From the NCBI GenBank assembly GCA_001795385.1, contig MGOU01000030.1, positions 1-52,118 of the forward strand: DNA of 52,118 bases, written 5' to 3'. This document shows, one piece after another, positions 1 to 52,118 of this stretch; positions within the stretch are counted from its first letter, which is position 1, and every line of letters begins with the position of its first letter. Under the pieces are notes generated by a model. That model ran no database searches. It was not told the origin of the DNA and saw only the letters and a program-made list of their open reading frames with translations. Position numbers and translations under genes: made by a program. This DNA comes from Clostridiales bacterium GWD2_32_19. Lineage in GTDB: Bacteria > Bacillota > Clostridia > Lachnospirales > UBA12420.

Positions 1-531
1 TTCAACCTGGGTGCTTCTAAGTGTTCAGATAAAGTTATTAAAAATATAGGAATAGCAAAAAAATATATTAAAAATGTAGGTATTGAAACTCCAATGACTC
101 CTGAGTTTTCCGAAGCTTTTTTTAAGAAAAAGCAAGCGATCTTAGAGACAAAACTCGATTTTATTAATTGTGCAGAATTACATTTAAATGAGAATAACAT
201 AGACAATTATTATGGGGAAAACATGTATATTGCAAGACATGGCTATATATCTCCAATTTGGAGTAGGGAATTAACTCTGAAATTCATGAAAATAGCCGAT
301 GAAGAAAAGTGGGATTTAGTAGTTCATGATTGCTCAAACTATACAAAATTTGCTAGAGATTTAAATTTGAGCAGCAAAGAGGGTAAGTGGTTTGGAGCAA
401 GTCAATATGCCTGTGAGTTTTCAAGGATTCCATACGAAGTATTTTTACCAATATTGCGTGATGACAATTTCAAATTTTTAACTGAAGAAGAATTGCCTGA
501 TGGTTATAAACCAGGAGAGATGATTTTTTAG
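1..531 (+). CDS. Radical-SAM-like protein, C-terminal part (gene enters from the left edge)
   Basis: The reading frame is open from base 1 and runs 176 codons to TAG at 529-531, so the gene begins outside the window and the internal ATG at 94 should not be taken as its start. The visible part has the pattern of the C-terminal half of a radical-SAM family TIM barrel: a segment reading KKYIKNVGIETPMTPEF, then LDFINCAELHLNENN, then WDLVVHDCSNYTKFARDL. In known families comparable segments follow the CxxxCxxC cluster domain. That cluster would lie upstream and cannot be seen, so the family call is recognition of the tail only. Substrate unknown. Confidence 0.5.
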   Translation, partial: FNLGASKCSDKVIKNIGIAKKYIKNVGIETPMTPEFSEAFFKKKQAILETKLDFINCAELHLNENNIDNYYGENMYIARHGYISPIWSRELTLKFMKIADEEKWDLVVHDCSNYTKFARDLNLSSKEGKWFGASQYACEFSRIPYEVFLPILRDDNFKFLTEEELPDGYKPGEMIF

Positions 532-576
532 AGAGTCTTATCATTGCAATATAAATGGAATTTGAGGTGAAATGTT

Positions 577-954
577 ATGGACAAATATACAAAAGAAGAA
601 TTATTGGAAGCGTTACGAGTTGTATCTTCAACTATCAGTAAATGTGAAAAAATACAGCCCAAATTTGAGGAGGGTATCTCTCAGCACACACTCCTTAAGA
701 ACAGGATAAAAGCGATGTATATTTCAAAATTATTGATAACAGGTGAAAATATTATGGACAAATATACAAAAGAAGAATTGTTAGAAGCGATATCACCCGT
801 ATCTTCAGTTATCAGCAAATGTGAAAAAGCACAGCTAAAATTTGTGAAGGGTACCTTTAATCACACCCGCTTTAAGAACATAATAAAAGCAATGTATATT
901 TCAAAATCGTTGATAATAAATGAAGTTAGGAATATGATAGAGGGTCAGGTTTAA
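577..954 (+). CDS. Small conserved hypothetical protein, in-frame fusion of two tandem gene copies
   Basis: A 125-residue protein made of two copies of a domain of about 60 residues. Copy 1 starts MDKYTKEELLEALRVVSS at residue 1 and copy 2 starts MDKYTKEELLEAISPVSS at residue 60. Each continues with ISKCEK, a KF(E/V) stretch and a KAMYISK(L/S)LI tail. Each copy has a Shine-Dalgarno-like GAGGTG or AGGTG a few bases before its ATG (577 and 754). The second ribosome site now lies inside the frame, so the copies probably were separate genes until the first stop codon was lost. Short proteins with this ISKCEK...KNRIKA pattern are familiar in Clostridia but have no function known to me. The second ATG could still be used. 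Confidence 0.65.
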   Translation: MDKYTKEELLEALRVVSSTISKCEKIQPKFEEGISQHTLLKNRIKAMYISKLLITGENIMDKYTKEELLEAISPVSSVISKCEKAQLKFVKGTFNHTRFKNIIKAMYISKSLIINEVRNMIEGQV

Positions 955-1165
955 TTTATTCACTTATCAAGAATAAATTATGATTGAATCGAGTAAAAGC
1001 ACATATAACGGAAGATGCAAATTACGGATGATCATGGTAAACAATTGTAATTCTGGCACAAAGATATTGCAAAACAACGGGCACAGAATTAGCAAACAAA
1101 TTGAATATACCAATATCAATGATGTCAAAGATAATAGCAAAAAAGCCTGTGAATTGATATTTTTA

Positions 1166-1790
1166 TTAAATTAAATATACCTCAAATTCAGAAAGACCAA
1201 TATTATAACCTGCACCTTCAACTAATGTTAGTTTAACCCAACTAAATGTTTTTCTAGGGAAATTTATAATATAAGGAGAACCATTGTTAACTAGGGGACC
1301 AATTCCTATATTGGAACCGTTACTAAAGGTTAAAGTAGCTCTTATAATTTGTTCAGTAAAGTTAGGTCTGTCGTATAAAATAATTCTATTAGCTTCAATG
1401 GGGGTTTGCCATGAAAGTTGTACCCATGCTCCAGCTATTTCTCCAAGAGTAGCCCATTCATTGGAATAGAAGTTAAATAAATCATTTCTATAAGGAAAAC
1501 CAACTATTAGACCATTAATAACATTATTACAATATTGTTGTGTATCGTTATTTTGAGAAGATGCAGTTACTGTTGCGTTATATGATAAACTTGACATAGT
1601 TTTGCACCAGAAGACTTCATCACTTTTGATAAATTTAGTAAAAGTTGAAACATGGTTATCATAAATAACAAAGGCGTGTGCCTTGTAGTAACCATAACTA
1701 ATTTTACATCACTACCATTATTTACTGCTCATCTTATTACTCCAGCACAACATATAGTTTCATCATCTTCATGTGGAGAAAAAAATCATT
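1166..1790 (-). pseudogene. PIG-L deacetylase / galactose-binding-like domain fusion, internally deleted
   Basis: Minus strand. The clean part (1597 down to 1166) encodes 143 residues of a jelly-roll galactose-binding-like domain: SYNATVTASSQN, EWATLGEIAGAWVQLSW, NRIILYDRPN and a final GLSEFEVYLI. The same frame stays open upstream of its ATG (AHAFVIYDNHVSTF then FIKSDEVFW), which resembles the end of a PIG-L (LmbE) deacetylase domain. Further upstream, at about 1786-1680 in another frame, lies the PIG-L N-terminal zinc motif FSPHEDDETICCAGVI, then an in-frame TGA, then AVNNGSDVKLVMVTT. The N- and C-terminal ends of one fusion protein therefore survive while most of the catalytic domain is missing. 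No convincing ribosome site precedes the ATG at 1597, so the remaining domain may not be translated. Confidence 0.7.
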
Positions 1791-1971
1791 ATATCATTCA
1801 TTTAAGTTCACTCCTATATTTTTATAGATTTTTTATAGAACCTATTAAGTATTGGTTTATATTATATACAACTACCTAGGTTATGTTACTACTCTACATA
1901 AATAATAAAGATAGGATAACATGAAAAAATATAAAAATACACCTTATAAAAGTGGCACAATTAACTTATCT

Positions 1972-2011
1972 AATAATAAAAAGAAAGCACTAGTGCTTTC
2001 TTTTTATTATT
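1972..2011. terminator. Perfect palindromic terminator after the LysM gene
   Basis: A 40-base perfect palindrome (20 + 20) centred on CACTAGTG, with A-rich and T-rich flanks that give a U-run on either strand. It includes the stop codon of the minus-strand LysM gene at 2007-2009. It would end that transcript and could also act on plus-strand transcripts. Confidence 0.8.
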
Positions 2012-2558
2012 GTGTTCCCATTCCAGGTATACATATTCTTTGGCCAACTACTAATCTATTAGGGCTTAGGTATGGGTTTACTCTTAAGATTTCAGAAATA
2101 GAAGTAGCATATCTATCTGCTATTTCTGAAAGTGTATCACCTGGATTTACAATGTATGCTACCGTAGTGTGAGGACATGGACCCGGAACTGGGCCAGGAC
2201 CTGGACGGGTTGAACCTGGAATACATATGATCATACCAGCATATAGTTGATTTGGTCGTAACCCGGGGTTAGCTATTCTTATTTCAGTTACAGTTACATT
2301 AAAAGATCTTGCTATTTTATTTAAAGTATCGCCTGCTTTGACTCTATAACGATCTCTTGGCCTACATGGAGGAACAGAAGCTCCTATTCTAGGAATACAA
2401 ATCGTTTCCCCAACGCGAAGGCGAGAATAGTAATTCAAATTAGGATTTACAGCTAATATTTGTCGAACGGTAACATTAAATTTGCGAGCAATACGAATTA
2501 GATTATCATTTTGTTGAATTGTATACTGAAAAGCATTTCTAGGACATTCTCTTGGCAT
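2007..2558 (-). CDS. Triple LysM-domain protein
   Basis: 183 residues with three LysM peptidoglycan/chitin-binding domains at about 10-56, 70-113 and 133-178. Each has the D(N/T)L..IA...(N/T) start, an NP.L centre and a (V/A)G..ICIP end. A Pro/Gly linker (RPGPGPVPGPCP) separates domains 2 and 3. There is no signal peptide, membrane segment or catalytic domain, as in many small clostridial LysM proteins that bind cell wall or the spore surface. The ATG at 2558 is preceded by GAGGTG at good spacing. The gene stands alone, with a strong palindromic terminator at its 3' end. Coat or wall location is an inference from the family. Confidence 0.85.
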   Translation of the reverse strand: MPRECPRNAFQYTIQQNDNLIRIARKFNVTVRQILAVNPNLNYYSRLRVGETICIPRIGASVPPCRPRDRYRVKAGDTLNKIARSFNVTVTEIRIANPGLRPNQLYAGMIICIPGSTRPGPGPVPGPCPHTTVAYIVNPGDTLSEIADRYATSISEILRVNPYLSPNRLVVGQRICIPGMGTQ

Positions 2559-2682
2559 TTATTTCACCTCACTTCTTATTGTATAATTTATATTATGATT
2601 TTAAATTTTCGAAGTGCATGTCTTATAAAAATGTGTTAAGCTATTGTTTGCATTGGCATAAGAAAAAATATAAGTTCTTTTG

Positions 2683-2711
2683 TTGCAAAAACTAGATAAA
2701 AATGGTATAGT
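2683..2711 (+). promoter_or_regulatory. Putative sigma-A promoter for the DUF1456 gene
   Basis: TTGCAA at 2683-2688, a 17-base spacer, TATAGT at 2706-2711, about 40 bases before the start codon at 2753. Confidence 0.5.
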
Positions 2712-2752
2712 GAAAAATATAAAGTGAGACAAGTGAAGAGAGGAGAGTGAAT

Positions 2753-3277
2753 ATGAATAACATTGATAGATTAATTAGATTAAGATATGCATTAGATATA
2801 AGAGATACAGATGTTGTAGAGATGTTTAAACTTGGAGGTACCCTAATAACAAAAGAAGAAGTAAAGGAAATATTTGCAAGAGGGAAAGATTCTTATGATG
2901 ATGAAGATAGTGATTTTGATATGATAGATAAAGATATATTTAGTAGTAATAAGTTTGATTCATTTTTAAACGGATTAATTATATTTAAACGTGGAAAGCA
3001 AGATTTGAGTAAAGAAGAAGTTGAAAGACCTAAAGTACCATTGAAGGATCATGAAGGTATGAATAACATCATGCTTAAAAAAGTAAAAATTGCGTTGTCA
3101 CTTACGAGTGATGATATAATCGACATATTAGAAGAAGTAGGAATTATCTTGACGAAAGGCGAATTAGGAGCAATATTTAGGAAAGAAGGACACAAAAATT
3201 ATAAAGAATGTGGAGATAAATATGCTAGAAATTTCTTGAAGGGATTGGCTTTGAGATATAGGAGGAATAATTTATGA
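2753..3277 (+). CDS. DUF1456 family protein (YehS-like)
   Basis: 174 residues from ATG 2753, which sits behind AGGAGA; an in-frame GTG at 2747 overlaps that ribosome site and is less likely. The protein is two copies of the DUF1456 repeat. Repeat 1 reads RLIRLRYALDIRDTD, EMFKLGG, ITKEEVKEIF and FLNGLIIFKRGK. Repeat 2 (about 105-174) reads KKVKIALSLTSDD, IILTKGELGAIFRKEGHKNY and FLKGLALRYR. E. coli YehS has the same two-repeat build and a similar length. Function is unknown. It is followed after 45 bases by the Nudix-methyltransferase gene, so the two are probably cotranscribed. Confidence 0.85.
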   Translation: MNNIDRLIRLRYALDIRDTDVVEMFKLGGTLITKEEVKEIFARGKDSYDDEDSDFDMIDKDIFSSNKFDSFLNGLIIFKRGKQDLSKEEVERPKVPLKDHEGMNNIMLKKVKIALSLTSDDIIDILEEVGIILTKGELGAIFRKEGHKNYKECGDKYARNFLKGLALRYRRNNL

Positions 3278-3322
3278 TGCCAAAGGTTAAGTTTGAGATT
3301 AAAAAGGAATGGAGGCTATAAC

Positions 3323-4603
3323 ATGAGTGAAGAATTAGATATATACGAATGGCAAGGTAATGATTTAATGCATATTGGTGTAATGGATAAAAGAGAAGCT
3401 GAACTTAAAGGCATATGGCATAAGATATCGAGAGTATATCCTATTAAAAAGATAAATGGTGAGTACTATGTTATTCTTCAAAGAAGAAGCAAACATAAAA
3501 AGATAGGTGCATTGAATTTTTCTATTGCTGTTAGTGAACATGTAAAAGCTGGGGAAAGTGATGTAGATGCATGTATTAGAGGGATTACGGAAGAGTTCGG
3601 TATAAATGTAGAAAAAGATAAACTAGAAAAAGCTTATAATATAAAATTTATGTTTGATAAAGGAGATATAAAAGAGAGAACTTATTGTACAACATATGTT
3701 TTAGAATTCGATAATGATTTAAAAGATTTAACTCTTGAAAAAAGCGAAGTAGAAGGTGCATATATTGCTTCAATAAAAGACCTAAATGATATGTTTGAAA
3801 AGAGGATAGATAATGTTGAAGTAAGGGGATTAAGTCTAAATGAAGATGAAACAGAGTATATAAATGATATAACAACTATAAACATAAACAGTTTTGTTGA
3901 TTTTAACTTTTATAAGGAAGATTTCTCTAAATTGAAACTATATATTGATAAGATACATATATATGACAAAGATAGGCAGATGCAATGTTGGGAAAATGTC
4001 GCTGATGATGTAAGATTTTATCAAGAAATAGATGAAGAATTATTTAAAAAATATATAAGCAAGGATGATAAAGTTCTGGATTTTGGATGTGGATATGGTA
4101 GAACACTGTCTAAGCTAAAAGAAATTGGATATAAGAACCTCGAAGGAATAGATTTCTCAAAGAAAATGATTGAACGTGCAGAGAGAGAAACGAAAGATAT
4201 AAAATACATAGTATGGGACTCTGAGAGTAAGCTGAATAAAAATTGTTATGATGTAATTATTTTAATTTTTGTATTTGCATCTGTATACACTGATGAAGAG
4301 CAAGATAAAATATTAGTAGAGTTAAAAAGTGCCTTAAAACCGGATGGAATAATATTTATGTGTGATGCTCTTTTAGGAGAAGATGAAAGAAATATTGCAA
4401 GATATAAAGAATTTTTTGATAAATATGGTGTATATGGTACTTTTGAAACTGATAATGGGATGATAGCAAGACATTTAGATTACACGCGTCTTGAAGAAAT
4501 CAAGAACAGATTTGAAAATATAAATTACAAAGAGCAAGTAATAAAAACCCAAAATGGAAATTCGGTGAGAAGTTTTACATTTATAGGTAGGAATAAAAAA
4601 TAA
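3323..4603 (+). CDS. Nudix domain fused to a class I SAM methyltransferase
   Basis: 426 residues from ATG 3323 (GGAGG upstream). An alternative upstream start in the same frame at 3293 lacks a ribosome site. Residues 1-170 form a Nudix domain of the isopentenyl-diphosphate-isomerase-like type (IWHKISRVYPI, QRRSKHKK, then the box at 72-94). The box is degenerate: the first Gly is Glu72 and the RE pair is R86-G87, while E78, E90-E91 and G93 are kept. Residues about 235-425 are a Rossmann methyltransferase with motif I VLDFGCGYGRTL near residue 251 and a later CYDVIILIFVFASV strand. The substrate is unknown. The two activities may act in sequence on one small molecule, or the Nudix part may have become a binding domain. 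Confidence 0.8.
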   Translation: MSEELDIYEWQGNDLMHIGVMDKREAELKGIWHKISRVYPIKKINGEYYVILQRRSKHKKIGALNFSIAVSEHVKAGESDVDACIRGITEEFGINVEKDKLEKAYNIKFMFDKGDIKERTYCTTYVLEFDNDLKDLTLEKSEVEGAYIASIKDLNDMFEKRIDNVEVRGLSLNEDETEYINDITTININSFVDFNFYKEDFSKLKLYIDKIHIYDKDRQMQCWENVADDVRFYQEIDEELFKKYISKDDKVLDFGCGYGRTLSKLKEIGYKNLEGIDFSKKMIERAERETKDIKYIVWDSESKLNKNCYDVIILIFVFASVYTDEEQDKILVELKSALKPDGIIFMCDALLGEDERNIARYKEFFDKYGVYGTFETDNGMIARHLDYTRLEEIKNRFENINYKEQVIKTQNGNSVRSFTFIGRNKK

Positions 4604-4606
4604 ATT

Positions 4607-4770
4607 AATCTCTTTGGGTTTAATTACCCGTCGGCTTGCCGCGTTCTTGTCATTGCGAGGAGGTTCTTTCGACGAAGTAATCTCGTTTTTGAAAGATGAG
4701 ATTGCTTCGCAAAAAACGCTCGCAATGACAACATGATACCCCGTCGGCTTGCCACGGGGAGATTCATTAA
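4607..4770. repeat. Dispersed palindromic repeat, copy 1
   Basis: 164 bases starting directly after the preceding stop codon. The outer arms are CCCGTCGGCTTGCCGCG and CCCCGTCGGCTTGCCACGGGG. The inner arms are GTCATTGCGAGG / CTCGCAATGAC and GAAGTAATCTCG / GAGATTGCTTCG. The ends are AATCTC... and ...GAGATT. It is about 95% identical to copy 2 at 10694 and related to copies at 21145 and 29255. It encodes nothing convincing and looks like a non-autonomous palindromic element. Confidence 0.85.
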
Positions 4771-4817
4771 TATATTAGATTATAAAGGGTAAGGAAATTT
4801 GTAAATTGGGGGTTGCT

Positions 4818-5705
4818 ATGAAATTTTATGTTTCAAAATACTGTGGATTCTGTTTTGGCGTGTCTTTGGCCGTGAAAGCAGCTTATGATAATTTGGGTGG
4901 TAGCAAAAAATTATTAATGTATGGAGATGTGGTACATAATCATGTTGTAATTCAAGATTTGGAATCCGCTGGTGCAAAGGTTATTGATGATATTAGTGAA
5001 ATTGATGAGTATGACAGTGCAAAAGTGCTGATTCGAGCTCACGGTGTATCAAGGAAAGAAATTTTTGATTTGCGGAGAAAAAATATAGAAGTGATTGATA
5101 AAACATGTCCGAAGGTTAAAAAAGTACATGACATTGTTGAGGCTGCATCAGAAAAGGGTCTTGATATTCTAATAGTTGGAAATTCAAATCATCCAGAAAT
5201 AGTCGGAATTGTCGGCTGGAGCAGTACAAAGGTTGTTGTTATTAAAGATTTAGAGGATGCAAAAGATAAAATTCCTGCTACGAAGTTTAGTGAAAATGGT
5301 GTATGTATAGTTGTGCAGACAACCTTTAACTCTAAAAATCTGGAAGGAATATACGAATATTGCAATCAACATATACCGAATATTGAATTTCACAACACAA
5401 TATGTAATGCTACAGCCAATAGACAGGACGAAATAAGGGAATTGGCGCAGAAGGTAGAGTTTGTTATTATTGTGGGTGGCAAAACAAGCTCAAATTCTAT
5501 TAAATTATATGAAATAGCATCCGATTACTGCAATTATACTCAGCATATTGAAACAGAAGATGAGATAGATTTTTCTATTGTCGATAAGGTTTCTTCTATT
5601 ACTCTTAGTAGTGGTTCTTCTACACCAGACAGCAGTATCAATGCTACGGTTGCGGCCATTCAGGAATATTGTAAGAAAAATAATGTTTCAGTAGAAATGA
5701 TGTAA
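4818..5705 (+). CDS. ispH: 4-hydroxy-3-methylbut-2-enyl diphosphate reductase (IspH/LytB)
   Basis: 295 residues. This is the last enzyme of the MEP isoprenoid pathway; it reduces HMBPP to IPP and DMAPP with a 4Fe-4S cluster. The three cluster cysteines are visible: C12 (CGFCFGV), C97 (DKTCPKV) and C196 (NTICNAT). Also present are H40 (VVHN), H75 (RAHGVS), the catalytic Glu in NHPEI (E127) and the C-terminal GSSTPD loop at 266-271. Start: ATG 4818 follows a GGGGG ribosome site at 5 bases; the TTG at 4806 in the same frame overlaps that site and is rejected. There is no RpsA-type fusion, unlike some clostridial IspH. The gene is followed by its own terminator. Confidence 0.95.
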   Translation: MKFYVSKYCGFCFGVSLAVKAAYDNLGGSKKLLMYGDVVHNHVVIQDLESAGAKVIDDISEIDEYDSAKVLIRAHGVSRKEIFDLRRKNIEVIDKTCPKVKKVHDIVEAASEKGLDILIVGNSNHPEIVGIVGWSSTKVVVIKDLEDAKDKIPATKFSENGVCIVVQTTFNSKNLEGIYEYCNQHIPNIEFHNTICNATANRQDEIRELAQKVEFVIIVGGKTSSNSIKLYEIASDYCNYTQHIETEDEIDFSIVDKVSSITLSSGSSTPDSSINATVAAIQEYCKKNNVSVEMM

Positions 5706-5756
5706 TAAGAAATGTTATAGTAAAATAGTTGAATTTCTGGATAAATAAATAAAGAA

Positions 5757-5795
5757 TACATTTCCTCATTAAAATGTTGAGAAAAGTATTTTTTT
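5757..5795 (+). terminator. Rho-independent terminator after ispH
   Basis: Imperfect hairpin TACATTTCCTCA / TGAGAAAAGTA with a 6-7 base U-run directly after it. Confidence 0.6.
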
Positions 5796-5882
5796 ATGTT
5801 AAAATATCGTTAAGCGAGAGTAAAAGTAAGTTTGTTTTAGTGTCAAATGTGAAAAAATATTATATTATTGGGGGGAAAGATT

Positions 5883-6299
5883 ATGGGAATTACATTAGTT
5901 CCGGCTGTAAGAGCCTTTATATTAAACAAAGGTAAAATTTTAATAATAAGAGAATCTTCAGACTATAAAGGTGGTATAAATGCTGGAAAATATGATGTTG
6001 TAGGTGGTAATATAGAGGTAGGAGAAAAATTAAATGAGAGTTTTAAAAGAGAAGTAATGGAAGAGACAGGATTGACTATTGAAATAGGAAAACCATTTTA
6101 TGTAGGAGAATGGAACACAATTATTAATGATAAAGAAATGAAAATAGTAGGAATGTTTTTTGAATGCTTTACAAATGAAGATGAAGTTAAGCTGAGTAAA
6201 AATCATGATAAATATGCATGGATTGATCCTAAAGACTATGTAAATTATGAATTAATATGTGAAATACGATTAGCATTTGAGCAATACCTATACAGATAA
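5883..6299 (+). CDS. Nudix hydrolase
   Basis: 138 residues from ATG 5883, with GGGGGG six bases upstream. It is a single Nudix domain with a complete box at residues 42-64: G42, E48, R56-E57, E60-E61 and G63. These residues bind the metal and place the catalytic water. Such proteins hydrolyse a nucleoside diphosphate linked to another group (dNTPs, damaged nucleotides, sugar nucleotides). The sequence does not show which substrate. It is first of three consecutive Nudix genes (the third is broken), with 53 bases to the next, so the first two are likely one transcript. Confidence 0.85.
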   Translation: MGITLVPAVRAFILNKGKILIIRESSDYKGGINAGKYDVVGGNIEVGEKLNESFKREVMEETGLTIEIGKPFYVGEWNTIINDKEMKIVGMFFECFTNEDEVKLSKNHDKYAWIDPKDYVNYELICEIRLAFEQYLYR

Positions 6300-6352
6300 G
6301 AAAGATAAGTAAAAGTAGGGATTTGTATCTTCAAGGAAGAGAGGTGTTGCTT

Positions 6353-6799
6353 ATGAGAAGAAGAGCTCAAGGTATAATAATACGTAATAACATGGCATTG
6401 TTTGGATATGGCAAAAGTAATAATGAATTTAAACACGCTTTTATAGGTGGAGGGATAGAAGGACAAGAAGAACCAGAAGAAGCATTAATTCGAGAGCTAA
6501 GAGAAGAGACTAATATTGAAGGGAAAATAATATTTAAATTTAAAAATGAAATAAAAGAAGAAAGGTATACCTTTTTAGTTGATATTGGGGACCAACAATG
6601 TATTCTAGGATTTGATCCAGAAGAGGTTAGCTTACCTGATGAGGAAAAGTCTTTACAACAACTTATTTGGATACCATTGAAGGAAAAAGATAGATTCACT
6701 TCTATTGATATGAGTTATTTTAAATTATTACTCGAGGAATGCAAAGGAATAAATTATTATCCAGACTGGTTATCTGAATTGAAAGAATTAGTTACATAA
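6353..6799 (+). CDS. Nudix hydrolase
   Basis: 148 residues from ATG 6353, behind GAGAGGTG. An in-frame TTG at 6323 has no ribosome site and is rejected. The Nudix box spans about residues 33-55 (G33, E39, R47-E48, E51-E52), with Asn at 54 in place of the last Gly, a common tolerated change. The N-terminus MRRRAQGIII and the acidic C-terminal half suggest a nucleotide pyrophosphohydrolase of unknown specificity. It lies between the Nudix gene at 5883 and the broken Nudix gene at 7025. Confidence 0.85.
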   Translation: MRRRAQGIIIRNNMALFGYGKSNNEFKHAFIGGGIEGQEEPEEALIRELREETNIEGKIIFKFKNEIKEERYTFLVDIGDQQCILGFDPEEVSLPDEEKSLQQLIWIPLKEKDRFTSIDMSYFKLLLEECKGINYYPDWLSELKELVT

Positions 6800-6887
6800 T
6801 TTATAACAAATAGCAGAATAAAATTGGCTGTAATAATTATCTGTATAGTTAGATGTATAAAGCAATCTTGTGTTTTGTATTAGAATG

Positions 6888-6941
6888 TGCTTTACCAATT
6901 GGATAACTAACAGTTGAAGTTGTTATCCAATTGGTAAAGCA
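6888..6941. repeat. Long perfect hairpin without U-run
   Basis: A 20-bp perfect inverted repeat (6888-6907 with 6922-6941, arms starting TGCTTTACCAATTGG) around a 14-base loop. No T-run follows on either strand, so it is not a standard intrinsic terminator. It lies between the second and the broken third Nudix gene. Confidence 0.75.
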
Positions 6942-7024
6942 TATCAAACAAATCTGAAAGGGATAGTGTAGTATTTAGTACTATAAATATTTTACACTAC
7001 CAACTAATTAAGGGAGATAAAACT

Positions 7025-7236
7025 ATGATAAAAGTGGTAGCTGGAGTAATATTAAAGGACGATAAAGTTTTATTAGCACAGAGGAAGCAAGGAAGATATA
7101 TGGAATAAAAATGGAAATTTCCAGGCGGTAAGGTAGAAAAAATGGAAGTGATGAAGAAGCATTAACTAGAGAATTGAAGGAAGAACTTAATATTGATGTT
7201 GAAGTAGAAGCTTTTATTGCAGAAAAAGATTATTGA
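7025..7236 (+). pseudogene. Broken Nudix (MutT-like) gene
   Basis: ATG 7025 has a ribosome site (AGGGAGA). The frame reads MIKVVAGVILKDDKVLLAQR then KQGRYME and meets TAA at 7106-7108. Past the stop the same frame gives KWKFPGGKVEK. A frame change at about 7137 is then needed to read ESDEEALTRELKEELNID, the rest of the Nudix box, and the gene stops early at 7234-7236. An intact member would be about 130 residues. It therefore has a nonsense codon, a frameshift in an A-run and a missing C-terminal third. The family resembles the MutT/8-oxo-dGTPase and CTP pyrophosphohydrolase group. Confidence 0.85.
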
Positions 7237-7254
7237 TAATTTGGAGGTGATGCT

Positions 7255-7932
7255 ATGTCAGACATATTTATAAACGATTGGAAAGATATAGTAGGCGAAG
7301 AGTTTGAAAAGGAGTATTATAAAAAAATACAAGAATTTTTAGAGAAAGAAAATAATTCAAGTATTGTATATCCAAATAGGGATGATATATTTAACGCCCT
7401 TCACTTTACAGGCTATGAGGATGTTAAGGTAGTTATAATAGGACAAGACCCATATCATGGACTGGGGGAGGCACACGGGTTGTGTTTTTCAGTAAAAGAA
7501 GGAATAAAAATACCACCATCGCTGAGAAATATATATAAGGAATTAAATTCGGATTTAGGTTGTTATAAGCCAAATAACGGATATCTGAAAAAGTGGGCGG
7601 ATCAAGGTGTATTACTCCTAAATGCGGTTCTGACAGTACGAGCTAATGAAGCAGCATCACACAGCAAAATAGGATGGCAGATATTTACGGATACGATAAT
7701 AGAGAAGTTAAATAATAGAGAAGACCCTATAGTATTTATATTATGGGGGAATTATGCAATTGGCAAGAAATCATTAATAACTAACAAAACACACTTTATA
7801 ATAGAATCAGTACATCCAAGTCCGCTTTCGGCAAGCAGAGGTTTTTTTGGAACAAAGCCATTTTCTAAGACAAACGACTTTTTAAAATCAGTTAATAAAG
7901 AACCGATAGATTGGCAAATAGATAATTTATAA
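7255..7932 (+). CDS. ung: Uracil-DNA glycosylase, family 1
   Basis: 225 residues, the usual length. It removes uracil from DNA to start base excision repair. The water-activating motif GQDPYH is at 63-68, and the DNA-intercalation/catalytic-His motif [13 protein letters not shown] starts at H187. [10 protein letters not shown], the uracil-pocket strand, is also clear. ATG 7255 follows GGAGGTGATGCT. It starts 19 bases after the broken Nudix gene, so the two nucleotide-sanitation genes were probably cotranscribed. It ends in a hairpin terminator. Confidence 0.96.
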
Positions 7933-7943
7933 AGTAATTAAAT

Positions 7944-7985
7944 AAAAAATAGATTCAGCTATGATTCATGCTAAACCTATTTTTT
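7944..7985 (+). terminator. Terminator after ung
   Basis: AAAAAATAG (7944-7952) pairs with CTATTTTTT (7977-7985), with an inner AGC/GCT pairing; it ends in a T-run. Confidence 0.6.
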
Positions 7986-7997
7986 AAAGTTCAATAC

Positions 7998-8029
7998 AAA
8001 AAACTGTGTTTTCATTGTTATAACAGTTT
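7998..8029 (-). terminator. Terminator for the Asn-rich peptide gene
   Basis: Read on the minus strand, AAACTGT (8029-8023) pairs with ACAGTTT (8007-8001) and runs straight into a T6 tract (8003-7998). It lies 13 bases beyond the stop codon of the 45-residue ORF. Confidence 0.6.
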
Positions 8030-8041
8030 GATTTAATTATG

Positions 8042-8179
8042 TTAGTTATTATTATTGTTATTATTATCGTTATCTTGGTTGTTTTGATTATTGTTGTTAT
8101 TATTTTTTTTATTTTTATTTTTGGAATTTAGATTGCTGTTATTGTTGTTGTCTTCTAAATTGTTGTTTGATGCGTCCAT
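8042..8179 (-). CDS. 45-residue asparagine-rich small protein
   Basis: A short minus-strand ORF with ATG at 8179-8177 and stop TAA at 8044-8042. It has an excellent ribosome site (GGGAGGTGAT) directly upstream and its own terminator downstream, which argues for real expression. Of 45 residues, 27 are Asn; the rest are mainly Asp, Lys, Ser and Gln, with two Leu near the N-terminus. Start: MDASNNNLEDNNNNSN; end: seven Asn in a row. There is no membrane segment or cysteine. It may be disordered or aggregation-prone. I do not recognise a family. The low-complexity codons (AAT/AAC) could also reflect repeat slippage. Confidence 0.6.
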   Translation of the reverse strand: MDASNNNLEDNNNNSNLNSKNKNKKNNNNNNQNNQDNDNNNNNNN

Positions 8180-8294
8180 ATTATCACCTCCCAGCATAAA
8201 TAGTATCTGTAGGATATTTATAATTTATTCGTTTTTTGAAGATGAAAGATACTAGGAGTTTCTAAAATCTTAAACATAAATTTGTGCTTTTATG

Positions 8295-8323
8295 TTGCTC
8301 AAAATATGATTTAATGGTAAAAT
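8295..8323 (+). promoter_or_regulatory. Putative promoter of the ABC-F gene
   Basis: TTGCTC at 8295-8300, 17 bases, TAAAAT at 8318-8323. A 29-codon ORF beginning ATG 8332 (MSKKICKVVICEK...) runs into the ABC-F start at 8399 and ends just inside it. It has no good ribosome site, so I do not call it a gene, but short upstream ORFs are common before ABC-F genes. Confidence 0.4.
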
Positions 8324-8398
8324 AGGGTAATATGAGTAAGAAAATTTGCAAAGTTGTAATTTGTGAGAAGATTTATCAAAAAAGAGAGGAAATGACAG

Positions 8399-9955
8399 AT
8401 GAGTATACTAACAGTAAGTAATTTGACACATGGATTTGGAGATAGAGCGATATTTAATAATGTATCATTTAGATTGCTAAATGGAGAACATATAGGGTTT
8501 GTAGGGGCCAACGGAGAGGGTAAGTCTACTTTTATGAATATAGTAACAGGTAAACTTCAACCAGACGAAGGAAAGGTAGTTTGGTCTAAGCGTGTAAGAG
8601 TTGGGTACCTCGATCAACATACATCTCTTGATGCGGCGATGACGATAAGAGGGGTCCTAAACACTGCTTTTAAGTACCTTTTTGACATGGAAGAGGAAAT
8701 AAATGCTATGTATGAAAAGATGGCTGACGCGTCTGATAAAGAAATAGAAAATATGTTAGAAGACATAGGAAATATGCAAGATATTTTGATGCATAATGAT
8801 TTCTATATGATAGATGCTAAGGTTGATGAAACGGCTAGAGGACTGGGGCTTACGGACATAGGGATGGATAAAAATGTGTCTGACCTAAGCGGAGGGCAGA
8901 GGACAAAGGTTCTACTCGCAAAACTGTTGCTTGAGAAGCCAGAGATATTGCTACTTGATGAGCCGACTAACTATCTTGACGAACAACATATAGAATGGAT
9001 AAAGCGTTATTTGCAAGAGTATGAAAATGCATTCATACTTATATCGCATGATATACCTTTCCTAAATAGTGTTGTAAATATCATATACAATGTAGAAAAT
9101 CAAGAGTTAGGTAGGTATGTTGGGGATTACGATAATTTTCTAAAAGGATACGAAGCAAAGAAAACACAACTAGAATCAGCATATAAAAAACAACAACAAG
9201 AAATCTCAAGTCTGGAGGATTTTGTGGCTAGAAATAAAGCTAGAGTATCAACTAGAAATATGGCGATGTCACGCCAAAAGAAGCTAGACAAGATGGATAT
9301 CATAGAACTAGTATCAGAAAAGCCAAAGCCAAAGTTTAACTTCAAAGAAAAAGGCGCATCAGGCAGGGTTGTATTTGAAACGAATGACTTAGTTATAGGG
9401 TATGGAGAGCCACTTTCAAAACCGATTAATCTTAAGATGGAAAGAGGTCAAAAGATAGCGATAACTGGTTCAAATGGGATAGGAAAAACGACTTTACTCA
9501 GGAGTATATTGGGAGAGATAGAGCCAGTATCAGGCATTGCAAGGACTGGGGATTATTTATCGATTGGATATTTTGAGCAGGAGGTAAAAGGTAAAAATAA
9601 TAACACATGCATAGAGGATATATGGAATCACTTTACTGCTATGACACAATATGAGATACGGTCAGCACTTGCAAGGTGTGGGCTTACGACTAAACATATA
9701 GAGAGCAAGATAGCAGTGCTTAGTGGAGGGGAACAAGCTAAGGTTAGGTTGTGCAAGCTGATTAATACACAGACTAACTTATTGGTATTAGATGAACCGA
9801 CCAACCATTTAGATGTAGACGCTAAGGCAGAGCTAAAGAGGGCATTAAAGGAATATAAGGGTAGTATATTGATGATATCACATGAACCAGAGTTTTATAT
9901 GGATGTAGTGAGTGATGTTTGGAATCTGGAGGAGTATACGACGAAGATTGTATAA
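8399..9955 (+). CDS. ABC-F family ATPase
   Basis: 518 residues with two ATP-binding cassettes and no membrane segment. Cassette 1 has Walker A GANGEGKST (36-44), signature LSGGQ near 165 and LLLDEPTNYLD. Cassette 2 has Walker A GSNGIGKTT near 355, signature LSGGE and LVLDEPTNHLD. The charged linker between them (about 235-300, AYKKQQQEISSLEDF onward) is the P-site tRNA interaction motif region of ABC-F proteins. ABC-F proteins act on the ribosome, either to help stalled translation or to protect it from antibiotics. Which subgroup this is (housekeeping YkpA/YbiT-like or resistance type) cannot be settled by eye. The start ATG 8399 has a GAGAGGAAA ribosome site. Confidence 0.88.
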   Translation: MSILTVSNLTHGFGDRAIFNNVSFRLLNGEHIGFVGANGEGKSTFMNIVTGKLQPDEGKVVWSKRVRVGYLDQHTSLDAAMTIRGVLNTAFKYLFDMEEEINAMYEKMADASDKEIENMLEDIGNMQDILMHNDFYMIDAKVDETARGLGLTDIGMDKNVSDLSGGQRTKVLLAKLLLEKPEILLLDEPTNYLDEQHIEWIKRYLQEYENAFILISHDIPFLNSVVNIIYNVENQELGRYVGDYDNFLKGYEAKKTQLESAYKKQQQEISSLEDFVARNKARVSTRNMAMSRQKKLDKMDIIELVSEKPKPKFNFKEKGASGRVVFETNDLVIGYGEPLSKPINLKMERGQKIAITGSNGIGKTTLLRSILGEIEPVSGIARTGDYLSIGYFEQEVKGKNNNTCIEDIWNHFTAMTQYEIRSALARCGLTTKHIESKIAVLSGGEQAKVRLCKLINTQTNLLVLDEPTNHLDVDAKAELKRALKEYKGSILMISHEPEFYMDVVSDVWNLEEYTTKIV

Positions 9956-9997
9956 ATATTTTAACCTGTAATTGCGACATCTATAGACTTGACTTAA

Positions 9998-10034
9998 AAG
10001 GGGACGGTTCCTTCTTTTTAGGAACTGTCCCCTT
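9998..10034. repeat. GGGGACGGTTCC-type inverted repeat
   Basis: AAGGGGACGGTTCCT and AGGAACTGTCCCCTT form a hairpin of about 15 bp with one mismatch around a short T-rich loop. It lies after the ABC-F gene and may terminate its transcript. Similar hairpins recur in many Firmicute genomes; only one copy is in this window. Confidence 0.65.
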
Positions 10035-10107
10035 GGAGAAAGTTTGAAATATCGTCTTACATACTTTTTTGAAAAAAAGTAACACAAAACCAAAGGAGGA
10101 TGAAAAT

Positions 10108-10695
10108 ATGAGTAATGAAGTAAGTCGTGAAAAAGCATTTGATATGCTTTCTACATACACAAAGAATAAAAACCTAATAAAACATGGTTTGGTAGTTGAG
10201 GCTGTGATGAAGCATTTTGCAACACTAAATAATGAAGATGTAGAAAAATGGGGGATTATTGGGTTGATACATGATGTGGATTATGACATGTATCCTGATG
10301 AACATTGTACGAAATGTAAAGATATTATGCAAGAGCATGGATTTAGCGAAGAATATATATATGCAGTGCAAAGTCATGGATATGGGTTATGTTCCGAGGT
10401 GGAACCTATTCATATAATGGAAAAGATTCTTTATACAATTGATGAGCTGACAGGACTCATATTGGCAGTAGCCCTTATGAAGCCGAATAAAAGTTTGTTT
10501 GAGGTGGATTTAGGATCTGTTAAAAAGAAATGGAAGCAAAAAGGGTTTGCTGCAGGAGCTAATAGAGAAGTAATACAAAACGGAGCGAACATGTTAGGGA
10601 TGGATCTTGATTATATTATAGAAGAAACTATAAATGGAATGAGAAATATAGCGAGTGAAATAGGGTTAGATGGGACAAGTACTAATATGATCTAA
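10108..10695 (+). CDS. HD-domain protein
   Basis: 195 residues from ATG 10108, behind AAAGGAGG; the frame is open upstream to 10069 but that part has no ribosome site. An HD metal-dependent phosphohydrolase pattern is visible: H at LIKHGLVVEAVM, then WGIIGLIHDVDYDMYPDEHC with the HD pair, then AVQSHGYG and TIDELTGL. These provide the usual His/Asp metal ligands. This subgroup of short clostridial HD proteins has no known substrate. The stop codon touches the palindromic repeat copy 2. Confidence 0.75.
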   Translation: MSNEVSREKAFDMLSTYTKNKNLIKHGLVVEAVMKHFATLNNEDVEKWGIIGLIHDVDYDMYPDEHCTKCKDIMQEHGFSEEYIYAVQSHGYGLCSEVEPIHIMEKILYTIDELTGLILAVALMKPNKSLFEVDLGSVKKKWKQKGFAAGANREVIQNGANMLGMDLDYIIEETINGMRNIASEIGLDGTSTNMI

Positions 10696-10857
10696 TCGCT
10701 TTGGGTTTAATTCCCCGTCGGCTTGCCGCGTTCTTGTCATTGCGAGGAGGTTTTTTCGACGAAGCAATCTCGTTTTTGAAAGATGAGATTGCTTCGCAAA
10801 AAATGCTCGCAATGACAACATGATACCCCGTAGGCTTGCCACGGGGAGATTCATTAA
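10694..10857. repeat. Dispersed palindromic repeat, copy 2
   Basis: The same 164-base element as at 4607, same length and orientation, with only a few substitutions. It begins inside the stop codon of the HD gene, as copy 1 begins directly after the stop of its neighbour. Confidence 0.85.
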
Positions 10858-10979
10858 AAAGAGGCTAATCAAAATAAAAAGTGTTAGAAGCAAATTTTTG
10901 GAGATGGAGAAGTAATTGATAATCATAATATATTTTACTATGATACGATAAAAATATATTTATAAACAATAAAAAAGTA

Positions 10980-11008
10980 TTGACAATTAATAAAAGGTGT
11001 AGTATACT
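10980..11008 (+). promoter_or_regulatory. Sigma-A promoter of the DUF2975-XRE pair
   Basis: Consensus TTGACA at 10980-10985, 17-base spacer, TATACT at 11003-11008, 35 bases before the start codon. Confidence 0.75.
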
Positions 11009-11042
11009 TCCTATATAATATTTGGTATAGGAGGTTTTTTTT

Positions 11043-11504
11043 ATGGAGATTTTGGGAAGAAAAGGGTTGTCTGGTATTGTAAAGTGTTTCCTTGATTTGA
11101 TTTTCTTAGGGGGGATTGGCATTTTCGTTAGTCTGCCGTGGTCATTAGCTTGGTGCTTTAAAAATGTTGTACAGATTGGGGATGGTTATTATATATTTTT
11201 ACTGATTTTACTCTATATTACTGGATTTTTTGGTCTGGTTATTGTGTATGAGATGAGGAAGATATTTAATAATTTGAATGATAAAAGTCCATTTGTTATG
11301 AGTACAGTAAAAAGTTTGAATCGTATGGCTTTATCATCTTTTATAATATCTGTTGGGTATGGTGTGAAAATAGTAGTTTTGAATTCATTTTTTACAATGA
11401 TTATAATGATGGTTTTTGTAATGGCTGGTTTCTTCTCGCTGATTTTGGCAGAAGTATTTAGGCAAGCAGTTTTAGTAAAAGAAGAAAATGACTTAACAGT
11501 ATAA
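11043..11504 (+). CDS. DUF2975 family membrane protein
   Basis: 153 residues with four hydrophobic segments at about 14-34, 52-75, 92-112 and 116-138. This is the layout of DUF2975 proteins, which nearly always stand next to a small XRE/Cro-type regulator, as here. The segment FNNLNDKSPFVMSTVKSLNRMA between the second and third segments matches the family's conserved loop. ATG 11043 follows AGGAGG. The pair may sense membrane state and act through the regulator, but no mechanism is known to me. The gap to the regulator is 12 bases. Confidence 0.8.
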   Translation: MEILGRKGLSGIVKCFLDLIFLGGIGIFVSLPWSLAWCFKNVVQIGDGYYIFLLILLYITGFFGLVIVYEMRKIFNNLNDKSPFVMSTVKSLNRMALSSFIISVGYGVKIVVLNSFFTMIIMMVFVMAGFFSLILAEVFRQAVLVKEENDLTV

Positions 11505-11516
11505 GGGGGGATTTGT

Positions 11517-11732
11517 GTGTCGATAATTATAAACTTGGATGTTATGATGGCAAAACGGAAGATAAATTCGTCCGAGCTAGCAGCAAAGATAAATATTACT
11601 CTAGCAAATCTTTCGGTGCTAAAAACTAATAAGGCGAAAGCTATTCGATTTTCTACGCTAGAAGCTATTTGCGAGGCTCTTAATTGCCAGCCCGGAGATA
11701 TTTTGGAGTATAGAGCGAGTAGCAATGGGTAA
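11517..11732 (+). CDS. Small XRE/Cro-type transcriptional regulator (YozG-like)
   Basis: 71 residues, start GTG 11517 after AAGGGGGG. It is a single helix-turn-helix domain: MMAKRKINSSELAAKINIT as the first helices, NLSVLKTNKAKAIRFSTLEAICEALNC as the recognition region, and a CQPGDILEY tail. This CQPGDIL ending is typical of the regulators paired with DUF2975. It is translated from the same transcript as the membrane protein and probably autoregulates the pair. Confidence 0.85.
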   Translation: MSIIINLDVMMAKRKINSSELAAKINITLANLSVLKTNKAKAIRFSTLEAICEALNCQPGDILEYRASSNG

Positions 11733-11775
11733 CTAAATTCATATATAAGTTATGGGAATGTAAGGAGGAGAACAT

Positions 11776-12831
11776 ATGTTTGATATTGTGATTGTAGGAT
11801 TGGGACCAGCGGGATCGACTTTAGCTAGATTATTAGGTGAAAAATACAAAATTTTCTGTTTAGATAAAAGAGAACTAATAGAGAAGGAGAATATATATAA
11901 TAAGATGGATAAGTGTTGCGGGGGTCTTATATCAGAGGATGCGCAAAAATCTTTGAAAAAGCTAGGTCTTAATATACCAAACAATATAATAGCATGCGAT
12001 AAGGTGTCAAAGTTAGATGTATGGGATTTTGAAAATAATCTAAAGACAAGATATAGTAAGATTTTTTATAATATCGATAGGTATAAATTTGATAAATGGT
12101 TGATTGATATGATACCCAAAAATGTAAGGATAGAATACAATTCTCGATTTCTACAAGTGGAAAAACAAAATGATGACATGTATAAAATTAAATATAGAAA
12201 AGGCAACGAGATAGAAGAAATCACCACAAAGTATCTGATTGGTGCGGATGGTGCAAATTCGTTAGTAAGAAAAAGCATTCTTAAAAGTAAAGAGGATGCA
12301 CCTAAGTACATTGCCATACAAAATTGGTACAAAAATACTAGCAATTTAGACATACAAGTGTCAATTATAGATAAAGAAATAACTGATTTTTATTCTTGGA
12401 TAATAAGCAAAGGGAAATATATATTAGTGGGATCAGCATTAAAAGTTGGGCAAGATAGCCATCTGAAATTTGAAAAACTTATAGATAAGATAAAAGAAGA
12501 TGGGTTTAAAATTGATGATGATACTTTCATAAAAAAACAAGGTATGCATATTAGAAGACCTGTTAATCCTACAAAGGATATATGTTTGGGAGATGGAAAC
12601 ACATTTTTGATTGGAGAGGCAGCAGGGCTTATAAGTCCATCATCAGCAGAGGGATATAGCTATGCTTTTGATAGCGCAATGGCTTTGTCTAAAGGGCTAA
12701 GGCAATCTGAATATAGCAGAAACATAAAGAAAATAAGATTAAGGATATGGTTTGCAAATAATATAAAATCAATTTTAACGTATAATGATTTTTTAAGAAA
12801 GATGTTTATTAGGAGTGGTTTAAAAGTATAA
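11776..12831 (+). CDS. FAD-dependent oxidoreductase of the geranylgeranyl-reductase-like group
   Basis: 351 residues. The N-terminal dinucleotide fold has GLGPAGSTLA at 8-17 and a DKR end to the second strand. A YLIGADGANSLVRK motif near 155 and GEAAGLISPSSAEGYSYA near 275 are the two later FAD motifs of this superfamily. The KCCGGLIS segment near residue 47 is typical of a clostridial subfamily with no assigned reaction. The group includes geranylgeranyl reductases and aromatic hydroxylases, so the substrate is open. ATG 11776 has GGAGGAG upstream. It is followed after 44 bases by the RlmA-like methyltransferase. Confidence 0.75.
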   Translation: MFDIVIVGLGPAGSTLARLLGEKYKIFCLDKRELIEKENIYNKMDKCCGGLISEDAQKSLKKLGLNIPNNIIACDKVSKLDVWDFENNLKTRYSKIFYNIDRYKFDKWLIDMIPKNVRIEYNSRFLQVEKQNDDMYKIKYRKGNEIEEITTKYLIGADGANSLVRKSILKSKEDAPKYIAIQNWYKNTSNLDIQVSIIDKEITDFYSWIISKGKYILVGSALKVGQDSHLKFEKLIDKIKEDGFKIDDDTFIKKQGMHIRRPVNPTKDICLGDGNTFLIGEAAGLISPSSAEGYSYAFDSAMALSKGLRQSEYSRNIKKIRLRIWFANNIKSILTYNDFLRKMFIRSGLKV

Positions 12832-12875
12832 TACAATTTTGCAAAGATGTATGACATTTGTGAAAGGAGTAACAC

Positions 12876-13694
12876 ATGAAAAACGAAAATAGTATGCTAA
12901 TATGTCCCGTGTGTAAAGGGAAAATAGCTCTGAATCACGAAACTTATATTTGTGAGAGTGGACATTGTTATGATATAGCTCGCGAGGGGTATGTGAATCT
13001 TCTTACGGTGAATCAAAAGAAGAGTAATAGTCCTGGGGATAATAAGATAATGATGAATGCAAGGAAGGATTTTTTGGAGAAAGGGTATTATGATGTTTTG
13101 ATAGATGAAATAGACAAGGAAATAAAATTAGAAGATACAGTTGAGAGTTGTGTGGATATAGGATGTGGAGAAGGGTACTATACATCTAAATTTAGAGAAC
13201 TAAACAAAAACATAAACTTTATAGGTATGGATATATCTAAAGAAGCAATAAAAAAAGCAAGTAAGAGAAGGGAAGATATTATTTGGGTAGTGGGAGGCTC
13301 TAATAATATACCGATCATGAATAATAGTATTGACATAATAGTTCAAATATTTGCACCACATAATGTGGATGAGTATCTACGAATTATGAAAACCGATGCT
13401 AAACTTATAACGGTCACACCAGGGGAAGAACATCTCTTAAAACTTAAAGAGTTGTTATATGAAGATGTTTATCTAAATGACCAGAAGTACATAAATGACG
13501 AGAGACTGAGTGTAGTCAAAGAAGATAGAGTATCCATGAAAATAAATGTGTCAAGTGGCGATGACATAAGTAATTTACTCAAAATGACACCTTATTACTA
13601 CAGAACAAATGAAGATAAAATAGAAGAATTATGTAAGTTGGAAAAACTAGAGACAGAGATTGATTTTAATATACGAGTTTATAAAAGGAAATAA
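12876..13694 (+). CDS. rlmA: RlmA-like 23S rRNA guanine-N1 methyltransferase
   Basis: 272 residues. The N-terminal zinc site is C10-x2-C13 ... C26-x3-H30, followed by the family segment YDIAREGYVNLL and DNKIMMNARKDFLEKGYY. The SAM-binding motif VDIGCGEGYYT is near residue 92. This order is that of RlmA(I)/RlmA(II)(TlrB), which methylate G745 or G748 in 23S rRNA helix 35. Which of the two sites it modifies cannot be read from the sequence; the resistance-type TlrB is possible but less likely. RBS GAAAGGAG. It converges on the ABC-2 operon with a shared terminator. Confidence 0.8.
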   Translation: MKNENSMLICPVCKGKIALNHETYICESGHCYDIAREGYVNLLTVNQKKSNSPGDNKIMMNARKDFLEKGYYDVLIDEIDKEIKLEDTVESCVDIGCGEGYYTSKFRELNKNINFIGMDISKEAIKKASKRREDIIWVVGGSNNIPIMNNSIDIIVQIFAPHNVDEYLRIMKTDAKLITVTPGEEHLLKLKELLYEDVYLNDQKYINDERLSVVKEDRVSMKINVSSGDDISNLLKMTPYYYRTNEDKIEELCKLEKLETEIDFNIRVYKRK

Positions 13695-13743
13695 AAAAGC
13701 AAATGCCGCATGCATTAATCTGCATAGGGTCATCTGCTTTTTT
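13693..13743. terminator. Bidirectional terminator between convergent genes
   Basis: AAAAAAGCAAATG (13693-13705) pairs with CATCTGCTTTTTT (13731-13743) with one mismatch, giving U-runs on both strands. It serves rlmA on the plus strand and the ABC-2 permease gene on the minus strand. Confidence 0.75.
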
Positions 13744-13746
13744 ATT

Positions 13747-14529
13747 TCACGATCCTGCAGATAAATATTTACTCACACCGAATTTCCAAACATATAAACA
13801 AGGTATGATGAAAACTATTCCGATTAGTGGGGTTAGCATGGATAGTATGTCATTGTACGGGCCCCTGCCTAGCAGGTACATTAGTGGTATGTAGTTGATA
13901 ATGCCAAGTGGGACTATGAATGTAAAGAAATTTTTTACCCAATCCTTATAAATTGACAGCGGATATTGTGAAATTTCACGGCTACCATCGGTAAATATGT
14001 TTATCAGTTCGAGTCCTTGTACAGTAAAGAAACAAAGGGAAGCTCCAAGTATAAAAATTCCTGAGAATATAAATATTCCACCTATTAACATAAATATGAG
14101 TGTTGCCACTTTAAATGCATTCCACTCTATACTTATATTTAACAATGCCCATATTAAAACCATAGTACTTTGTATGAGTCTACCTAATCTTGTAAATTCA
14201 AAGTTAGATCCAAGTACTTGTACGATAGTATTTCTAGGGCGAACTAGTAATCTATCAAAACCAGCATTTACTACTAGTTTTGAGAAACTATCAAAGCCTC
14301 GCATAAAACATACACTTATGGCAAATGACATATGGACTATAGAAAAGCAAAGTGCTACTTCGAAAAAAGACCATCCTTCTATTTGACCAAACTTTTCAAA
14401 CAAAAAATATATTGAAGCAAACATAACCAACGGAACGAAAAATTGCCCGATAGTCATCAATATAAATGAAGCACGATATTGCAATTGTGATTTGAATAGA
14501 ATTTCTAAATAACGAAGATATAATTTCAT
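13747..14529 (-). CDS. ABC-2 type permease (second of pair)
   Basis: 260 residues with six hydrophobic segments and no signal peptide. It fits the ABC-2 permease family with PF06182 members: the N-terminus YLRYLEILFKSQLQYRASF, the loop FDRLLVRPRNTIVQVLG and the end NYIPLMYLLGR then KFGVSKYLSAGS. It is last in a three-gene minus-strand operon (ATPase, permease, permease) and only four bases from the previous gene. The same three-gene set is found on the plus strand at 21505-24056. Function: export of an unknown substrate, likely lipid, peptide or drug. Confidence 0.8.
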   Translation of the reverse strand: MKLYLRYLEILFKSQLQYRASFILMTIGQFFVPLVMFASIYFLFEKFGQIEGWSFFEVALCFSIVHMSFAISVCFMRGFDSFSKLVVNAGFDRLLVRPRNTIVQVLGSNFEFTRLGRLIQSTMVLIWALLNISIEWNAFKVATLIFMLIGGIFIFSGIFILGASLCFFTVQGLELINIFTDGSREISQYPLSIYKDWVKNFFTFIVPLGIINYIPLMYLLGRGPYNDILSMLTPLIGIVFIIPCLYVWKFGVSKYLSAGS

Positions 14530-14533
14530 ATTT

Positions 14534-15337
14534 TCAACCTCCTTGCACCACGACTCTTTTTAGCATTTTTGTCAATAAAACTTTACCGAGGGCTATGAGT
14601 CCGATAATCCATAGTATTTGGGTTAATATACCTATAATTGCGTCGTTTGTAGATATATTCCCAGAGTATACTCGAAAAGGTAAATCTCCTGATAATCTAA
14701 AAGGAAGTATATAAACAATGTTTTGTAACCATATTGGCATAAGAGGTACAGGCATCATAAGTCCTGAGAAAAACTCTCCCACCACGCTGAATATAAGAAA
14801 GGAGCCAATAGGCGACATCGTTACAAAAACAGATACATAAACTATCATACTAAGTGATATAACGACTATGAGTCCAAGTAAAAGTGTGACTAAAAATAAT
14901 ATAAAAGTCAAAAAGTTAGGTGGCAAGGATAGTCTGTATGGTATTGGCAGGAAGAATCCTATTACCAATATAGGCATGCATCTAAGTAATGTGCCTGACA
15001 GCCTATGTGCAATCAATTTGGCAAACCAGAAACCATATATACCACACGGTCTGCATAACTCATAAGCTATACTTCCTGATGTTATAGAGTCAAATATCTC
15101 ATTATCCTTTAGCCAAAGTAGTACAAAGAAGAAGAATGCCTGTTGAAGCCAAATATATGTTGCTAACTGCTCAAGTGAAATTGTCTGTGTACCTGTAAAA
15201 CCATGGTAGAATGCTTCATAGATCATAATGTACATAAATCCCCACACAAATTGCGTTGCAACTCCGGCTAAAGCTGCTATTCGGTACTGGAGGCCATTTA
15301 TCATACGAAGATTAAATATAGCTAGATATGGTTTCAT
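14534..15337 (-). CDS. ABC-2 type permease (first of pair)
   Basis: 267 residues, six hydrophobic segments. The family pattern is LEQLATYIWLQQAFFF, then SGSIAYELCRPCGIYGFWFAKLIAHRL, and VVGEFFSGLMMPVPLMPIWLQN. The C-terminal half is that of PF06182-type permeases, which always come in pairs beside an ATPase. Its start overlaps the ATPase stop by four bases (ATGA-type overlap), so translation is coupled. It is the counterpart of the gene at 22487. Confidence 0.8.
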   Translation of the reverse strand: MKPYLAIFNLRMINGLQYRIAALAGVATQFVWGFMYIMIYEAFYHGFTGTQTISLEQLATYIWLQQAFFFFVLLWLKDNEIFDSITSGSIAYELCRPCGIYGFWFAKLIAHRLSGTLLRCMPILVIGFFLPIPYRLSLPPNFLTFILFLVTLLLGLIVVISLSMIVYVSVFVTMSPIGSFLIFSVVGEFFSGLMMPVPLMPIWLQNIVYILPFRLSGDLPFRVYSGNISTNDAIIGILTQILWIIGLIALGKVLLTKMLKRVVVQGG

Positions 15338-16311
15338 ACTTGGTGTTCCTTATAAAGTTTTATTATGATCTCTTCGATAGGTTCAGAATCCACCGCAACA
15401 TCAGTGAGTTCAAGCTTTGCCGAAAGCTCTGAAATTATATCGGAAACGCCACGCTTTTTGATGTCAACAACATATGTAGCTCTGTCTTTTGACCAAGAAA
15501 GTAAAGATGCGGAATCTAACTCGAGAGGGCTAGTGTTTTCGTTGTAGTCAACAGTTACTGTTTTATGAGTTACAAATTTCTCTCGTAGATTGTTAAGATT
15601 TCCATCGTAGAGAATCTGTCCTTTACCAATCATAATTATTCTATTTGCTAAAGTTTCAATATCATTCATATCGTGAGTTGTTAGTATAACAGTCACTTTT
15701 TTTTCTTTATTGATCATCTTTATAAAATTCCGTACTGCAATTTTGGACATTGCATCAAGCCCTATAGTAGGCTCGTCAAGAAATAAAATTTTTGGATCAT
15801 GTATGAGAGAAGCAGCAATTTCGCATCTCATACGCTGGCCTAGACTAAGCTGCCTAGTAGGAGTAGTCAGGATTTCACCGAGATTTAGAGTTTCTGTGAG
15901 TAAATCAAGACTTTTTTTATAGTTTGCAGGTTGAACTTTGTAGATATCCCGTAGAAGCTCAAAAGAATCCATAACGGGTACATCAGCCCACAGCTGACTG
16001 CGTTGTCCGAATACTACACCGATATTTTTCACATATTTTACACGGTCTCGCCATGGGACATAACCCATGATGCTACATTCGCCTTTGTCAGGGACAAGTA
16101 TACCGCTCATTACCTTGATAGTGGTTGATTTACCAGCACCATTAGGACCAATATAACCAACAATTTCTCCTTCATCAATGCTAAAAGATACATCGCGTAA
16201 TGCATGAACTTCTGAGAATTTGGGTGAAAAAAAAGACCTAACGGCCTCACCAAATCCTGAGGAGCGTCTTGCAACTTTAAAAGTTTTAGATAAGCCTTCA
16301 ACTTTAATCAA
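15334..16311 (-). CDS. ABC exporter ATP-binding protein
   Basis: 325 residues with start TTG at 16311; GGAGGTG lies 6 bases upstream. A further in-frame TTG at 16326 would put that ribosome site inside the gene, so it is rejected. Motifs: Walker A GPNGAGKST, signature LSLGQRMR, Walker B ILFLDEPTIGLD and a switch His in LTTHDMND. The long N-terminal SFFSPKF stretch and the extra C-terminal domain of about 100 residues are typical of ATPases paired with PF06182 permeases. The ATPase at 21505 has the same build, including LSLGQRMRCEIAASLIH. Confidence 0.88.
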   Translation of the reverse strand: MIKVEGLSKTFKVARRSSGFGEAVRSFFSPKFSEVHALRDVSFSIDEGEIVGYIGPNGAGKSTTIKVMSGILVPDKGECSIMGYVPWRDRVKYVKNIGVVFGQRSQLWADVPVMDSFELLRDIYKVQPANYKKSLDLLTETLNLGEILTTPTRQLSLGQRMRCEIAASLIHDPKILFLDEPTIGLDAMSKIAVRNFIKMINKEKKVTVILTTHDMNDIETLANRIIMIGKGQILYDGNLNNLREKFVTHKTVTVDYNENTSPLELDSASLLSWSKDRATYVVDIKKRGVSDIISELSAKLELTDVAVDSEPIEEIIIKLYKEHQV

Positions 16312-16684
16312 GAAATACACCTCCAATATAATATTTTATGTAGCGAATTATATTATAGTATATTATGAAAAATATGTAAAGTTAAAATTTAAAAGAAAAT
16401 ATTACATTATTATTACATATTATGTAAAAATATATAGATTGTTGGTAAAATATAGTATATGACCAAATCAAAAAAATTAAAAATATTTAGAGAAATTCGA
16501 GTAAAAAATTCCTGACATTCTCTTATAAACTGTTGTAACCGTTACACAACTTACCACAGTTGTCGTACTTGAATGTATTAATCTTAAATTTCATGTATTT
16601 TTATTGTTAGATCTTTAGAGGTATGCTATAATTAAAATATTGGTAGTATAATACTTAAAATCAAATATAAGGAGCTGAATTGCT
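16312..16684. other. Divergent intergenic region, promoters only
   Basis: 373 AT-rich bases between the minus-strand ABC operon and helD. Apart from the helD promoter at 16604-16632 I see one imperfect dyad (GTTGTAAC-CG-TTACACAAC near 16530) and no ORF with a ribosome site. The minus-strand promoter is presumably within 16330-16450 but no single box pair stands out. Confidence 0.5.
16604..16632 (+). promoter_or_regulatory. Putative sigma-A promoter of helD
   Basis: TTGTTA at 16604-16609, 17 bases, perfect TATAAT at 16627-16632, 53 bases before the start codon. Confidence 0.65.
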
Positions 16685-18835
16685 ATGAATGAACTTGAAA
16701 ATAATGAAGAGAAAAACTATCTAGCTAATGTTAGTGAAAAGATAGCAGCAGAAATAGCTGAAAAAAGTGATTTAGTTGAAAGTATGGAAAGCGATATTAT
16801 AGAACTTAAAAGATATATGTGGAATAATCAAAGAGAATTTGATAAGGTTGAGAAAATCGCTCTGGACAATATTCATGAAGAAGAAATAAAAGCAGGTGAA
16901 TTTGAACTAAAAAGACTTCAAGTCTTAAATAGAATAAAGGAATCGCCTTATTTTGGAAGAATTGATTTTGAAGATGAGGAATATAAGGATTTAATGAGTG
17001 TGTATATAGGACTTACAAGTGTAAAAGATGATGATGGGTTTGAAAGTTTGATATATGACTGGAGAGCGCCTATTTCTAGTATGTATTATGAGCATGGAGT
17101 TGGGAAAGCCTGTTACATGGCGCCTATTGGGCAAATAGATGGAGAGATAAAATTAAAAAGACAATACAAAATAGAACATGGGGAGATAAAATATATATTT
17201 GATAATGACTTAAATATAGATGACGAGCTTTTAAAAGAGGCGTTAACTAAGAACACAAGTGAAAAGATGAGGAATATAGTAAACTCAATTCAAAGAGACC
17301 AAAATAGGATAATAAGGAATGAGTCGGATCGCATATTAATCGTTCAGGGGCCCGCTGGGAGCGGGAAAACATCTGTTGCACTACATAGAATCGCATACTT
17401 ATTATATAAAGATGTTGAGACTATAAACTCTAGCAATATACTCATTTTTTCGCCAAGTGATGTATTTAGTAACTATATATCTAGTGTCTTACCAGAACTC
17501 GGTGAAGAAAATGTTTTGCAGACAACATTTAGTAGATATGCAAAAAGGTTTTTGCCACAATACTCAGAAATTGAGAGTTATGTAGGACAAATAGAAAAAA
17601 TGTACCAGGAAAAATCAAATAAAAACATCAAAAGTTTGTGTATACAAGTAAAGATGAATTCAAAGTTTAAAAATATTTTGGACGAGTATATAAAAGGATT
17701 AGAAGGTAAGGTAGAATTTAAAGACCTATTATTAAAAGGCAAGGTAATAATGACGAAAGAAGAATGTACGGAGCTATATACAAATACTTACAGTAACATT
17801 GAGCCTAAGAAAAGAATGTATAAGATAGTTGATAGAGCTTTTATGGTATTTGATGATGGAAATATTGATGAAGAGAAAGAGCGTATAATAAAAGAAATTT
17901 TATATACTCAGGTAAAGAGCGAACTAACTGCAAAGGATTTATATATAAATTTTTATAGAGATGAAAATGTAAAAAAGAAAATAAGCCAAACTTTTGATAT
18001 TAAGGATATAGATGATATGTGTGAGTTTACGATAGATGGCTTAGAAGGAAGAGAAATATGCTATGAAGATGCTATATGTTTACTTTATTTAAAGGGTAAG
18101 ACAGAGGGCTTTTTTGAATCAGAAGGGATAAAGCATCTCATCATAGATGAAGCACAAGACTACAACGAAATGCAGTATGAAATAATAAGAAATGTTTTCA
18201 AAAAATCTAAAATCACAATACTTGGCGATGTAAACCAAGCGATTAACCCATATCTAGAGCATAAAGATTTTTCAAATGTGAAAGAAATTTTTGAAAATAA
18301 AAAGACTAACATTCTAGAGTTGACTAATTGCTATAGATCAAGCTACGAGATAACAATGTTTACAAATGGTTTGCTAAAAATAAAGAATGCAAATCCCATG
18401 AATAGAAAAGAAGGATTACCTAAAATTATAAAGGGTATGTCAAAGGAAAATATATGGGAAGCGATGAAAACGGATTTATCAACCATGTTAGGCAATAAGT
18501 ACGAGCAAATTGCAATTGTTTGCAAATCTATAAAAGATTGCGAAGAGATTTACAGGGTTATGAATGGAAAGTTTGAAACTATGAATTGTGTAAAGCGTGA
18601 GGAAGACATATATAAAAAAGGAATAGTAGTGCTACCATCATACCTAGCAAAAGGACTTGAGTTTGACGGGGTCTTAGTTTACTCACCAGAAGGAAGTAGT
18701 TACATAGATAAGAAGGATAGAAAACTGTTATATGTAGTATGTACGAGAGCGCTGCATGAACTTAAAATATATAATGAAAACAGTGATATTGGACTACTAA
18801 GTGGGATAGATAAGGAATTGTACGAAGAAAGGTAG
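16685..18835 (+). CDS. helD: HelD-like RNA polymerase recycling ATPase (UvrD superfamily)
   Basis: 716 residues. HelD removes RNA polymerase from stalled or post-termination complexes. The N-terminal 80 residues are a charged coiled coil (the arm that enters the secondary channel in known structures). Then come ESPYFGRIDF and YDWRAPISSMYYE, both diagnostic for HelD. Walker A GPAGSGKTS is at 222-230, helicase motif II LIIDEAQDYNE near 485, ILGDVNQAINPY after it, and the C-terminal VVCTRALHEL. ATG 16685 has AAGGAG. A second, divergent HelD lies at 29635 and a scrap of a third at 31915 that matches the 5' end of this gene. Confidence 0.9.
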   Translation: MNELENNEEKNYLANVSEKIAAEIAEKSDLVESMESDIIELKRYMWNNQREFDKVEKIALDNIHEEEIKAGEFELKRLQVLNRIKESPYFGRIDFEDEEYKDLMSVYIGLTSVKDDDGFESLIYDWRAPISSMYYEHGVGKACYMAPIGQIDGEIKLKRQYKIEHGEIKYIFDNDLNIDDELLKEALTKNTSEKMRNIVNSIQRDQNRIIRNESDRILIVQGPAGSGKTSVALHRIAYLLYKDVETINSSNILIFSPSDVFSNYISSVLPELGEENVLQTTFSRYAKRFLPQYSEIESYVGQIEKMYQEKSNKNIKSLCIQVKMNSKFKNILDEYIKGLEGKVEFKDLLLKGKVIMTKEECTELYTNTYSNIEPKKRMYKIVDRAFMVFDDGNIDEEKERIIKEILYTQVKSELTAKDLYINFYRDENVKKKISQTFDIKDIDDMCEFTIDGLEGREICYEDAICLLYLKGKTEGFFESEGIKHLIIDEAQDYNEMQYEIIRNVFKKSKITILGDVNQAINPYLEHKDFSNVKEIFENKKTNILELTNCYRSSYEITMFTNGLLKIKNANPMNRKEGLPKIIKGMSKENIWEAMKTDLSTMLGNKYEQIAIVCKSIKDCEEIYRVMNGKFETMNCVKREEDIYKKGIVVLPSYLAKGLEFDGVLVYSPEGSSYIDKKDRKLLYVVCTRALHELKIYNENSDIGLLSGIDKELYEER

Positions 18836-18912
18836 TATGAAAAAATGAAATGTTTGTAGATGTAAAACAGAGAGAAGTATAAAAAATTCATTTAAACTAC
18901 ACAATTTTGTAC

Positions 18913-18941
18913 TTGATTTTTGAATGTTTTAACGATATAAT
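18913..18941 (+). promoter_or_regulatory. Putative promoter of the secreted repeat protein
   Basis: TTGATT at 18913-18918, 17 bases, TATAAT at 18936-18941. The start codon is 46 bases downstream behind AAAGGAGA. Confidence 0.65.
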
Positions 18942-18987
18942 GTTATTATAAAAAAATCCAAATTTATGAAAAAGGAGAAATTTATTT

Positions 18988-21114
18988 ATGAAAAAAAGTT
19001 TAAGAAGTATGTCTTTTATATTGGCTTTAATATTTATGATTTTTACTACAGTATCGAGTGTTAATGCAGATACATATTATAATACAGACTTAATACATAA
19101 TGCTGTATCAATTAAAATAGGAGGTAACAATGCATTAATTAATGGAGCCTTTAAAGGTATAGACAGTACTAATCCAGATGTAAAACCATATATCTCTGAA
19201 GATAGAACGATGGTGCCAGTAAGGTTTGTTTCTGAAGCTTTTGGTGCGACTGTATATTATGATTCAAAGAATAAAGCAGTAACGATAACATTGGGAAATC
19301 AAATAATAGTTCTTACTATTGGTAACAAAACTATGGTAGTAAATGGCATAGCAGTAGAGATGGATGTAGCGGCTACTATAACTAATGAAAGAACATATAT
19401 ACCTTTAGCATATGTTGCAGAGGGATTAGGAATGAATAAGTTTTATCTTGATGGACTTATAATAATCAGTCCACAAAGTGTAACAGTAAATCAGGTAGCT
19501 GATGCTGAAACTATAAGCTTCTTAAGTTCACAATTAGTAAATCAATCACAACAAGTTGCTCCAACACCAACACAAACACCAACACAAACACCAACACAAA
19601 CACAAGTACAAGTACCATATATTCCGCAAACATATCCAACCGAAACTTATAGAGCAACAGTACAGAAAATAGTTGCTATACCTGTTACTAAAACAATTGA
19701 GGGGCCAAAAGAAACTTCTTCAGAGGTAATAGTTACGGCTTACTATTCAAATGGAGCAACCACAAATGTAACAAAAGAGTGTCAATTTAAATCAGATGAT
19801 GAAGATATTGCGTATGTATCTAGTGCATATAAATTGCAAAGTGGAAATAATGATGGAAAAGTAGATATAACAGTAACATATAAGTACTATGGCCAAGAAG
19901 TTAAGGATACAATTACAGTTATTGTTGATGATGTGACATTAGAAAGAATAGTAGCAACACCTACTAAATATTTCTTTGATGAACTTGATGATGAAGGTGA
20001 TGAAATAACAGTTACTGCATACTATTCAGATGGATCGACAAAAGATGTAACAGAAGATTGTGATTTTGATTCAGAAGATGAAGATGTTGCATATATTGAT
20101 GACGATGACTATACACTTTGCAGTGGTGATGATGAAGGTGAAATAGAAATAACAGTAACATATGAAGAAGATGATGAAGAATGTGAAGATACAATTACAG
20201 TTGAAGTTGAAGAAGATGCTATTAATAATGTAGCATTAGATAAGATAGTTGCTACACCTTCTAGTGAAGATTTTGATAAATTAGATGACGAAGGCAGTGA
20301 TGTAAAAGTTATTGCATACTATTCTGATGGAAGAACACAAGATGTAACAGAAGATTGTAATTTTGAATCAGAAGACATCGATGTCGCATATGTTACTGCT
20401 GACTGTGAACTTCATAGTGGTGATGATGAAGGAGAAGTAGAAATAACAGTAACATATGAAGAAAATGGAGAAGAAGAGGAAGTTATAATTGCTGTTGAAG
20501 TCAAAGGTGATAATGACGATGGTGATGATGATGTGACATTAGAAAAAATAGTAGCAACACCTACTAAATATTTCTTTGATGAATTAGATGATGAAGGTGA
20601 TGAAATAAAAGTTACTGCTTACTATTCTGATGGAAGTTCAGAAGATGTAACAGAAGATTGCGATTTTGATTCAGAAGATGAAGATGTTGCATATGTTGAC
20701 GACGATGAATATACACTTTGCAGCGGTGACGACGAAGGCGAAGTCGAAATAACAGTAACATATGAAGAAGATGATGAAGAATGTGAAGATACAATTACAG
20801 TTGAAGTTGAAGAAGATGGCGATAATGATGTAATATTAGAAAAAATAGTTGCCACACCTTCTAGTGAAGATTTTGATGAATTAGATGACGAAGGTGGAGA
20901 AATAGAAGTTATAGCTTACTATTCGGATGGATCAAAAAAAGATGTAACAGAAGATTGTAATTTCGAAACAGAAGACATAGATGTTGTATATGTTACAGCT
21001 GACTTTGAACTTCATAGTGGTGATGATGAAGGTGAAGTAGAAATAACAATAACATATGTTGAAAATGGAGAAGAAGAGGAAGATACAATAACTGTTGAAG
21101 TTCAAGAAGACTAA
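18988..21114 (+). CDS. Secreted acidic protein: stalk domain plus five Ig-like repeats
   Basis: 708 residues. Signal peptide 1-27 (KK, hydrophobic core, VNA cleavage). Residues about 35-165 are a copper-amine-oxidase-N-type stalk domain (SEDRTMVPVRFVSEAFGATVYYD, TITNERTYIPLAYVAEGLG). A Gln/Thr/Pro linker (TPTQTPTQTPTQT) follows at about 190-210. Then come five bacterial Ig-like units of about 100 residues, each with IVA.P, VTAYYS(D/N)G, a DVT.(D/E)C core and (E/D)ITVTY. Units 2-5 form an A-B-A-B pattern, are very rich in Asp/Glu (DDEGDE, EEDDEECED), and contain one to three Cys each. There is no LPxTG or SLH anchor, so it is released or held non-covalently. Calcium binding by the acidic loops is an inference. 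Confidence 0.85.
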   Translation: MKKSLRSMSFILALIFMIFTTVSSVNADTYYNTDLIHNAVSIKIGGNNALINGAFKGIDSTNPDVKPYISEDRTMVPVRFVSEAFGATVYYDSKNKAVTITLGNQIIVLTIGNKTMVVNGIAVEMDVAATITNERTYIPLAYVAEGLGMNKFYLDGLIIISPQSVTVNQVADAETISFLSSQLVNQSQQVAPTPTQTPTQTPTQTQVQVPYIPQTYPTETYRATVQKIVAIPVTKTIEGPKETSSEVIVTAYYSNGATTNVTKECQFKSDDEDIAYVSSAYKLQSGNNDGKVDITVTYKYYGQEVKDTITVIVDDVTLERIVATPTKYFFDELDDEGDEITVTAYYSDGSTKDVTEDCDFDSEDEDVAYIDDDDYTLCSGDDEGEIEITVTYEEDDEECEDTITVEVEEDAINNVALDKIVATPSSEDFDKLDDEGSDVKVIAYYSDGRTQDVTEDCNFESEDIDVAYVTADCELHSGDDEGEVEITVTYEENGEEEEVIIAVEVKGDNDDGDDDVTLEKIVATPTKYFFDELDDEGDEIKVTAYYSDGSSEDVTEDCDFDSEDEDVAYVDDDEYTLCSGDDEGEVEITVTYEEDDEECEDTITVEVEEDGDNDVILEKIVATPSSEDFDELDDEGGEIEVIAYYSDGSKKDVTEDCNFETEDIDVVYVTADFELHSGDDEGEVEITITYVENGEEEEDTITVEVQED
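19921..21114 (+). repeat. 600-bp higher-order tandem repeat (A-B-A-B, 300 bp each)
   Basis: Inside the secreted protein gene, unit A (from about 19921) and unit B (from about 20221) recur exactly 600 bases later (20521 and 20821). For example, the 50 bases at 19931-19980 match 20531-20580 with one change. A and B are diverged from each other but share their frame. No indel separates the copies, so unequal exchange of a 600-bp block is recent. Confidence 0.9.
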
Positions 21115-21144
21115 TAGCTGAAAATAGCTAAAAATACAAAATTT

Positions 21145-21305
21145 AATCTCTTAGGGGCAATTCCCCGCAGCTCTGCTGCGTGCGTCCTGTCATTGCGAGG
21201 TACGAAGCAATCTTGTACTTAAGCTAAAGGAGAGATTGCTTCGCAAAAAGATGCTCGCAATGACAAATAGATACCCCATAGCTTTGCTGCGGGGAGAATT
21301 CATTG
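21145..21305. repeat. Dispersed palindromic repeat, copy 3 (diverged)
   Basis: It has the same plan as the copies at 4607 and 10694: AATCTC end, an outer arm CCCCGCAGCTCTGCTGCG matching GCTTTGCTGCGGGG, inner arms GTCATTGCGAGG / CTCGCAATGAC and GAAGCAATCT / AGATTGCTTCG, and a GAGAATT end. The outer-arm sequence differs by compensating changes, so the fold is kept while the sequence drifts. Confidence 0.8.
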
Positions 21306-21320
21306 AAAATTAAAAAAAAC

Positions 21321-21349
21321 TTGACAAATGTAATTATATGTATTATAAT
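21321..21349 (+). promoter_or_regulatory. Consensus sigma-A promoter of the second ABC-2 operon
   Basis: TTGACA at 21321-21326, 17 bases, TATAAT at 21344-21349. Transcription would start at about 21356, in front of the structured leader. Confidence 0.85.
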
Positions 21350-21355
21350 ACTAGA

Positions 21356-21475
21356 AATTATAAACTTACGAGTGTACCTAGGCATTGCTGAGCGGTACAG
21401 GCAGAAGCTACACGTATTGGGGAAAAAGCCCAAGCAAGGAGTCGTATAACAACGATTCTTAGCTTGGGCTTTTTT
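21356..21475 (+). ncRNA. Candidate riboswitch or attenuator leader RNA
   Basis: The leader from the expected transcription start to a strong terminator, 29 bases before the ABC ATPase start. Stem GTGTA (21372-21376) pairs with TACAC (21409-21413) around a loop holding CCTAGG, GCTGAGC and GGTACAGGCAGAAGC. Next, TTGGG (21417-21421) can pair with CCCAA (21429-21433). That pairing excludes the terminator arm GCCCAAGC (21428-21435), which otherwise pairs with GCTTGGGC (21462-21469) before T6. The terminator stem extends to about 18 bp. Mutually exclusive hairpins in front of an exporter gene suggest ligand-controlled termination. I cannot assign it to a known riboswitch class. Confidence 0.55.
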
Positions 21476-21504
21476 GCATAGAATTGTATAAAGGAGTGAT
21501 AAAA

Positions 21505-22476
21505 ATGAATGTAATTGAAGTAAAGAATTTAAATAAGCAATTCAAATCTAAAATAAAGGAAGAAGGATTTAGGGGTAGTTTTAAGGCTATGTTTAGTCCC
21601 GAGTATAAAGTAAAAGATGCAGTACACAATCTAAGTTTTAATGTCGAAGCTGGGGAAATGCTCGCTTTTATGGGACCAAATGGGGCTGGAAAGTCGACTA
21701 CTATAAAGATGCTTACAGGGATATTATTTCCTACTTCAGGAGATATAAGTGTTCTAGGACTTAATCCACAAAAGGATAGAAAGAAACTTGCGTATAAGAT
21801 AGGTATGGTTAATGGGCAGAAGTCTCAACTTTGGATGCATTTGCCGGCCATAGATAGTTATAAGCTTTTTGCGAGTATATATGATATAGAAGAAAAGGAA
21901 GCTGATAAACGTATAGCAGAGCTTTCGGAAGTACTTAATCTAAAAGATATAATAACACAGCCAGTAAGAACATTGTCTCTTGGTCAAAGGATGAGATGCG
22001 AGATAGCAGCAAGCCTTATACATAAGCCAGAAATAATATTTTTTGACGAACCTACTATAGGACTTGATCCAGTTGTAAAGCAGGAAATAAGGAAGTTTAT
22101 TAAGGATTTAAACAAAGAATTTAATACGACAGTGTTTTTTACAAGCCATGACATAGGAGACATTGAAAAGCTTTGTAAGAGAGTAATTATAGTGAATAAC
22201 GGTCAGATAGTTCTTGATGATTCTCTTAAAAATTTGAAGTATAATTATTTAAATAAAAAGCTTATAGATGTAAAATTTGATGAGGAAGTTTGTCTTGATA
22301 ATGTTTGCGGCATAGAAATTGTAAAGAAGAAGGGCTTTGATATAAAAATGGAAGTAAATACTAGAGAGAAGAGCATAAAAGAAGTATTAGATTGCTTGCC
22401 ACTTGAGAAGATTGTAGATATAAATATATCGGATATACCTCTTGAGGAAGTTATTGCAGAAATTTATGTGAAATGA
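21505..22476 (+). CDS. ABC exporter ATP-binding protein (second system)
   Basis: 323 residues from ATG 21505 after AAAGGAGTG; an in-frame TTG at 21484 lies before that site and is rejected. Walker A GPNGAGKST, signature LSLGQRMRCEIAASLIH, Walker B IIFFDEPTIGLD and switch His FFTSHDIGD are all present, with a C-terminal domain of about 100 residues. It closely resembles the minus-strand ATPase at 15334 (shared MFSPEYKV/FFSPKFSE segment, GQKSQLW/GQRSQLW). It is first of a three-gene operon controlled by the leader RNA at 21356. Confidence 0.88.
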   Translation: MNVIEVKNLNKQFKSKIKEEGFRGSFKAMFSPEYKVKDAVHNLSFNVEAGEMLAFMGPNGAGKSTTIKMLTGILFPTSGDISVLGLNPQKDRKKLAYKIGMVNGQKSQLWMHLPAIDSYKLFASIYDIEEKEADKRIAELSEVLNLKDIITQPVRTLSLGQRMRCEIAASLIHKPEIIFFDEPTIGLDPVVKQEIRKFIKDLNKEFNTTVFFTSHDIGDIEKLCKRVIIVNNGQIVLDDSLKNLKYNYLNKKLIDVKFDEEVCLDNVCGIEIVKKKGFDIKMEVNTREKSIKEVLDCLPLEKIVDINISDIPLEEVIAEIYVK

Positions 22477-22486
22477 GGTGTGAAAA

Positions 22487-23278
22487 ATGAAAAAGTATTT
22501 TAAAGTAATAAAGATGATGCTACTAAACAACTTGCAATATATGTGGGATTTGGCACTAGGGTCTATTCATTTTATACTTATAATATTTATCTTTGTAAAT
22601 CTGTGGCAGTATTTGTATGGTTCAGGTAAAGCTATGATTTCAGGATATGATATAAGTCAAATGATATGGTATCTAATTGTGACGGAGTTAATAATAATAG
22701 GAACGAAAACTGCCTTAACGAGAGGTGGAATATCAGATGAAGTTAAAAGTGGAAATATATCGTACATATTGAATAAGCCTATAAATTATATTGGGTATCA
22801 GTTCTCGAACTTTCTTGGAGAAGTTATAGCTAAACTAATGTTTTATATTCCATTTAGTTTGGTTATAGGGTTTGTAATGATAGGAGAGTTAAGAAATTTC
22901 AACTTTATTCACCTACCTTTTATAATAATAGTTATAGCACTTGGAATACTAGTAGACTTTTTCTTCAGGTTTGTGGTTGGCCTACTTGCTTTTTGGATTG
23001 AGGATACTAGCCCGTTCTTCTGGATGTACGGAAAGTTTTTGCTTGTATTTGGTGTTTTCTTTCCACCAGATTTATTTCCAAAAATAGTTGCAGATATTGT
23101 AAAGGTTAGCCCTATAGCTGCTATAGTATATGGGCCAGGAAAGATGGTAGTTGATTTTAGTTTTGAGACATTTTGGAGCATAATAATTATTCAAATTATT
23201 TATTTAATATTATCTATAGCTCTTGCGTTCTTTGTCTATCAGAAAGGAGTGAAAAAATTAAATGTTAACGGTGGCTAA
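22487..23278 (+). CDS. ABC-2 type permease (first of pair, second system)
   Basis: 263 residues with six hydrophobic segments. Family features are KVIKMMLLNNLQYMWDLALG at the N-terminus, RGGISDEVKSGNISYILNKPINYIGYQ in the first cytoplasmic loop, and WMYGKFLLVFGVFFPPDLFP. ATG 22487 has GAGGTG; the gap to the ATPase is 10 bases. Its 3' end overlaps the next permease gene by 17 bases. It matches the gene at 14534 in the minus-strand system by position and loop pattern. Confidence 0.8.
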   Translation: MKKYFKVIKMMLLNNLQYMWDLALGSIHFILIIFIFVNLWQYLYGSGKAMISGYDISQMIWYLIVTELIIIGTKTALTRGGISDEVKSGNISYILNKPINYIGYQFSNFLGEVIAKLMFYIPFSLVIGFVMIGELRNFNFIHLPFIIIVIALGILVDFFFRFVVGLLAFWIEDTSPFFWMYGKFLLVFGVFFPPDLFPKIVADIVKVSPIAAIVYGPGKMVVDFSFETFWSIIIIQIIYLILSIALAFFVYQKGVKKLNVNGG

Positions 23279-24056
23279 AAATTATATAAAATTATTGTAC
23301 AAATATAAAGTGCTAAATATATCAGCGGCGATGGAGTATAGGGTGAGCTTTGTACTTCAAATAGTGCTAATGATAATAAGTAACGCCTCGTTTCTTATTA
23401 TATGGGGTGTATTATTTACAGTGAATAAAGATATTGGAGGGTATGGATTTAAAGATGTAATGCTACTTTGGGCAATATCAAGTAGCAGCTTTGGATTTTG
23501 TTATGTGCTTTTTGGAAATGGAAGAAAATTGATGACGCTTATCGTAAATGGAGAGCTAGATGTCTATTTATTGCAACCAAAAAATCTTTTGTTTAATGTA
23601 CTTATATCAGGAACTAGTGTATCAGCTATAGGAGATTTCCTATATGGATTTATTATACTTATCTTACTAGGTGCAGATATAAAACTATGGGCAATATTTA
23701 GCCTGTTTGTAGTAATCGCAGGGGTTATAATGGCTACATTTGGAATAATAATTCATAGCCTAGCATTTTATTTAAACAACATAAAAGAGTTTGTAAGCAA
23801 TATGGAAACATTTATGATTTCGTTTACAATATATCCTGAGGGTATCTTTGGAGATTTTATAAGGATAATGCTATACACCATAGTACCAGCAGGATTTGTG
23901 TCATATATTCCAGTTAGCGTTATGAAACATTTTGACATAAGATTATTCTTGGCAGTTATAGCATTCGCTGTATTTGAAACAATAATTGCGGTTATTATAT
24001 TTAACAAAGGGCTTAAGAGATATGGGTCTGGTAATATGATGAATATGAGAGGATAA
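23262..24056 (+). CDS. ABC-2 type permease (second of pair, second system)
   Basis: 264 residues with six hydrophobic segments. KVLNISAAMEYRVSFVLQ at the N-terminus, NGELDVYLLQPKNLLFNVLISG in the loop, YTIVPAGFVSYIPVSVMKHF and the final FNKGLKRYGSGN fit the PF06182-type permease. It starts inside the upstream gene (ATG 23262, with AAAGGAGTG within that gene), so translation is coupled. Together with the two genes before it, this forms a complete exporter. Substrate unknown. Confidence 0.8.
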   Translation: MLTVAKNYIKLLYKYKVLNISAAMEYRVSFVLQIVLMIISNASFLIIWGVLFTVNKDIGGYGFKDVMLLWAISSSSFGFCYVLFGNGRKLMTLIVNGELDVYLLQPKNLLFNVLISGTSVSAIGDFLYGFIILILLGADIKLWAIFSLFVVIAGVIMATFGIIIHSLAFYLNNIKEFVSNMETFMISFTIYPEGIFGDFIRIMLYTIVPAGFVSYIPVSVMKHFDIRLFLAVIAFAVFETIIAVIIFNKGLKRYGSGNMMNMRG

Positions 24057-24102
24057 TTAAAATTATAGTTGCATTAAATTAAATAGTTTAAGGCAAAAAT
24101 GA

Positions 24103-24131
24103 TTGACAATAAATTATTATAATGATATTAT
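24103..24131 (+). promoter_or_regulatory. Promoter of the trpS T-box leader
   Basis: TTGACA at 24103-24108, 17 bases, TATTAT at 24126-24131. Confidence 0.75.
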
Positions 24132-24164
24132 ACAAAGAATTCTATGAGTCAGAATAGTAAATAT

Positions 24165-24432
24165 AAACATTTTATTCAGCGAGTCGACAGGTGGTGTGAG
24201 GTCGGTATAAGTGTTATATTGAATGGTCTGATGAGAAGTGAGGCGAAATCATTAATTTGAAATTAGCTGCAACCGTGGGCTTTACGTTATAAAAGCAGGA
24301 TATCGAGTAGCCAAGAGTTATTTCCGTATCTGAAAAAGAGGGTTTGCCATATCGGTGAACTAAATAAAGGTGGCACCACGAGAAGTCTCGTCCTATACTA
24401 CATGATCATGTAGTATAGGACGAGATTTTTTT
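24165..24432 (+). ncRNA. T-box leader of trpS
   Basis: The leader contains the conserved T-box sequence AAGGTGGCACCACG at 24367-24380, whose bulge reads the free CCA end of tRNA. It is followed by a perfect 20-bp terminator hairpin (24386-24425) and T7. The G of GTCTCG lies next to the T-box as expected for antiterminator/terminator exchange. A GAATGG sequence at 24221-24226 offers a UGG specifier codon, which fits control by uncharged tRNA-Trp and the downstream trpS; its exact place in the specifier loop is inferred. Stem I seems short. Confidence 0.92.
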
Positions 24433-24466
24433 GTATAAAAATTTATGGGTTTGAGGAGTGATGATT

Positions 24467-24526
24467 ATGGATAGGTATTATAGGATAGGCGGAGTGAGAA
24501 CATGTTGGCGTAGTATTATCACTTAG
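24467..24526 (+). CDS. 19-residue ORF between the T-box terminator and trpS
   Basis: ATG 24467 has a strong GAGGAGTG ribosome site. The peptide is MDRYYRIGGVRTCWRSIIT, ending TAG at 24526, 32 bases before trpS. It contains one Trp, two adjacent Tyr and four Arg. It is transcribed only when the T-box reads through. It could be a second, translational layer of control, a leftover of an older leader, or chance; the good ribosome site argues against chance. Confidence 0.4.
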   Translation: MDRYYRIGGVRTCWRSIIT

Positions 24527-24558
24527 GAATAAAAAATAAGAAAATGGAGGTAATAGTT

Positions 24559-25554
24559 ATGAAAAGAATATTAACAGGAGATAGACCGACAGGAAAGTTA
24601 CACATAGGACATTATTTTGGGTCCTTAAAAAATAGAGTAAGAATGCAAGATGAGTATGAAACATTTATAATGATAGCTGATGTTCAGGCACTTACAGATA
24701 ATTTTAATAATCCGGATAAAGTTAGAAGTAATGTATATGAAGTTTTATTAGATAATCTAGCAGTAGGTATTGATCCAAGAAAGACAAAGATATTTATACA
24801 GTCAATGATACCGGAAATCTCGGAATTGACGGTGTTTTATTCCAATTTAGTTACAATAGCCAGACTAGAAAGGAATCCTACAGTTAAGCAAGAGATTAAA
24901 CAAAAGAAAGATTTATTTGGTGAGAGTGTGACATATGGATTTTTAGGTTATCCTGTAAGTCAGGCAGCGGATATAACAATACTAAATGCGGATGTAGTGC
25001 CCTGCGGAGATGACCAGTTACCGATGCTTGAACAGACAAGAGAGATAGTAAGGAAGTTTAATAGTATATATGGAAATACATTTAATGAACCAGAGCCAAT
25101 AATAAGCAATTTTCCCAGAGTAAAAGGACTTGATGGAAGTAGCAAGATGGGGAAAAGTTTAAATAATGCAATATATCTAGATGATGATAGTGAAACTATA
25201 AGGCAAAAGGTCATGGGTGCAATAACTGATGAACACAAAATAAAGAAAGATGATAAGGGTAATCCAAATAACTGTACGGTTTACTTCTATCACGAAATGT
25301 TTAGTCAAAATGATACTGAGGATATCTGTAATGAATGTAAAAAGGGAACAAGGGGATGTGTAGATTGCAAAAGACAACTTGCTGATAACATAATAAAGGT
25401 ATTAGGGCCAATAAGAGAAAAAAGGATGGAACTACAAAACAATAAAAAACTACTTGATGAAATTTTGATGGATGGATATATGGCTGTAAAACCTATAGCA
25501 ACAGAAATGATGAAAAAGGTAAGAAACATGATGAAGATAGATTATTTTAGTTAG
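24559..25554 (+). CDS. trpS: Tryptophanyl-tRNA synthetase
   Basis: 331 residues. Class I synthetase: HIGH at 15-18 within DRPTGKLHIGHYFGSL, and the KMSKS loop as KMGKS near 196. The segment CNECKKGTRGCVDCKRQL near 260 is a four-cysteine motif found in one TrpRS subgroup of Firmicutes and may hold a metal. Start ATG 24559 follows GGAGG; an in-frame ATG at 24544 overlaps that ribosome site and is rejected. Transcription is controlled by the T-box upstream, so it rises when tRNA-Trp is uncharged. Confidence 0.95.
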   Translation: MKRILTGDRPTGKLHIGHYFGSLKNRVRMQDEYETFIMIADVQALTDNFNNPDKVRSNVYEVLLDNLAVGIDPRKTKIFIQSMIPEISELTVFYSNLVTIARLERNPTVKQEIKQKKDLFGESVTYGFLGYPVSQAADITILNADVVPCGDDQLPMLEQTREIVRKFNSIYGNTFNEPEPIISNFPRVKGLDGSSKMGKSLNNAIYLDDDSETIRQKVMGAITDEHKIKKDDKGNPNNCTVYFYHEMFSQNDTEDICNECKKGTRGCVDCKRQLADNIIKVLGPIREKRMELQNNKKLLDEILMDGYMAVKPIATEMMKKVRNMMKIDYFS

Positions 25555-25566
25555 TATAATAATTAA

Positions 25567-25583
25567 GTGTAATTATATTACAC
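25567..25583. promoter_or_regulatory. Operator-like perfect dyad
   Basis: GTGTAAT-TAT-ATTACAC, 7-bp arms with a 3-base centre. It lies six bases after a TATAAT at 25555-25560 and 31 bases before the start of the next gene. This is where a repressor would block transcription. The -35 match for that promoter is poor. Confidence 0.45.
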
Positions 25584-25613
25584 ACAAAAATTTAATTTAA
25601 AGGAGAGTTATTT

Positions 25614-26357
25614 ATGGATTTAGTATGTTATAGAGCAAATGATAAAAGTATTTCTAAAATTAAAAATTATATTAGTAGCCAATGTTTAAAGGTTGCTAAT
25701 AATGCAATGTTTGAAACTACTTATGAGGATGTACAGAGTCATCTATTTGGTGATGAAAATGCGATTTTGACATTAGTATTTGATGAAAACATGGAAATAA
25801 AAGGTTTTGCAATATTGGCTGAAATTGAAATTGAGGATAAGATTTTATTACATTTACATGGGATGGTATTGGAACCTGAAATCCAAAAAAGTGGTGTATT
25901 CAGAGAATTAATAAGCAAAAATGTTGGGTTTTCCCAAGGTACTTATATTGAAAAAGATGAGAAACCAAAAGAAATATTGGGATTATCAGCTAGAACTCAT
26001 AACCCTGCAGTGTATGTAGCGATAGATAAAATATGCGATGAGATTCATCCGAATTTGCAAGGAGAAGCACCAGATGATATAGTGGATATTTTAAGAAAAA
26101 ACCCATTTGTAAAAGTGGAAGGTTCTGATCTAGTACAAAAAGATGCATATACTTTACCTAAGATAAATAGTAAGGTGTCTGAAAATGGAATTAATGAATT
26201 ATTTGATGGTATCAATGAATTAGATGCTATACTGATATTAGGAGAAGGGCTAAAAAACTTGGATGAAGATTTTGTTAAAGAAGGAGCAATAGATGCTCAA
26301 ACTATTAACAGAGAACTTGATTTTGCAGAACAAGTGGAGTATGATAGAGTAGTATAG
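25614..26357 (+). CDS. Uncharacterised protein with a GNAT-like N-terminal half
   Basis: 247 residues, ATG 25614 after AAAGGAGAG. Residues 45-115 resemble a GNAT acetyltransferase core: ILTLVFDENMEIKGFAILAEIE as paired strands, LLHLHGMVLEPEIQKSGVFRELISK as the acetyl-CoA loop and helix, and LSARTHNPAVYVAI. The usual R/Q-x-x-G-x-G/A motif is replaced by PEIQKSGVFREL. The C-terminal 100 residues match nothing I know and are acidic. It is 16 bases before the M20 peptidase gene, so the two are likely one operon, possibly under the dyad at 25567. Confidence 0.5.
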   Translation: MDLVCYRANDKSISKIKNYISSQCLKVANNAMFETTYEDVQSHLFGDENAILTLVFDENMEIKGFAILAEIEIEDKILLHLHGMVLEPEIQKSGVFRELISKNVGFSQGTYIEKDEKPKEILGLSARTHNPAVYVAIDKICDEIHPNLQGEAPDDIVDILRKNPFVKVEGSDLVQKDAYTLPKINSKVSENGINELFDGINELDAILILGEGLKNLDEDFVKEGAIDAQTINRELDFAEQVEYDRVV

Positions 26358-26373
26358 AAAGCGGAGGTGTAAT

Positions 26374-27429
26374 ATGGAAAATATAGTTAAGGATCTAATA
26401 AGTTTTAAAACAGTTGAAGGTAATTTAGATGAATTCCAAAAATGTTTTGACTACATAGCTGATTATATGAGTGGCACAGATAAAAACATAAAAATGTATG
26501 AGTATAAGGGGTATAAGTCTTGTGTGATTTCTAATACAAGTTCAAAAGAATTTGATATATTATTTGTAGGACATATAGATGTAGTACCTGCTATGGACAG
26601 CATGTTTGTCTCTAAAACAGTAGACAACATTTTATATGGCAGGGGAAGTTTCGATATGAAAGGAAACGACGCAGCTATCTTTAAATTTATAAAAAATGTA
26701 AATACAGATAAGAAAATAGGTGTGTTTATAACCAGTGATGAAGAATTGGGTGGTTTTAATGGTACTAAGTATTTATTAGAAAACGAAAAGTATACAACAA
26801 AGGTAGCCATAGTCCCTGACGGAGATAAAAACTTTAACTTAGTAACAGAAGGTAAAGGTGTCCTCCAACTAAAAATAGTTAGTCATGGTGTATCTGCACA
26901 TTCTTCGCTTTTATGGGAAGGGGAAAATGCAATTTTAAAATTATTTAATGTATATAACGAACTAGTGAAAAAATATTGCAAAAATGCAGAAACTGATTTT
27001 GCAACAACAATAAATTTAAGTAAAATTCAAGGAGGAGACGCCATCAACAAAGTCCCAGATACAGCTCATATGTATTTGGATATCAGAAATATCTATAGTG
27101 ATAAGAAAGAAGGTATTATAGATTATATTAAGAGTATAGACTCTAATGTAGAAATAGAGGTAATAGCAGAAGGGGAATATTTTAATTTAGATATTGAAAA
27201 TGAATATGTAAAAAAATATATCGCCTCAGCTGAAAAGATACTAAATAGAAAAGTTGATTTTATACAATGCAATTCATCAAATGATGCGAGGTTTTTCTGC
27301 AAATACGGTATTCCAGCAATAATTATGAACCCAGAGGGAGATAATTATCATAAAGATGATGAGTATGTTAAACTAGGAAGTCTGGACACATTATATGATA
27401 TTTATTGTGAATTTACAGATAAATTTTAA
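26374..27429 (+). CDS. M20 family metallopeptidase (ArgE/DapE-like)
   Basis: 351 residues. Zinc ligands and active site: H in FVGHIDVVPA, D in GRGSFDMKGND, the catalytic Glu pair in TSDEELGG, and a late H in MNPEGDNYHKDDEYV. A dimerisation domain lies in the middle (VSHGVSAHSS through YLDIRNIY). The family removes acyl or amino acid groups from small peptides and N-acyl amino acids (DapE, ArgE, carboxypeptidases). The exact substrate is unknown. ATG 26374 has GCGGAGGTG. It ends in a clear terminator. Confidence 0.85.
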   Translation: MENIVKDLISFKTVEGNLDEFQKCFDYIADYMSGTDKNIKMYEYKGYKSCVISNTSSKEFDILFVGHIDVVPAMDSMFVSKTVDNILYGRGSFDMKGNDAAIFKFIKNVNTDKKIGVFITSDEELGGFNGTKYLLENEKYTTKVAIVPDGDKNFNLVTEGKGVLQLKIVSHGVSAHSSLLWEGENAILKLFNVYNELVKKYCKNAETDFATTINLSKIQGGDAINKVPDTAHMYLDIRNIYSDKKEGIIDYIKSIDSNVEIEVIAEGEYFNLDIENEYVKKYIASAEKILNRKVDFIQCNSSNDARFFCKYGIPAIIMNPEGDNYHKDDEYVKLGSLDTLYDIYCEFTDKF

Positions 27430-27460
27430 AAGAATATGTTTTTTAAGTATGACTTGGGTG

Positions 27461-27493
27461 AAAGGACTTTGGATAAATTCTGAAGTCCTTTTT
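27461..27493 (+). terminator. Terminator after the M20 peptidase gene
   Basis: AAAGGACTT (27461-27469) pairs with AAGTCCTTT, and T5 follows. Confidence 0.8.
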
Positions 27494-27585
27494 GCTTAGG
27501 TGTATTGCGAGCAAAGAATATGAATTATTTATAAGATAATCATTGGTTACAAATAATTTTCTTTATATGCATGTATGAAAAAATA

Positions 27586-27614
27586 TTGACAAAAATAAAT
27601 ATTAGTATTATCAT
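27586..27614 (+). promoter_or_regulatory. Promoter of the Mrp gene
   Basis: TTGACA at 27586-27591, 17 bases, TATCAT at 27609-27614. It predicts a transcript start at about 27621, only about five bases before the upstream ATG of the Mrp frame. Confidence 0.7.
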
Positions 27615-27655
27615 ATTAATAGCATATGCCAATTAAAAACAAAGGAGTGATTGTT

Positions 27656-28468
27656 ATTAATAAATGTGAAGAATGTAAAAATAAGGGAGAATGTACGAAT
27701 AAAGATATAGTGAATATCAAAAAAATTATAGGAGTTATGAGCGGAAAAGGTGGTGTTGGAAAATCAACAATAGCTACACTTATCGCGAAAGGACTTAATA
27801 AAAAAGGATTCAAAGTAGGCATCGTAGATGCTGATATAACTGGACCTAGCATACCAAGAATGCTAAATTTATCAGACAAAAAAGCGCATGTGACTAACGA
27901 AAAGATAATACCAGTTACAACGGAAGATGGTATAAAAGTGATATCTATGAACCTTTTACTTGATAATGAAAGTGACCCAGTTATATGGAGAGGACCACTT
28001 ATATCAAATATGGTAAATCAATTTTTCACAGATGTAAACTGGGGAGAACTTGATTGTTTAGTTATCGATATGCCGCCAGGTACAGGAGATGTAGCGCTTA
28101 CTATTATGCAAACATTACCGATAGATGGCATGATAATGGTTACAGTGCCTCAGGATTTTGTATCTATGATAGTATCTAAGTCTATCAATATGGTGGAGAA
28201 GATGGAAAAAAGAGTGATAGGAATAGTAGAGAACATGAGCTATATAAAATGCCCAAAATGTAATGAAGTAATAAAGATGAAAGAAAGTGATATAAACAAG
28301 TATTTGTCAAGTGGAGAGGTAGAAATACTAGAGAACTTTCCAATGAATACGAATATGAATAACCTATCAGAGCAAGGATTTGAGAATCTAGACAATGAAA
28401 TCAAAGAAAAAGTTGATAATTTGATAAAGCAAATAACCGTGAAATGCGACATGGGTATTATAAACTGA
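27656..28468 (+). CDS. Mrp/NBP35 family Fe-S carrier ATPase
   Basis: About 270 residues. Deviant Walker A GKGGVGKST, the ADITGPSIPRML switch, LDCLVIDMPPGTGD and the CPKC pair near residue 200 that holds a bridging 4Fe-4S cluster all identify an Mrp/ApbC protein; it also has an N-terminal CEECKNKGEC cluster. The start is unusual. The frame opens with ATG 27626, but the promoter predicts a transcript beginning about five bases before it, and a textbook AAAGGAG (27641-27647) points to ATT at 27656. I therefore prefer the ATT start; GTG at 27647 is too close to the ribosome site. It lies with the NifX-like remnant and DUF134, a common anaerobe grouping. Confidence 0.85.
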   Translation: MNKCEECKNKGECTNKDIVNIKKIIGVMSGKGGVGKSTIATLIAKGLNKKGFKVGIVDADITGPSIPRMLNLSDKKAHVTNEKIIPVTTEDGIKVISMNLLLDNESDPVIWRGPLISNMVNQFFTDVNWGELDCLVIDMPPGTGDVALTIMQTLPIDGMIMVTVPQDFVSMIVSKSINMVEKMEKRVIGIVENMSYIKCPKCNEVIKMKESDINKYLSSGEVEILENFPMNTNMNNLSEQGFENLDNEIKEKVDNLIKQITVKCDMGIIN

Positions 28469-28487
28469 TAAAAGGAGGATAAGAAAA

Positions 28488-28636
28488 ATGAGGATAGCAA
28501 TTTCAGCACAGGGTAAGGATAAAGAAAGCTTTCTGGTAAAGCAGAAGATTTAATAAAAGAATATATAAATGGAAATTTAAAATCAGATGAAAGCGTTTGT
28601 AGTAAACACGAGCATGAGGGTGATTGCGGAGAATAG
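28488..28636 (+). pseudogene. Dinitrogenase iron-molybdenum cofactor (NifX/NafY-like) gene, internally deleted
   Basis: ATG 28488 follows AAAGGAGG. The first codons read MRIAISAQGKDKES, the start of the NifX/NifB-C-like domain that normally runs about 110 residues (LDARFGRC and so on). The frame then shifts. A second frame gives GKAEDLIKEYINGNLKSD and a His/Cys-rich tail (CSKHEHEGDCGE), the usual end of the clostridial version. The middle is gone and the two ends are out of frame. Such proteins bind iron-sulfur or cofactor precursors and usually stand beside Mrp and DUF134, as here. Confidence 0.8.
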
Positions 28637-28660
28637 ATTGACAAAAATTGGAGGTAAATT

Positions 28661-29101
28661 ATGCCACGCAGAATGAGATGCAGAAATGTCGAAAAGCTAC
28701 CAGAGTATCAAAACTTTGGACCTATTAATCGTGAATATAGTGTTATGGAAGAAATTTTACTTAACATTGATGAACTAGAAGCAATGAGACTAAAAGATAT
28801 AGAGAACCTAGACCAAGAACGGTGTGCAGAAAGGATGGGAGTATCAAGACAAACTTTTCAAATAATAATTGCAAGTGCAAGACAAAAAGTTACAAGTGCT
28901 TTACTTAATGGGAATACTTTAAACATAACAGGCGGACATTACAAACTAAAAAACTGTATATTTAAATGTAACAGCTGCGATGATGTATATGATGTGAAGT
29001 ATATAGAAGATAGGAGCAAATGTACCAAATGTGAATCTGAAAATGTCACATGCATTTCTAGGGAGGGCTGTGTGGGATGCAAAAAACATAGCAGCATGTA
29101 A
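28661..29101 (+). CDS. DUF134 family DNA-binding-like protein with C-terminal zinc ribbon
   Basis: 146 residues, ATG 28661 with GGAGG. The first 90 residues are DUF134 (PRRMRCRNV, LNIDELEAMRLKDIENLDQERCAERMGVSRQTFQIIIASARQKV), a sigma-70-region-4-like helix-turn-helix. The rest adds four paired cysteines (CNSC, CTKC) and a CVGCKKH end, a likely metal site. DUF134 genes sit with Mrp and NifX-like genes in many anaerobes, so it is probably a regulator of that Fe-S or metal-handling cluster. It closes the operon. Confidence 0.85.
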   Translation: MPRRMRCRNVEKLPEYQNFGPINREYSVMEEILLNIDELEAMRLKDIENLDQERCAERMGVSRQTFQIIIASARQKVTSALLNGNTLNITGGHYKLKNCIFKCNSCDDVYDVKYIEDRSKCTKCESENVTCISREGCVGCKKHSSM

Positions 29102-29113
29102 AGGTGGTAAAAT

Positions 29114-29173
29114 ATGAATTGTGCATATAGTATGCACCTGACGCATGTGTATTTAGATGATGGTGATAGATAA
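29114..29173 (+). CDS. 19-residue ORF after DUF134
   Basis: ATG 29114 is preceded by AAGGTGG, and the ORF ends TAA at 29173, 29 bases before a terminator. Peptide MNCAYSMHLTHVYLDDGDR. It may be the beginning of a lost third NifX-like gene or a chance ORF; nothing identifies it. Confidence 0.25.
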   Translation: MNCAYSMHLTHVYLDDGDR

Positions 29174-29202
29174 TTATATAGATATTACGAATTATAAGTG
29201 TG

Positions 29203-29229
29203 AAAGACTTTAAATTAAAGTCTTTTTTT
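29203..29229 (+). terminator. Terminator of the Mrp-DUF134 cluster
   Basis: AAAGACTT pairs with AAGTCTTT around TAAATTA, followed by T7. Confidence 0.8.
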
Positions 29230-29254
29230 ATTTACTAGGAAAGTGCTCCGATTT

Positions 29255-29325
29255 TGTCATTGCGAGGAACGAAGCAATCCCTCTTTTGCTTCTAAAACGA
29301 GATTGCTTCGTTCCTCGCAATGACA
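29255..29325. repeat. Dispersed palindromic repeat, copy 4 (core hairpin only)
   Basis: A 71-base hairpin with TGTCATTGCGAGGAACGAAG paired to CTTCGTTCCTCGCAATGACA, a stem of about 25 bp. It is the inner core of the longer elements at 4607, 10694 and 21145, without their outer CCCCG arms. It sits in the 530-base gap between DUF134 and the second HelD gene, which otherwise holds only a terminator and a promoter. Confidence 0.85.
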
Positions 29326-29471
29326 GTAAAGGGTAGTGATTCGATAACGATAAATGTGCGATAGCACCTTTTTTATGAAAAATTAAAGAATAAGTATTGT
29401 AAAAAAATAAATTATAATAGATAAATTAAGTTACAATATATAGAAGTTACATAGATAATGAGTTTGGTCTA

Positions 29472-29499
29472 TTGACAAAGAATAAATTTATAGTATAAT
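29472..29499 (+). promoter_or_regulatory. Promoter of the second HelD gene
   Basis: TTGACA at 29472-29477, 16 bases, TATAAT at 29494-29499. The leader before the start codon is about 130 bases and has no clear hairpin pair with a U-run. Confidence 0.7.
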
Positions 29500-29634
29500 G
29501 ATAGTTCGTTAAGTTATATAGTGTATGAGCAAGTTGAAAGTTTCTTAAAAGCTTTGGACTGATTCGCAAGATCGTTTTTACTTGAAATTAGCGCAAACAT
29601 TGAGAAAAAACATACTTAAGAGGTGAATAGAAAT

Positions 29635-31878
29635 ATGAAAGCAAATCAACATAAGGATTATTCAGATGAGAAAAAACATTTAACATATACATTAGAAAGT
29701 ATAATAGATGAAATATCCATTTTAAAGAATAAAAAATATGATTCGGTTAATTCAGGGATTGTCGGTAATATAATTGCAATGGATGCAAAAAAACAAAAGC
29801 AACTGGAAAAGTCGATAAACAATCCGTACTTTGGAAAGATTGACTTTAAAGAAGAAGGACAAGGAAAGACGGAAAATTTATATATAGGTAAAGTTTCGTT
29901 AATGGATAATTATAGTGATAATGAAAATGATATGATAATAGTGGATTGGAGAGCACCTATAGCGAGTTTGTACTATGATGGAAACTTGGGAAAGGTAAAC
30001 TATAATTGTCCAGATGGAACAATAAATGGAGATTTAATTGTAAAGAGAAATTTCAAGATTCAAGAAAGAAATTTAGAAGAAATATCAGATATAGATGTAA
30101 CTGCTATAGATGAGATGCTTATAGGTTTTCTAGAAGAAAATAAGGATAATAAGTTAAGGGATATAGTAGCCACTATACAATCTGAGCAAAATAATATAAT
30201 AAGAGCAGATATCAAGAAGTCATTAATAGTACAAGGAGCAGCAGGAGGCGGTAAGACAACGATAGCCTTACATAGGATAGCATATTTAATGTATATGTTA
30301 AAAGATAAAGTTAGTCCAGAGGAGTTTATGATTGTGGCTCCTAATAAATTATTCTTAAATTATATAGCTGATGTATTACCTGAATTAGGGGTAGATGATG
30401 TAAAGCAGACAACATTTGAGGAATTAGTAAAGGATATATTAGCTAAGGAAGTAAAAGTAGACGATCCTGATAGTAAGTTGATACAAATAGTAGAGAAGTA
30501 TGGAAATGGAGCAGATATAGAAAAAGTAATGGCTATCTCAAGTTTCAAGTCAAGTATAGATTATCAAAAAGGTTTAGAGGCATATATAAATCAAATACAT
30601 AGTAGTACAATGCCTTCGGGTGACTTTGTATTTGAAGGTGTTACATTAGCAAAATTAGATGAGATGTTGAAGATGTACAGAGAAGATTATAATAGACATC
30701 CAGTAGCCAAAAGAGTAGAATTGATTCAAGATTATTTATCAGGGCGAGCAGATATGAATAAAAGTCTAATAGAGCGAAGTATAAAGCTTAGTATAAACAA
30801 AAAAGAAGCAAAATTGGTAGCTAATAGCAAGAGTGATGTGGAGATAAGTGAAATAACTAAGGGGTTATATGAGGAACAACGAAAGAGAATAAAAGATATT
30901 AAGGCTAATTTGAAGAAAGAAGTAGCAGCGTATATAGTATCACCTGGTAAGTCAATATTGAAGTACTATAAAGATTTTGTTGCAGATGCAAAAGTATACG
31001 CAGAATTTATGGCAGAAAGTAAGATTGACAGTGATATTGTTGAAGCTGCAAGATTAAACACAAAAGAGATGTTAATACAAAATAGAATAGAAGTGGAAGA
31101 CTTTGCAGCATTAATGTATTTAAAGGGTAAATTACATGGGATAGCAGAACTTGAGAAAATGAGACATGTAGTAGTAGACGAAGCACAAGACACAGGTGCA
31201 TTTCAATATTATGTGTTACGAGATTTAATGAAAGATAGTACATTTACGATATTAGGTGACATAGCACAAGGGATAAATGCACATAGGGGTACAGATGACT
31301 GGGGAGCATTAAAAGAAGATGCTTTTAAAGAAAACTGTGAGATATTAAACTTAGAGCAAAGCTATAGAACAACCGTAGAGATAATGGATGCGGCAAATAT
31401 AGTGCTAAAAAATCTAGATAATAAAGCAGTTGTTTACGCAAAGCCCGTATTAAGACACGGAAGTGTAGTAACGGTAAATGAGTATGAGTCAAAAGAAGAA
31501 ATTTACTTAAGTATAAAAGATAAAATAGAAGAATTAAAAGACACATCTAAATCAATAGCAGTAATATGTAAGATGGAAAAAGAGTGTGAAGAAGTATATA
31601 ATTATTTAAGAAAATTAGAGGGAATAGATGTACAATTATTAAATGATAGAGAAAGCGAATATAAAAAGCAAGTCGTGGTGGTACCATCATACTTATCAAA
31701 AGGATTGGAGTTTGATTCAGTAATACTAGCAGATGTAAACAAGGAAAACTATACTGTAAATGATTTGAATATTAAATTACTATATGTATCAATGACAAGA
31801 GCTTTGCATACATTAGATATATTTGCGAATGGAGAAAGGTCGGAATTACTGGAAGGCATTGAATGTAGTGTAAAGTAG
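29635..31878 (+). CDS. HelD-like RNA polymerase recycling ATPase, second paralogue
   Basis: 747 residues from ATG 29635; AGAGGTG precedes it, and the in-frame GTG at 29623 is part of that site. The HelD pattern is NNPYFGKIDF near 62, VDWRAPIASLYYDG near 103, Walker A GAAGGGKTT at 201-209, VVVDEAQDTGAFQYYVLRD, ILGDIAQGINAHRG, EQSYRTT and SMTRALHTLDIF. The N-terminal coiled arm is shorter than in the paralogue at 16685, about 60 against 85 residues. This may change how it enters the polymerase channel. The two are clearly different in sequence, so duplication is old or one was acquired. Confidence 0.88.
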   Translation: MKANQHKDYSDEKKHLTYTLESIIDEISILKNKKYDSVNSGIVGNIIAMDAKKQKQLEKSINNPYFGKIDFKEEGQGKTENLYIGKVSLMDNYSDNENDMIIVDWRAPIASLYYDGNLGKVNYNCPDGTINGDLIVKRNFKIQERNLEEISDIDVTAIDEMLIGFLEENKDNKLRDIVATIQSEQNNIIRADIKKSLIVQGAAGGGKTTIALHRIAYLMYMLKDKVSPEEFMIVAPNKLFLNYIADVLPELGVDDVKQTTFEELVKDILAKEVKVDDPDSKLIQIVEKYGNGADIEKVMAISSFKSSIDYQKGLEAYINQIHSSTMPSGDFVFEGVTLAKLDEMLKMYREDYNRHPVAKRVELIQDYLSGRADMNKSLIERSIKLSINKKEAKLVANSKSDVEISEITKGLYEEQRKRIKDIKANLKKEVAAYIVSPGKSILKYYKDFVADAKVYAEFMAESKIDSDIVEAARLNTKEMLIQNRIEVEDFAALMYLKGKLHGIAELEKMRHVVVDEAQDTGAFQYYVLRDLMKDSTFTILGDIAQGINAHRGTDDWGALKEDAFKENCEILNLEQSYRTTVEIMDAANIVLKNLDNKAVVYAKPVLRHGSVVTVNEYESKEEIYLSIKDKIEELKDTSKSIAVICKMEKECEEVYNYLRKLEGIDVQLLNDRESEYKKQVVVVPSYLSKGLEFDSVILADVNKENYTVNDLNIKLLYVSMTRALHTLDIFANGERSELLEGIECSVK

Positions 31879-31914
31879 ATAGAAAGAAAATGAAGAAAGT
31901 ACATTAAATATAAT

Positions 31915-32030
31915 GGGCTGAATTACTATGACTGATTTGAAAATAATAAGAGAAAAGCTATATGGATAATGTTGGTGAAAAGATAGCTGCTGAAACATGT
32001 GAAAAACTTGTTCATTTAATATTGAAGTTT
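31915..32030 (+). pseudogene. Fragment of a third HelD gene (5' end)
   Basis: About 115 bases that match the ribosome site and first codons of the helD gene at 16685: GGGCTGAATTACTATG against GGAGCTGAATTGCTATG, then GAAAATAAT, AGAGAAAA and GTGAAAAGATAGC in the same order. The copy has indels and stops and ends after about 35 codons. It lies directly after the second HelD gene. It is a trace of a duplication or rearrangement that involved the first helD gene. Confidence 0.75.
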
Positions 32031-32058
32031 TAAATTATCGACATTTAGTGACAAAAGA

Positions 32059-32087
32059 TTGACAAATTTAGATTTTTTTACTATAAT
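32059..32087 (+). promoter_or_regulatory. Promoter of the FapA-partner-switching operon
   Basis: TTGACA at 32059-32064, 17 bases, TATAAT at 32082-32087. A leader of about 135 bases follows. Confidence 0.75.
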
Positions 32088-32227
32088 TTAATATATATGT
32101 TTCAGTTGACAATATTGTGTATCATTTTAAATACTCATGTTAACATAATGTTATAGAAGATATACATAGCAATTGTTGCAATATGTGTCTAAATAATAGT
32201 TGTACAATCTAATGTGAGGTGAACGTG

Positions 32228-34018
32228 GTGCTGGACAAGAAAAATAAAAACATGAATGCAAACGAGGATGGGATGGTTTGGATAGAGAGTCAGAAGGTTT
32301 TTGTTAAAAACAATAAAGGTACGGGTATCCCACCAACCATTGCACCTGGAAAAGGTATTACTCTAAAAGTTGATGGTATTATTTATAATCATATAACTAT
32401 CGTTGATAGCAATTGTAATATTGAAATAATAACAAATAATGAAACAATAGAGCCTTCTTTTGAAGTATCATTTTCAGAAGAAAAATTATACGCATATCTT
32501 GAATTTAAACCTGGAATTAACAAATCAATGAAAATAAAAAATCATGATCCTCAGAACAGTTTAGTAATAAATCTGGATGAAATCAGGGTACCTTTTAACA
32601 ATACTACTAGAGATAAAGTGATAGAAGTGATATCTAAATCAGGAGTTGTAGTTGGAATTATAGAGAAGGCAATAGACGAAGTAATAAAATCGACAATTGA
32701 ACAAAAGTTTCTTATTGCACAGGGTGTAGAAAGTGTTAATAGTAGTGATGCTTATATAGAATATTTTTTTGATGTTGGAAATTACAAAAAAAAGAATTTA
32801 GAAGACCCAGATGATAACATAAATTATAGAGATATGTGGGAAATTAATTATATTGAACAGAACAGCATAATTGCAATAAAACATAATGGAATCGAAGGAA
32901 AAAAAGGAATTGACGTTAAAGGAGAGGATATAGAACCAATTAAGCCAAAAGATATAAGAATCATATCTGGTGATGGGGTAGTTATTGATGATACTGGACT
33001 TTTGGTCAAAACGACAACTTCTGGGATACCAACAATGGTTTACAAAGGTAATGATATACAGTTTAATGTTCTCAGAATATTTAAAATTAAGCATGATATT
33101 GATTTAAGTATAGGAAATATACAGTATCCTTATGATATTTCAATAGATGGAAATGTCAATGAATCAATGAAAGTAAGCTCATTAGATAATGTTTCTATAA
33201 AGGGTAATGTTTATTTTGCTACTGTGACTGCTTTAAACGATATTTCTATAAAGGGTAATACAATATCTAGCAAAATTTCTTCAGGACCAGGTTCGCTTTC
33301 GGGAACGTTTCTTGGAGGGGATTTACAAGACATATTAGATGGATTAAATATTATGATAATGCTTATAGAGCAATTAAAGAAAAACGCTGCATTCATGGAC
33401 TCAGATATAAAAAGGGAAGGTATAGGAGTATTAGTAAAACAAATTTTAAATTTAAAGCTAAAAGATTTACCGCAAAAGATTTTCAACTTATTTCTTGATG
33501 CGAAAAAAGATAAATTTGGAGTTTTTAATACCATAGCTTTTGAGATTTATGAATGTCTTAAGGTTTTTTTAAGTGATTGTACCGTTATAAAAAGCGAAGA
33601 TGAAGTTTATAAAATTAAAGAAATTTTAGTAGAAAATGTAAAAAGATGCAGTCCACAAGCTATTAGAAGTTCTATTACCATTAATAGTTCACACAACTCT
33701 GAATTATGTTCAGATGGAAGCATAAGGGTAATAGGAAAGGGGTGCTACAATACTAAAATATTCTCAAAGAAAGAAGTTATAGTAAATGGTAGTTTTGTTG
33801 GAGGAGAAATAATTTCAGAAAGGTATATAAAGTTATCAAAAGTAGGAACTCATGGAGGTTCTAAAAGTTATATTCAAACGAATGCTAATGGAAGTATCAT
33901 TGCGGAAGTAATCTTAGAAGGTACAGTAATTAAGATAGGTGAAAAAATTTATGAGTTCAAAAAAACGGAACGCTCAATTAATGCAAGACTTGTTAACGAT
34001 GAAATTGTATTAAGATAG
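32228..34018 (+). CDS. FapA family protein (DUF342)
   Basis: About 596 residues. The start is one of three GTG codons at 32219, 32225 and 32228; GAGGTG at 32216-32221 favours 32228. The N-terminal 75 residues contain GTGIPPTIAPGKGITLKVDGIIYNH. Then comes the DUF342 core: about residues 260-400 are a right-handed beta-helix-like region (KHDIDLSIGNIQYPYDISIDG, VSIKGNVYFATVTALNDISIKGNTISSKI), the bactofilin-like polymer fold. A helical insert follows, and a last beta section (IRVIGKGCYNTKIFSKKEVIVNGSFVGGEI). FapA proteins are linked to flagellar pole or surface assembly. No flagellar gene is near; the operon continues with STAS, kinase and phosphatase genes. Confidence 0.8.
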   Translation: MLDKKNKNMNANEDGMVWIESQKVFVKNNKGTGIPPTIAPGKGITLKVDGIIYNHITIVDSNCNIEIITNNETIEPSFEVSFSEEKLYAYLEFKPGINKSMKIKNHDPQNSLVINLDEIRVPFNNTTRDKVIEVISKSGVVVGIIEKAIDEVIKSTIEQKFLIAQGVESVNSSDAYIEYFFDVGNYKKKNLEDPDDNINYRDMWEINYIEQNSIIAIKHNGIEGKKGIDVKGEDIEPIKPKDIRIISGDGVVIDDTGLLVKTTTSGIPTMVYKGNDIQFNVLRIFKIKHDIDLSIGNIQYPYDISIDGNVNESMKVSSLDNVSIKGNVYFATVTALNDISIKGNTISSKISSGPGSLSGTFLGGDLQDILDGLNIMIMLIEQLKKNAAFMDSDIKREGIGVLVKQILNLKLKDLPQKIFNLFLDAKKDKFGVFNTIAFEIYECLKVFLSDCTVIKSEDEVYKIKEILVENVKRCSPQAIRSSITINSSHNSELCSDGSIRVIGKGCYNTKIFSKKEVIVNGSFVGGEIISERYIKLSKVGTHGGSKSYIQTNANGSIIAEVILEGTVIKIGEKIYEFKKTERSINARLVNDEIVLR

Positions 34019-34035
34019 TTTAAAGGGGGGAGAAA

Positions 34036-34359
34036 ATGTCAATGATTATTAAAAGCACGGTTGAAAACAGTATTGCTAAACTAGTATTAGAGGGAGCCTT
34101 GGATATTTCAACTGTTCAGATTTTTAAAGATGAAGTAAAAAATATTCATAAAGTCACAGAATTAATAATTGATTTTAATGAATTAAGCTTTATAGATTCT
34201 ACTGGAATTGGGAGTCTTAACCAGGTATTAAATATGTTAAATGAAGTAAAAACTATATTTACAATTAAAAATATTTCTGAAGATGTTTACGAAGTTCTTG
34301 AACTTTTAGGTTTAGTTGAAATATTTGGGAAAGAAATTTTTGAACCTAAGAAACACTAA
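34036..34359 (+). CDS. STAS-domain anti-sigma factor antagonist (RsbV/SpoIIAA-like)
   Basis: 107 residues, a single STAS domain: LVLEGALDISTVQIFKDEV, then LIIDFNELSFIDSTGIGSLNQVL with the Ser that the partner kinase phosphorylates (IDSTGIG), then NISEDVYEVLELLGLVEIF. In known partner switching, the unphosphorylated form binds the kinase/anti-sigma factor and frees its target. ATG 34036 follows AAAGGGGGGAG. It lies between the FapA gene and the sensor-kinase gene, with 17 and 27 bases on the two sides. Confidence 0.92.
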   Translation: MSMIIKSTVENSIAKLVLEGALDISTVQIFKDEVKNIHKVTELIIDFNELSFIDSTGIGSLNQVLNMLNEVKTIFTIKNISEDVYEVLELLGLVEIFGKEIFEPKKH

Positions 34360-34386
34360 AATTCTATTAGAATGAGGGGTGGTAAT

Positions 34387-35772
34387 TTGAATGAAACAAC
34401 TCAAAAAAGAAAGTCTATCGAGCAAAAATCGATAGGAGTTGTATACATAACTATATCCTTTCTTTTGACTATAAACTTATTAATATATTACTTTTTATTT
34501 CAATATTACATGAAAGAAAATATAAAACATCAACTAAGAGATACAGCCATAGGAATAAGCAGTATAATAAATGCTGATGAACTTATACAGTTAAGAACAA
34601 AAATAGACGAAAGTAGTGAGGAATATTTAAAGATAAAAGACATTTTGAAAAAGTTTAAAGTAGCAGATCAAAATATAAGAGAGATATATACAATGCGAAA
34701 AACTGATGAAAAAGATATATGGGAGTTTATTGTAGATGCTGAGGATAAAGATAGTAAAGAGTTATCTCATATAGGAGATTTATATGATGTGTCAAATAAT
34801 ATAGAAATAAAAAAGTTTTATTATGGGACAATTGCAGACGATGATCTTGTAAACGACGAGTGGGGAACCACTATCTCAGGGTACGCACCCATTAAAGATA
34901 ATAAAGGACATGTTGTAGGCATTGTTGGAGTGGATATTGGTACTAAAACATTTGCAATATATAAATTTAACATGTTATATGCAACATTAATAATTCTTTT
35001 TGTTTCTTTATTAGCTACGATATTTATTATAAAAAAGATAGTAGGGTATTATACAACCCCGATTAATCAAATTATATATGCAATAAACAAAGTAAAGGAA
35101 GGGAATCTAAATTATAGAGTAAGCATTAAAACAAATGATGAGTTTGAGGATATTGGGGAAGCCCTAAACTCGACAGCTGATATATTAATAAATTATCAAA
35201 AGATGCTAGAAAAGAGTTTGAAAGTTGAAAGGGAGCAGAAAGAGAGTATATTTAAGGTATATAAAGATGTAATTTATTCGGTAACTCAAGGAAAGTTTAA
35301 TTTAATAAATAACGAAGTAATGTTTGAAATTGTAAATGAGGGTGTTTCATATAATGAAATGGAAATCGAAAGTTCGGAAAAAGTGGCAGAAGCACGATAT
35401 ATGATGAATTCTTATCTTGTAAAAGACAACTATACGGTACAGAGCAAATCTCACATTGCTCTATGTGTATCAGAGGCTGCTACTAATGTAATAAAGCATG
35501 CAAATAGTGGGGCAATGCAAATCAGACAATTAAAAGATTATGTAAGAGTATTATTTAAGGATAAAGGGCAAGGTATGGATTTTGATAAACTTCCTAAGAT
35601 GATTTTTTTAAATGGCTTTTCAACTAAACTTTCTATGGGATATGGATTTGCTATTATTTATAAATTTGCAGATAAAGTTTACTTATCAACATCAGAAAAT
35701 GGAACAATAGTTGTAATGGATTTCTTATTGCAATATAGAAGCAATGAAGAGGAGGGAGTATATGAAGTTTAA
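34387..35772 (+). CDS. Membrane sensor with HAMP and RsbW-type HATPase domain
   Basis: 461 residues with start TTG 34387 behind GAGGGGTGG (an ATG at 34372 would put that site inside the gene). Transmembrane segment at about 17-40, an extracytoplasmic region at 41-190 with GTTISGYAPIKDNKGHVVGIVGVDIG (a Cache/PAS-like end), and a second membrane segment at about 195-218. A HAMP linker follows (INQIIYAINKVKEGNLNYRVSIKTNDEFEDIGEALN), then an anti-sigma serine kinase HATPase domain at about 335-455: N box SEAATNVIKHA, G1 DKGQGMD. There is no His phosphoacceptor, so it is a serine kinase, not a two-component kinase. It links an outside signal directly to the STAS protein. Confidence 0.85.
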   Translation: MNETTQKRKSIEQKSIGVVYITISFLLTINLLIYYFLFQYYMKENIKHQLRDTAIGISSIINADELIQLRTKIDESSEEYLKIKDILKKFKVADQNIREIYTMRKTDEKDIWEFIVDAEDKDSKELSHIGDLYDVSNNIEIKKFYYGTIADDDLVNDEWGTTISGYAPIKDNKGHVVGIVGVDIGTKTFAIYKFNMLYATLIILFVSLLATIFIIKKIVGYYTTPINQIIYAINKVKEGNLNYRVSIKTNDEFEDIGEALNSTADILINYQKMLEKSLKVEREQKESIFKVYKDVIYSVTQGKFNLINNEVMFEIVNEGVSYNEMEIESSEKVAEARYMMNSYLVKDNYTVQSKSHIALCVSEAATNVIKHANSGAMQIRQLKDYVRVLFKDKGQGMDFDKLPKMIFLNGFSTKLSMGYGFAIIYKFADKVYLSTSENGTIVVMDFLLQYRSNEEEGVYEV

Positions 35773-37645
35773 GAAAGAGAACAAAAACATAAAAGAAATA
35801 GATAAGTATAAGATAAGGCGTTATGCTCTAAAGATATTTATTACTTTTATTTTCTCTATTTTCATTGCAAATGCGGGAGTAGTATTTCTTCAAGAATATT
35901 ATATTGACAGAGCATTTCCAATATCATCATTAATTATTGAATACTTACTTGGCAGCATTTTGTTAATAATTGCACTATTTCCCGTATTTTATTTTTTATT
36001 TTATAGACCTCTAGTACATCAGAAGAATAAGAAATTTGAGAAACAAATGTTTTATATGCAAAAAGATTTTTCACAAAGGTTAATACAGAACTCGTCTGCT
36101 GCAATTTTTGTAATCAATATGAATCATAAAGTAATTATATGGAATAAAGCTTGCGAAAATCTTACAGGAATAAAAGCTAAAGATATTATAGGAACGGATG
36201 AACAATGGAAAGCATTTTATGATCAGAAGCGTCCGTGTATGTTAGATTTAGTGGTTGATGATTCACTAAATAAATTTCCAATACTTTATAGCTACTGTTC
36301 AAAATCTAATATTACTCCTGAAGGTTTACATATTGAAAGCTGGTATTCAAACATTGGTGGAAAAAAGCGTTATCTGATTGCAGAATGTTCTCCAGTATAT
36401 GACGAAGTTAATAATTTGATTGCAGGTATTGAAACTTTACAGGATGTATCTGAGGAAAAAATAGCAGAAGAAAAGCTGCTTGAAAACGAACAATTGTTTC
36501 GCAATACATTTGAACAGGTAGCTGTGGGTGTTTTGCATGTAGGATTAGATGGAAAGTTATTAAGGGTTAATCAAAAATTTTGCGACATAGTAGGATATAC
36601 AGTCGATGAGTTACTAAATATGAAGTTCAAAGACATTACTCGTCCTGATTATATTGAAGGAGATCTGGAGCACGCACATATGCTGTTAAATAATGAGATA
36701 GAAAATTATACTGCAGAAGAGAAGTATATATGCAAAGATGGTTCAGAAGTATGGGTAAATTTAACTGTTTCAGTTGGAAAAAACATATCAGGAGAACCTC
36801 AATATTTTATAGCTATAGTTGAGGATATTTCTAAAAGAAAATTAATGGAGCATACGATGGAAGAAAAAAATATGAAGATTCAAAATGAGCTAGAACTAGC
36901 ATCTAAGGTTCAACGAGAGCTACTTCCAAAGAATCTACCTAATACAAATAACGTAATATTTGCTTGGGAATTTTGGCCTAGTGTTTTTATGGCTGGAGAC
37001 ATGTTTAATATTTTTCAAATTAATGAGGAAAATGTGGGATTTTATATATTAGACGTAATGGGACATGGGTTACAAGCTGCTTTAAAAGCAGTAACGATAA
37101 ATTATTTCTTGAAACCAACTAATTTTTCTGGATTTAATACTAAATTTAATACAGTGGGAGACATGTACAACATTTGTTCACCTTCTGAAACGCTAAACTT
37201 TCTTAATGAAAAATTTAATTACGAAAATGATGATGGTGGATTTTTCACTACATTTTATGGAATATTGAATACTAAGAGTTTAGAAATGACTTATGCAAAA
37301 GCAGGACATTGTGCGCCTATTGTTGTTACTACTGATGGAAATATAATTGAATTGGACAAAGGTGGGCCTTCGGTTGGACTATCTAAGAAAATAAATTTTA
37401 AGGATTATACTATTAAACTTAACCCAAGGGATAAGGTGTTTTTATATACTGATGGGGTGATAGAGTCTAAGAGTCCTAATGGAGAGGCTTTTTCCAAGAA
37501 ACGTTTTATTGAAAGTATATTAAGTAAAAGGGAAGAGAATATCGGGACTACTGTAAATAAAATTGTTGAAGAGGTTGTTATTCATGTAGGAAAGCAGGAA
37601 ATAGACGATGATGTAACATTGTTTGGGATTCAAATTTTGGATTAA
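35762..37645 (+). CDS. Membrane PAS-PAS-PP2C (SpoIIE/RsbU-type) phosphatase
   Basis: 627 residues from ATG 35762, which has GAGGAGGG; it overlaps the sensor gene by 11 bases. Two membrane segments lie at about 20-42 and 58-82. PAS domain 1 (NSSAAIFVINMNHKVIIWNKACENLTG) starts near 108 and PAS domain 2 (QVAVGVLHVGLDGKLLRVNQKFCDIVGYT) near 250. The C-terminal PP2C domain has the metal residues in AGDMF, LDVMGHGLQAAL, YTDGVIES and DDVTLFGIQ. It should dephosphorylate the STAS protein, opposing the kinase encoded just before it. The PAS1 contains CMLDLVVDD and a Cys, so a ligand or redox signal is possible. Confidence 0.88.
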   Translation: MKFKKENKNIKEIDKYKIRRYALKIFITFIFSIFIANAGVVFLQEYYIDRAFPISSLIIEYLLGSILLIIALFPVFYFLFYRPLVHQKNKKFEKQMFYMQKDFSQRLIQNSSAAIFVINMNHKVIIWNKACENLTGIKAKDIIGTDEQWKAFYDQKRPCMLDLVVDDSLNKFPILYSYCSKSNITPEGLHIESWYSNIGGKKRYLIAECSPVYDEVNNLIAGIETLQDVSEEKIAEEKLLENEQLFRNTFEQVAVGVLHVGLDGKLLRVNQKFCDIVGYTVDELLNMKFKDITRPDYIEGDLEHAHMLLNNEIENYTAEEKYICKDGSEVWVNLTVSVGKNISGEPQYFIAIVEDISKRKLMEHTMEEKNMKIQNELELASKVQRELLPKNLPNTNNVIFAWEFWPSVFMAGDMFNIFQINEENVGFYILDVMGHGLQAALKAVTINYFLKPTNFSGFNTKFNTVGDMYNICSPSETLNFLNEKFNYENDDGGFFTTFYGILNTKSLEMTYAKAGHCAPIVVTTDGNIIELDKGGPSVGLSKKINFKDYTIKLNPRDKVFLYTDGVIESKSPNGEAFSKKRFIESILSKREENIGTTVNKIVEEVVIHVGKQEIDDDVTLFGIQILD

Positions 37646-37654
37646 CTTAAATTC

Positions 37655-37689
37655 AAAACCAGTGATATGGATAATACCACTGGTTTTTT
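37655..37689 (+). terminator. Terminator of the partner-switching operon
   Basis: AAAACCAGTG (37655-37664) pairs with CACTGGTTTT, and the T-run continues to 37689. Confidence 0.88.
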
Positions 37690-37738
37690 AGTGTGCAGTG
37701 TTTGAAATAATAAAAAAGTCTAGTACTTTTAAAAGTGC

Positions 37739-37767
37739 TTGACAAATGTAAAAATATGTTATATAAT
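37739..37767 (+). promoter_or_regulatory. Consensus promoter of the leader-peptide/kinase region
   Basis: TTGACA at 37739-37744, 17 bases, TATAAT at 37762-37767. Confidence 0.85.
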
Positions 37768-37811
37768 GAGCAACATAAATTAAATAAAATACGAAAGGGG
37801 TAGTGCTACAT

Positions 37812-37919
37812 ATGAAAAGTCTATATTTTGTAGAAGTAACAAAAACTGAATACGCGATAAATAAAATTCTACATAAAATAGAGTGCTTTTATGCATGCCA
37901 ACTATCTTTTGAAAAATAG
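37812..37919 (+). CDS. 35-residue leader-type peptide before a terminator
   Basis: ATG 37812 with GAAAGGGG upstream; peptide begins MKSLYFVEVTKTEYAINK and contains ECFYACQ near the end. A strong terminator (37946-37981) follows 26 bases after the stop. This layout (promoter, short ORF, terminator, genes) is that of an attenuator. ATGCC at 37895-37899 inside the ORF could pair with GGCAT of the terminator arm, but only over 5 bases. No single amino acid is enriched, so the signal is not obvious. Confidence 0.5.
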   Translation: MKSLYFVEVTKTEYAINKILHKIECFYACQLSFEK

Positions 37920-37945
37920 ATAAATAATTACAGGCATATATAGAG

Positions 37946-37981
37946 AAGGCATATTCTATGGAGTTAGAATATGCCTTTTTT
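37946..37981 (+). terminator. Terminator between leader peptide and kinase genes
   Basis: AAGGCATATTCT pairs perfectly with AGAATATGCCTT, followed by a T-run to 37981. It is either the end of a stand-alone small-peptide gene or an attenuator for the genes after it. Confidence 0.88.
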
Positions 37982-38040
37982 GCGTTCAGAAAATAAAATA
38001 ATAGGCGAGTAATGAAACTTTAAAAACTGGAGGAGATAAT

Positions 38041-38207
38041 ATGAAAGTAAAAAATATGATTGGTATTGATATTTGGGGATATGAGAGATTTGAAGAAGAG
38101 GGTATGGATGAATTACTTAAAACTCTAGATGTGGTTTAGAAGAAGATATTAATGAAGTTAAAGAGGCGCTTGAATGCGAAGAAGAAACAGAAGGAGTGGT
38201 ATTATGA
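38041..38207 (+). pseudogene. Small acidic ORF broken by one frameshift
   Basis: ATG 38041 has GGAGGAG. The frame reads MKVKNMIGIDIWGYERF, then an acidic stretch (EEEGMDELLKTLDVV), and stops at 38137-38139. If one base (an A in GATGT, giving GAATGT) is restored near 38132, it continues as CGLEEDINEVKEALECEEE and ends at 38207, overlapping the kinase ATG in the ATGA manner. That natural overlap shows the longer frame is the original gene. About 55 residues in all, acidic. Family unknown. Confidence 0.55.
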
Positions 38208-38698
38208 ATAAAGTTATAATAATTAGAGGTCCGTTAGGGATTGGAAAATCAACTATTTCAAAGATTATTACTGAAAGGGTTAAAGGTGAATATATATCTA
38301 TGGATAAAGTTGTAGATGATAATAAGCTAAGTGCTAAATGCCCTAAAATTGGGTGTATATCTGAGGAAAATTTTATAAAAGCAAATGAAATAATAATACC
38401 ACAAATAAAAGAAAGTATAAAAGAAAAGTCTGTAATAATAGATGGTAACTTTTATCATAAAAGTCAAATAGACCATCTAATTAAGGAATTAAGTAATTAT
38501 AGTATCGTAGTTTTTACATTAAAAGCATCAGTAGATATTTGTATTGAAAGGGATAGTAAAAGAGAAAAATCATGTGGGGAAGGTGCGGCATGTGCTGTAC
38601 ATAATTTGGTTTCCAGATTTGATTATGGAGATATAATTGATAATAGCGGAAATGACATGGGGAATGTATTAGATGAAATAATGACAGCAATAAAATAA
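38204..38698 (+). CDS. Small P-loop kinase (AAA_33-like)
   Basis: 164 residues from ATG 38204, behind AAGGAGTG. Walker A GPLGIGKST is near residue 9 and a lid-type arginine region is present (CIERDSKREKSCGEGAACAVH). Such small kinases or gluconate/chloramphenicol-phosphotransferase-like proteins transfer phosphate to a nucleoside, sugar or antibiotic. The Cys-rich patches (AKCPKIGC and KSCGEGAAC) are unusual and might bind a metal. Substrate unknown. It may be controlled with the attenuator-like leader upstream. Confidence 0.65.
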   Translation: MNKVIIIRGPLGIGKSTISKIITERVKGEYISMDKVVDDNKLSAKCPKIGCISEENFIKANEIIIPQIKESIKEKSVIIDGNFYHKSQIDHLIKELSNYSIVVFTLKASVDICIERDSKREKSCGEGAACAVHNLVSRFDYGDIIDNSGNDMGNVLDEIMTAIK

Positions 38699-38718
38699 AC
38701 AAAGAAGAAGGTGTTAAC

Positions 38719-40627
38719 ATGAATGCAGTAACATTAGAAAAACTAGAGTTTTACGAAATAATAAACAAAATAAAGGAAAATTGTATATCAGATAAAGCAA
38801 GGTCAGAGGCAGGAAAATAGTGCCTTCACAGGATTTTGATAGGATCATAATACTTCTAGACGAGCTAGACGAAACGGTAAATATAGTAAAGAAAACATCG
38901 AGCGCGCCGCTAGATAGTCTAGTGGGAATGGATCAGGTTATGCAGAAGCTGGAGAAGAGTATGAACTTGAATGAGAATGAACTCCTAGAGTGTCGAACTT
39001 CCTTAGAAATTGCGAGAGAATGATAAAATTCATGAATGACAAGGAAGATTTAGCGCCTAGAGTGAGTAATTATGCGAGCTCTATGTATATATTTGATGAT
39101 GTGAGAGAGGAAATAGATAGATGTATAGTAAATGAGCGTATGGATGATAAAGCTAGTAGCACACTCGATAAGATAAGGAATAGGAAGTACATAGCGGAAG
39201 GGAATATGAAGTCGAAGCTTGCGGATGCAGCGAAGAGGTATAAGAACTATCTGGTGGATAATATCGTGAGTATGAAAAATGATAGGTATGTGCTGGCTGT
39301 TAGAATTGAAAGTAAAGGAGCTGTGCCTGGAGTTATCGTTGCCAGGTCGCAAACGGGCTCTACCCTTTATATAGAACCAGAAACTGTAAATGTCCTTAGG
39401 GAAGAGATAAATAGACTTGCAGCTGAAGAAGATGCGGAAATTTATCAGATACTTACATACCTGACAGCGATAGTGGCAGAAAATGTTAGAACCATTAGCA
39501 TTAACATAGAAACTATGGTATACCTCGATGTACTATTTGCGAAAGCAAAGTATGCAAATAGCATAGAGGGTAGGAAAGTGAAAGTTAATGTGAACAATGT
39601 TACTAAAATAATAGCGGGAAGGCATCCGATGCTCGGGGCGAATGCAGTGCCACTTGACTTCTCTATTGGAGAGGACTATACATCACTAGTTATAACAGGA
39701 CCAAATACAGGAGGTAAGACTGTCGCATTAAAGACAATAGGGCTGCTTACTATGATGGTACAGTCAGGGATATTTGTTCCAGTAGCAGAAGATAGCGAGT
39801 TTGCTATATTCTCAGATATATTGGTTGATATCGGAGATAACCAGAGCATAGAGCAAAACCTAAGTACATTTTCGTCACACATCAAGAATATTATAGAAAT
39901 AATGAAAGTTGCAAATAAGTATACTTTGATATTACTAGATGAACTTGGGTCGGGAACTGATCCGACAGAGGGTGAAGGACTTGCGATAAGCATATTGAAA
40001 AACTTACATAATAAAAGATCGATAGTTGTGTCAACATCACATTACGCCAAAATCAAAGACTTTGCGCATGACGAAGAAGGTGTAGTGAATGGGCGTATGA
40101 CTTTTGATAATGAAACACTTAAACCTATGTATAAGCTAGTTATAGGAGAAGCAGGAGAGAGTAACGCATTTAATATAGCCTTAAAACTAGGAATGGATAC
40201 GAAGGTTCTAGAAAGTGCTCATGAAATAACTTACGGAGAGAGTAAATCATACAAACTACAAGATAGGACTGATGTTAGAGATGTACATAAGTATGAGATA
40301 GCTAAAAAACAAAAAGTAAAAGAGACATTGAATATATTTTTAAAAGAAGAGATGTTTAACATAGGAGATTTGGTGAATGTGGTATCACTGGGTCAATATG
40401 GGGTAGTATTTGCACTTGAAAATAAAGCAGGAGATGTAGGAGTAATGGTAAGGGATAAGAAAATATATGTAAATAAAAAGAGACTAAAATTACATATAGA
40501 AGCCAAAGAGCTTTACCCAGAAGACTACAATATGGATATAATATTCGAGACGAAGGAAAACAGAAAGAAAAAAACTATTATGGTTAAGAGATATGTAGAA
40601 GGGTTAAAAATAGAAAGAACGGAGTAA
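38719..40627 (+). pseudogene. MutS2-like ATPase gene with two frameshifts near the 5' end
   Basis: ATG 38719 begins MNAVTLEKLEFYEIINKIKE, which stops at 38820. The next frame gives VPSQDFDRIIILLDELDE and runs to ELLECR; a third frame continues NFLRNCERMIKFM to 40627. Adding one A at GGAAAATAG and one A at CGAAC joins all three into one reading frame of about 636 codons. The main part has Walker A TGPNTGGKT, LLDELGSGTDPTEGEG, and STSHYAKIKDFA. It has no C-terminal Smr nuclease domain, which normal MutS2 (about 780 residues) has. The 545-residue third frame starting at 38990 might still be made. MutS2 proteins act on recombination intermediates or stalled ribosomes. Confidence 0.8.
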
Positions 40628-40877
40628 ATCATATCAATCTTCTTATAATGATAGAGATAAAGAGGGATATGATATTAGGCAATAAAATAGGTATGGGAGC
40701 TACTCAGGAGAGTGGCTCTCATATTGGTTAGTATTTCGTGAAAATTAGTTTTTGATTTTATTGAAAAATATAAAATTATATGATAAAATATTTTTATGTA
40801 CCGAATATGAATAATAATAAAAAAAAAGTAAAGATGTAAATTTATCAAAGCAGATAGACTAGAACAAAACGGGGGGA

Positions 40878-41738
40878 ATGCAATTGTTTGATTTAGATGT
40901 AGCAAAGAAACTTAAGATTGCAAAGTCGACTCTAGATGGGTTAGAACTTATAGAAAAATACATTGAAAATGGTAAGAGTAAAAAGTTAACATTTAGCAGC
41001 AAGGATGGTACAAAGCTTGTAGGAATATTAGAAACTTCACACGAATCAACTGACGCATGTGTTATATTGTGCCACGGATTTAGATCAGGCAAGGATGATT
41101 GCGGTCATCTGGTTAGGGCTGCAAAAATTATAAGTAATGGATATGCGGTATTTAGATTTGACTTTAGGGCTCATGGTGAAAGTGAGGGTATTGATTATGA
41201 AATGACAATAGAAAAGGAAGTAGAAGATCTTACAGCAGCAGTTGAACTAGTTGAAAGTAAAGGATATAAAAATATAATATTGTTAGGTTCTAGTTTTGGT
41301 GGAGGAGTAGCTTCTGTATATACTGTAAGAAATGAAAGTAAAATAAAAAAACTTATACTTTGGTATGCACTTATAGATTATGATATATTTTTTAGTAGTG
41401 GATCCTTTGGTGAAAAAATTAGAGAAGAAGCTTTTAAAAATGGGTATGCTGAAATTGTTAGTAAAACAACTGGAAAAATATTTAGGTTAGGTAAATGTGT
41501 GTTTGAAGAAGCAGCAAAACTTAATATTGGTAAGGACTTAAGGAAATTAAATATACCCATATTATTTGTTCACGGAACAAACGATGAGTCAGTAACATAT
41601 GAATCGTCAGAAAAACATTCAAAGTTTTGCAAAAATGCTAGATTAGAAACAATAGTAAATGGTAAACATGGTTTTCGTGACTCAGAGGAGGGCCTAAACC
41701 AGGCAATAAAAGCGACAGTGGAGTTTATAAGAAAATGA
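40878..41738 (+). CDS. Alpha/beta hydrolase
   Basis: 286 residues, ATG 40878 behind GGGGGG. Core fold: ACVILCHGFRSGKDD with the oxyanion HG, VFRFDFRAHGESEG, nucleophile elbow GSSFGG (Ser about residue 140), a later Asp in HGTNDESVTY, and a His in NGKHGFRDSE. These give the full Ser-Asp-His triad. The closest general group is the serine aminopeptidase S33/esterase type. Substrate unknown. It seems to be single, with the thrS promoter starting 45 bases after it. Confidence 0.88.
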   Translation: MQLFDLDVAKKLKIAKSTLDGLELIEKYIENGKSKKLTFSSKDGTKLVGILETSHESTDACVILCHGFRSGKDDCGHLVRAAKIISNGYAVFRFDFRAHGESEGIDYEMTIEKEVEDLTAAVELVESKGYKNIILLGSSFGGGVASVYTVRNESKIKKLILWYALIDYDIFFSSGSFGEKIREEAFKNGYAEIVSKTTGKIFRLGKCVFEEAAKLNIGKDLRKLNIPILFVHGTNDESVTYESSEKHSKFCKNARLETIVNGKHGFRDSEEGLNQAIKATVEFIRK

Positions 41739-41782
41739 TAGGATTAAGAAATGGCAGAATGGAAATAAATTGACAAAAACAC

Positions 41783-41811
41783 TTGACAAAACTTTCTAAA
41801 TTTGATAATAT
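41783..41811 (+). promoter_or_regulatory. Promoter of the thrS leader
   Basis: TTGACA at 41783-41788, 17 bases, TAATAT at 41806-41811. The transcript would begin near 41818. Confidence 0.8.
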
Positions 41812-41845
41812 AGGAGCAACTTTAAAAATCAGGAGGTGTTTTGCA

Positions 41846-41923
41846 ATGGAAAGAATAATAGTTATAACGACCACAACCATTAACTCTTTTTGCTGTGCAT
41901 CAAACACCTGTGTAAGGTTTTAG
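41846..41923 (+). CDS. Threonine leader peptide of thrS (candidate attenuator)
   Basis: 25 codons, ATG 41846 behind a near-perfect AGGAGGTG. Residues 8-11 are four consecutive Thr (codons ACG ACC ACA ACC) within MERIIVITTTTINS, with a fifth Thr at 21. The downstream gene is threonyl-tRNA synthetase. The stop TAG (41921-41923) overlaps AGTAACT (41922-41928), which can pair with AGTTATT (41957-41963), the 5' arm of the terminator that follows. A ribosome that finishes the peptide would cover AGTAACT and let the terminator form. One stalled at the Thr codons would leave it free, so transcription reads through into thrS. Inferred from sequence; very similar in logic to enteric thrL. Confidence 0.75.
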   Translation: MERIIVITTTTINSFCCASNTCVRF

Positions 41924-41953
41924 TAACTACACAATACTGATGGTAATAGCATG

Positions 41954-41985
41954 AGGAGTTATTCTGTATAGGATAATTCTTTTTT
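41954..41985 (+). terminator. Attenuator terminator of thrS
   Basis: GAGTTATTC (41956-41964) pairs with GGATAATTC (41971-41979), 9 bp with two G-U pairs and a six-base loop, followed by T6. Its 5' arm is shared with the competing pairing to AGTAACT at 41922. Confidence 0.75.
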
Positions 41986-42014
41986 ATTACAAATTTTAAA
42001 GGAAGTGGTGTAAA

Positions 42015-42077
42015 ATGAGAAGGTGCGTTAAAGAATTAAAATTCTTTTCTTCTGAGATAACCTGTTCTTTGGTATAG
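42015..42077 (+). CDS. 20-residue ORF between attenuator and thrS
   Basis: ATG 42015 has GGAAGTGGTG upstream; peptide MRRCVKELKFFSSEITCSLV, stop TAG at 42077, 55 bases before thrS. It holds only one Thr. AAAGAATT and AATTCTTT inside it form a small hairpin. The position after the terminator parallels the small ORF between the T-box terminator and trpS at 24467. Confidence 0.35.
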   Translation: MRRCVKELKFFSSEITCSLV

Positions 42078-42132
42078 TAACTTAATTAATAGCAACAGCT
42101 ATAAAACCAAAAGCCAAAGGGGAGATAGATTT

Positions 42133-43569
42133 ATGAAGAATAGAGAAGATATAGTAAGGAATATAGAAAGCAGGTATTTAGTACTACTAGAGAATGGTAA
42201 CGAGATTAAACTCGACCTAGATAATAAAGAAGAAGTAGTAAGTGAATTAAGTAATATAGGAGATGAGCAACTCAGAGCGTATGTTTTATCTGAGGAGATG
42301 AAGTCGGATAATAACCTAGAGGCACCATCAATTAAGGCTATGAGACGACTTGAGTATGTAGATTATGAGGAAGCAAGTGATGCAGGGCATTTTAGAATGT
42401 ATCCAAACGGCCAACTTATATTTGATTTACTCAAAGACTGGATGGATGAGATAGCTAAAAACAGATTACAAGCAATGCAAATAGAGTCACCAGTTATTTA
42501 TAATTGGGATGATAAGGAGATAAGGGAGCAGGCAAGTTCGTTCCATGAAAGACATTATATAGTAAAAGTTCCTGATGATCCGAGTAAGGAGTTTATACTA
42601 AGATTTGCTGGAGACTTTGGACTGTTTAAAATGTTTAAGCAGGCTAATTTTAGCTACAAGATGTTACCAATCAGAGTTTATGAATTCTCTAAGAGTTTTA
42701 GATATGAGAAAAGAGGGGAGTTATCTGGACTGAGGAGACTGAGAGCTTTCCATATGCCAGATATACACTGCTTTTGCAAGGATTTAAAGCAAGGAATTGA
42801 AGAGTACAAGAACTTATACAAAAGATATGCCGACCTAGCAAACGGTGTAGGGATAAAGTACGCAGTAGTGGTGAGAGTGGTTGAAAGCTTTTATGAAGAG
42901 TATAAGGAAGACTTACTTGAACTAGCTAGATACTCGAAGGCTCCATTGTTTGTAGAATGTTTATCAGAGATGAAACACTACTGGGCTATAAAGCACGAGT
43001 TTCAATCTATAGACAGTATAAATGGCAATCAACAATTATCAACAATCCAATTTGATGTGAAGGATGCAAAAATATACGGTATAAACTATGTTGATGAAAA
43101 TAGTGAAAAGCAAGGCTGTATAATATGTCATTCAAGTATAGGAAGCGTGGAAAGATGGATCTACGCAGTACTTGAAGAAGCACTTAAGAAAGAAAAACCA
43201 GGATTACCTTTATGGTTATCGCCAGTGCAAGTGAGGGTTATACCAGTAGCAAATGATAAACATTTAGAATTTTGCAAGAAACTGCATATGGAAGGTATTA
43301 GATATGATATAGATGACCGAGATGAAAGATTAGGTCGCAAAATAGCGAAAGCTAATCAAGAATGGGTACCATATGTTTTGGTTGTAGGAGACAATGAAAT
43401 AGAATCAGGAAAATATAGTATTCAGATACGCGGAGAAGAAGATAAACGAGAGATATCGCTAGACGAGCTTGTGGCTGAAATAAAAGAAAAATGCGAAGGT
43501 ATGCCATATAGAAATATAGCAATGAGTAAGTATCTGAGTAAGAGACCTATTTTTGTAGGGGCTGTGTGA
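42133..43569 (+). CDS. thrS: Threonyl-tRNA synthetase, archaeal type, without N-terminal editing domain
   Basis: 478 residues. The class II core at about 80-350 reads FDLLKDWMDEIAKNRL, then motif 2 RVYEFSKSFRYEKRGELSGL followed by RRLRAFHMPDIH, and motif 3 CHSSIGSVERWIYAVLEEA. This pattern (RGEL.GLRRLRAF.MPD.H) is that of archaeal rather than bacterial ThrRS. The anticodon-binding domain follows (LPLWLSPVQVRVIPVA, GIRYDIDDRDERLGRKI, YVLVVGDNE). Archaeal ThrRS has an N-terminal editing domain of about 140 residues; here only about 80 unrelated residues precede the core. H212 and H333 fit two zinc ligands. The position of the third, a Cys in the family, seems to be Asp161 (RFAGDFGLF). ATG 42133 has GGGGAG. 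Confidence 0.85.
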   Translation: MKNREDIVRNIESRYLVLLENGNEIKLDLDNKEEVVSELSNIGDEQLRAYVLSEEMKSDNNLEAPSIKAMRRLEYVDYEEASDAGHFRMYPNGQLIFDLLKDWMDEIAKNRLQAMQIESPVIYNWDDKEIREQASSFHERHYIVKVPDDPSKEFILRFAGDFGLFKMFKQANFSYKMLPIRVYEFSKSFRYEKRGELSGLRRLRAFHMPDIHCFCKDLKQGIEEYKNLYKRYADLANGVGIKYAVVVRVVESFYEEYKEDLLELARYSKAPLFVECLSEMKHYWAIKHEFQSIDSINGNQQLSTIQFDVKDAKIYGINYVDENSEKQGCIICHSSIGSVERWIYAVLEEALKKEKPGLPLWLSPVQVRVIPVANDKHLEFCKKLHMEGIRYDIDDRDERLGRKIAKANQEWVPYVLVVGDNEIESGKYSIQIRGEEDKREISLDELVAEIKEKCEGMPYRNIAMSKYLSKRPIFVGAV

Positions 43570-43590
43570 AACTACGCGAATTGTAACAAA

Positions 43591-43638
43591 CTCAAGCAAG
43601 AAGTCGTATAAATAAACGATTTTTTGCTTGAGGTTTTT
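43591..43638 (+). terminator. Terminator after thrS, related to the ABC leader terminator
   Basis: CTCAAGCAAGAAGTCGT pairs with ACGATTTTTTGCTTGAG, then GTTTTT. The core AAGCAAG-AGTCGTATAA...AACGATT...TTGCTTG is shared with the terminator at 21423-21475, although the flanking genes are unrelated. Confidence 0.85.
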
Positions 43639-43639
43639 G

Positions 43640-43668
43640 TTTACAGTAAAAGAATTGTTTGGTATAAT
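43640..43668 (+). promoter_or_regulatory. Putative promoter after thrS
   Basis: TTTACA at 43640-43645, 17 bases, TATAAT at 43663-43668, directly after the thrS terminator. Confidence 0.6.
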
Positions 43669-43680
43669 TTGAAATAGTGA

Positions 43681-43998
43681 GGTGATTTAAATCTAAATAA
43701 AGCAGATCTACCGTATAGGGACTTTGTTGCAGAATATTATTATAATAAACTGCAATTAAATAAAATAAAAAATATACATATAGAAAGTAGTGTTGACAAC
43801 ATTTTAGAGGATTGTAATTTGATTAGTAGAGTAAAGGAAAAAGGAATATGTTTAAGCAGCAATATAGTTAATGAAGAATTGTTTGTAGAAAAGAAAGCAC
43901 AATGTCAAGTCATATATAAGCATAAAGATTATATAGAAGTAAATAACACCAAGCTAAAGAATATTACCCAATTATTAGCAATATTACTGTATAAATGA
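43681..43998 (+). CDS. Hypothetical protein frame with no normal start codon
   Basis: An open frame of about 105 codons ending TGA at 43996-43998, reading NKADLPYRDFVAEYYYNKLQ, then KIKNIHIESSVDNIL, RVKEKGICLSS and a final KNITQLLAILLYK. A promoter (43640) and a ribosome site GAGGTG (43679-43684) are in the right places, but the codons after it are GAT TTA AAT CTA AAT AAA; none is ATG, GTG or TTG. The first standard start is a TTG far inside, near 43819. Either a start codon was lost or a rare one is used. I do not recognise the family. Confidence 0.45.
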   Translation, partial: GDLNLNKADLPYRDFVAEYYYNKLQLNKIKNIHIESSVDNILEDCNLISRVKEKGICLSSNIVNEELFVEKKAQCQVIYKHKDYIEVNNTKLKNITQLLAILLYK

Positions 43999-44030
43999 TT
44001 TCTTTACAAGGAGAAATATGATGGAAAAAG

Positions 44031-44076
44031 AAAAAATCTCCCTTAAAGTTATACTTATTTTTCAGAGAGATTTTTA
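44031..44076. terminator. Bidirectional terminator
   Basis: AAAAAATCTC (44031-44040) pairs with GAGATTTTT (44067-44075). It lies between the plus-strand frame ending at 43998 and the minus-strand gene ending at 44100. Confidence 0.65.
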
Positions 44077-44099
44077 TTGCATGTAAAATTTAAAAATAT

Positions 44100-44342
44100 T
44101 TAGTTGGTCTTATTTGTGTTGTTTTCTTTGTGTTCCTTAATAATTTCTTCTGCTCTTTCTAACATGTTTGGATATAAATTTTCAGGTACAAATTCTTTTC
44201 CAATTTCTACGCTTACTTTATGCCTAGCACATATAAGATTATTACCTTCACAATAACGTTTTTTATATATGGATCCAATTCCGCTTTCAACAGTCATTTT
44301 ATCATTGTAGAATGGACATGCAGCTAATTTTTCACAAGTCAA
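44100..44342 (-). CDS. Small conserved four-cysteine protein
   Basis: 80 residues with start TTG at 44342, nine bases behind AGGGGGG; the ATG further up (44396) has no ribosome site. Sequence features: TCEKLAACPFYNDKM at the start, GIGSIYKKRYCEGNNLICARHKV in the middle, and a charged helical tail with many Asn/Lys (HKENNTNKTN). The four cysteines, spaced C-x5-C and C-x6-C, suggest a metal or Fe-S site. Similar small proteins occur in other anaerobes, but I know no function for them. It is a single-gene unit on the minus strand. Confidence 0.65.
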   Translation of the reverse strand: MTCEKLAACPFYNDKMTVESGIGSIYKKRYCEGNNLICARHKVSVEIGKEFVPENLYPNMLERAEEIIKEHKENNTNKTN

Positions 44343-44605
44343 AGTATTCACCCCCCTATTTATCATGTGTATAGTACTTATAGATAATGATAGCATTACT
44401 GTAAACTTATGTCAATATATATACAAAAAGTATATAAAAATTAATATATTATACATAAAAGAAGAAAAATGTTTATTTATACAGGAATGTAGTATTATAA
44501 GTGGGTGCAAATAATCTTAATTAACCTGTCGATCAATGTGAAAAATCTAATTGATAGGATATTGCAAAGAAAAAAGTTTGATAAATAAATCAAGGGGGGA
44601 TGAAA

Positions 44606-45430
44606 ATGAAGTATATTTCAGAAATAACGGATGAACTTAGGGTTAGGGTATTAGAGTGTTTATATGAAGATGAACTGTTTAATGTGTTTCTAATTCATTT
44701 TATAGAGAGCCAAATTGAAGATATTGGAGAATTATATATTACCGAGTCATACGATAGTATTAATAGTATTTTGCATATGAAGTTCGATGGGAATTCTTAC
44801 TTTACAAGTTTTTATTATAGGAATGAAGAGGGGCTAAATGAAATTATAAAACAGCTAAAAAAGTTAAACTACAGCAGAATATTATTATCTGGTAAAATGA
44901 AAGATGTATCTAAAGTATTAGATTGTGTTGGTAAAAACAAAGTATCTGCTCCTGATATATATTATAAGTTTGATATAAACAAACACAAAAATCTAACATT
45001 ACAACAAGTTTGCAATTTTAGGATAGCCACTGATAGTAAAGAGGATTTAAATATAATTAGCAAATTTATGATTGGTTTTTTTGAGCCTACAACCCAACAA
45101 GAAACAGCAGACTTAATCAATACCAAGAAATTATTAGAAGATTTAAAAGTAGGTATTTACTTTATTGAATATAATGAACAAGTAGTAGGCATGGCACGTA
45201 TAAGTGGAAAAACAAAAAAATATGTAGATATTACGACCGTCTATATTGATCCACAGAATAGAGGTAAAGGTTTTAGTAAGAGTTTGATGGAACATATGGT
45301 GCAAATTATTATCTCCGAAAATAAAATCCCTGTAATGCAAGCTTCATCATTGAATATAATTGCAAGAAAAACATATGAGTCTTTGGGATTTGTTAAAGAA
45401 GATGACTATTTATTTGAGTTTATATCGTGA
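44606..45430 (+). CDS. GNAT family acetyltransferase
   Basis: 274 residues from ATG 44606 (RBS AAGGGGGG; an ATG at 44600 is too near to it). The N-terminal 130 residues are a divergent half with LNVF-type start (LFNVFLIHFIESQIED). The C-terminal GNAT core is clear: VGIYFIEYNEQVVGMARISGKT, then VDITTVYIDPQNRGKGFSKSLMEHMV with the R-G-K-G acetyl-CoA loop, and SSLNIIARKTYESLGFVKEDDYLFEF. Substrate unknown; the two-part build recalls acetyltransferases on small molecules or peptides. Confidence 0.85.
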   Translation: MKYISEITDELRVRVLECLYEDELFNVFLIHFIESQIEDIGELYITESYDSINSILHMKFDGNSYFTSFYYRNEEGLNEIIKQLKKLNYSRILLSGKMKDVSKVLDCVGKNKVSAPDIYYKFDINKHKNLTLQQVCNFRIATDSKEDLNIISKFMIGFFEPTTQQETADLINTKKLLEDLKVGIYFIEYNEQVVGMARISGKTKKYVDITTVYIDPQNRGKGFSKSLMEHMVQIIISENKIPVMQASSLNIIARKTYESLGFVKEDDYLFEFIS

Positions 45431-45468
45431 AAACAAGGTATATATAAAAAAATCAATAAAATATGGTG

Positions 45469-46293
45469 CTAATTCAGATTAATCTGATTTTTATCTTCTG
45501 AGATACGACTTAAAACTCTGTTTGCATTTTCATTATAAACTTGATTACCAGTTATTTCTTCATGTGTAGTATAAAAATCCTCATCATCTCTACACATATC
45601 TTTAAAACTATTTAAAAGATCTCCAGGTACTGTTTTGCTGAGTTCATCAAAGGTTTCTTCTTTTGAAAAAGCCTTACTATTATATCCTCTATTACTCATC
45701 ATAGCATGAAATATATCAACAATTGTTATCATTTCTACCGTTTCGGGAAGTTTAACTAAATTATATGTGTCTTTAACATACCATTCAATAAACTTTCCTT
45801 TGGATTCTAAATAACAATCTCTCTTATCATCTTTTTTGAGTATATGATGAAACATTGCAAAGTCTCTGATAAGATTTTGATCAACATCATCGCCTAGAAG
45901 TGGCATAATTTCTTTAAGTATTTCGGTACTGCCTATTGTATGTTGTTCCATACTTAAATGATCATAAATATCAAATTTACAGGGCATTAGAAGATTAGGA
46001 TCTACTGTTAATTTACCTATATCGTGAAGGAAACCAGCTATCATAAAGTTCTTTACTTCGTTCTCTAAATATCCAAGATGTTTTGCAAAACGTCCAATGA
46101 TTTTGGATACATCTAAAGTATGATATAATGTTTCTCTATATATATAGAATGTTTTCTCATTAACAAAAAACTTTTTATCTATATAATTTTTAAATTCATC
46201 AGGAAAAAGACTAAAAACACTAGAGTACTTTTCACGAATCTCAGCTACTTCTGATTTATATAAAATATCAGATTTATCATTTGTAAATATCAT
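45469..46293 (-). CDS. HD-domain phosphohydrolase
   Basis: 274 residues from ATG 46293, with AAGGATG nine bases upstream; a GTG at 46302 overlaps that site. HD domain residues: H in YRETLYHTLDVSKII, the HD pair in IAGFLHDIGKLTVD, H in SMEQHTIGSTEIL, and MFHHILKKDD, then VDIFHAMMSNRGYNSKAFSKEE. This resembles the core of HD-GYP c-di-GMP phosphodiesterases, but the second half of the GYP motif (HH..GYP) is not kept, so c-di-GMP is only one possible substrate. It has its own promoter. Confidence 0.75.
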   Translation of the reverse strand: MIFTNDKSDILYKSEVAEIREKYSSVFSLFPDEFKNYIDKKFFVNEKTFYIYRETLYHTLDVSKIIGRFAKHLGYLENEVKNFMIAGFLHDIGKLTVDPNLLMPCKFDIYDHLSMEQHTIGSTEILKEIMPLLGDDVDQNLIRDFAMFHHILKKDDKRDCYLESKGKFIEWYVKDTYNLVKLPETVEMITIVDIFHAMMSNRGYNSKAFSKEETFDELSKTVPGDLLNSFKDMCRDDEDFYTTHEEITGNQVYNENANRVLSRISEDKNQINLN

Positions 46294-46375
46294 GTATAAC
46301 ACATCCTTCTTTATAAATAGGATGCTTTCATATATTTGTATTTACATTACAGCACCCTATATATACCATAAAAGT

Positions 46376-46404
46376 ATTATATCATAAATTAAAAAGGAAA
46401 TCAA
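46376..46404 (-). promoter_or_regulatory. Promoter of the HD-domain gene
   Basis: On the minus strand TTGATT (46404-46399), 17 bases, TATAAT (46381-46376), 83 bases before the start codon. Confidence 0.7.
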
Positions 46405-46493
46405 TACTGAACATGGTAATGTTTGGATTTGCTGGATGGGGTCTATTTTTGGGAAGTTATAGAAAAAATTAGGGGTAAATTTTTTGTAAGTTA

Positions 46494-46522
46494 TTGTTAG
46501 AATGTATGTGCTATGATATAAT
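46494..46522 (+). promoter_or_regulatory. Promoter of the DHH-family gene
   Basis: TTGTTA at 46494-46499, 17 bases, TATAAT at 46517-46522. The 100-base leader contains a six-codon mini-ORF at 46565 (MKNTLK) with AAGGAG. The 328-base divergent gap holds this promoter and the minus-strand one, nothing else that I see. Confidence 0.7.
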
Positions 46523-46621
46523 TATAAAAACAGAAAAAATTTTACAAATGAAGGAGTTTTTATAATGAAAAATACGCTAAAATAGTTTAGAAAATACTAT
46601 AGATAAAGGAGTAATATAATT

Positions 46622-47578
46622 ATGAAAGTTAGACTATTTACACATATAAAAGATATTGATGGAATAGGGTGTGCTGTTCTTGCTAGATTAATATTTCATG
46701 ATATTACAATATCCTATCATGAAGTTTATGATATAAATCAAATAATAAAAGAATTTATAGATACAAAAGAATACAGAGGATATGAGATAATATATATCAC
46801 GGATTTAAACATATCAGACGAACTTGCGGGAGAAATTAATATACTCTCAGAATTTAAAAATAAAATAATGATATTAGACCATCACATGCATGCTGTAAGA
46901 TTAAATAAATATTGCTTTGCAAATGTAATAGTTGAGGATGAAAAGGGTCAATGCTCTGGTACTAGTTTATTCTATAAACATCTATGTGACAAATACGCAA
47001 ATGAGTTATTAATGAAAAATTCAACTAGTCAGTTTGTGGAACTAGTTAGACAACAAGATACTTGGAAATGGAAAACAAAATACAATAATTATGATGCAAG
47101 AGACTTAGCATGGCTATTTGATAAATATGGGATAGATAAATTTTCGGAAGATATGATTAGGGTAATTAGTGAAAATGAAGAATTTGAGTTACCTCTAAAT
47201 AATATAGAATACATAAATAGCAGAATAAAACTTTGCGAAGAATTTGTAGAAAAACGATATTCTAAATTAATTCATAATAAAAGATGTGCAGTAGTATTTG
47301 CAGAAAATACATATAGAAATGACATAGGCGAAATGATAAGAGAGATATATCCTAATAATTATGATATGACTATTATAATAGATACAAGTAAAGAAGGAGA
47401 AATTCCAATAAGTATAAGATCAGCAAACGATAATACAGATGTAAATGAGTTTGCAGAAATATATGGGGGCAGGGGGCACACAAAAGCGGCGGCGTTTAAA
47501 GTTTATAAAGGTGAAGATTATATAGAAAGCTTTACAGATGAACAGCATATAGCATATATATTTAATAAATCTGAGTAG
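46622..47578 (+). CDS. DHH-family phosphoesterase
   Basis: 318 residues, ATG 46622 with AAAGGAG. Domain DHH: THIKDIDGIG (Asp ligands), IYITDLN, and the DHH motif as MILDHHMHAV. DHHA1 at the end: GEIPISIRSANDNTDVNEFAEIYGGRGHTKAAAF, containing GG-x-G-H. These together make a manganese-dependent phosphodiesterase of the oligoribonuclease/NrnA or c-di-AMP (Pap/GdpP-C) type. There is no membrane or PAS part, so it is a stand-alone soluble enzyme. Specificity among nano-RNA, pAp and cyclic dinucleotides is open. Confidence 0.85.
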   Translation: MKVRLFTHIKDIDGIGCAVLARLIFHDITISYHEVYDINQIIKEFIDTKEYRGYEIIYITDLNISDELAGEINILSEFKNKIMILDHHMHAVRLNKYCFANVIVEDEKGQCSGTSLFYKHLCDKYANELLMKNSTSQFVELVRQQDTWKWKTKYNNYDARDLAWLFDKYGIDKFSEDMIRVISENEEFELPLNNIEYINSRIKLCEEFVEKRYSKLIHNKRCAVVFAENTYRNDIGEMIREIYPNNYDMTIIIDTSKEGEIPISIRSANDNTDVNEFAEIYGGRGHTKAAAFKVYKGEDYIESFTDEQHIAYIFNKSE

Positions 47579-47700
47579 TGTCTACATACGTGTGGGGAAT
47601 GATTTTGTTTAGTACATCAAGACATATCTCAATTACCTGACGAAGTGCAAAAGTTGATTAAGTAATAATCATAACAATAAAGAAAATTGGAGGTATATAC

Positions 47701-48627
47701 ATGAGTTTATATAAGTTAAAAAAAGGTGATATTATAGGAATCGTTTCACCATCAGGTTCAATTACTAAAGAAATAATGATACAATTTAATGAAGGTGTAA
47801 AATTCTTGAAAGAACAAGGATTTAATATTAAGTATGGCAAAAATATCTTTAAAGTAGATGATTATTCGGCAGGAACTCCAGAGGAAAAAGCAGATGATAT
47901 AAATGAAATGTTTGCTGATAAAGAAGTAAAAGCGATAATATGTTCACAAGGCGGAGATAATGCTAATTCAGTATTACCTTTACTGGACTATGAATTAATA
48001 AAAAACAACCCTAAAGTTTTTATGGGAATAAGTGATATAACAGTTTTATTGTTAGGTATATATAAAAAAACAGGAATGATAACTTTTCACGGAAATGATA
48101 TAATGTGGGGGTTTGGTTGGAATCCCTCAAAATACGACGAGGATGAATTTAAAAAAATCATTGTGGAAGGGCAAATAGGAAAAATAATAAAGAACGGTGA
48201 AAGAAAAACTGTGAGAGAGGGAATAACAGAGGGATCTTTAGTAGGAGGGAATATTAAATGTCTTATGAAACTGGCAGGTACAGATTATTTTCCAGAAATG
48301 AAAGATTCAATATTATTTTTGGAAGAACACACCACTACTCCCGAAGAATGTGATTACCAATTTAATCAATTAAAGCAAATGGGTGTATTTGAGAAAATTA
48401 AAGGTGTTGTCATAGGCTACATATATGGGTTGCAGGCTGAGAATGAAAATCTGATTCAAATGGAAGAAGTTTTACTGAATGTAACAAAAGAATATACATT
48501 CCCAATATTAAAAATAAATGATTTTGGACATTGTTGCCCGAATACTACATTACCTATAGGGGCGAAAGTAAGATTAGATGCAACTAATTGTGATATAGAG
48601 ATAATGGAGCACTATTTTGATATGTAA
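47701..48627 (+). CDS. LD-carboxypeptidase, peptidase family S66
   Basis: 308 residues, ATG 47701 after TTGGAGG. It removes D-Ala from L,D-linked murein tetrapeptides in LdcA, or self-immunity peptides in MccF. GDIIGIVSPSG is at the start. The catalytic Ser lies in MGISDIT near 116 (GISD replaces the commoner GYSD), a Glu in LFLEEH near 217, and the His in DFGHCCPNTTLPIG near 285. The STDE-type layout is full length. The function is likely cell-wall turnover; resistance to a microcin-like peptide is the alternative. Confidence 0.88.
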   Translation: MSLYKLKKGDIIGIVSPSGSITKEIMIQFNEGVKFLKEQGFNIKYGKNIFKVDDYSAGTPEEKADDINEMFADKEVKAIICSQGGDNANSVLPLLDYELIKNNPKVFMGISDITVLLLGIYKKTGMITFHGNDIMWGFGWNPSKYDEDEFKKIIVEGQIGKIIKNGERKTVREGITEGSLVGGNIKCLMKLAGTDYFPEMKDSILFLEEHTTTPEECDYQFNQLKQMGVFEKIKGVVIGYIYGLQAENENLIQMEEVLLNVTKEYTFPILKINDFGHCCPNTTLPIGAKVRLDATNCDIEIMEHYFDM

Positions 48628-48667
48628 GGAAAATATGTAATAAATGTGTAAAAAAGAAAATTTGTGA

Positions 48668-48754
48668 AGATACAATGTATTGAGTAGATATGGACATTTG
48701 GAAGAAGATGAAACAATAAAAGCAGCGTTGCGATTTGCAATTATAGTAAAATGA
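48668..48754 (+). pseudogene. Remnant resembling the C-terminus of a DUF433 (antitoxin-like) protein
   Basis: A short frame without start codon: SRYGHLEEDETIKAALRFA then IIVK and TGA at 48752-48754. The pattern YPHL(T/E)EEDI(K/R)AAL.(F/Y)A is the conserved C-terminal helix region of DUF433 proteins, which are often antitoxin-like. Only about 28 codons remain and no partner toxin is present. Confidence 0.45.
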
Positions 48755-48808
48755 TAAAGTTTTCTGATTTTGGATGGTGAGTATAAGTTATAAGAAAGGG
48801 TTGATGGC

Positions 48809-49540
48809 ATGAATAAACTCAGTAGGAGAATCGTGTTACTGATAGGAATAATTATTTTATTAGATGGATGGATTGTTAGTTTGTTTTCTAATTTTAATAT
48901 AGGGAATGCTATTGTAGTAATTGCTGGAGTTGCAATTATAGCATATGCGATTTTTATAAATAGAATAAAACATATAAAAATTATAAATTATATTATACTA
49001 ATATGTTTGAGCAGTTTCTTTGCAATAGCTATTTTTATATTTATTGCAGGCAGAATTGATACTGTGAATTTTACTGAAGACGCAGTAATCGTGCTTGGTG
49101 CGGGTATAAAAGGGGATACAGTAGGCGCTGGTTTGGCGAGCAGGTTAGATAAATGTGTGGAATATGTATCTAAGAATGACAAAGCAGTTATAGTTGTTAG
49201 CGGAGGACAAGGGCCACAAGAGAACATTAGCGAAGCACTTGCCATGGAGAGATATCTTATAGATAAAGGAATTAGTAAAGATAAAATAATAAAAGAGGAT
49301 AAATCTACTAGTACATTTGAGAATTTTAAGTTTTCAAAGGAAATACTAGATAGCAAGTTTGGTGAAAGATATAATGTGGCATACATAACAAATGATTTTC
49401 ATATTTATCGCGCAGGAGTGACAGCTAAAAGAGTAGGACTCGAGGTAAGTAATTTTAGCGCAGGCATTGAATTTTATATGATTCCACCAACATATGCAAG
49501 AGAGGTTCTTGCTGTTTTGAAAATGTGGGTTGTAAAATAA
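48809..49540 (+). CDS. DUF218/YdcF-SanA family membrane protein
   Basis: 243 residues with three hydrophobic segments at about 7-27, 30-50 and 58-82. A DUF218 domain follows: EDAVIVLGAGIKGDTVGAGLASRLDKCVEYV, VIVVSGGQGPQENISEALAMERYLIDKGI, then STSTFENFKFSKEILD and VAYITNDFHIYRAGVTAKRVGLEV. This is the ElyC/SanA/YdcF fold. Members act in the envelope, in lipid-carrier or cell-wall related steps, with reaction unclear. ATG 48809 has GAAAGGGTTG. Confidence 0.85.
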   Translation: MNKLSRRIVLLIGIIILLDGWIVSLFSNFNIGNAIVVIAGVAIIAYAIFINRIKHIKIINYIILICLSSFFAIAIFIFIAGRIDTVNFTEDAVIVLGAGIKGDTVGAGLASRLDKCVEYVSKNDKAVIVVSGGQGPQENISEALAMERYLIDKGISKDKIIKEDKSTSTFENFKFSKEILDSKFGERYNVAYITNDFHIYRAGVTAKRVGLEVSNFSAGIEFYMIPPTYAREVLAVLKMWVVK

Positions 49541-49614
49541 GGATTAATATTTACATATATGAAATGTGTTGCTTGTTTTAGAAAATAATTTCAATGGCTG
49601 ATGGGAGAGAAACT

Positions 49615-51855
49615 ATGTACATAAAGATAAAGGGAGCAAGGGAACATAATCTGAAAAATATTTCAATAAATATCCCGAGGAATCAGTTTGTAGTTATAAC
49701 TGGTGTATCGGGTTCTGGAAAGTCGACATTAGCTTTTGATACTATCTTTTTAGAAGCTCAGAGGGACTACTTGGAGTCTATGAGTGCATATGCAAGGCGT
49801 ATTATGCCTAAGCTGGGTCAATCGAAAGTCGATTCTATTGAAGGATTATCTCCTTGCATAGTAATTAATCAGAAGCAACTAGCAAGAAATCCGAGATCTA
49901 CAGTTGGAACAGTAACAGAAGTTTACACTTTTTTGAGACTTCTTTATTCAAGAATGGGCACACCAATATTGAACTCTGAGGAGTTTTCTTTTAATACTCC
50001 AATGGGGGCATGTAAGAATTGTGGTGGTCTAGGTGTGGAACTTAAATCAGATTTGGATAAATTAATTGATTTTGAAAGAAGTTTAAATGATGGTGCAATA
50101 TTACATAAGACTTGGTGTATAGGTTCGAGATACTGGAATATAATTAACGCAACAGGCTATTTTGATATGAATAAACGGGTTAAAGATTACTCAGCCGAGG
50201 AAGTTGATTTGCTACTTTACTCAGATACTATCCAGTACCAGAATGAACAACCGGGATATGTACAAAGCTTTTCATATGAAGGTGTGGTTAGTAGATTACT
50301 GAAACGGCAGTCAGATAGTAGAGGGCTCGAGAGTAATTCGTATGATAGAGATTTTTTCAGTATGGCGACTTGTTCAAGCTGTAATGGAACTCGACTAAAT
50401 GATAAAGCTCGCAGTATTAAAATAAATGATATAGGAATCGTAGATTTATTGACTATGGAAATTCGTGATCTTAAAGAATTTTTGAAATGCTTTTCAGGGG
50501 AAGTTGCAGAATCTATTATTCCTTACATAAATAAGATACTTGGATATATGTGTGATGTTGGTATAGGTTATTTAAGTTTGAGTAGATCTGTAGCAACTTT
50601 ATCAAATGGAGAAAGTCAAAAGGTAAAACTCGCAAGGCAGCTTGGGAGCTCACTGACGGAACTAATTTATATCATTGATGAGCCTACGGCTGGACTTCAT
50701 GCAAGAGACGCAGAACATGTAACAGAAATTTTACGCAAGTTAGTGAAAAAACCAAATACTGTTATAGTTGTTGAGCATGATAGAGATGTAATGTTAAATG
50801 CGGATTATATTATTGATATTGGACCAGGAGCTGGTACTTATGGTGGAGAGATTGTTGCAGAAGGTACTGTAGAGGAAATAAAAAATAGCGGATCACTGAC
50901 AGGCGACTTTATATCGGGGAAAAAGAAAATTAAAAAGCGAAATGATAAAAGAATAACAGAGACTTATATAGAAATTAAGAATGCAACAAATAATAATTTA
51001 AAAAACATAGATGTTAAAATACCGAAAGGAGTATTAACTTGTTTGACGGGTGTTTCGGGTTCAGGTAAAAGTTCACTAATAGAGGTTTTCTTAAAGGAAA
51101 ATCCAAACTCTATAGTTATAGATCAATCACCTATAGGCGCTAGTCCTAGATCCAATCCAGCAACATATACTGGTGCATTTGACATAATTAGAAAAGTATT
51201 CTCTAAAGCTACAGGTATAGATGCTTCGTTTTTTACTTTTAATAGTAAGGGAGCTTGCGAAGAATGCGGAGGACTCGGTTATAAAACGATGGACATGCAC
51301 TTTTTAGGAGATATTCGCGGGGAATGTGAAATTTGCAAGGGGAAAAGATATAAGGAAGAAGTGCTTAACTATCTATATAACGGTAAAAACATTTCTGAAG
51401 TACTAGACTTGACTATTTCAGATGCAATTGATTTTTTTGATAACAAGCAAATTAAAGAAAAAATTAAAATGCTCGCTGAGGTGGGTCTTGGGTACTTGAA
51501 ACTTGGACAATCACTAGACACTTTGTCTGGAGGGGAAGCGCAAAGAGTGAAACTGGCAAGTCAACTAAGTATTAATGGAAATATTTATATCTTAGATGAG
51601 CCTACAAGAGGATTACATTTTGTAGACATAGAAAAATTACTAGACATTCTAAATAAATTGGTTGACTATGGAAACACTGTTCTGGTTGTGGAACATAATA
51701 TGGATGTTATTAAAAATGCTGACTGGATTATAGATATGGGGCCAGAGGGTGGTAAAAATGGGGGCAAAATTATTGCAGAAGGAACTCCTGAAGATGTAGC
51801 TAAAGTTGAAGACTCGGCGACTGGGAAGTATTTAGCTAAGGAACTAACTAGATGA
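49615..51855 (+). CDS. Short UvrA paralogue (class II UvrA / DrrC-like)
   Basis: 746 residues from ATG 49615; GGGAGAG lies 6 bases upstream, and an ATG at 49594 has no ribosome site. Two cassettes of UvrA type: Walker A GVSGSGKST near 32 and GVSGSGKSS near 482. Signatures are SNGESQKVKLARQLG and SGGEAQRVKLASQL. Zinc-type modules are CKNCGG...CSSCNG and CEECGG...CEICKG. Canonical UvrA has about 940 residues; the missing 200 include the UvrB-binding domain between the first Walker A and signature. It is thus the short class seen beside drug genes (DrrC) or as stand-alone copies. DNA binding is likely, nucleotide excision by itself is not. Confidence 0.85.
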   Translation: MYIKIKGAREHNLKNISINIPRNQFVVITGVSGSGKSTLAFDTIFLEAQRDYLESMSAYARRIMPKLGQSKVDSIEGLSPCIVINQKQLARNPRSTVGTVTEVYTFLRLLYSRMGTPILNSEEFSFNTPMGACKNCGGLGVELKSDLDKLIDFERSLNDGAILHKTWCIGSRYWNIINATGYFDMNKRVKDYSAEEVDLLLYSDTIQYQNEQPGYVQSFSYEGVVSRLLKRQSDSRGLESNSYDRDFFSMATCSSCNGTRLNDKARSIKINDIGIVDLLTMEIRDLKEFLKCFSGEVAESIIPYINKILGYMCDVGIGYLSLSRSVATLSNGESQKVKLARQLGSSLTELIYIIDEPTAGLHARDAEHVTEILRKLVKKPNTVIVVEHDRDVMLNADYIIDIGPGAGTYGGEIVAEGTVEEIKNSGSLTGDFISGKKKIKKRNDKRITETYIEIKNATNNNLKNIDVKIPKGVLTCLTGVSGSGKSSLIEVFLKENPNSIVIDQSPIGASPRSNPATYTGAFDIIRKVFSKATGIDASFFTFNSKGACEECGGLGYKTMDMHFLGDIRGECEICKGKRYKEEVLNYLYNGKNISEVLDLTISDAIDFFDNKQIKEKIKMLAEVGLGYLKLGQSLDTLSGGEAQRVKLASQLSINGNIYILDEPTRGLHFVDIEKLLDILNKLVDYGNTVLVVEHNMDVIKNADWIIDMGPEGGKNGGKIIAEGTPEDVAKVEDSATGKYLAKELTR

Positions 51856-51968
51856 CAAAGGGGAAGGTAAAATATAAAATTATGGAAAATGGAGAGAATA
51901 TAGTAGTTTCATAAAAGTATGATGATAGAAGAAATTTTTTAAAATAAGAATAAGAGAAGGTGTTTGTT

Positions 51969-52067
51969 TTGGAAAAAGTATTGGTTGTAGAAGATGAGGA
52001 TTATATAAGGGAGTTTATTTTGATAAATTTAACAAGACCAGTTAATAAATGTCAAGTAGTTTTGTAA
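51969..52067 (+). pseudogene. Truncated response regulator
   Basis: TTG 51969 with GAGAAGGTG upstream starts MEKVLVVEDEDYIREFILIN, the first strand, acidic pair and helix of a receiver domain. After about 21 codons the homology ends, and a stop comes at 52065-52067. The phospho-acceptor Asp and the output domain are absent. A hairpin with T-run (about 52066-52090) follows. It is the scrap of a two-component gene. Confidence 0.6.
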
Positions 52068-52118
52068 AAAAACTCTAAAAAGTTTTTTATGCTAAAAATG
52101 TGCATAGCAAACAAAGCA

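Follow-up and report, generated by a model that had tools for sequence, protein, structure and literature searches.

The window analyzed here, a 52,118-nucleotide stretch of DNA from Clostridiales bacterium GWD2_32_19, makes up contig C30 of a genome of 1.97 Mb and holds a 394-nt leader region flanked by an alpha/beta hydrolase gene (40878-41738) and a threonyl-tRNA synthetase (ThrRS) gene (42133-43569). The first-pass annotation had placed in this leader a promoter, a ribosome site, a short peptide with a run of Thr codons, a stop codon overlapping AGTAACT and a terminator, and all of these were found where it had put them. The elements, with the RNA segments assigned on folding, are the following.

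41783-41811, + strand: sigma-A type promoter, TTGACA-17-TAATAT, 10/12 matches, with TG preceding the -10 element
41831-41836, + strand: Shine-Dalgarno sequence (SD) AGGAGG of the leader peptide, 9 nt upstream of the ATG at 41846
41834-41863, + strand: segment 1, the SD region and the 5' part of the leader ORF; predicted partner of segment 2 (ViennaRNA)
41846-41923, + strand: leader peptide ORF of 25 codons, MERIIVITTTTINSFCCASNTCVRF, read from the sequence; translation predicted
41867-41878, + strand: putative regulatory Thr codons 8-11, ACG ACC ACA ACC, at the apex of hairpin 1:2
41875-41909, + strand: segment 2, with two predicted partners: segment 1, giving termination, and segment 3 (via 41881-41902), giving antitermination
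41938-41961, + strand: segment 3, the predicted antiterminator 3' strand, the last 9 nt of which (GAGGAGTTA, 41953-41961) are the terminator 5' arm
41953-41985, + strand: AU-rich terminator-like hairpin, 41953-41965 with 41970-41982, and U6 at 41980-41985
42133-43569, + strand: thrS2, auxiliary archaeal-type ThrRS of 478 aa, matching PRK03991 and TIGR00418

As can be seen, a short ORF with four consecutive Thr codons and a strong SD lies between promoter and terminator and directly upstream of a ThrRS gene, an arrangement that argues for attenuation and in which the ORF, judged from its sequence, would provide the run of cognate codons. Its stop codon TAG (41921-41923) overlaps AGTAACT (41922-41928). 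The terminator stem is AU-rich, has a folding energy of -11.3 kcal/mol and was missed by a consensus scan demanding 3 G-C pairs; its weakness counts against attenuation.

Competing folds and ribosome position

In ViennaRNA folding, segments 1 and 2 form a long hairpin (41834-41909) that acts as a preemptor and sequesters the SD when the leader is untranslated. The pairing of GGTGTTTTGCA, over the ribosome site, with the 3' part of the ORF, which the first-pass annotation had listed in addition to its antiterminator, proved real and belongs to this hairpin. The favoured antiterminator pairs 41881-41889 (TAACTCTTT) with 41953-41961 and is extended by 41891-41896 with 41946-41951 and by 41898-41902 with 41938-41942, to ~20 bp in total, its 5' strand (41881-41902) beginning just past the Thr codons. 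In the folding model the leader is a four-segment device of classical logic, in which 1:2 with 3:4 would give termination and 2:3 antitermination.

A different antiterminator had been envisaged at first, with AGTAACT at the stop codon paired to AGTTATT (41957-41963). Possible on paper, this pairing is disfavoured in folding: when enforced it gives -13.6 vs -16.3 kcal/mol for the best fold of the transcript without the terminator 3' arm, and -14.0 vs -26.4 kcal/mol for that with the arm. A fuller form of this idea keeps the same elements, adds an outer stem (CUGUGCA 41893-41899 with UGUAUAG 41965-41971) and lets a ribosome at the stop codon set the switch. The pairing does exist and can be extended in this way to two 7-bp stems, but it is energetically worse in every transcript tested and the 41881-41961 pairing is much stronger, so that we consider this version very improbable. 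We also considered an outer terminator stem, GTAATAG:TTATTAC (41943-41949 with sequence following the U-run), and accepted no role for it, since polymerase would have stopped before reaching this position 3' of the U-run.

The effect of ribosome position was modelled by folding the RNA downstream of the ribosome, with the leading edge set 12 nt past the first base of the A-site codon. In this energy model the terminator forms with a probability of 0.06-0.14 as long as the A site has not moved past Thr codon 8. The value rises to 0.46 at codon 8.7 (about 0.5 near codon 9) and to 0.99 at codon 9.7, and is 1.0 beyond that and with the ribosome at the stop codon. It is likewise 1.0 without a ribosome, because hairpin 1:2 then preempts the antiterminator. 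The flip falls within the Thr run (codons 8-11) and stays there when the assumed leading edge is changed by 3 nt; by the same model, stalling at codons 10-11 would not antiterminate, the flip being at codons 9-10. The earlier proposal that a ribosome at the stop codon acts by covering AGTAACT does not agree with this outcome, since the modelled flip comes earlier, already inside the Thr run, where the ribosome leading edge covers 41881-41889.

The stalled-state value was matched by 11 of 1000 dinucleotide shuffles. Among 1500 shuffles of 41846-41952 a low stalled value was seen in 27, and the whole pattern, that is a terminator probability low when stalled but high in all three other states (codon 11, stop codon, untranslated), in 2. 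Computationally, then, the antiterminator is exclusive with the terminator and dependent on ribosome position, and the preemptor hairpin 41834-41909 gives termination without translation. These being equilibrium energies on naked RNA, the switch is supported rather than proven.

A second thrS2 leader and the T-box contrast

Clostridium hydrogenum carries the only other intact thrS2 homologue found, with a protein 54% identical. Its leader (2686-3001 of locus L006) has a TTGACA-18-TATAAT promoter (12/12 matches), an SD, a leader ORF MRKILFITTMKTSYKKNIICFFDCSGFVTYQ (start MRKILFITTMKT...) with Thr at codons 8, 9, 12 and 29, and a strong terminator, 12 bp plus U-run, immediately upstream of the thrS2 ribosome site. 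The pairings form a chain: TTGATTGTTCAGG:CCTTGAACAATCAA, then AACCTTGAACAATC:GGTTGCTCATGGTT, then CTCATGGTTTAAAT:ATTTTAAAGCATTAGAG, which holds the terminator 5' arm, and then the terminator itself. Thr runs and competing arms in homologous leaders are what the first-pass annotation had proposed to look for, and this leader has Thr codons, a terminator and competing pairings. In the transcript without the 3' arm, the modelled probability of a sequestered terminator arm falls from 0.71 for A sites at codons 6-19 to 0.21 for those at codons 21-33, a difference reached by 10 of 500 shuffles. In the transcript with the 3' arm the terminator always wins at equilibrium (0.94-0.97), and therefore the decision there must be kinetic.

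The two leaders share a common design and no convincing sequence similarity (n = 2 intact leaders), and a three-way DNA alignment of leaders was not meaningful. The first-pass annotation had suggested that the leader was possibly acquired along with the archaeal-type gene; the shared design would fit such joint inheritance with later drift as well as two separate origins. In the sister species UBA12072 thrS2 has lost its 5' part and follows a HelD-like helicase gene (1-6801 of locus L007 / 4290-5404 of locus L009); the remnant is recognisable from about residue 184-212 onward. The DNA upstream of this remnant holds no recognisable leader, its local alignment to the window leader scoring below shuffles (53 vs 61 for the shuffle mean). 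The short ORF MKRMLSITD in this DNA was weighed as a candidate leader peptide and not accepted. The gene is rare: the window genome, the UBA12072 remnant and C. hydrogenum are its occurrences in ~1,790 partly overlapping genome searches. A search of the genome_contigs set gave 2 matches, plasmids and IMG/VR viral contigs gave none, and no further homologue was present in the order, class, phylum and Clostridiaceae samples. This sporadic pattern fits an optional, laterally moving gene.

With the second leader in hand, the possibility of no attenuation at all can be weighed. Six instances of an SD, an ATG and three Thr codons occur on the forward strand of the 1.97 Mb, from which arithmetic gives a chance of ~5e-4 per 150-nt leader, so that its presence here exceeds chance expectation; several such sites in genome G001 resemble starts of longer genes. 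As this control indicates that the combination arises several times per genome by chance, and as the terminator is AU-rich and escaped a standard scan, one could take the ORF for a chance occurrence or a small functional peptide, the hairpins for fortuitous, and thrS2 for constitutively expressed through a leaky weak terminator. The joint location of the elements, the flip matching the Thr run, the shuffles and a same-design leader in another genus all stand against such an account, and we regard it as distinctly unlikely.

In Firmicutes, T-boxes usually control the genes of aminoacyl-tRNA synthetases. Searched with the RF00230 covariance model at E up to 1, the two thrS2 leaders gave no T-box match. 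The same genome holds a bacterial-type housekeeping thrS on contig C13, the leader of which matches the T-box family (RF00230), as does that of the C. hydrogenum housekeeping thrS. Within the window a T-box (24135-24398, RF00230, 106 bits) lies upstream of ORF 24544-25554, whose HIGH- and KMGKS-like motifs suggest a TrpRS; the trpS T-box that the first-pass annotation had set against the Thr leader is thus real, and the contrast it drew is sustained, more tellingly by the T-box that the genome's own housekeeping thrS carries. Its title might have been taken to hint at a sole ThrRS; the archaeal-type gene is a second copy.

Taken together, the elements, the fold model and the second leader uphold the original proposal that a ribosome-mediated Thr attenuator precedes the archaeal-type ThrRS gene, and we consider it highly probable that the leader regulates a standby ThrRS as a trp/his-type transcription attenuator responsive to Thr-tRNA charging. 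We infer its use in vivo, the direction of its response and its biological trigger, which would be Thr shortage or ThrRS inhibitors such as borrelidin. In the proposed mechanism, an untranslated leader would pair segment 1 with segment 2, leaving segment 3 free, and the terminator 3:4 would form. With ample Thr-tRNA the ribosome would clear the Thr codons and cover 41881-41889, and the terminator would again form. With poorly charged Thr-tRNA the ribosome would stall at the first Thr codons (8-9) and hold segments 1 and 2 apart; the 2:3 pairing (~20 bp) would then take the terminator 5' arm and RNA polymerase would enter thrS2. ThrRS2, unlike the housekeeping ThrRS and maybe insensitive to some of its inhibitors, would restore charging. 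Next to the weak window terminator, it counts against attenuation that the only two intact leaders do not align, that stalling at codons 10-11 would leave the modelled terminator in place, and that the C. hydrogenum effect is confined to RNA without the terminator 3' arm. In B. subtilis, moreover, RNA polymerase outruns the ribosome (review PMC7858274), which by analogy would hamper attenuation unless the polymerase pauses. A working clostridial attenuator would bear on polymerase-ribosome coupling outside Proteobacteria because 'runaway transcription' of the B. subtilis type should weaken such switches.

The auxiliary enzyme, its possible triggers and related systems

The archaeal-type label given earlier to the downstream ThrRS was borne out: ThrRS2 scores 481.3 bits against PRK03991 / NF003068 (archaeal), slightly under the curated cut-off of 484, vs 343.5 against TIGR00418 (bacterial). 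The PRK03991 match spans model positions 149-612 and comprises only the tRNA-synt_2b (catalytic) and HGTP_anticodon domains, and the archaeal N-terminal editing domain was not found among the domain and profile matches; the unmatched model positions 1-148 are what we take to be the site of that domain. Alignment to solved bacterial ThrRSs places Asp161 at the zinc-ligand Cys (Cys334 in E. coli), with both zinc-ligand His kept (H212, H333), so that the Cys-His-His set is incomplete; C. hydrogenum ThrRS2 also has Asp at this position and keeps the two His. Met208 and Ser335 align with positions Q460 and A592 (human numbering). Archaeal ThrRSs are reported to resist borrelidin, and the changes held to contribute include Q460 to Met and A592 to Ser in the same numbering (PMC4389257). 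An AlphaFold model of ThrRS2 built from two sequences had a mean pLDDT of 38.8 and was set aside.

These features raise the question of what the switch would respond to. It could be a drug-inducible resistance device, the same switch being triggered by a ThrRS inhibitor, e.g., borrelidin, with thrS2 as the insensitive replacement. Judged by sequence, the archaeal type and the residues Met208 and Ser335 at borrelidin-resistance positions would suit this, as would the sporadic occurrence of thrS2 and its truncation in the sister species, as expected of an optional gene, and the precedent of Streptomyces trpRS1, reportedly indolmycin-resistant and under ribosome-mediated attenuation. Beside thrS2, however, nothing could be recognised as a biosynthetic cluster, a resistance neighbour or a mobile element, and Thr shortage alone explains the leader, which leaves resistance possible though doubtful. 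Were the trigger indeed a ThrRS inhibitor, thrS2 would also be an inducible self-protection gene.

Alternatively, ThrRS2 might replace the housekeeping enzyme under zinc shortage or another condition that disables it, induction proceeding via falling Thr-tRNA charging and not via Zur. Asp at the zinc-ligand Cys in both proteins and the absent editing domain point this way, in parallel to Anabaena thrS2, which is editing-defective and induced by low zinc (PMC4787780). An Asp-His-His site can still bind zinc, though, and the Anabaena enzymes retain their zinc ligands; we think this trigger unlikely. Confidence in these readings overlaps because the inhibitor and zinc versions use the same switch and differ only in trigger. 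A broader picture, which we offer tentatively and on the strength of sequence comparisons, would be that of an inducible inhibitor-proof ThrRS, laterally acquired, archaeal-type, without an editing domain and with an altered zinc site, whose Thr-leader switch might answer an inhibitor (borrelidin/obafluorin type) or metal loss disabling the housekeeping ThrRS; standby genes of Firmicutes may repeatedly have come under attenuation rather than T-box control.

Several known systems share parts of this design. In E. coli, the Thr-rich thrL leader of thrABC serves threonine biosynthesis and senses Thr and Ile, and pheM-pheST is a synthetase operon under attenuation that senses Phe. The window leader resembles these in its Thr-rich peptide (thrL), its synthetase target (pheST) and its 1:2, 2:3, 3:4 logic, and differs in that they are proteobacterial, with thrL for biosynthesis and pheST for Phe. 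It has in common with the T-box of Firmicutes thrS/thrZ that uncharged tRNA(Thr) would give more ThrRS by transcription antitermination; there, in contrast, the RNA reads the tRNA directly and without a peptide, and both thrS2 leaders are free of a T-box. Vecchione and Sello (2010, cited in PMC4787780) are said to have described that Streptomyces coelicolor trpRS1, an auxiliary indolmycin-resistant TrpRS, is under ribosome-mediated attenuation. The two cases are alike in joining an auxiliary synthetase to a leader peptide rich in the cognate codon; trpRS1 concerns Trp in Actinobacteria, whereas the window case concerns Thr in Clostridia and an archaeal-type enzyme lacking the editing domain.

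Closer in phylogeny, bacilli hisZ and hisS* have His leader peptides (Naville and Gautheret 2010, PMC2965389), and here too a duplicated synthetase-type gene of Firmicutes has a leader peptide while its paralogue keeps the T-box; hisZ and hisS* are His-specific paralogues of one family, unlike the second enzyme in the window, which is of another, archaeal type. His attenuators of the his operon occur in Peptostreptococcaceae (including C. difficile), Lutispora and the B. cereus group (PMC9413887). The clostridial ones likewise combine a codon-run leader peptide, antiterminator and terminator, yet they serve a biosynthetic operon and His, not a synthetase. A Thr leader for an auxiliary ThrRS is a well-supported new example of a known switch, in a setting where T-boxes prevail; the searchable literature, outside which most subscription papers lie, yielded no Thr leader peptide in front of a ThrRS gene. 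One genome appears to answer one question twice, its housekeeping ThrRS gene carrying a T-box and the archaeal-type one a Thr leader.

Two further features were noted around thrS2. Downstream of the terminator and ahead of thrS2 sits another short ORF, 42015-42077 (MRRCVKELKFFSSEITCSLV), with a good ribosome site; it contains a single Thr codon, its stop, like that of the first ORF, overlaps an AGTAACT (42076-42082), and a counterpart is absent in C. hydrogenum. Downstream of thrS2, an intrinsic-terminator-like hairpin (43591-43638, CTCAAGCAA...TTGCTTGAG, then a T-run) suggests a single-gene transcript.
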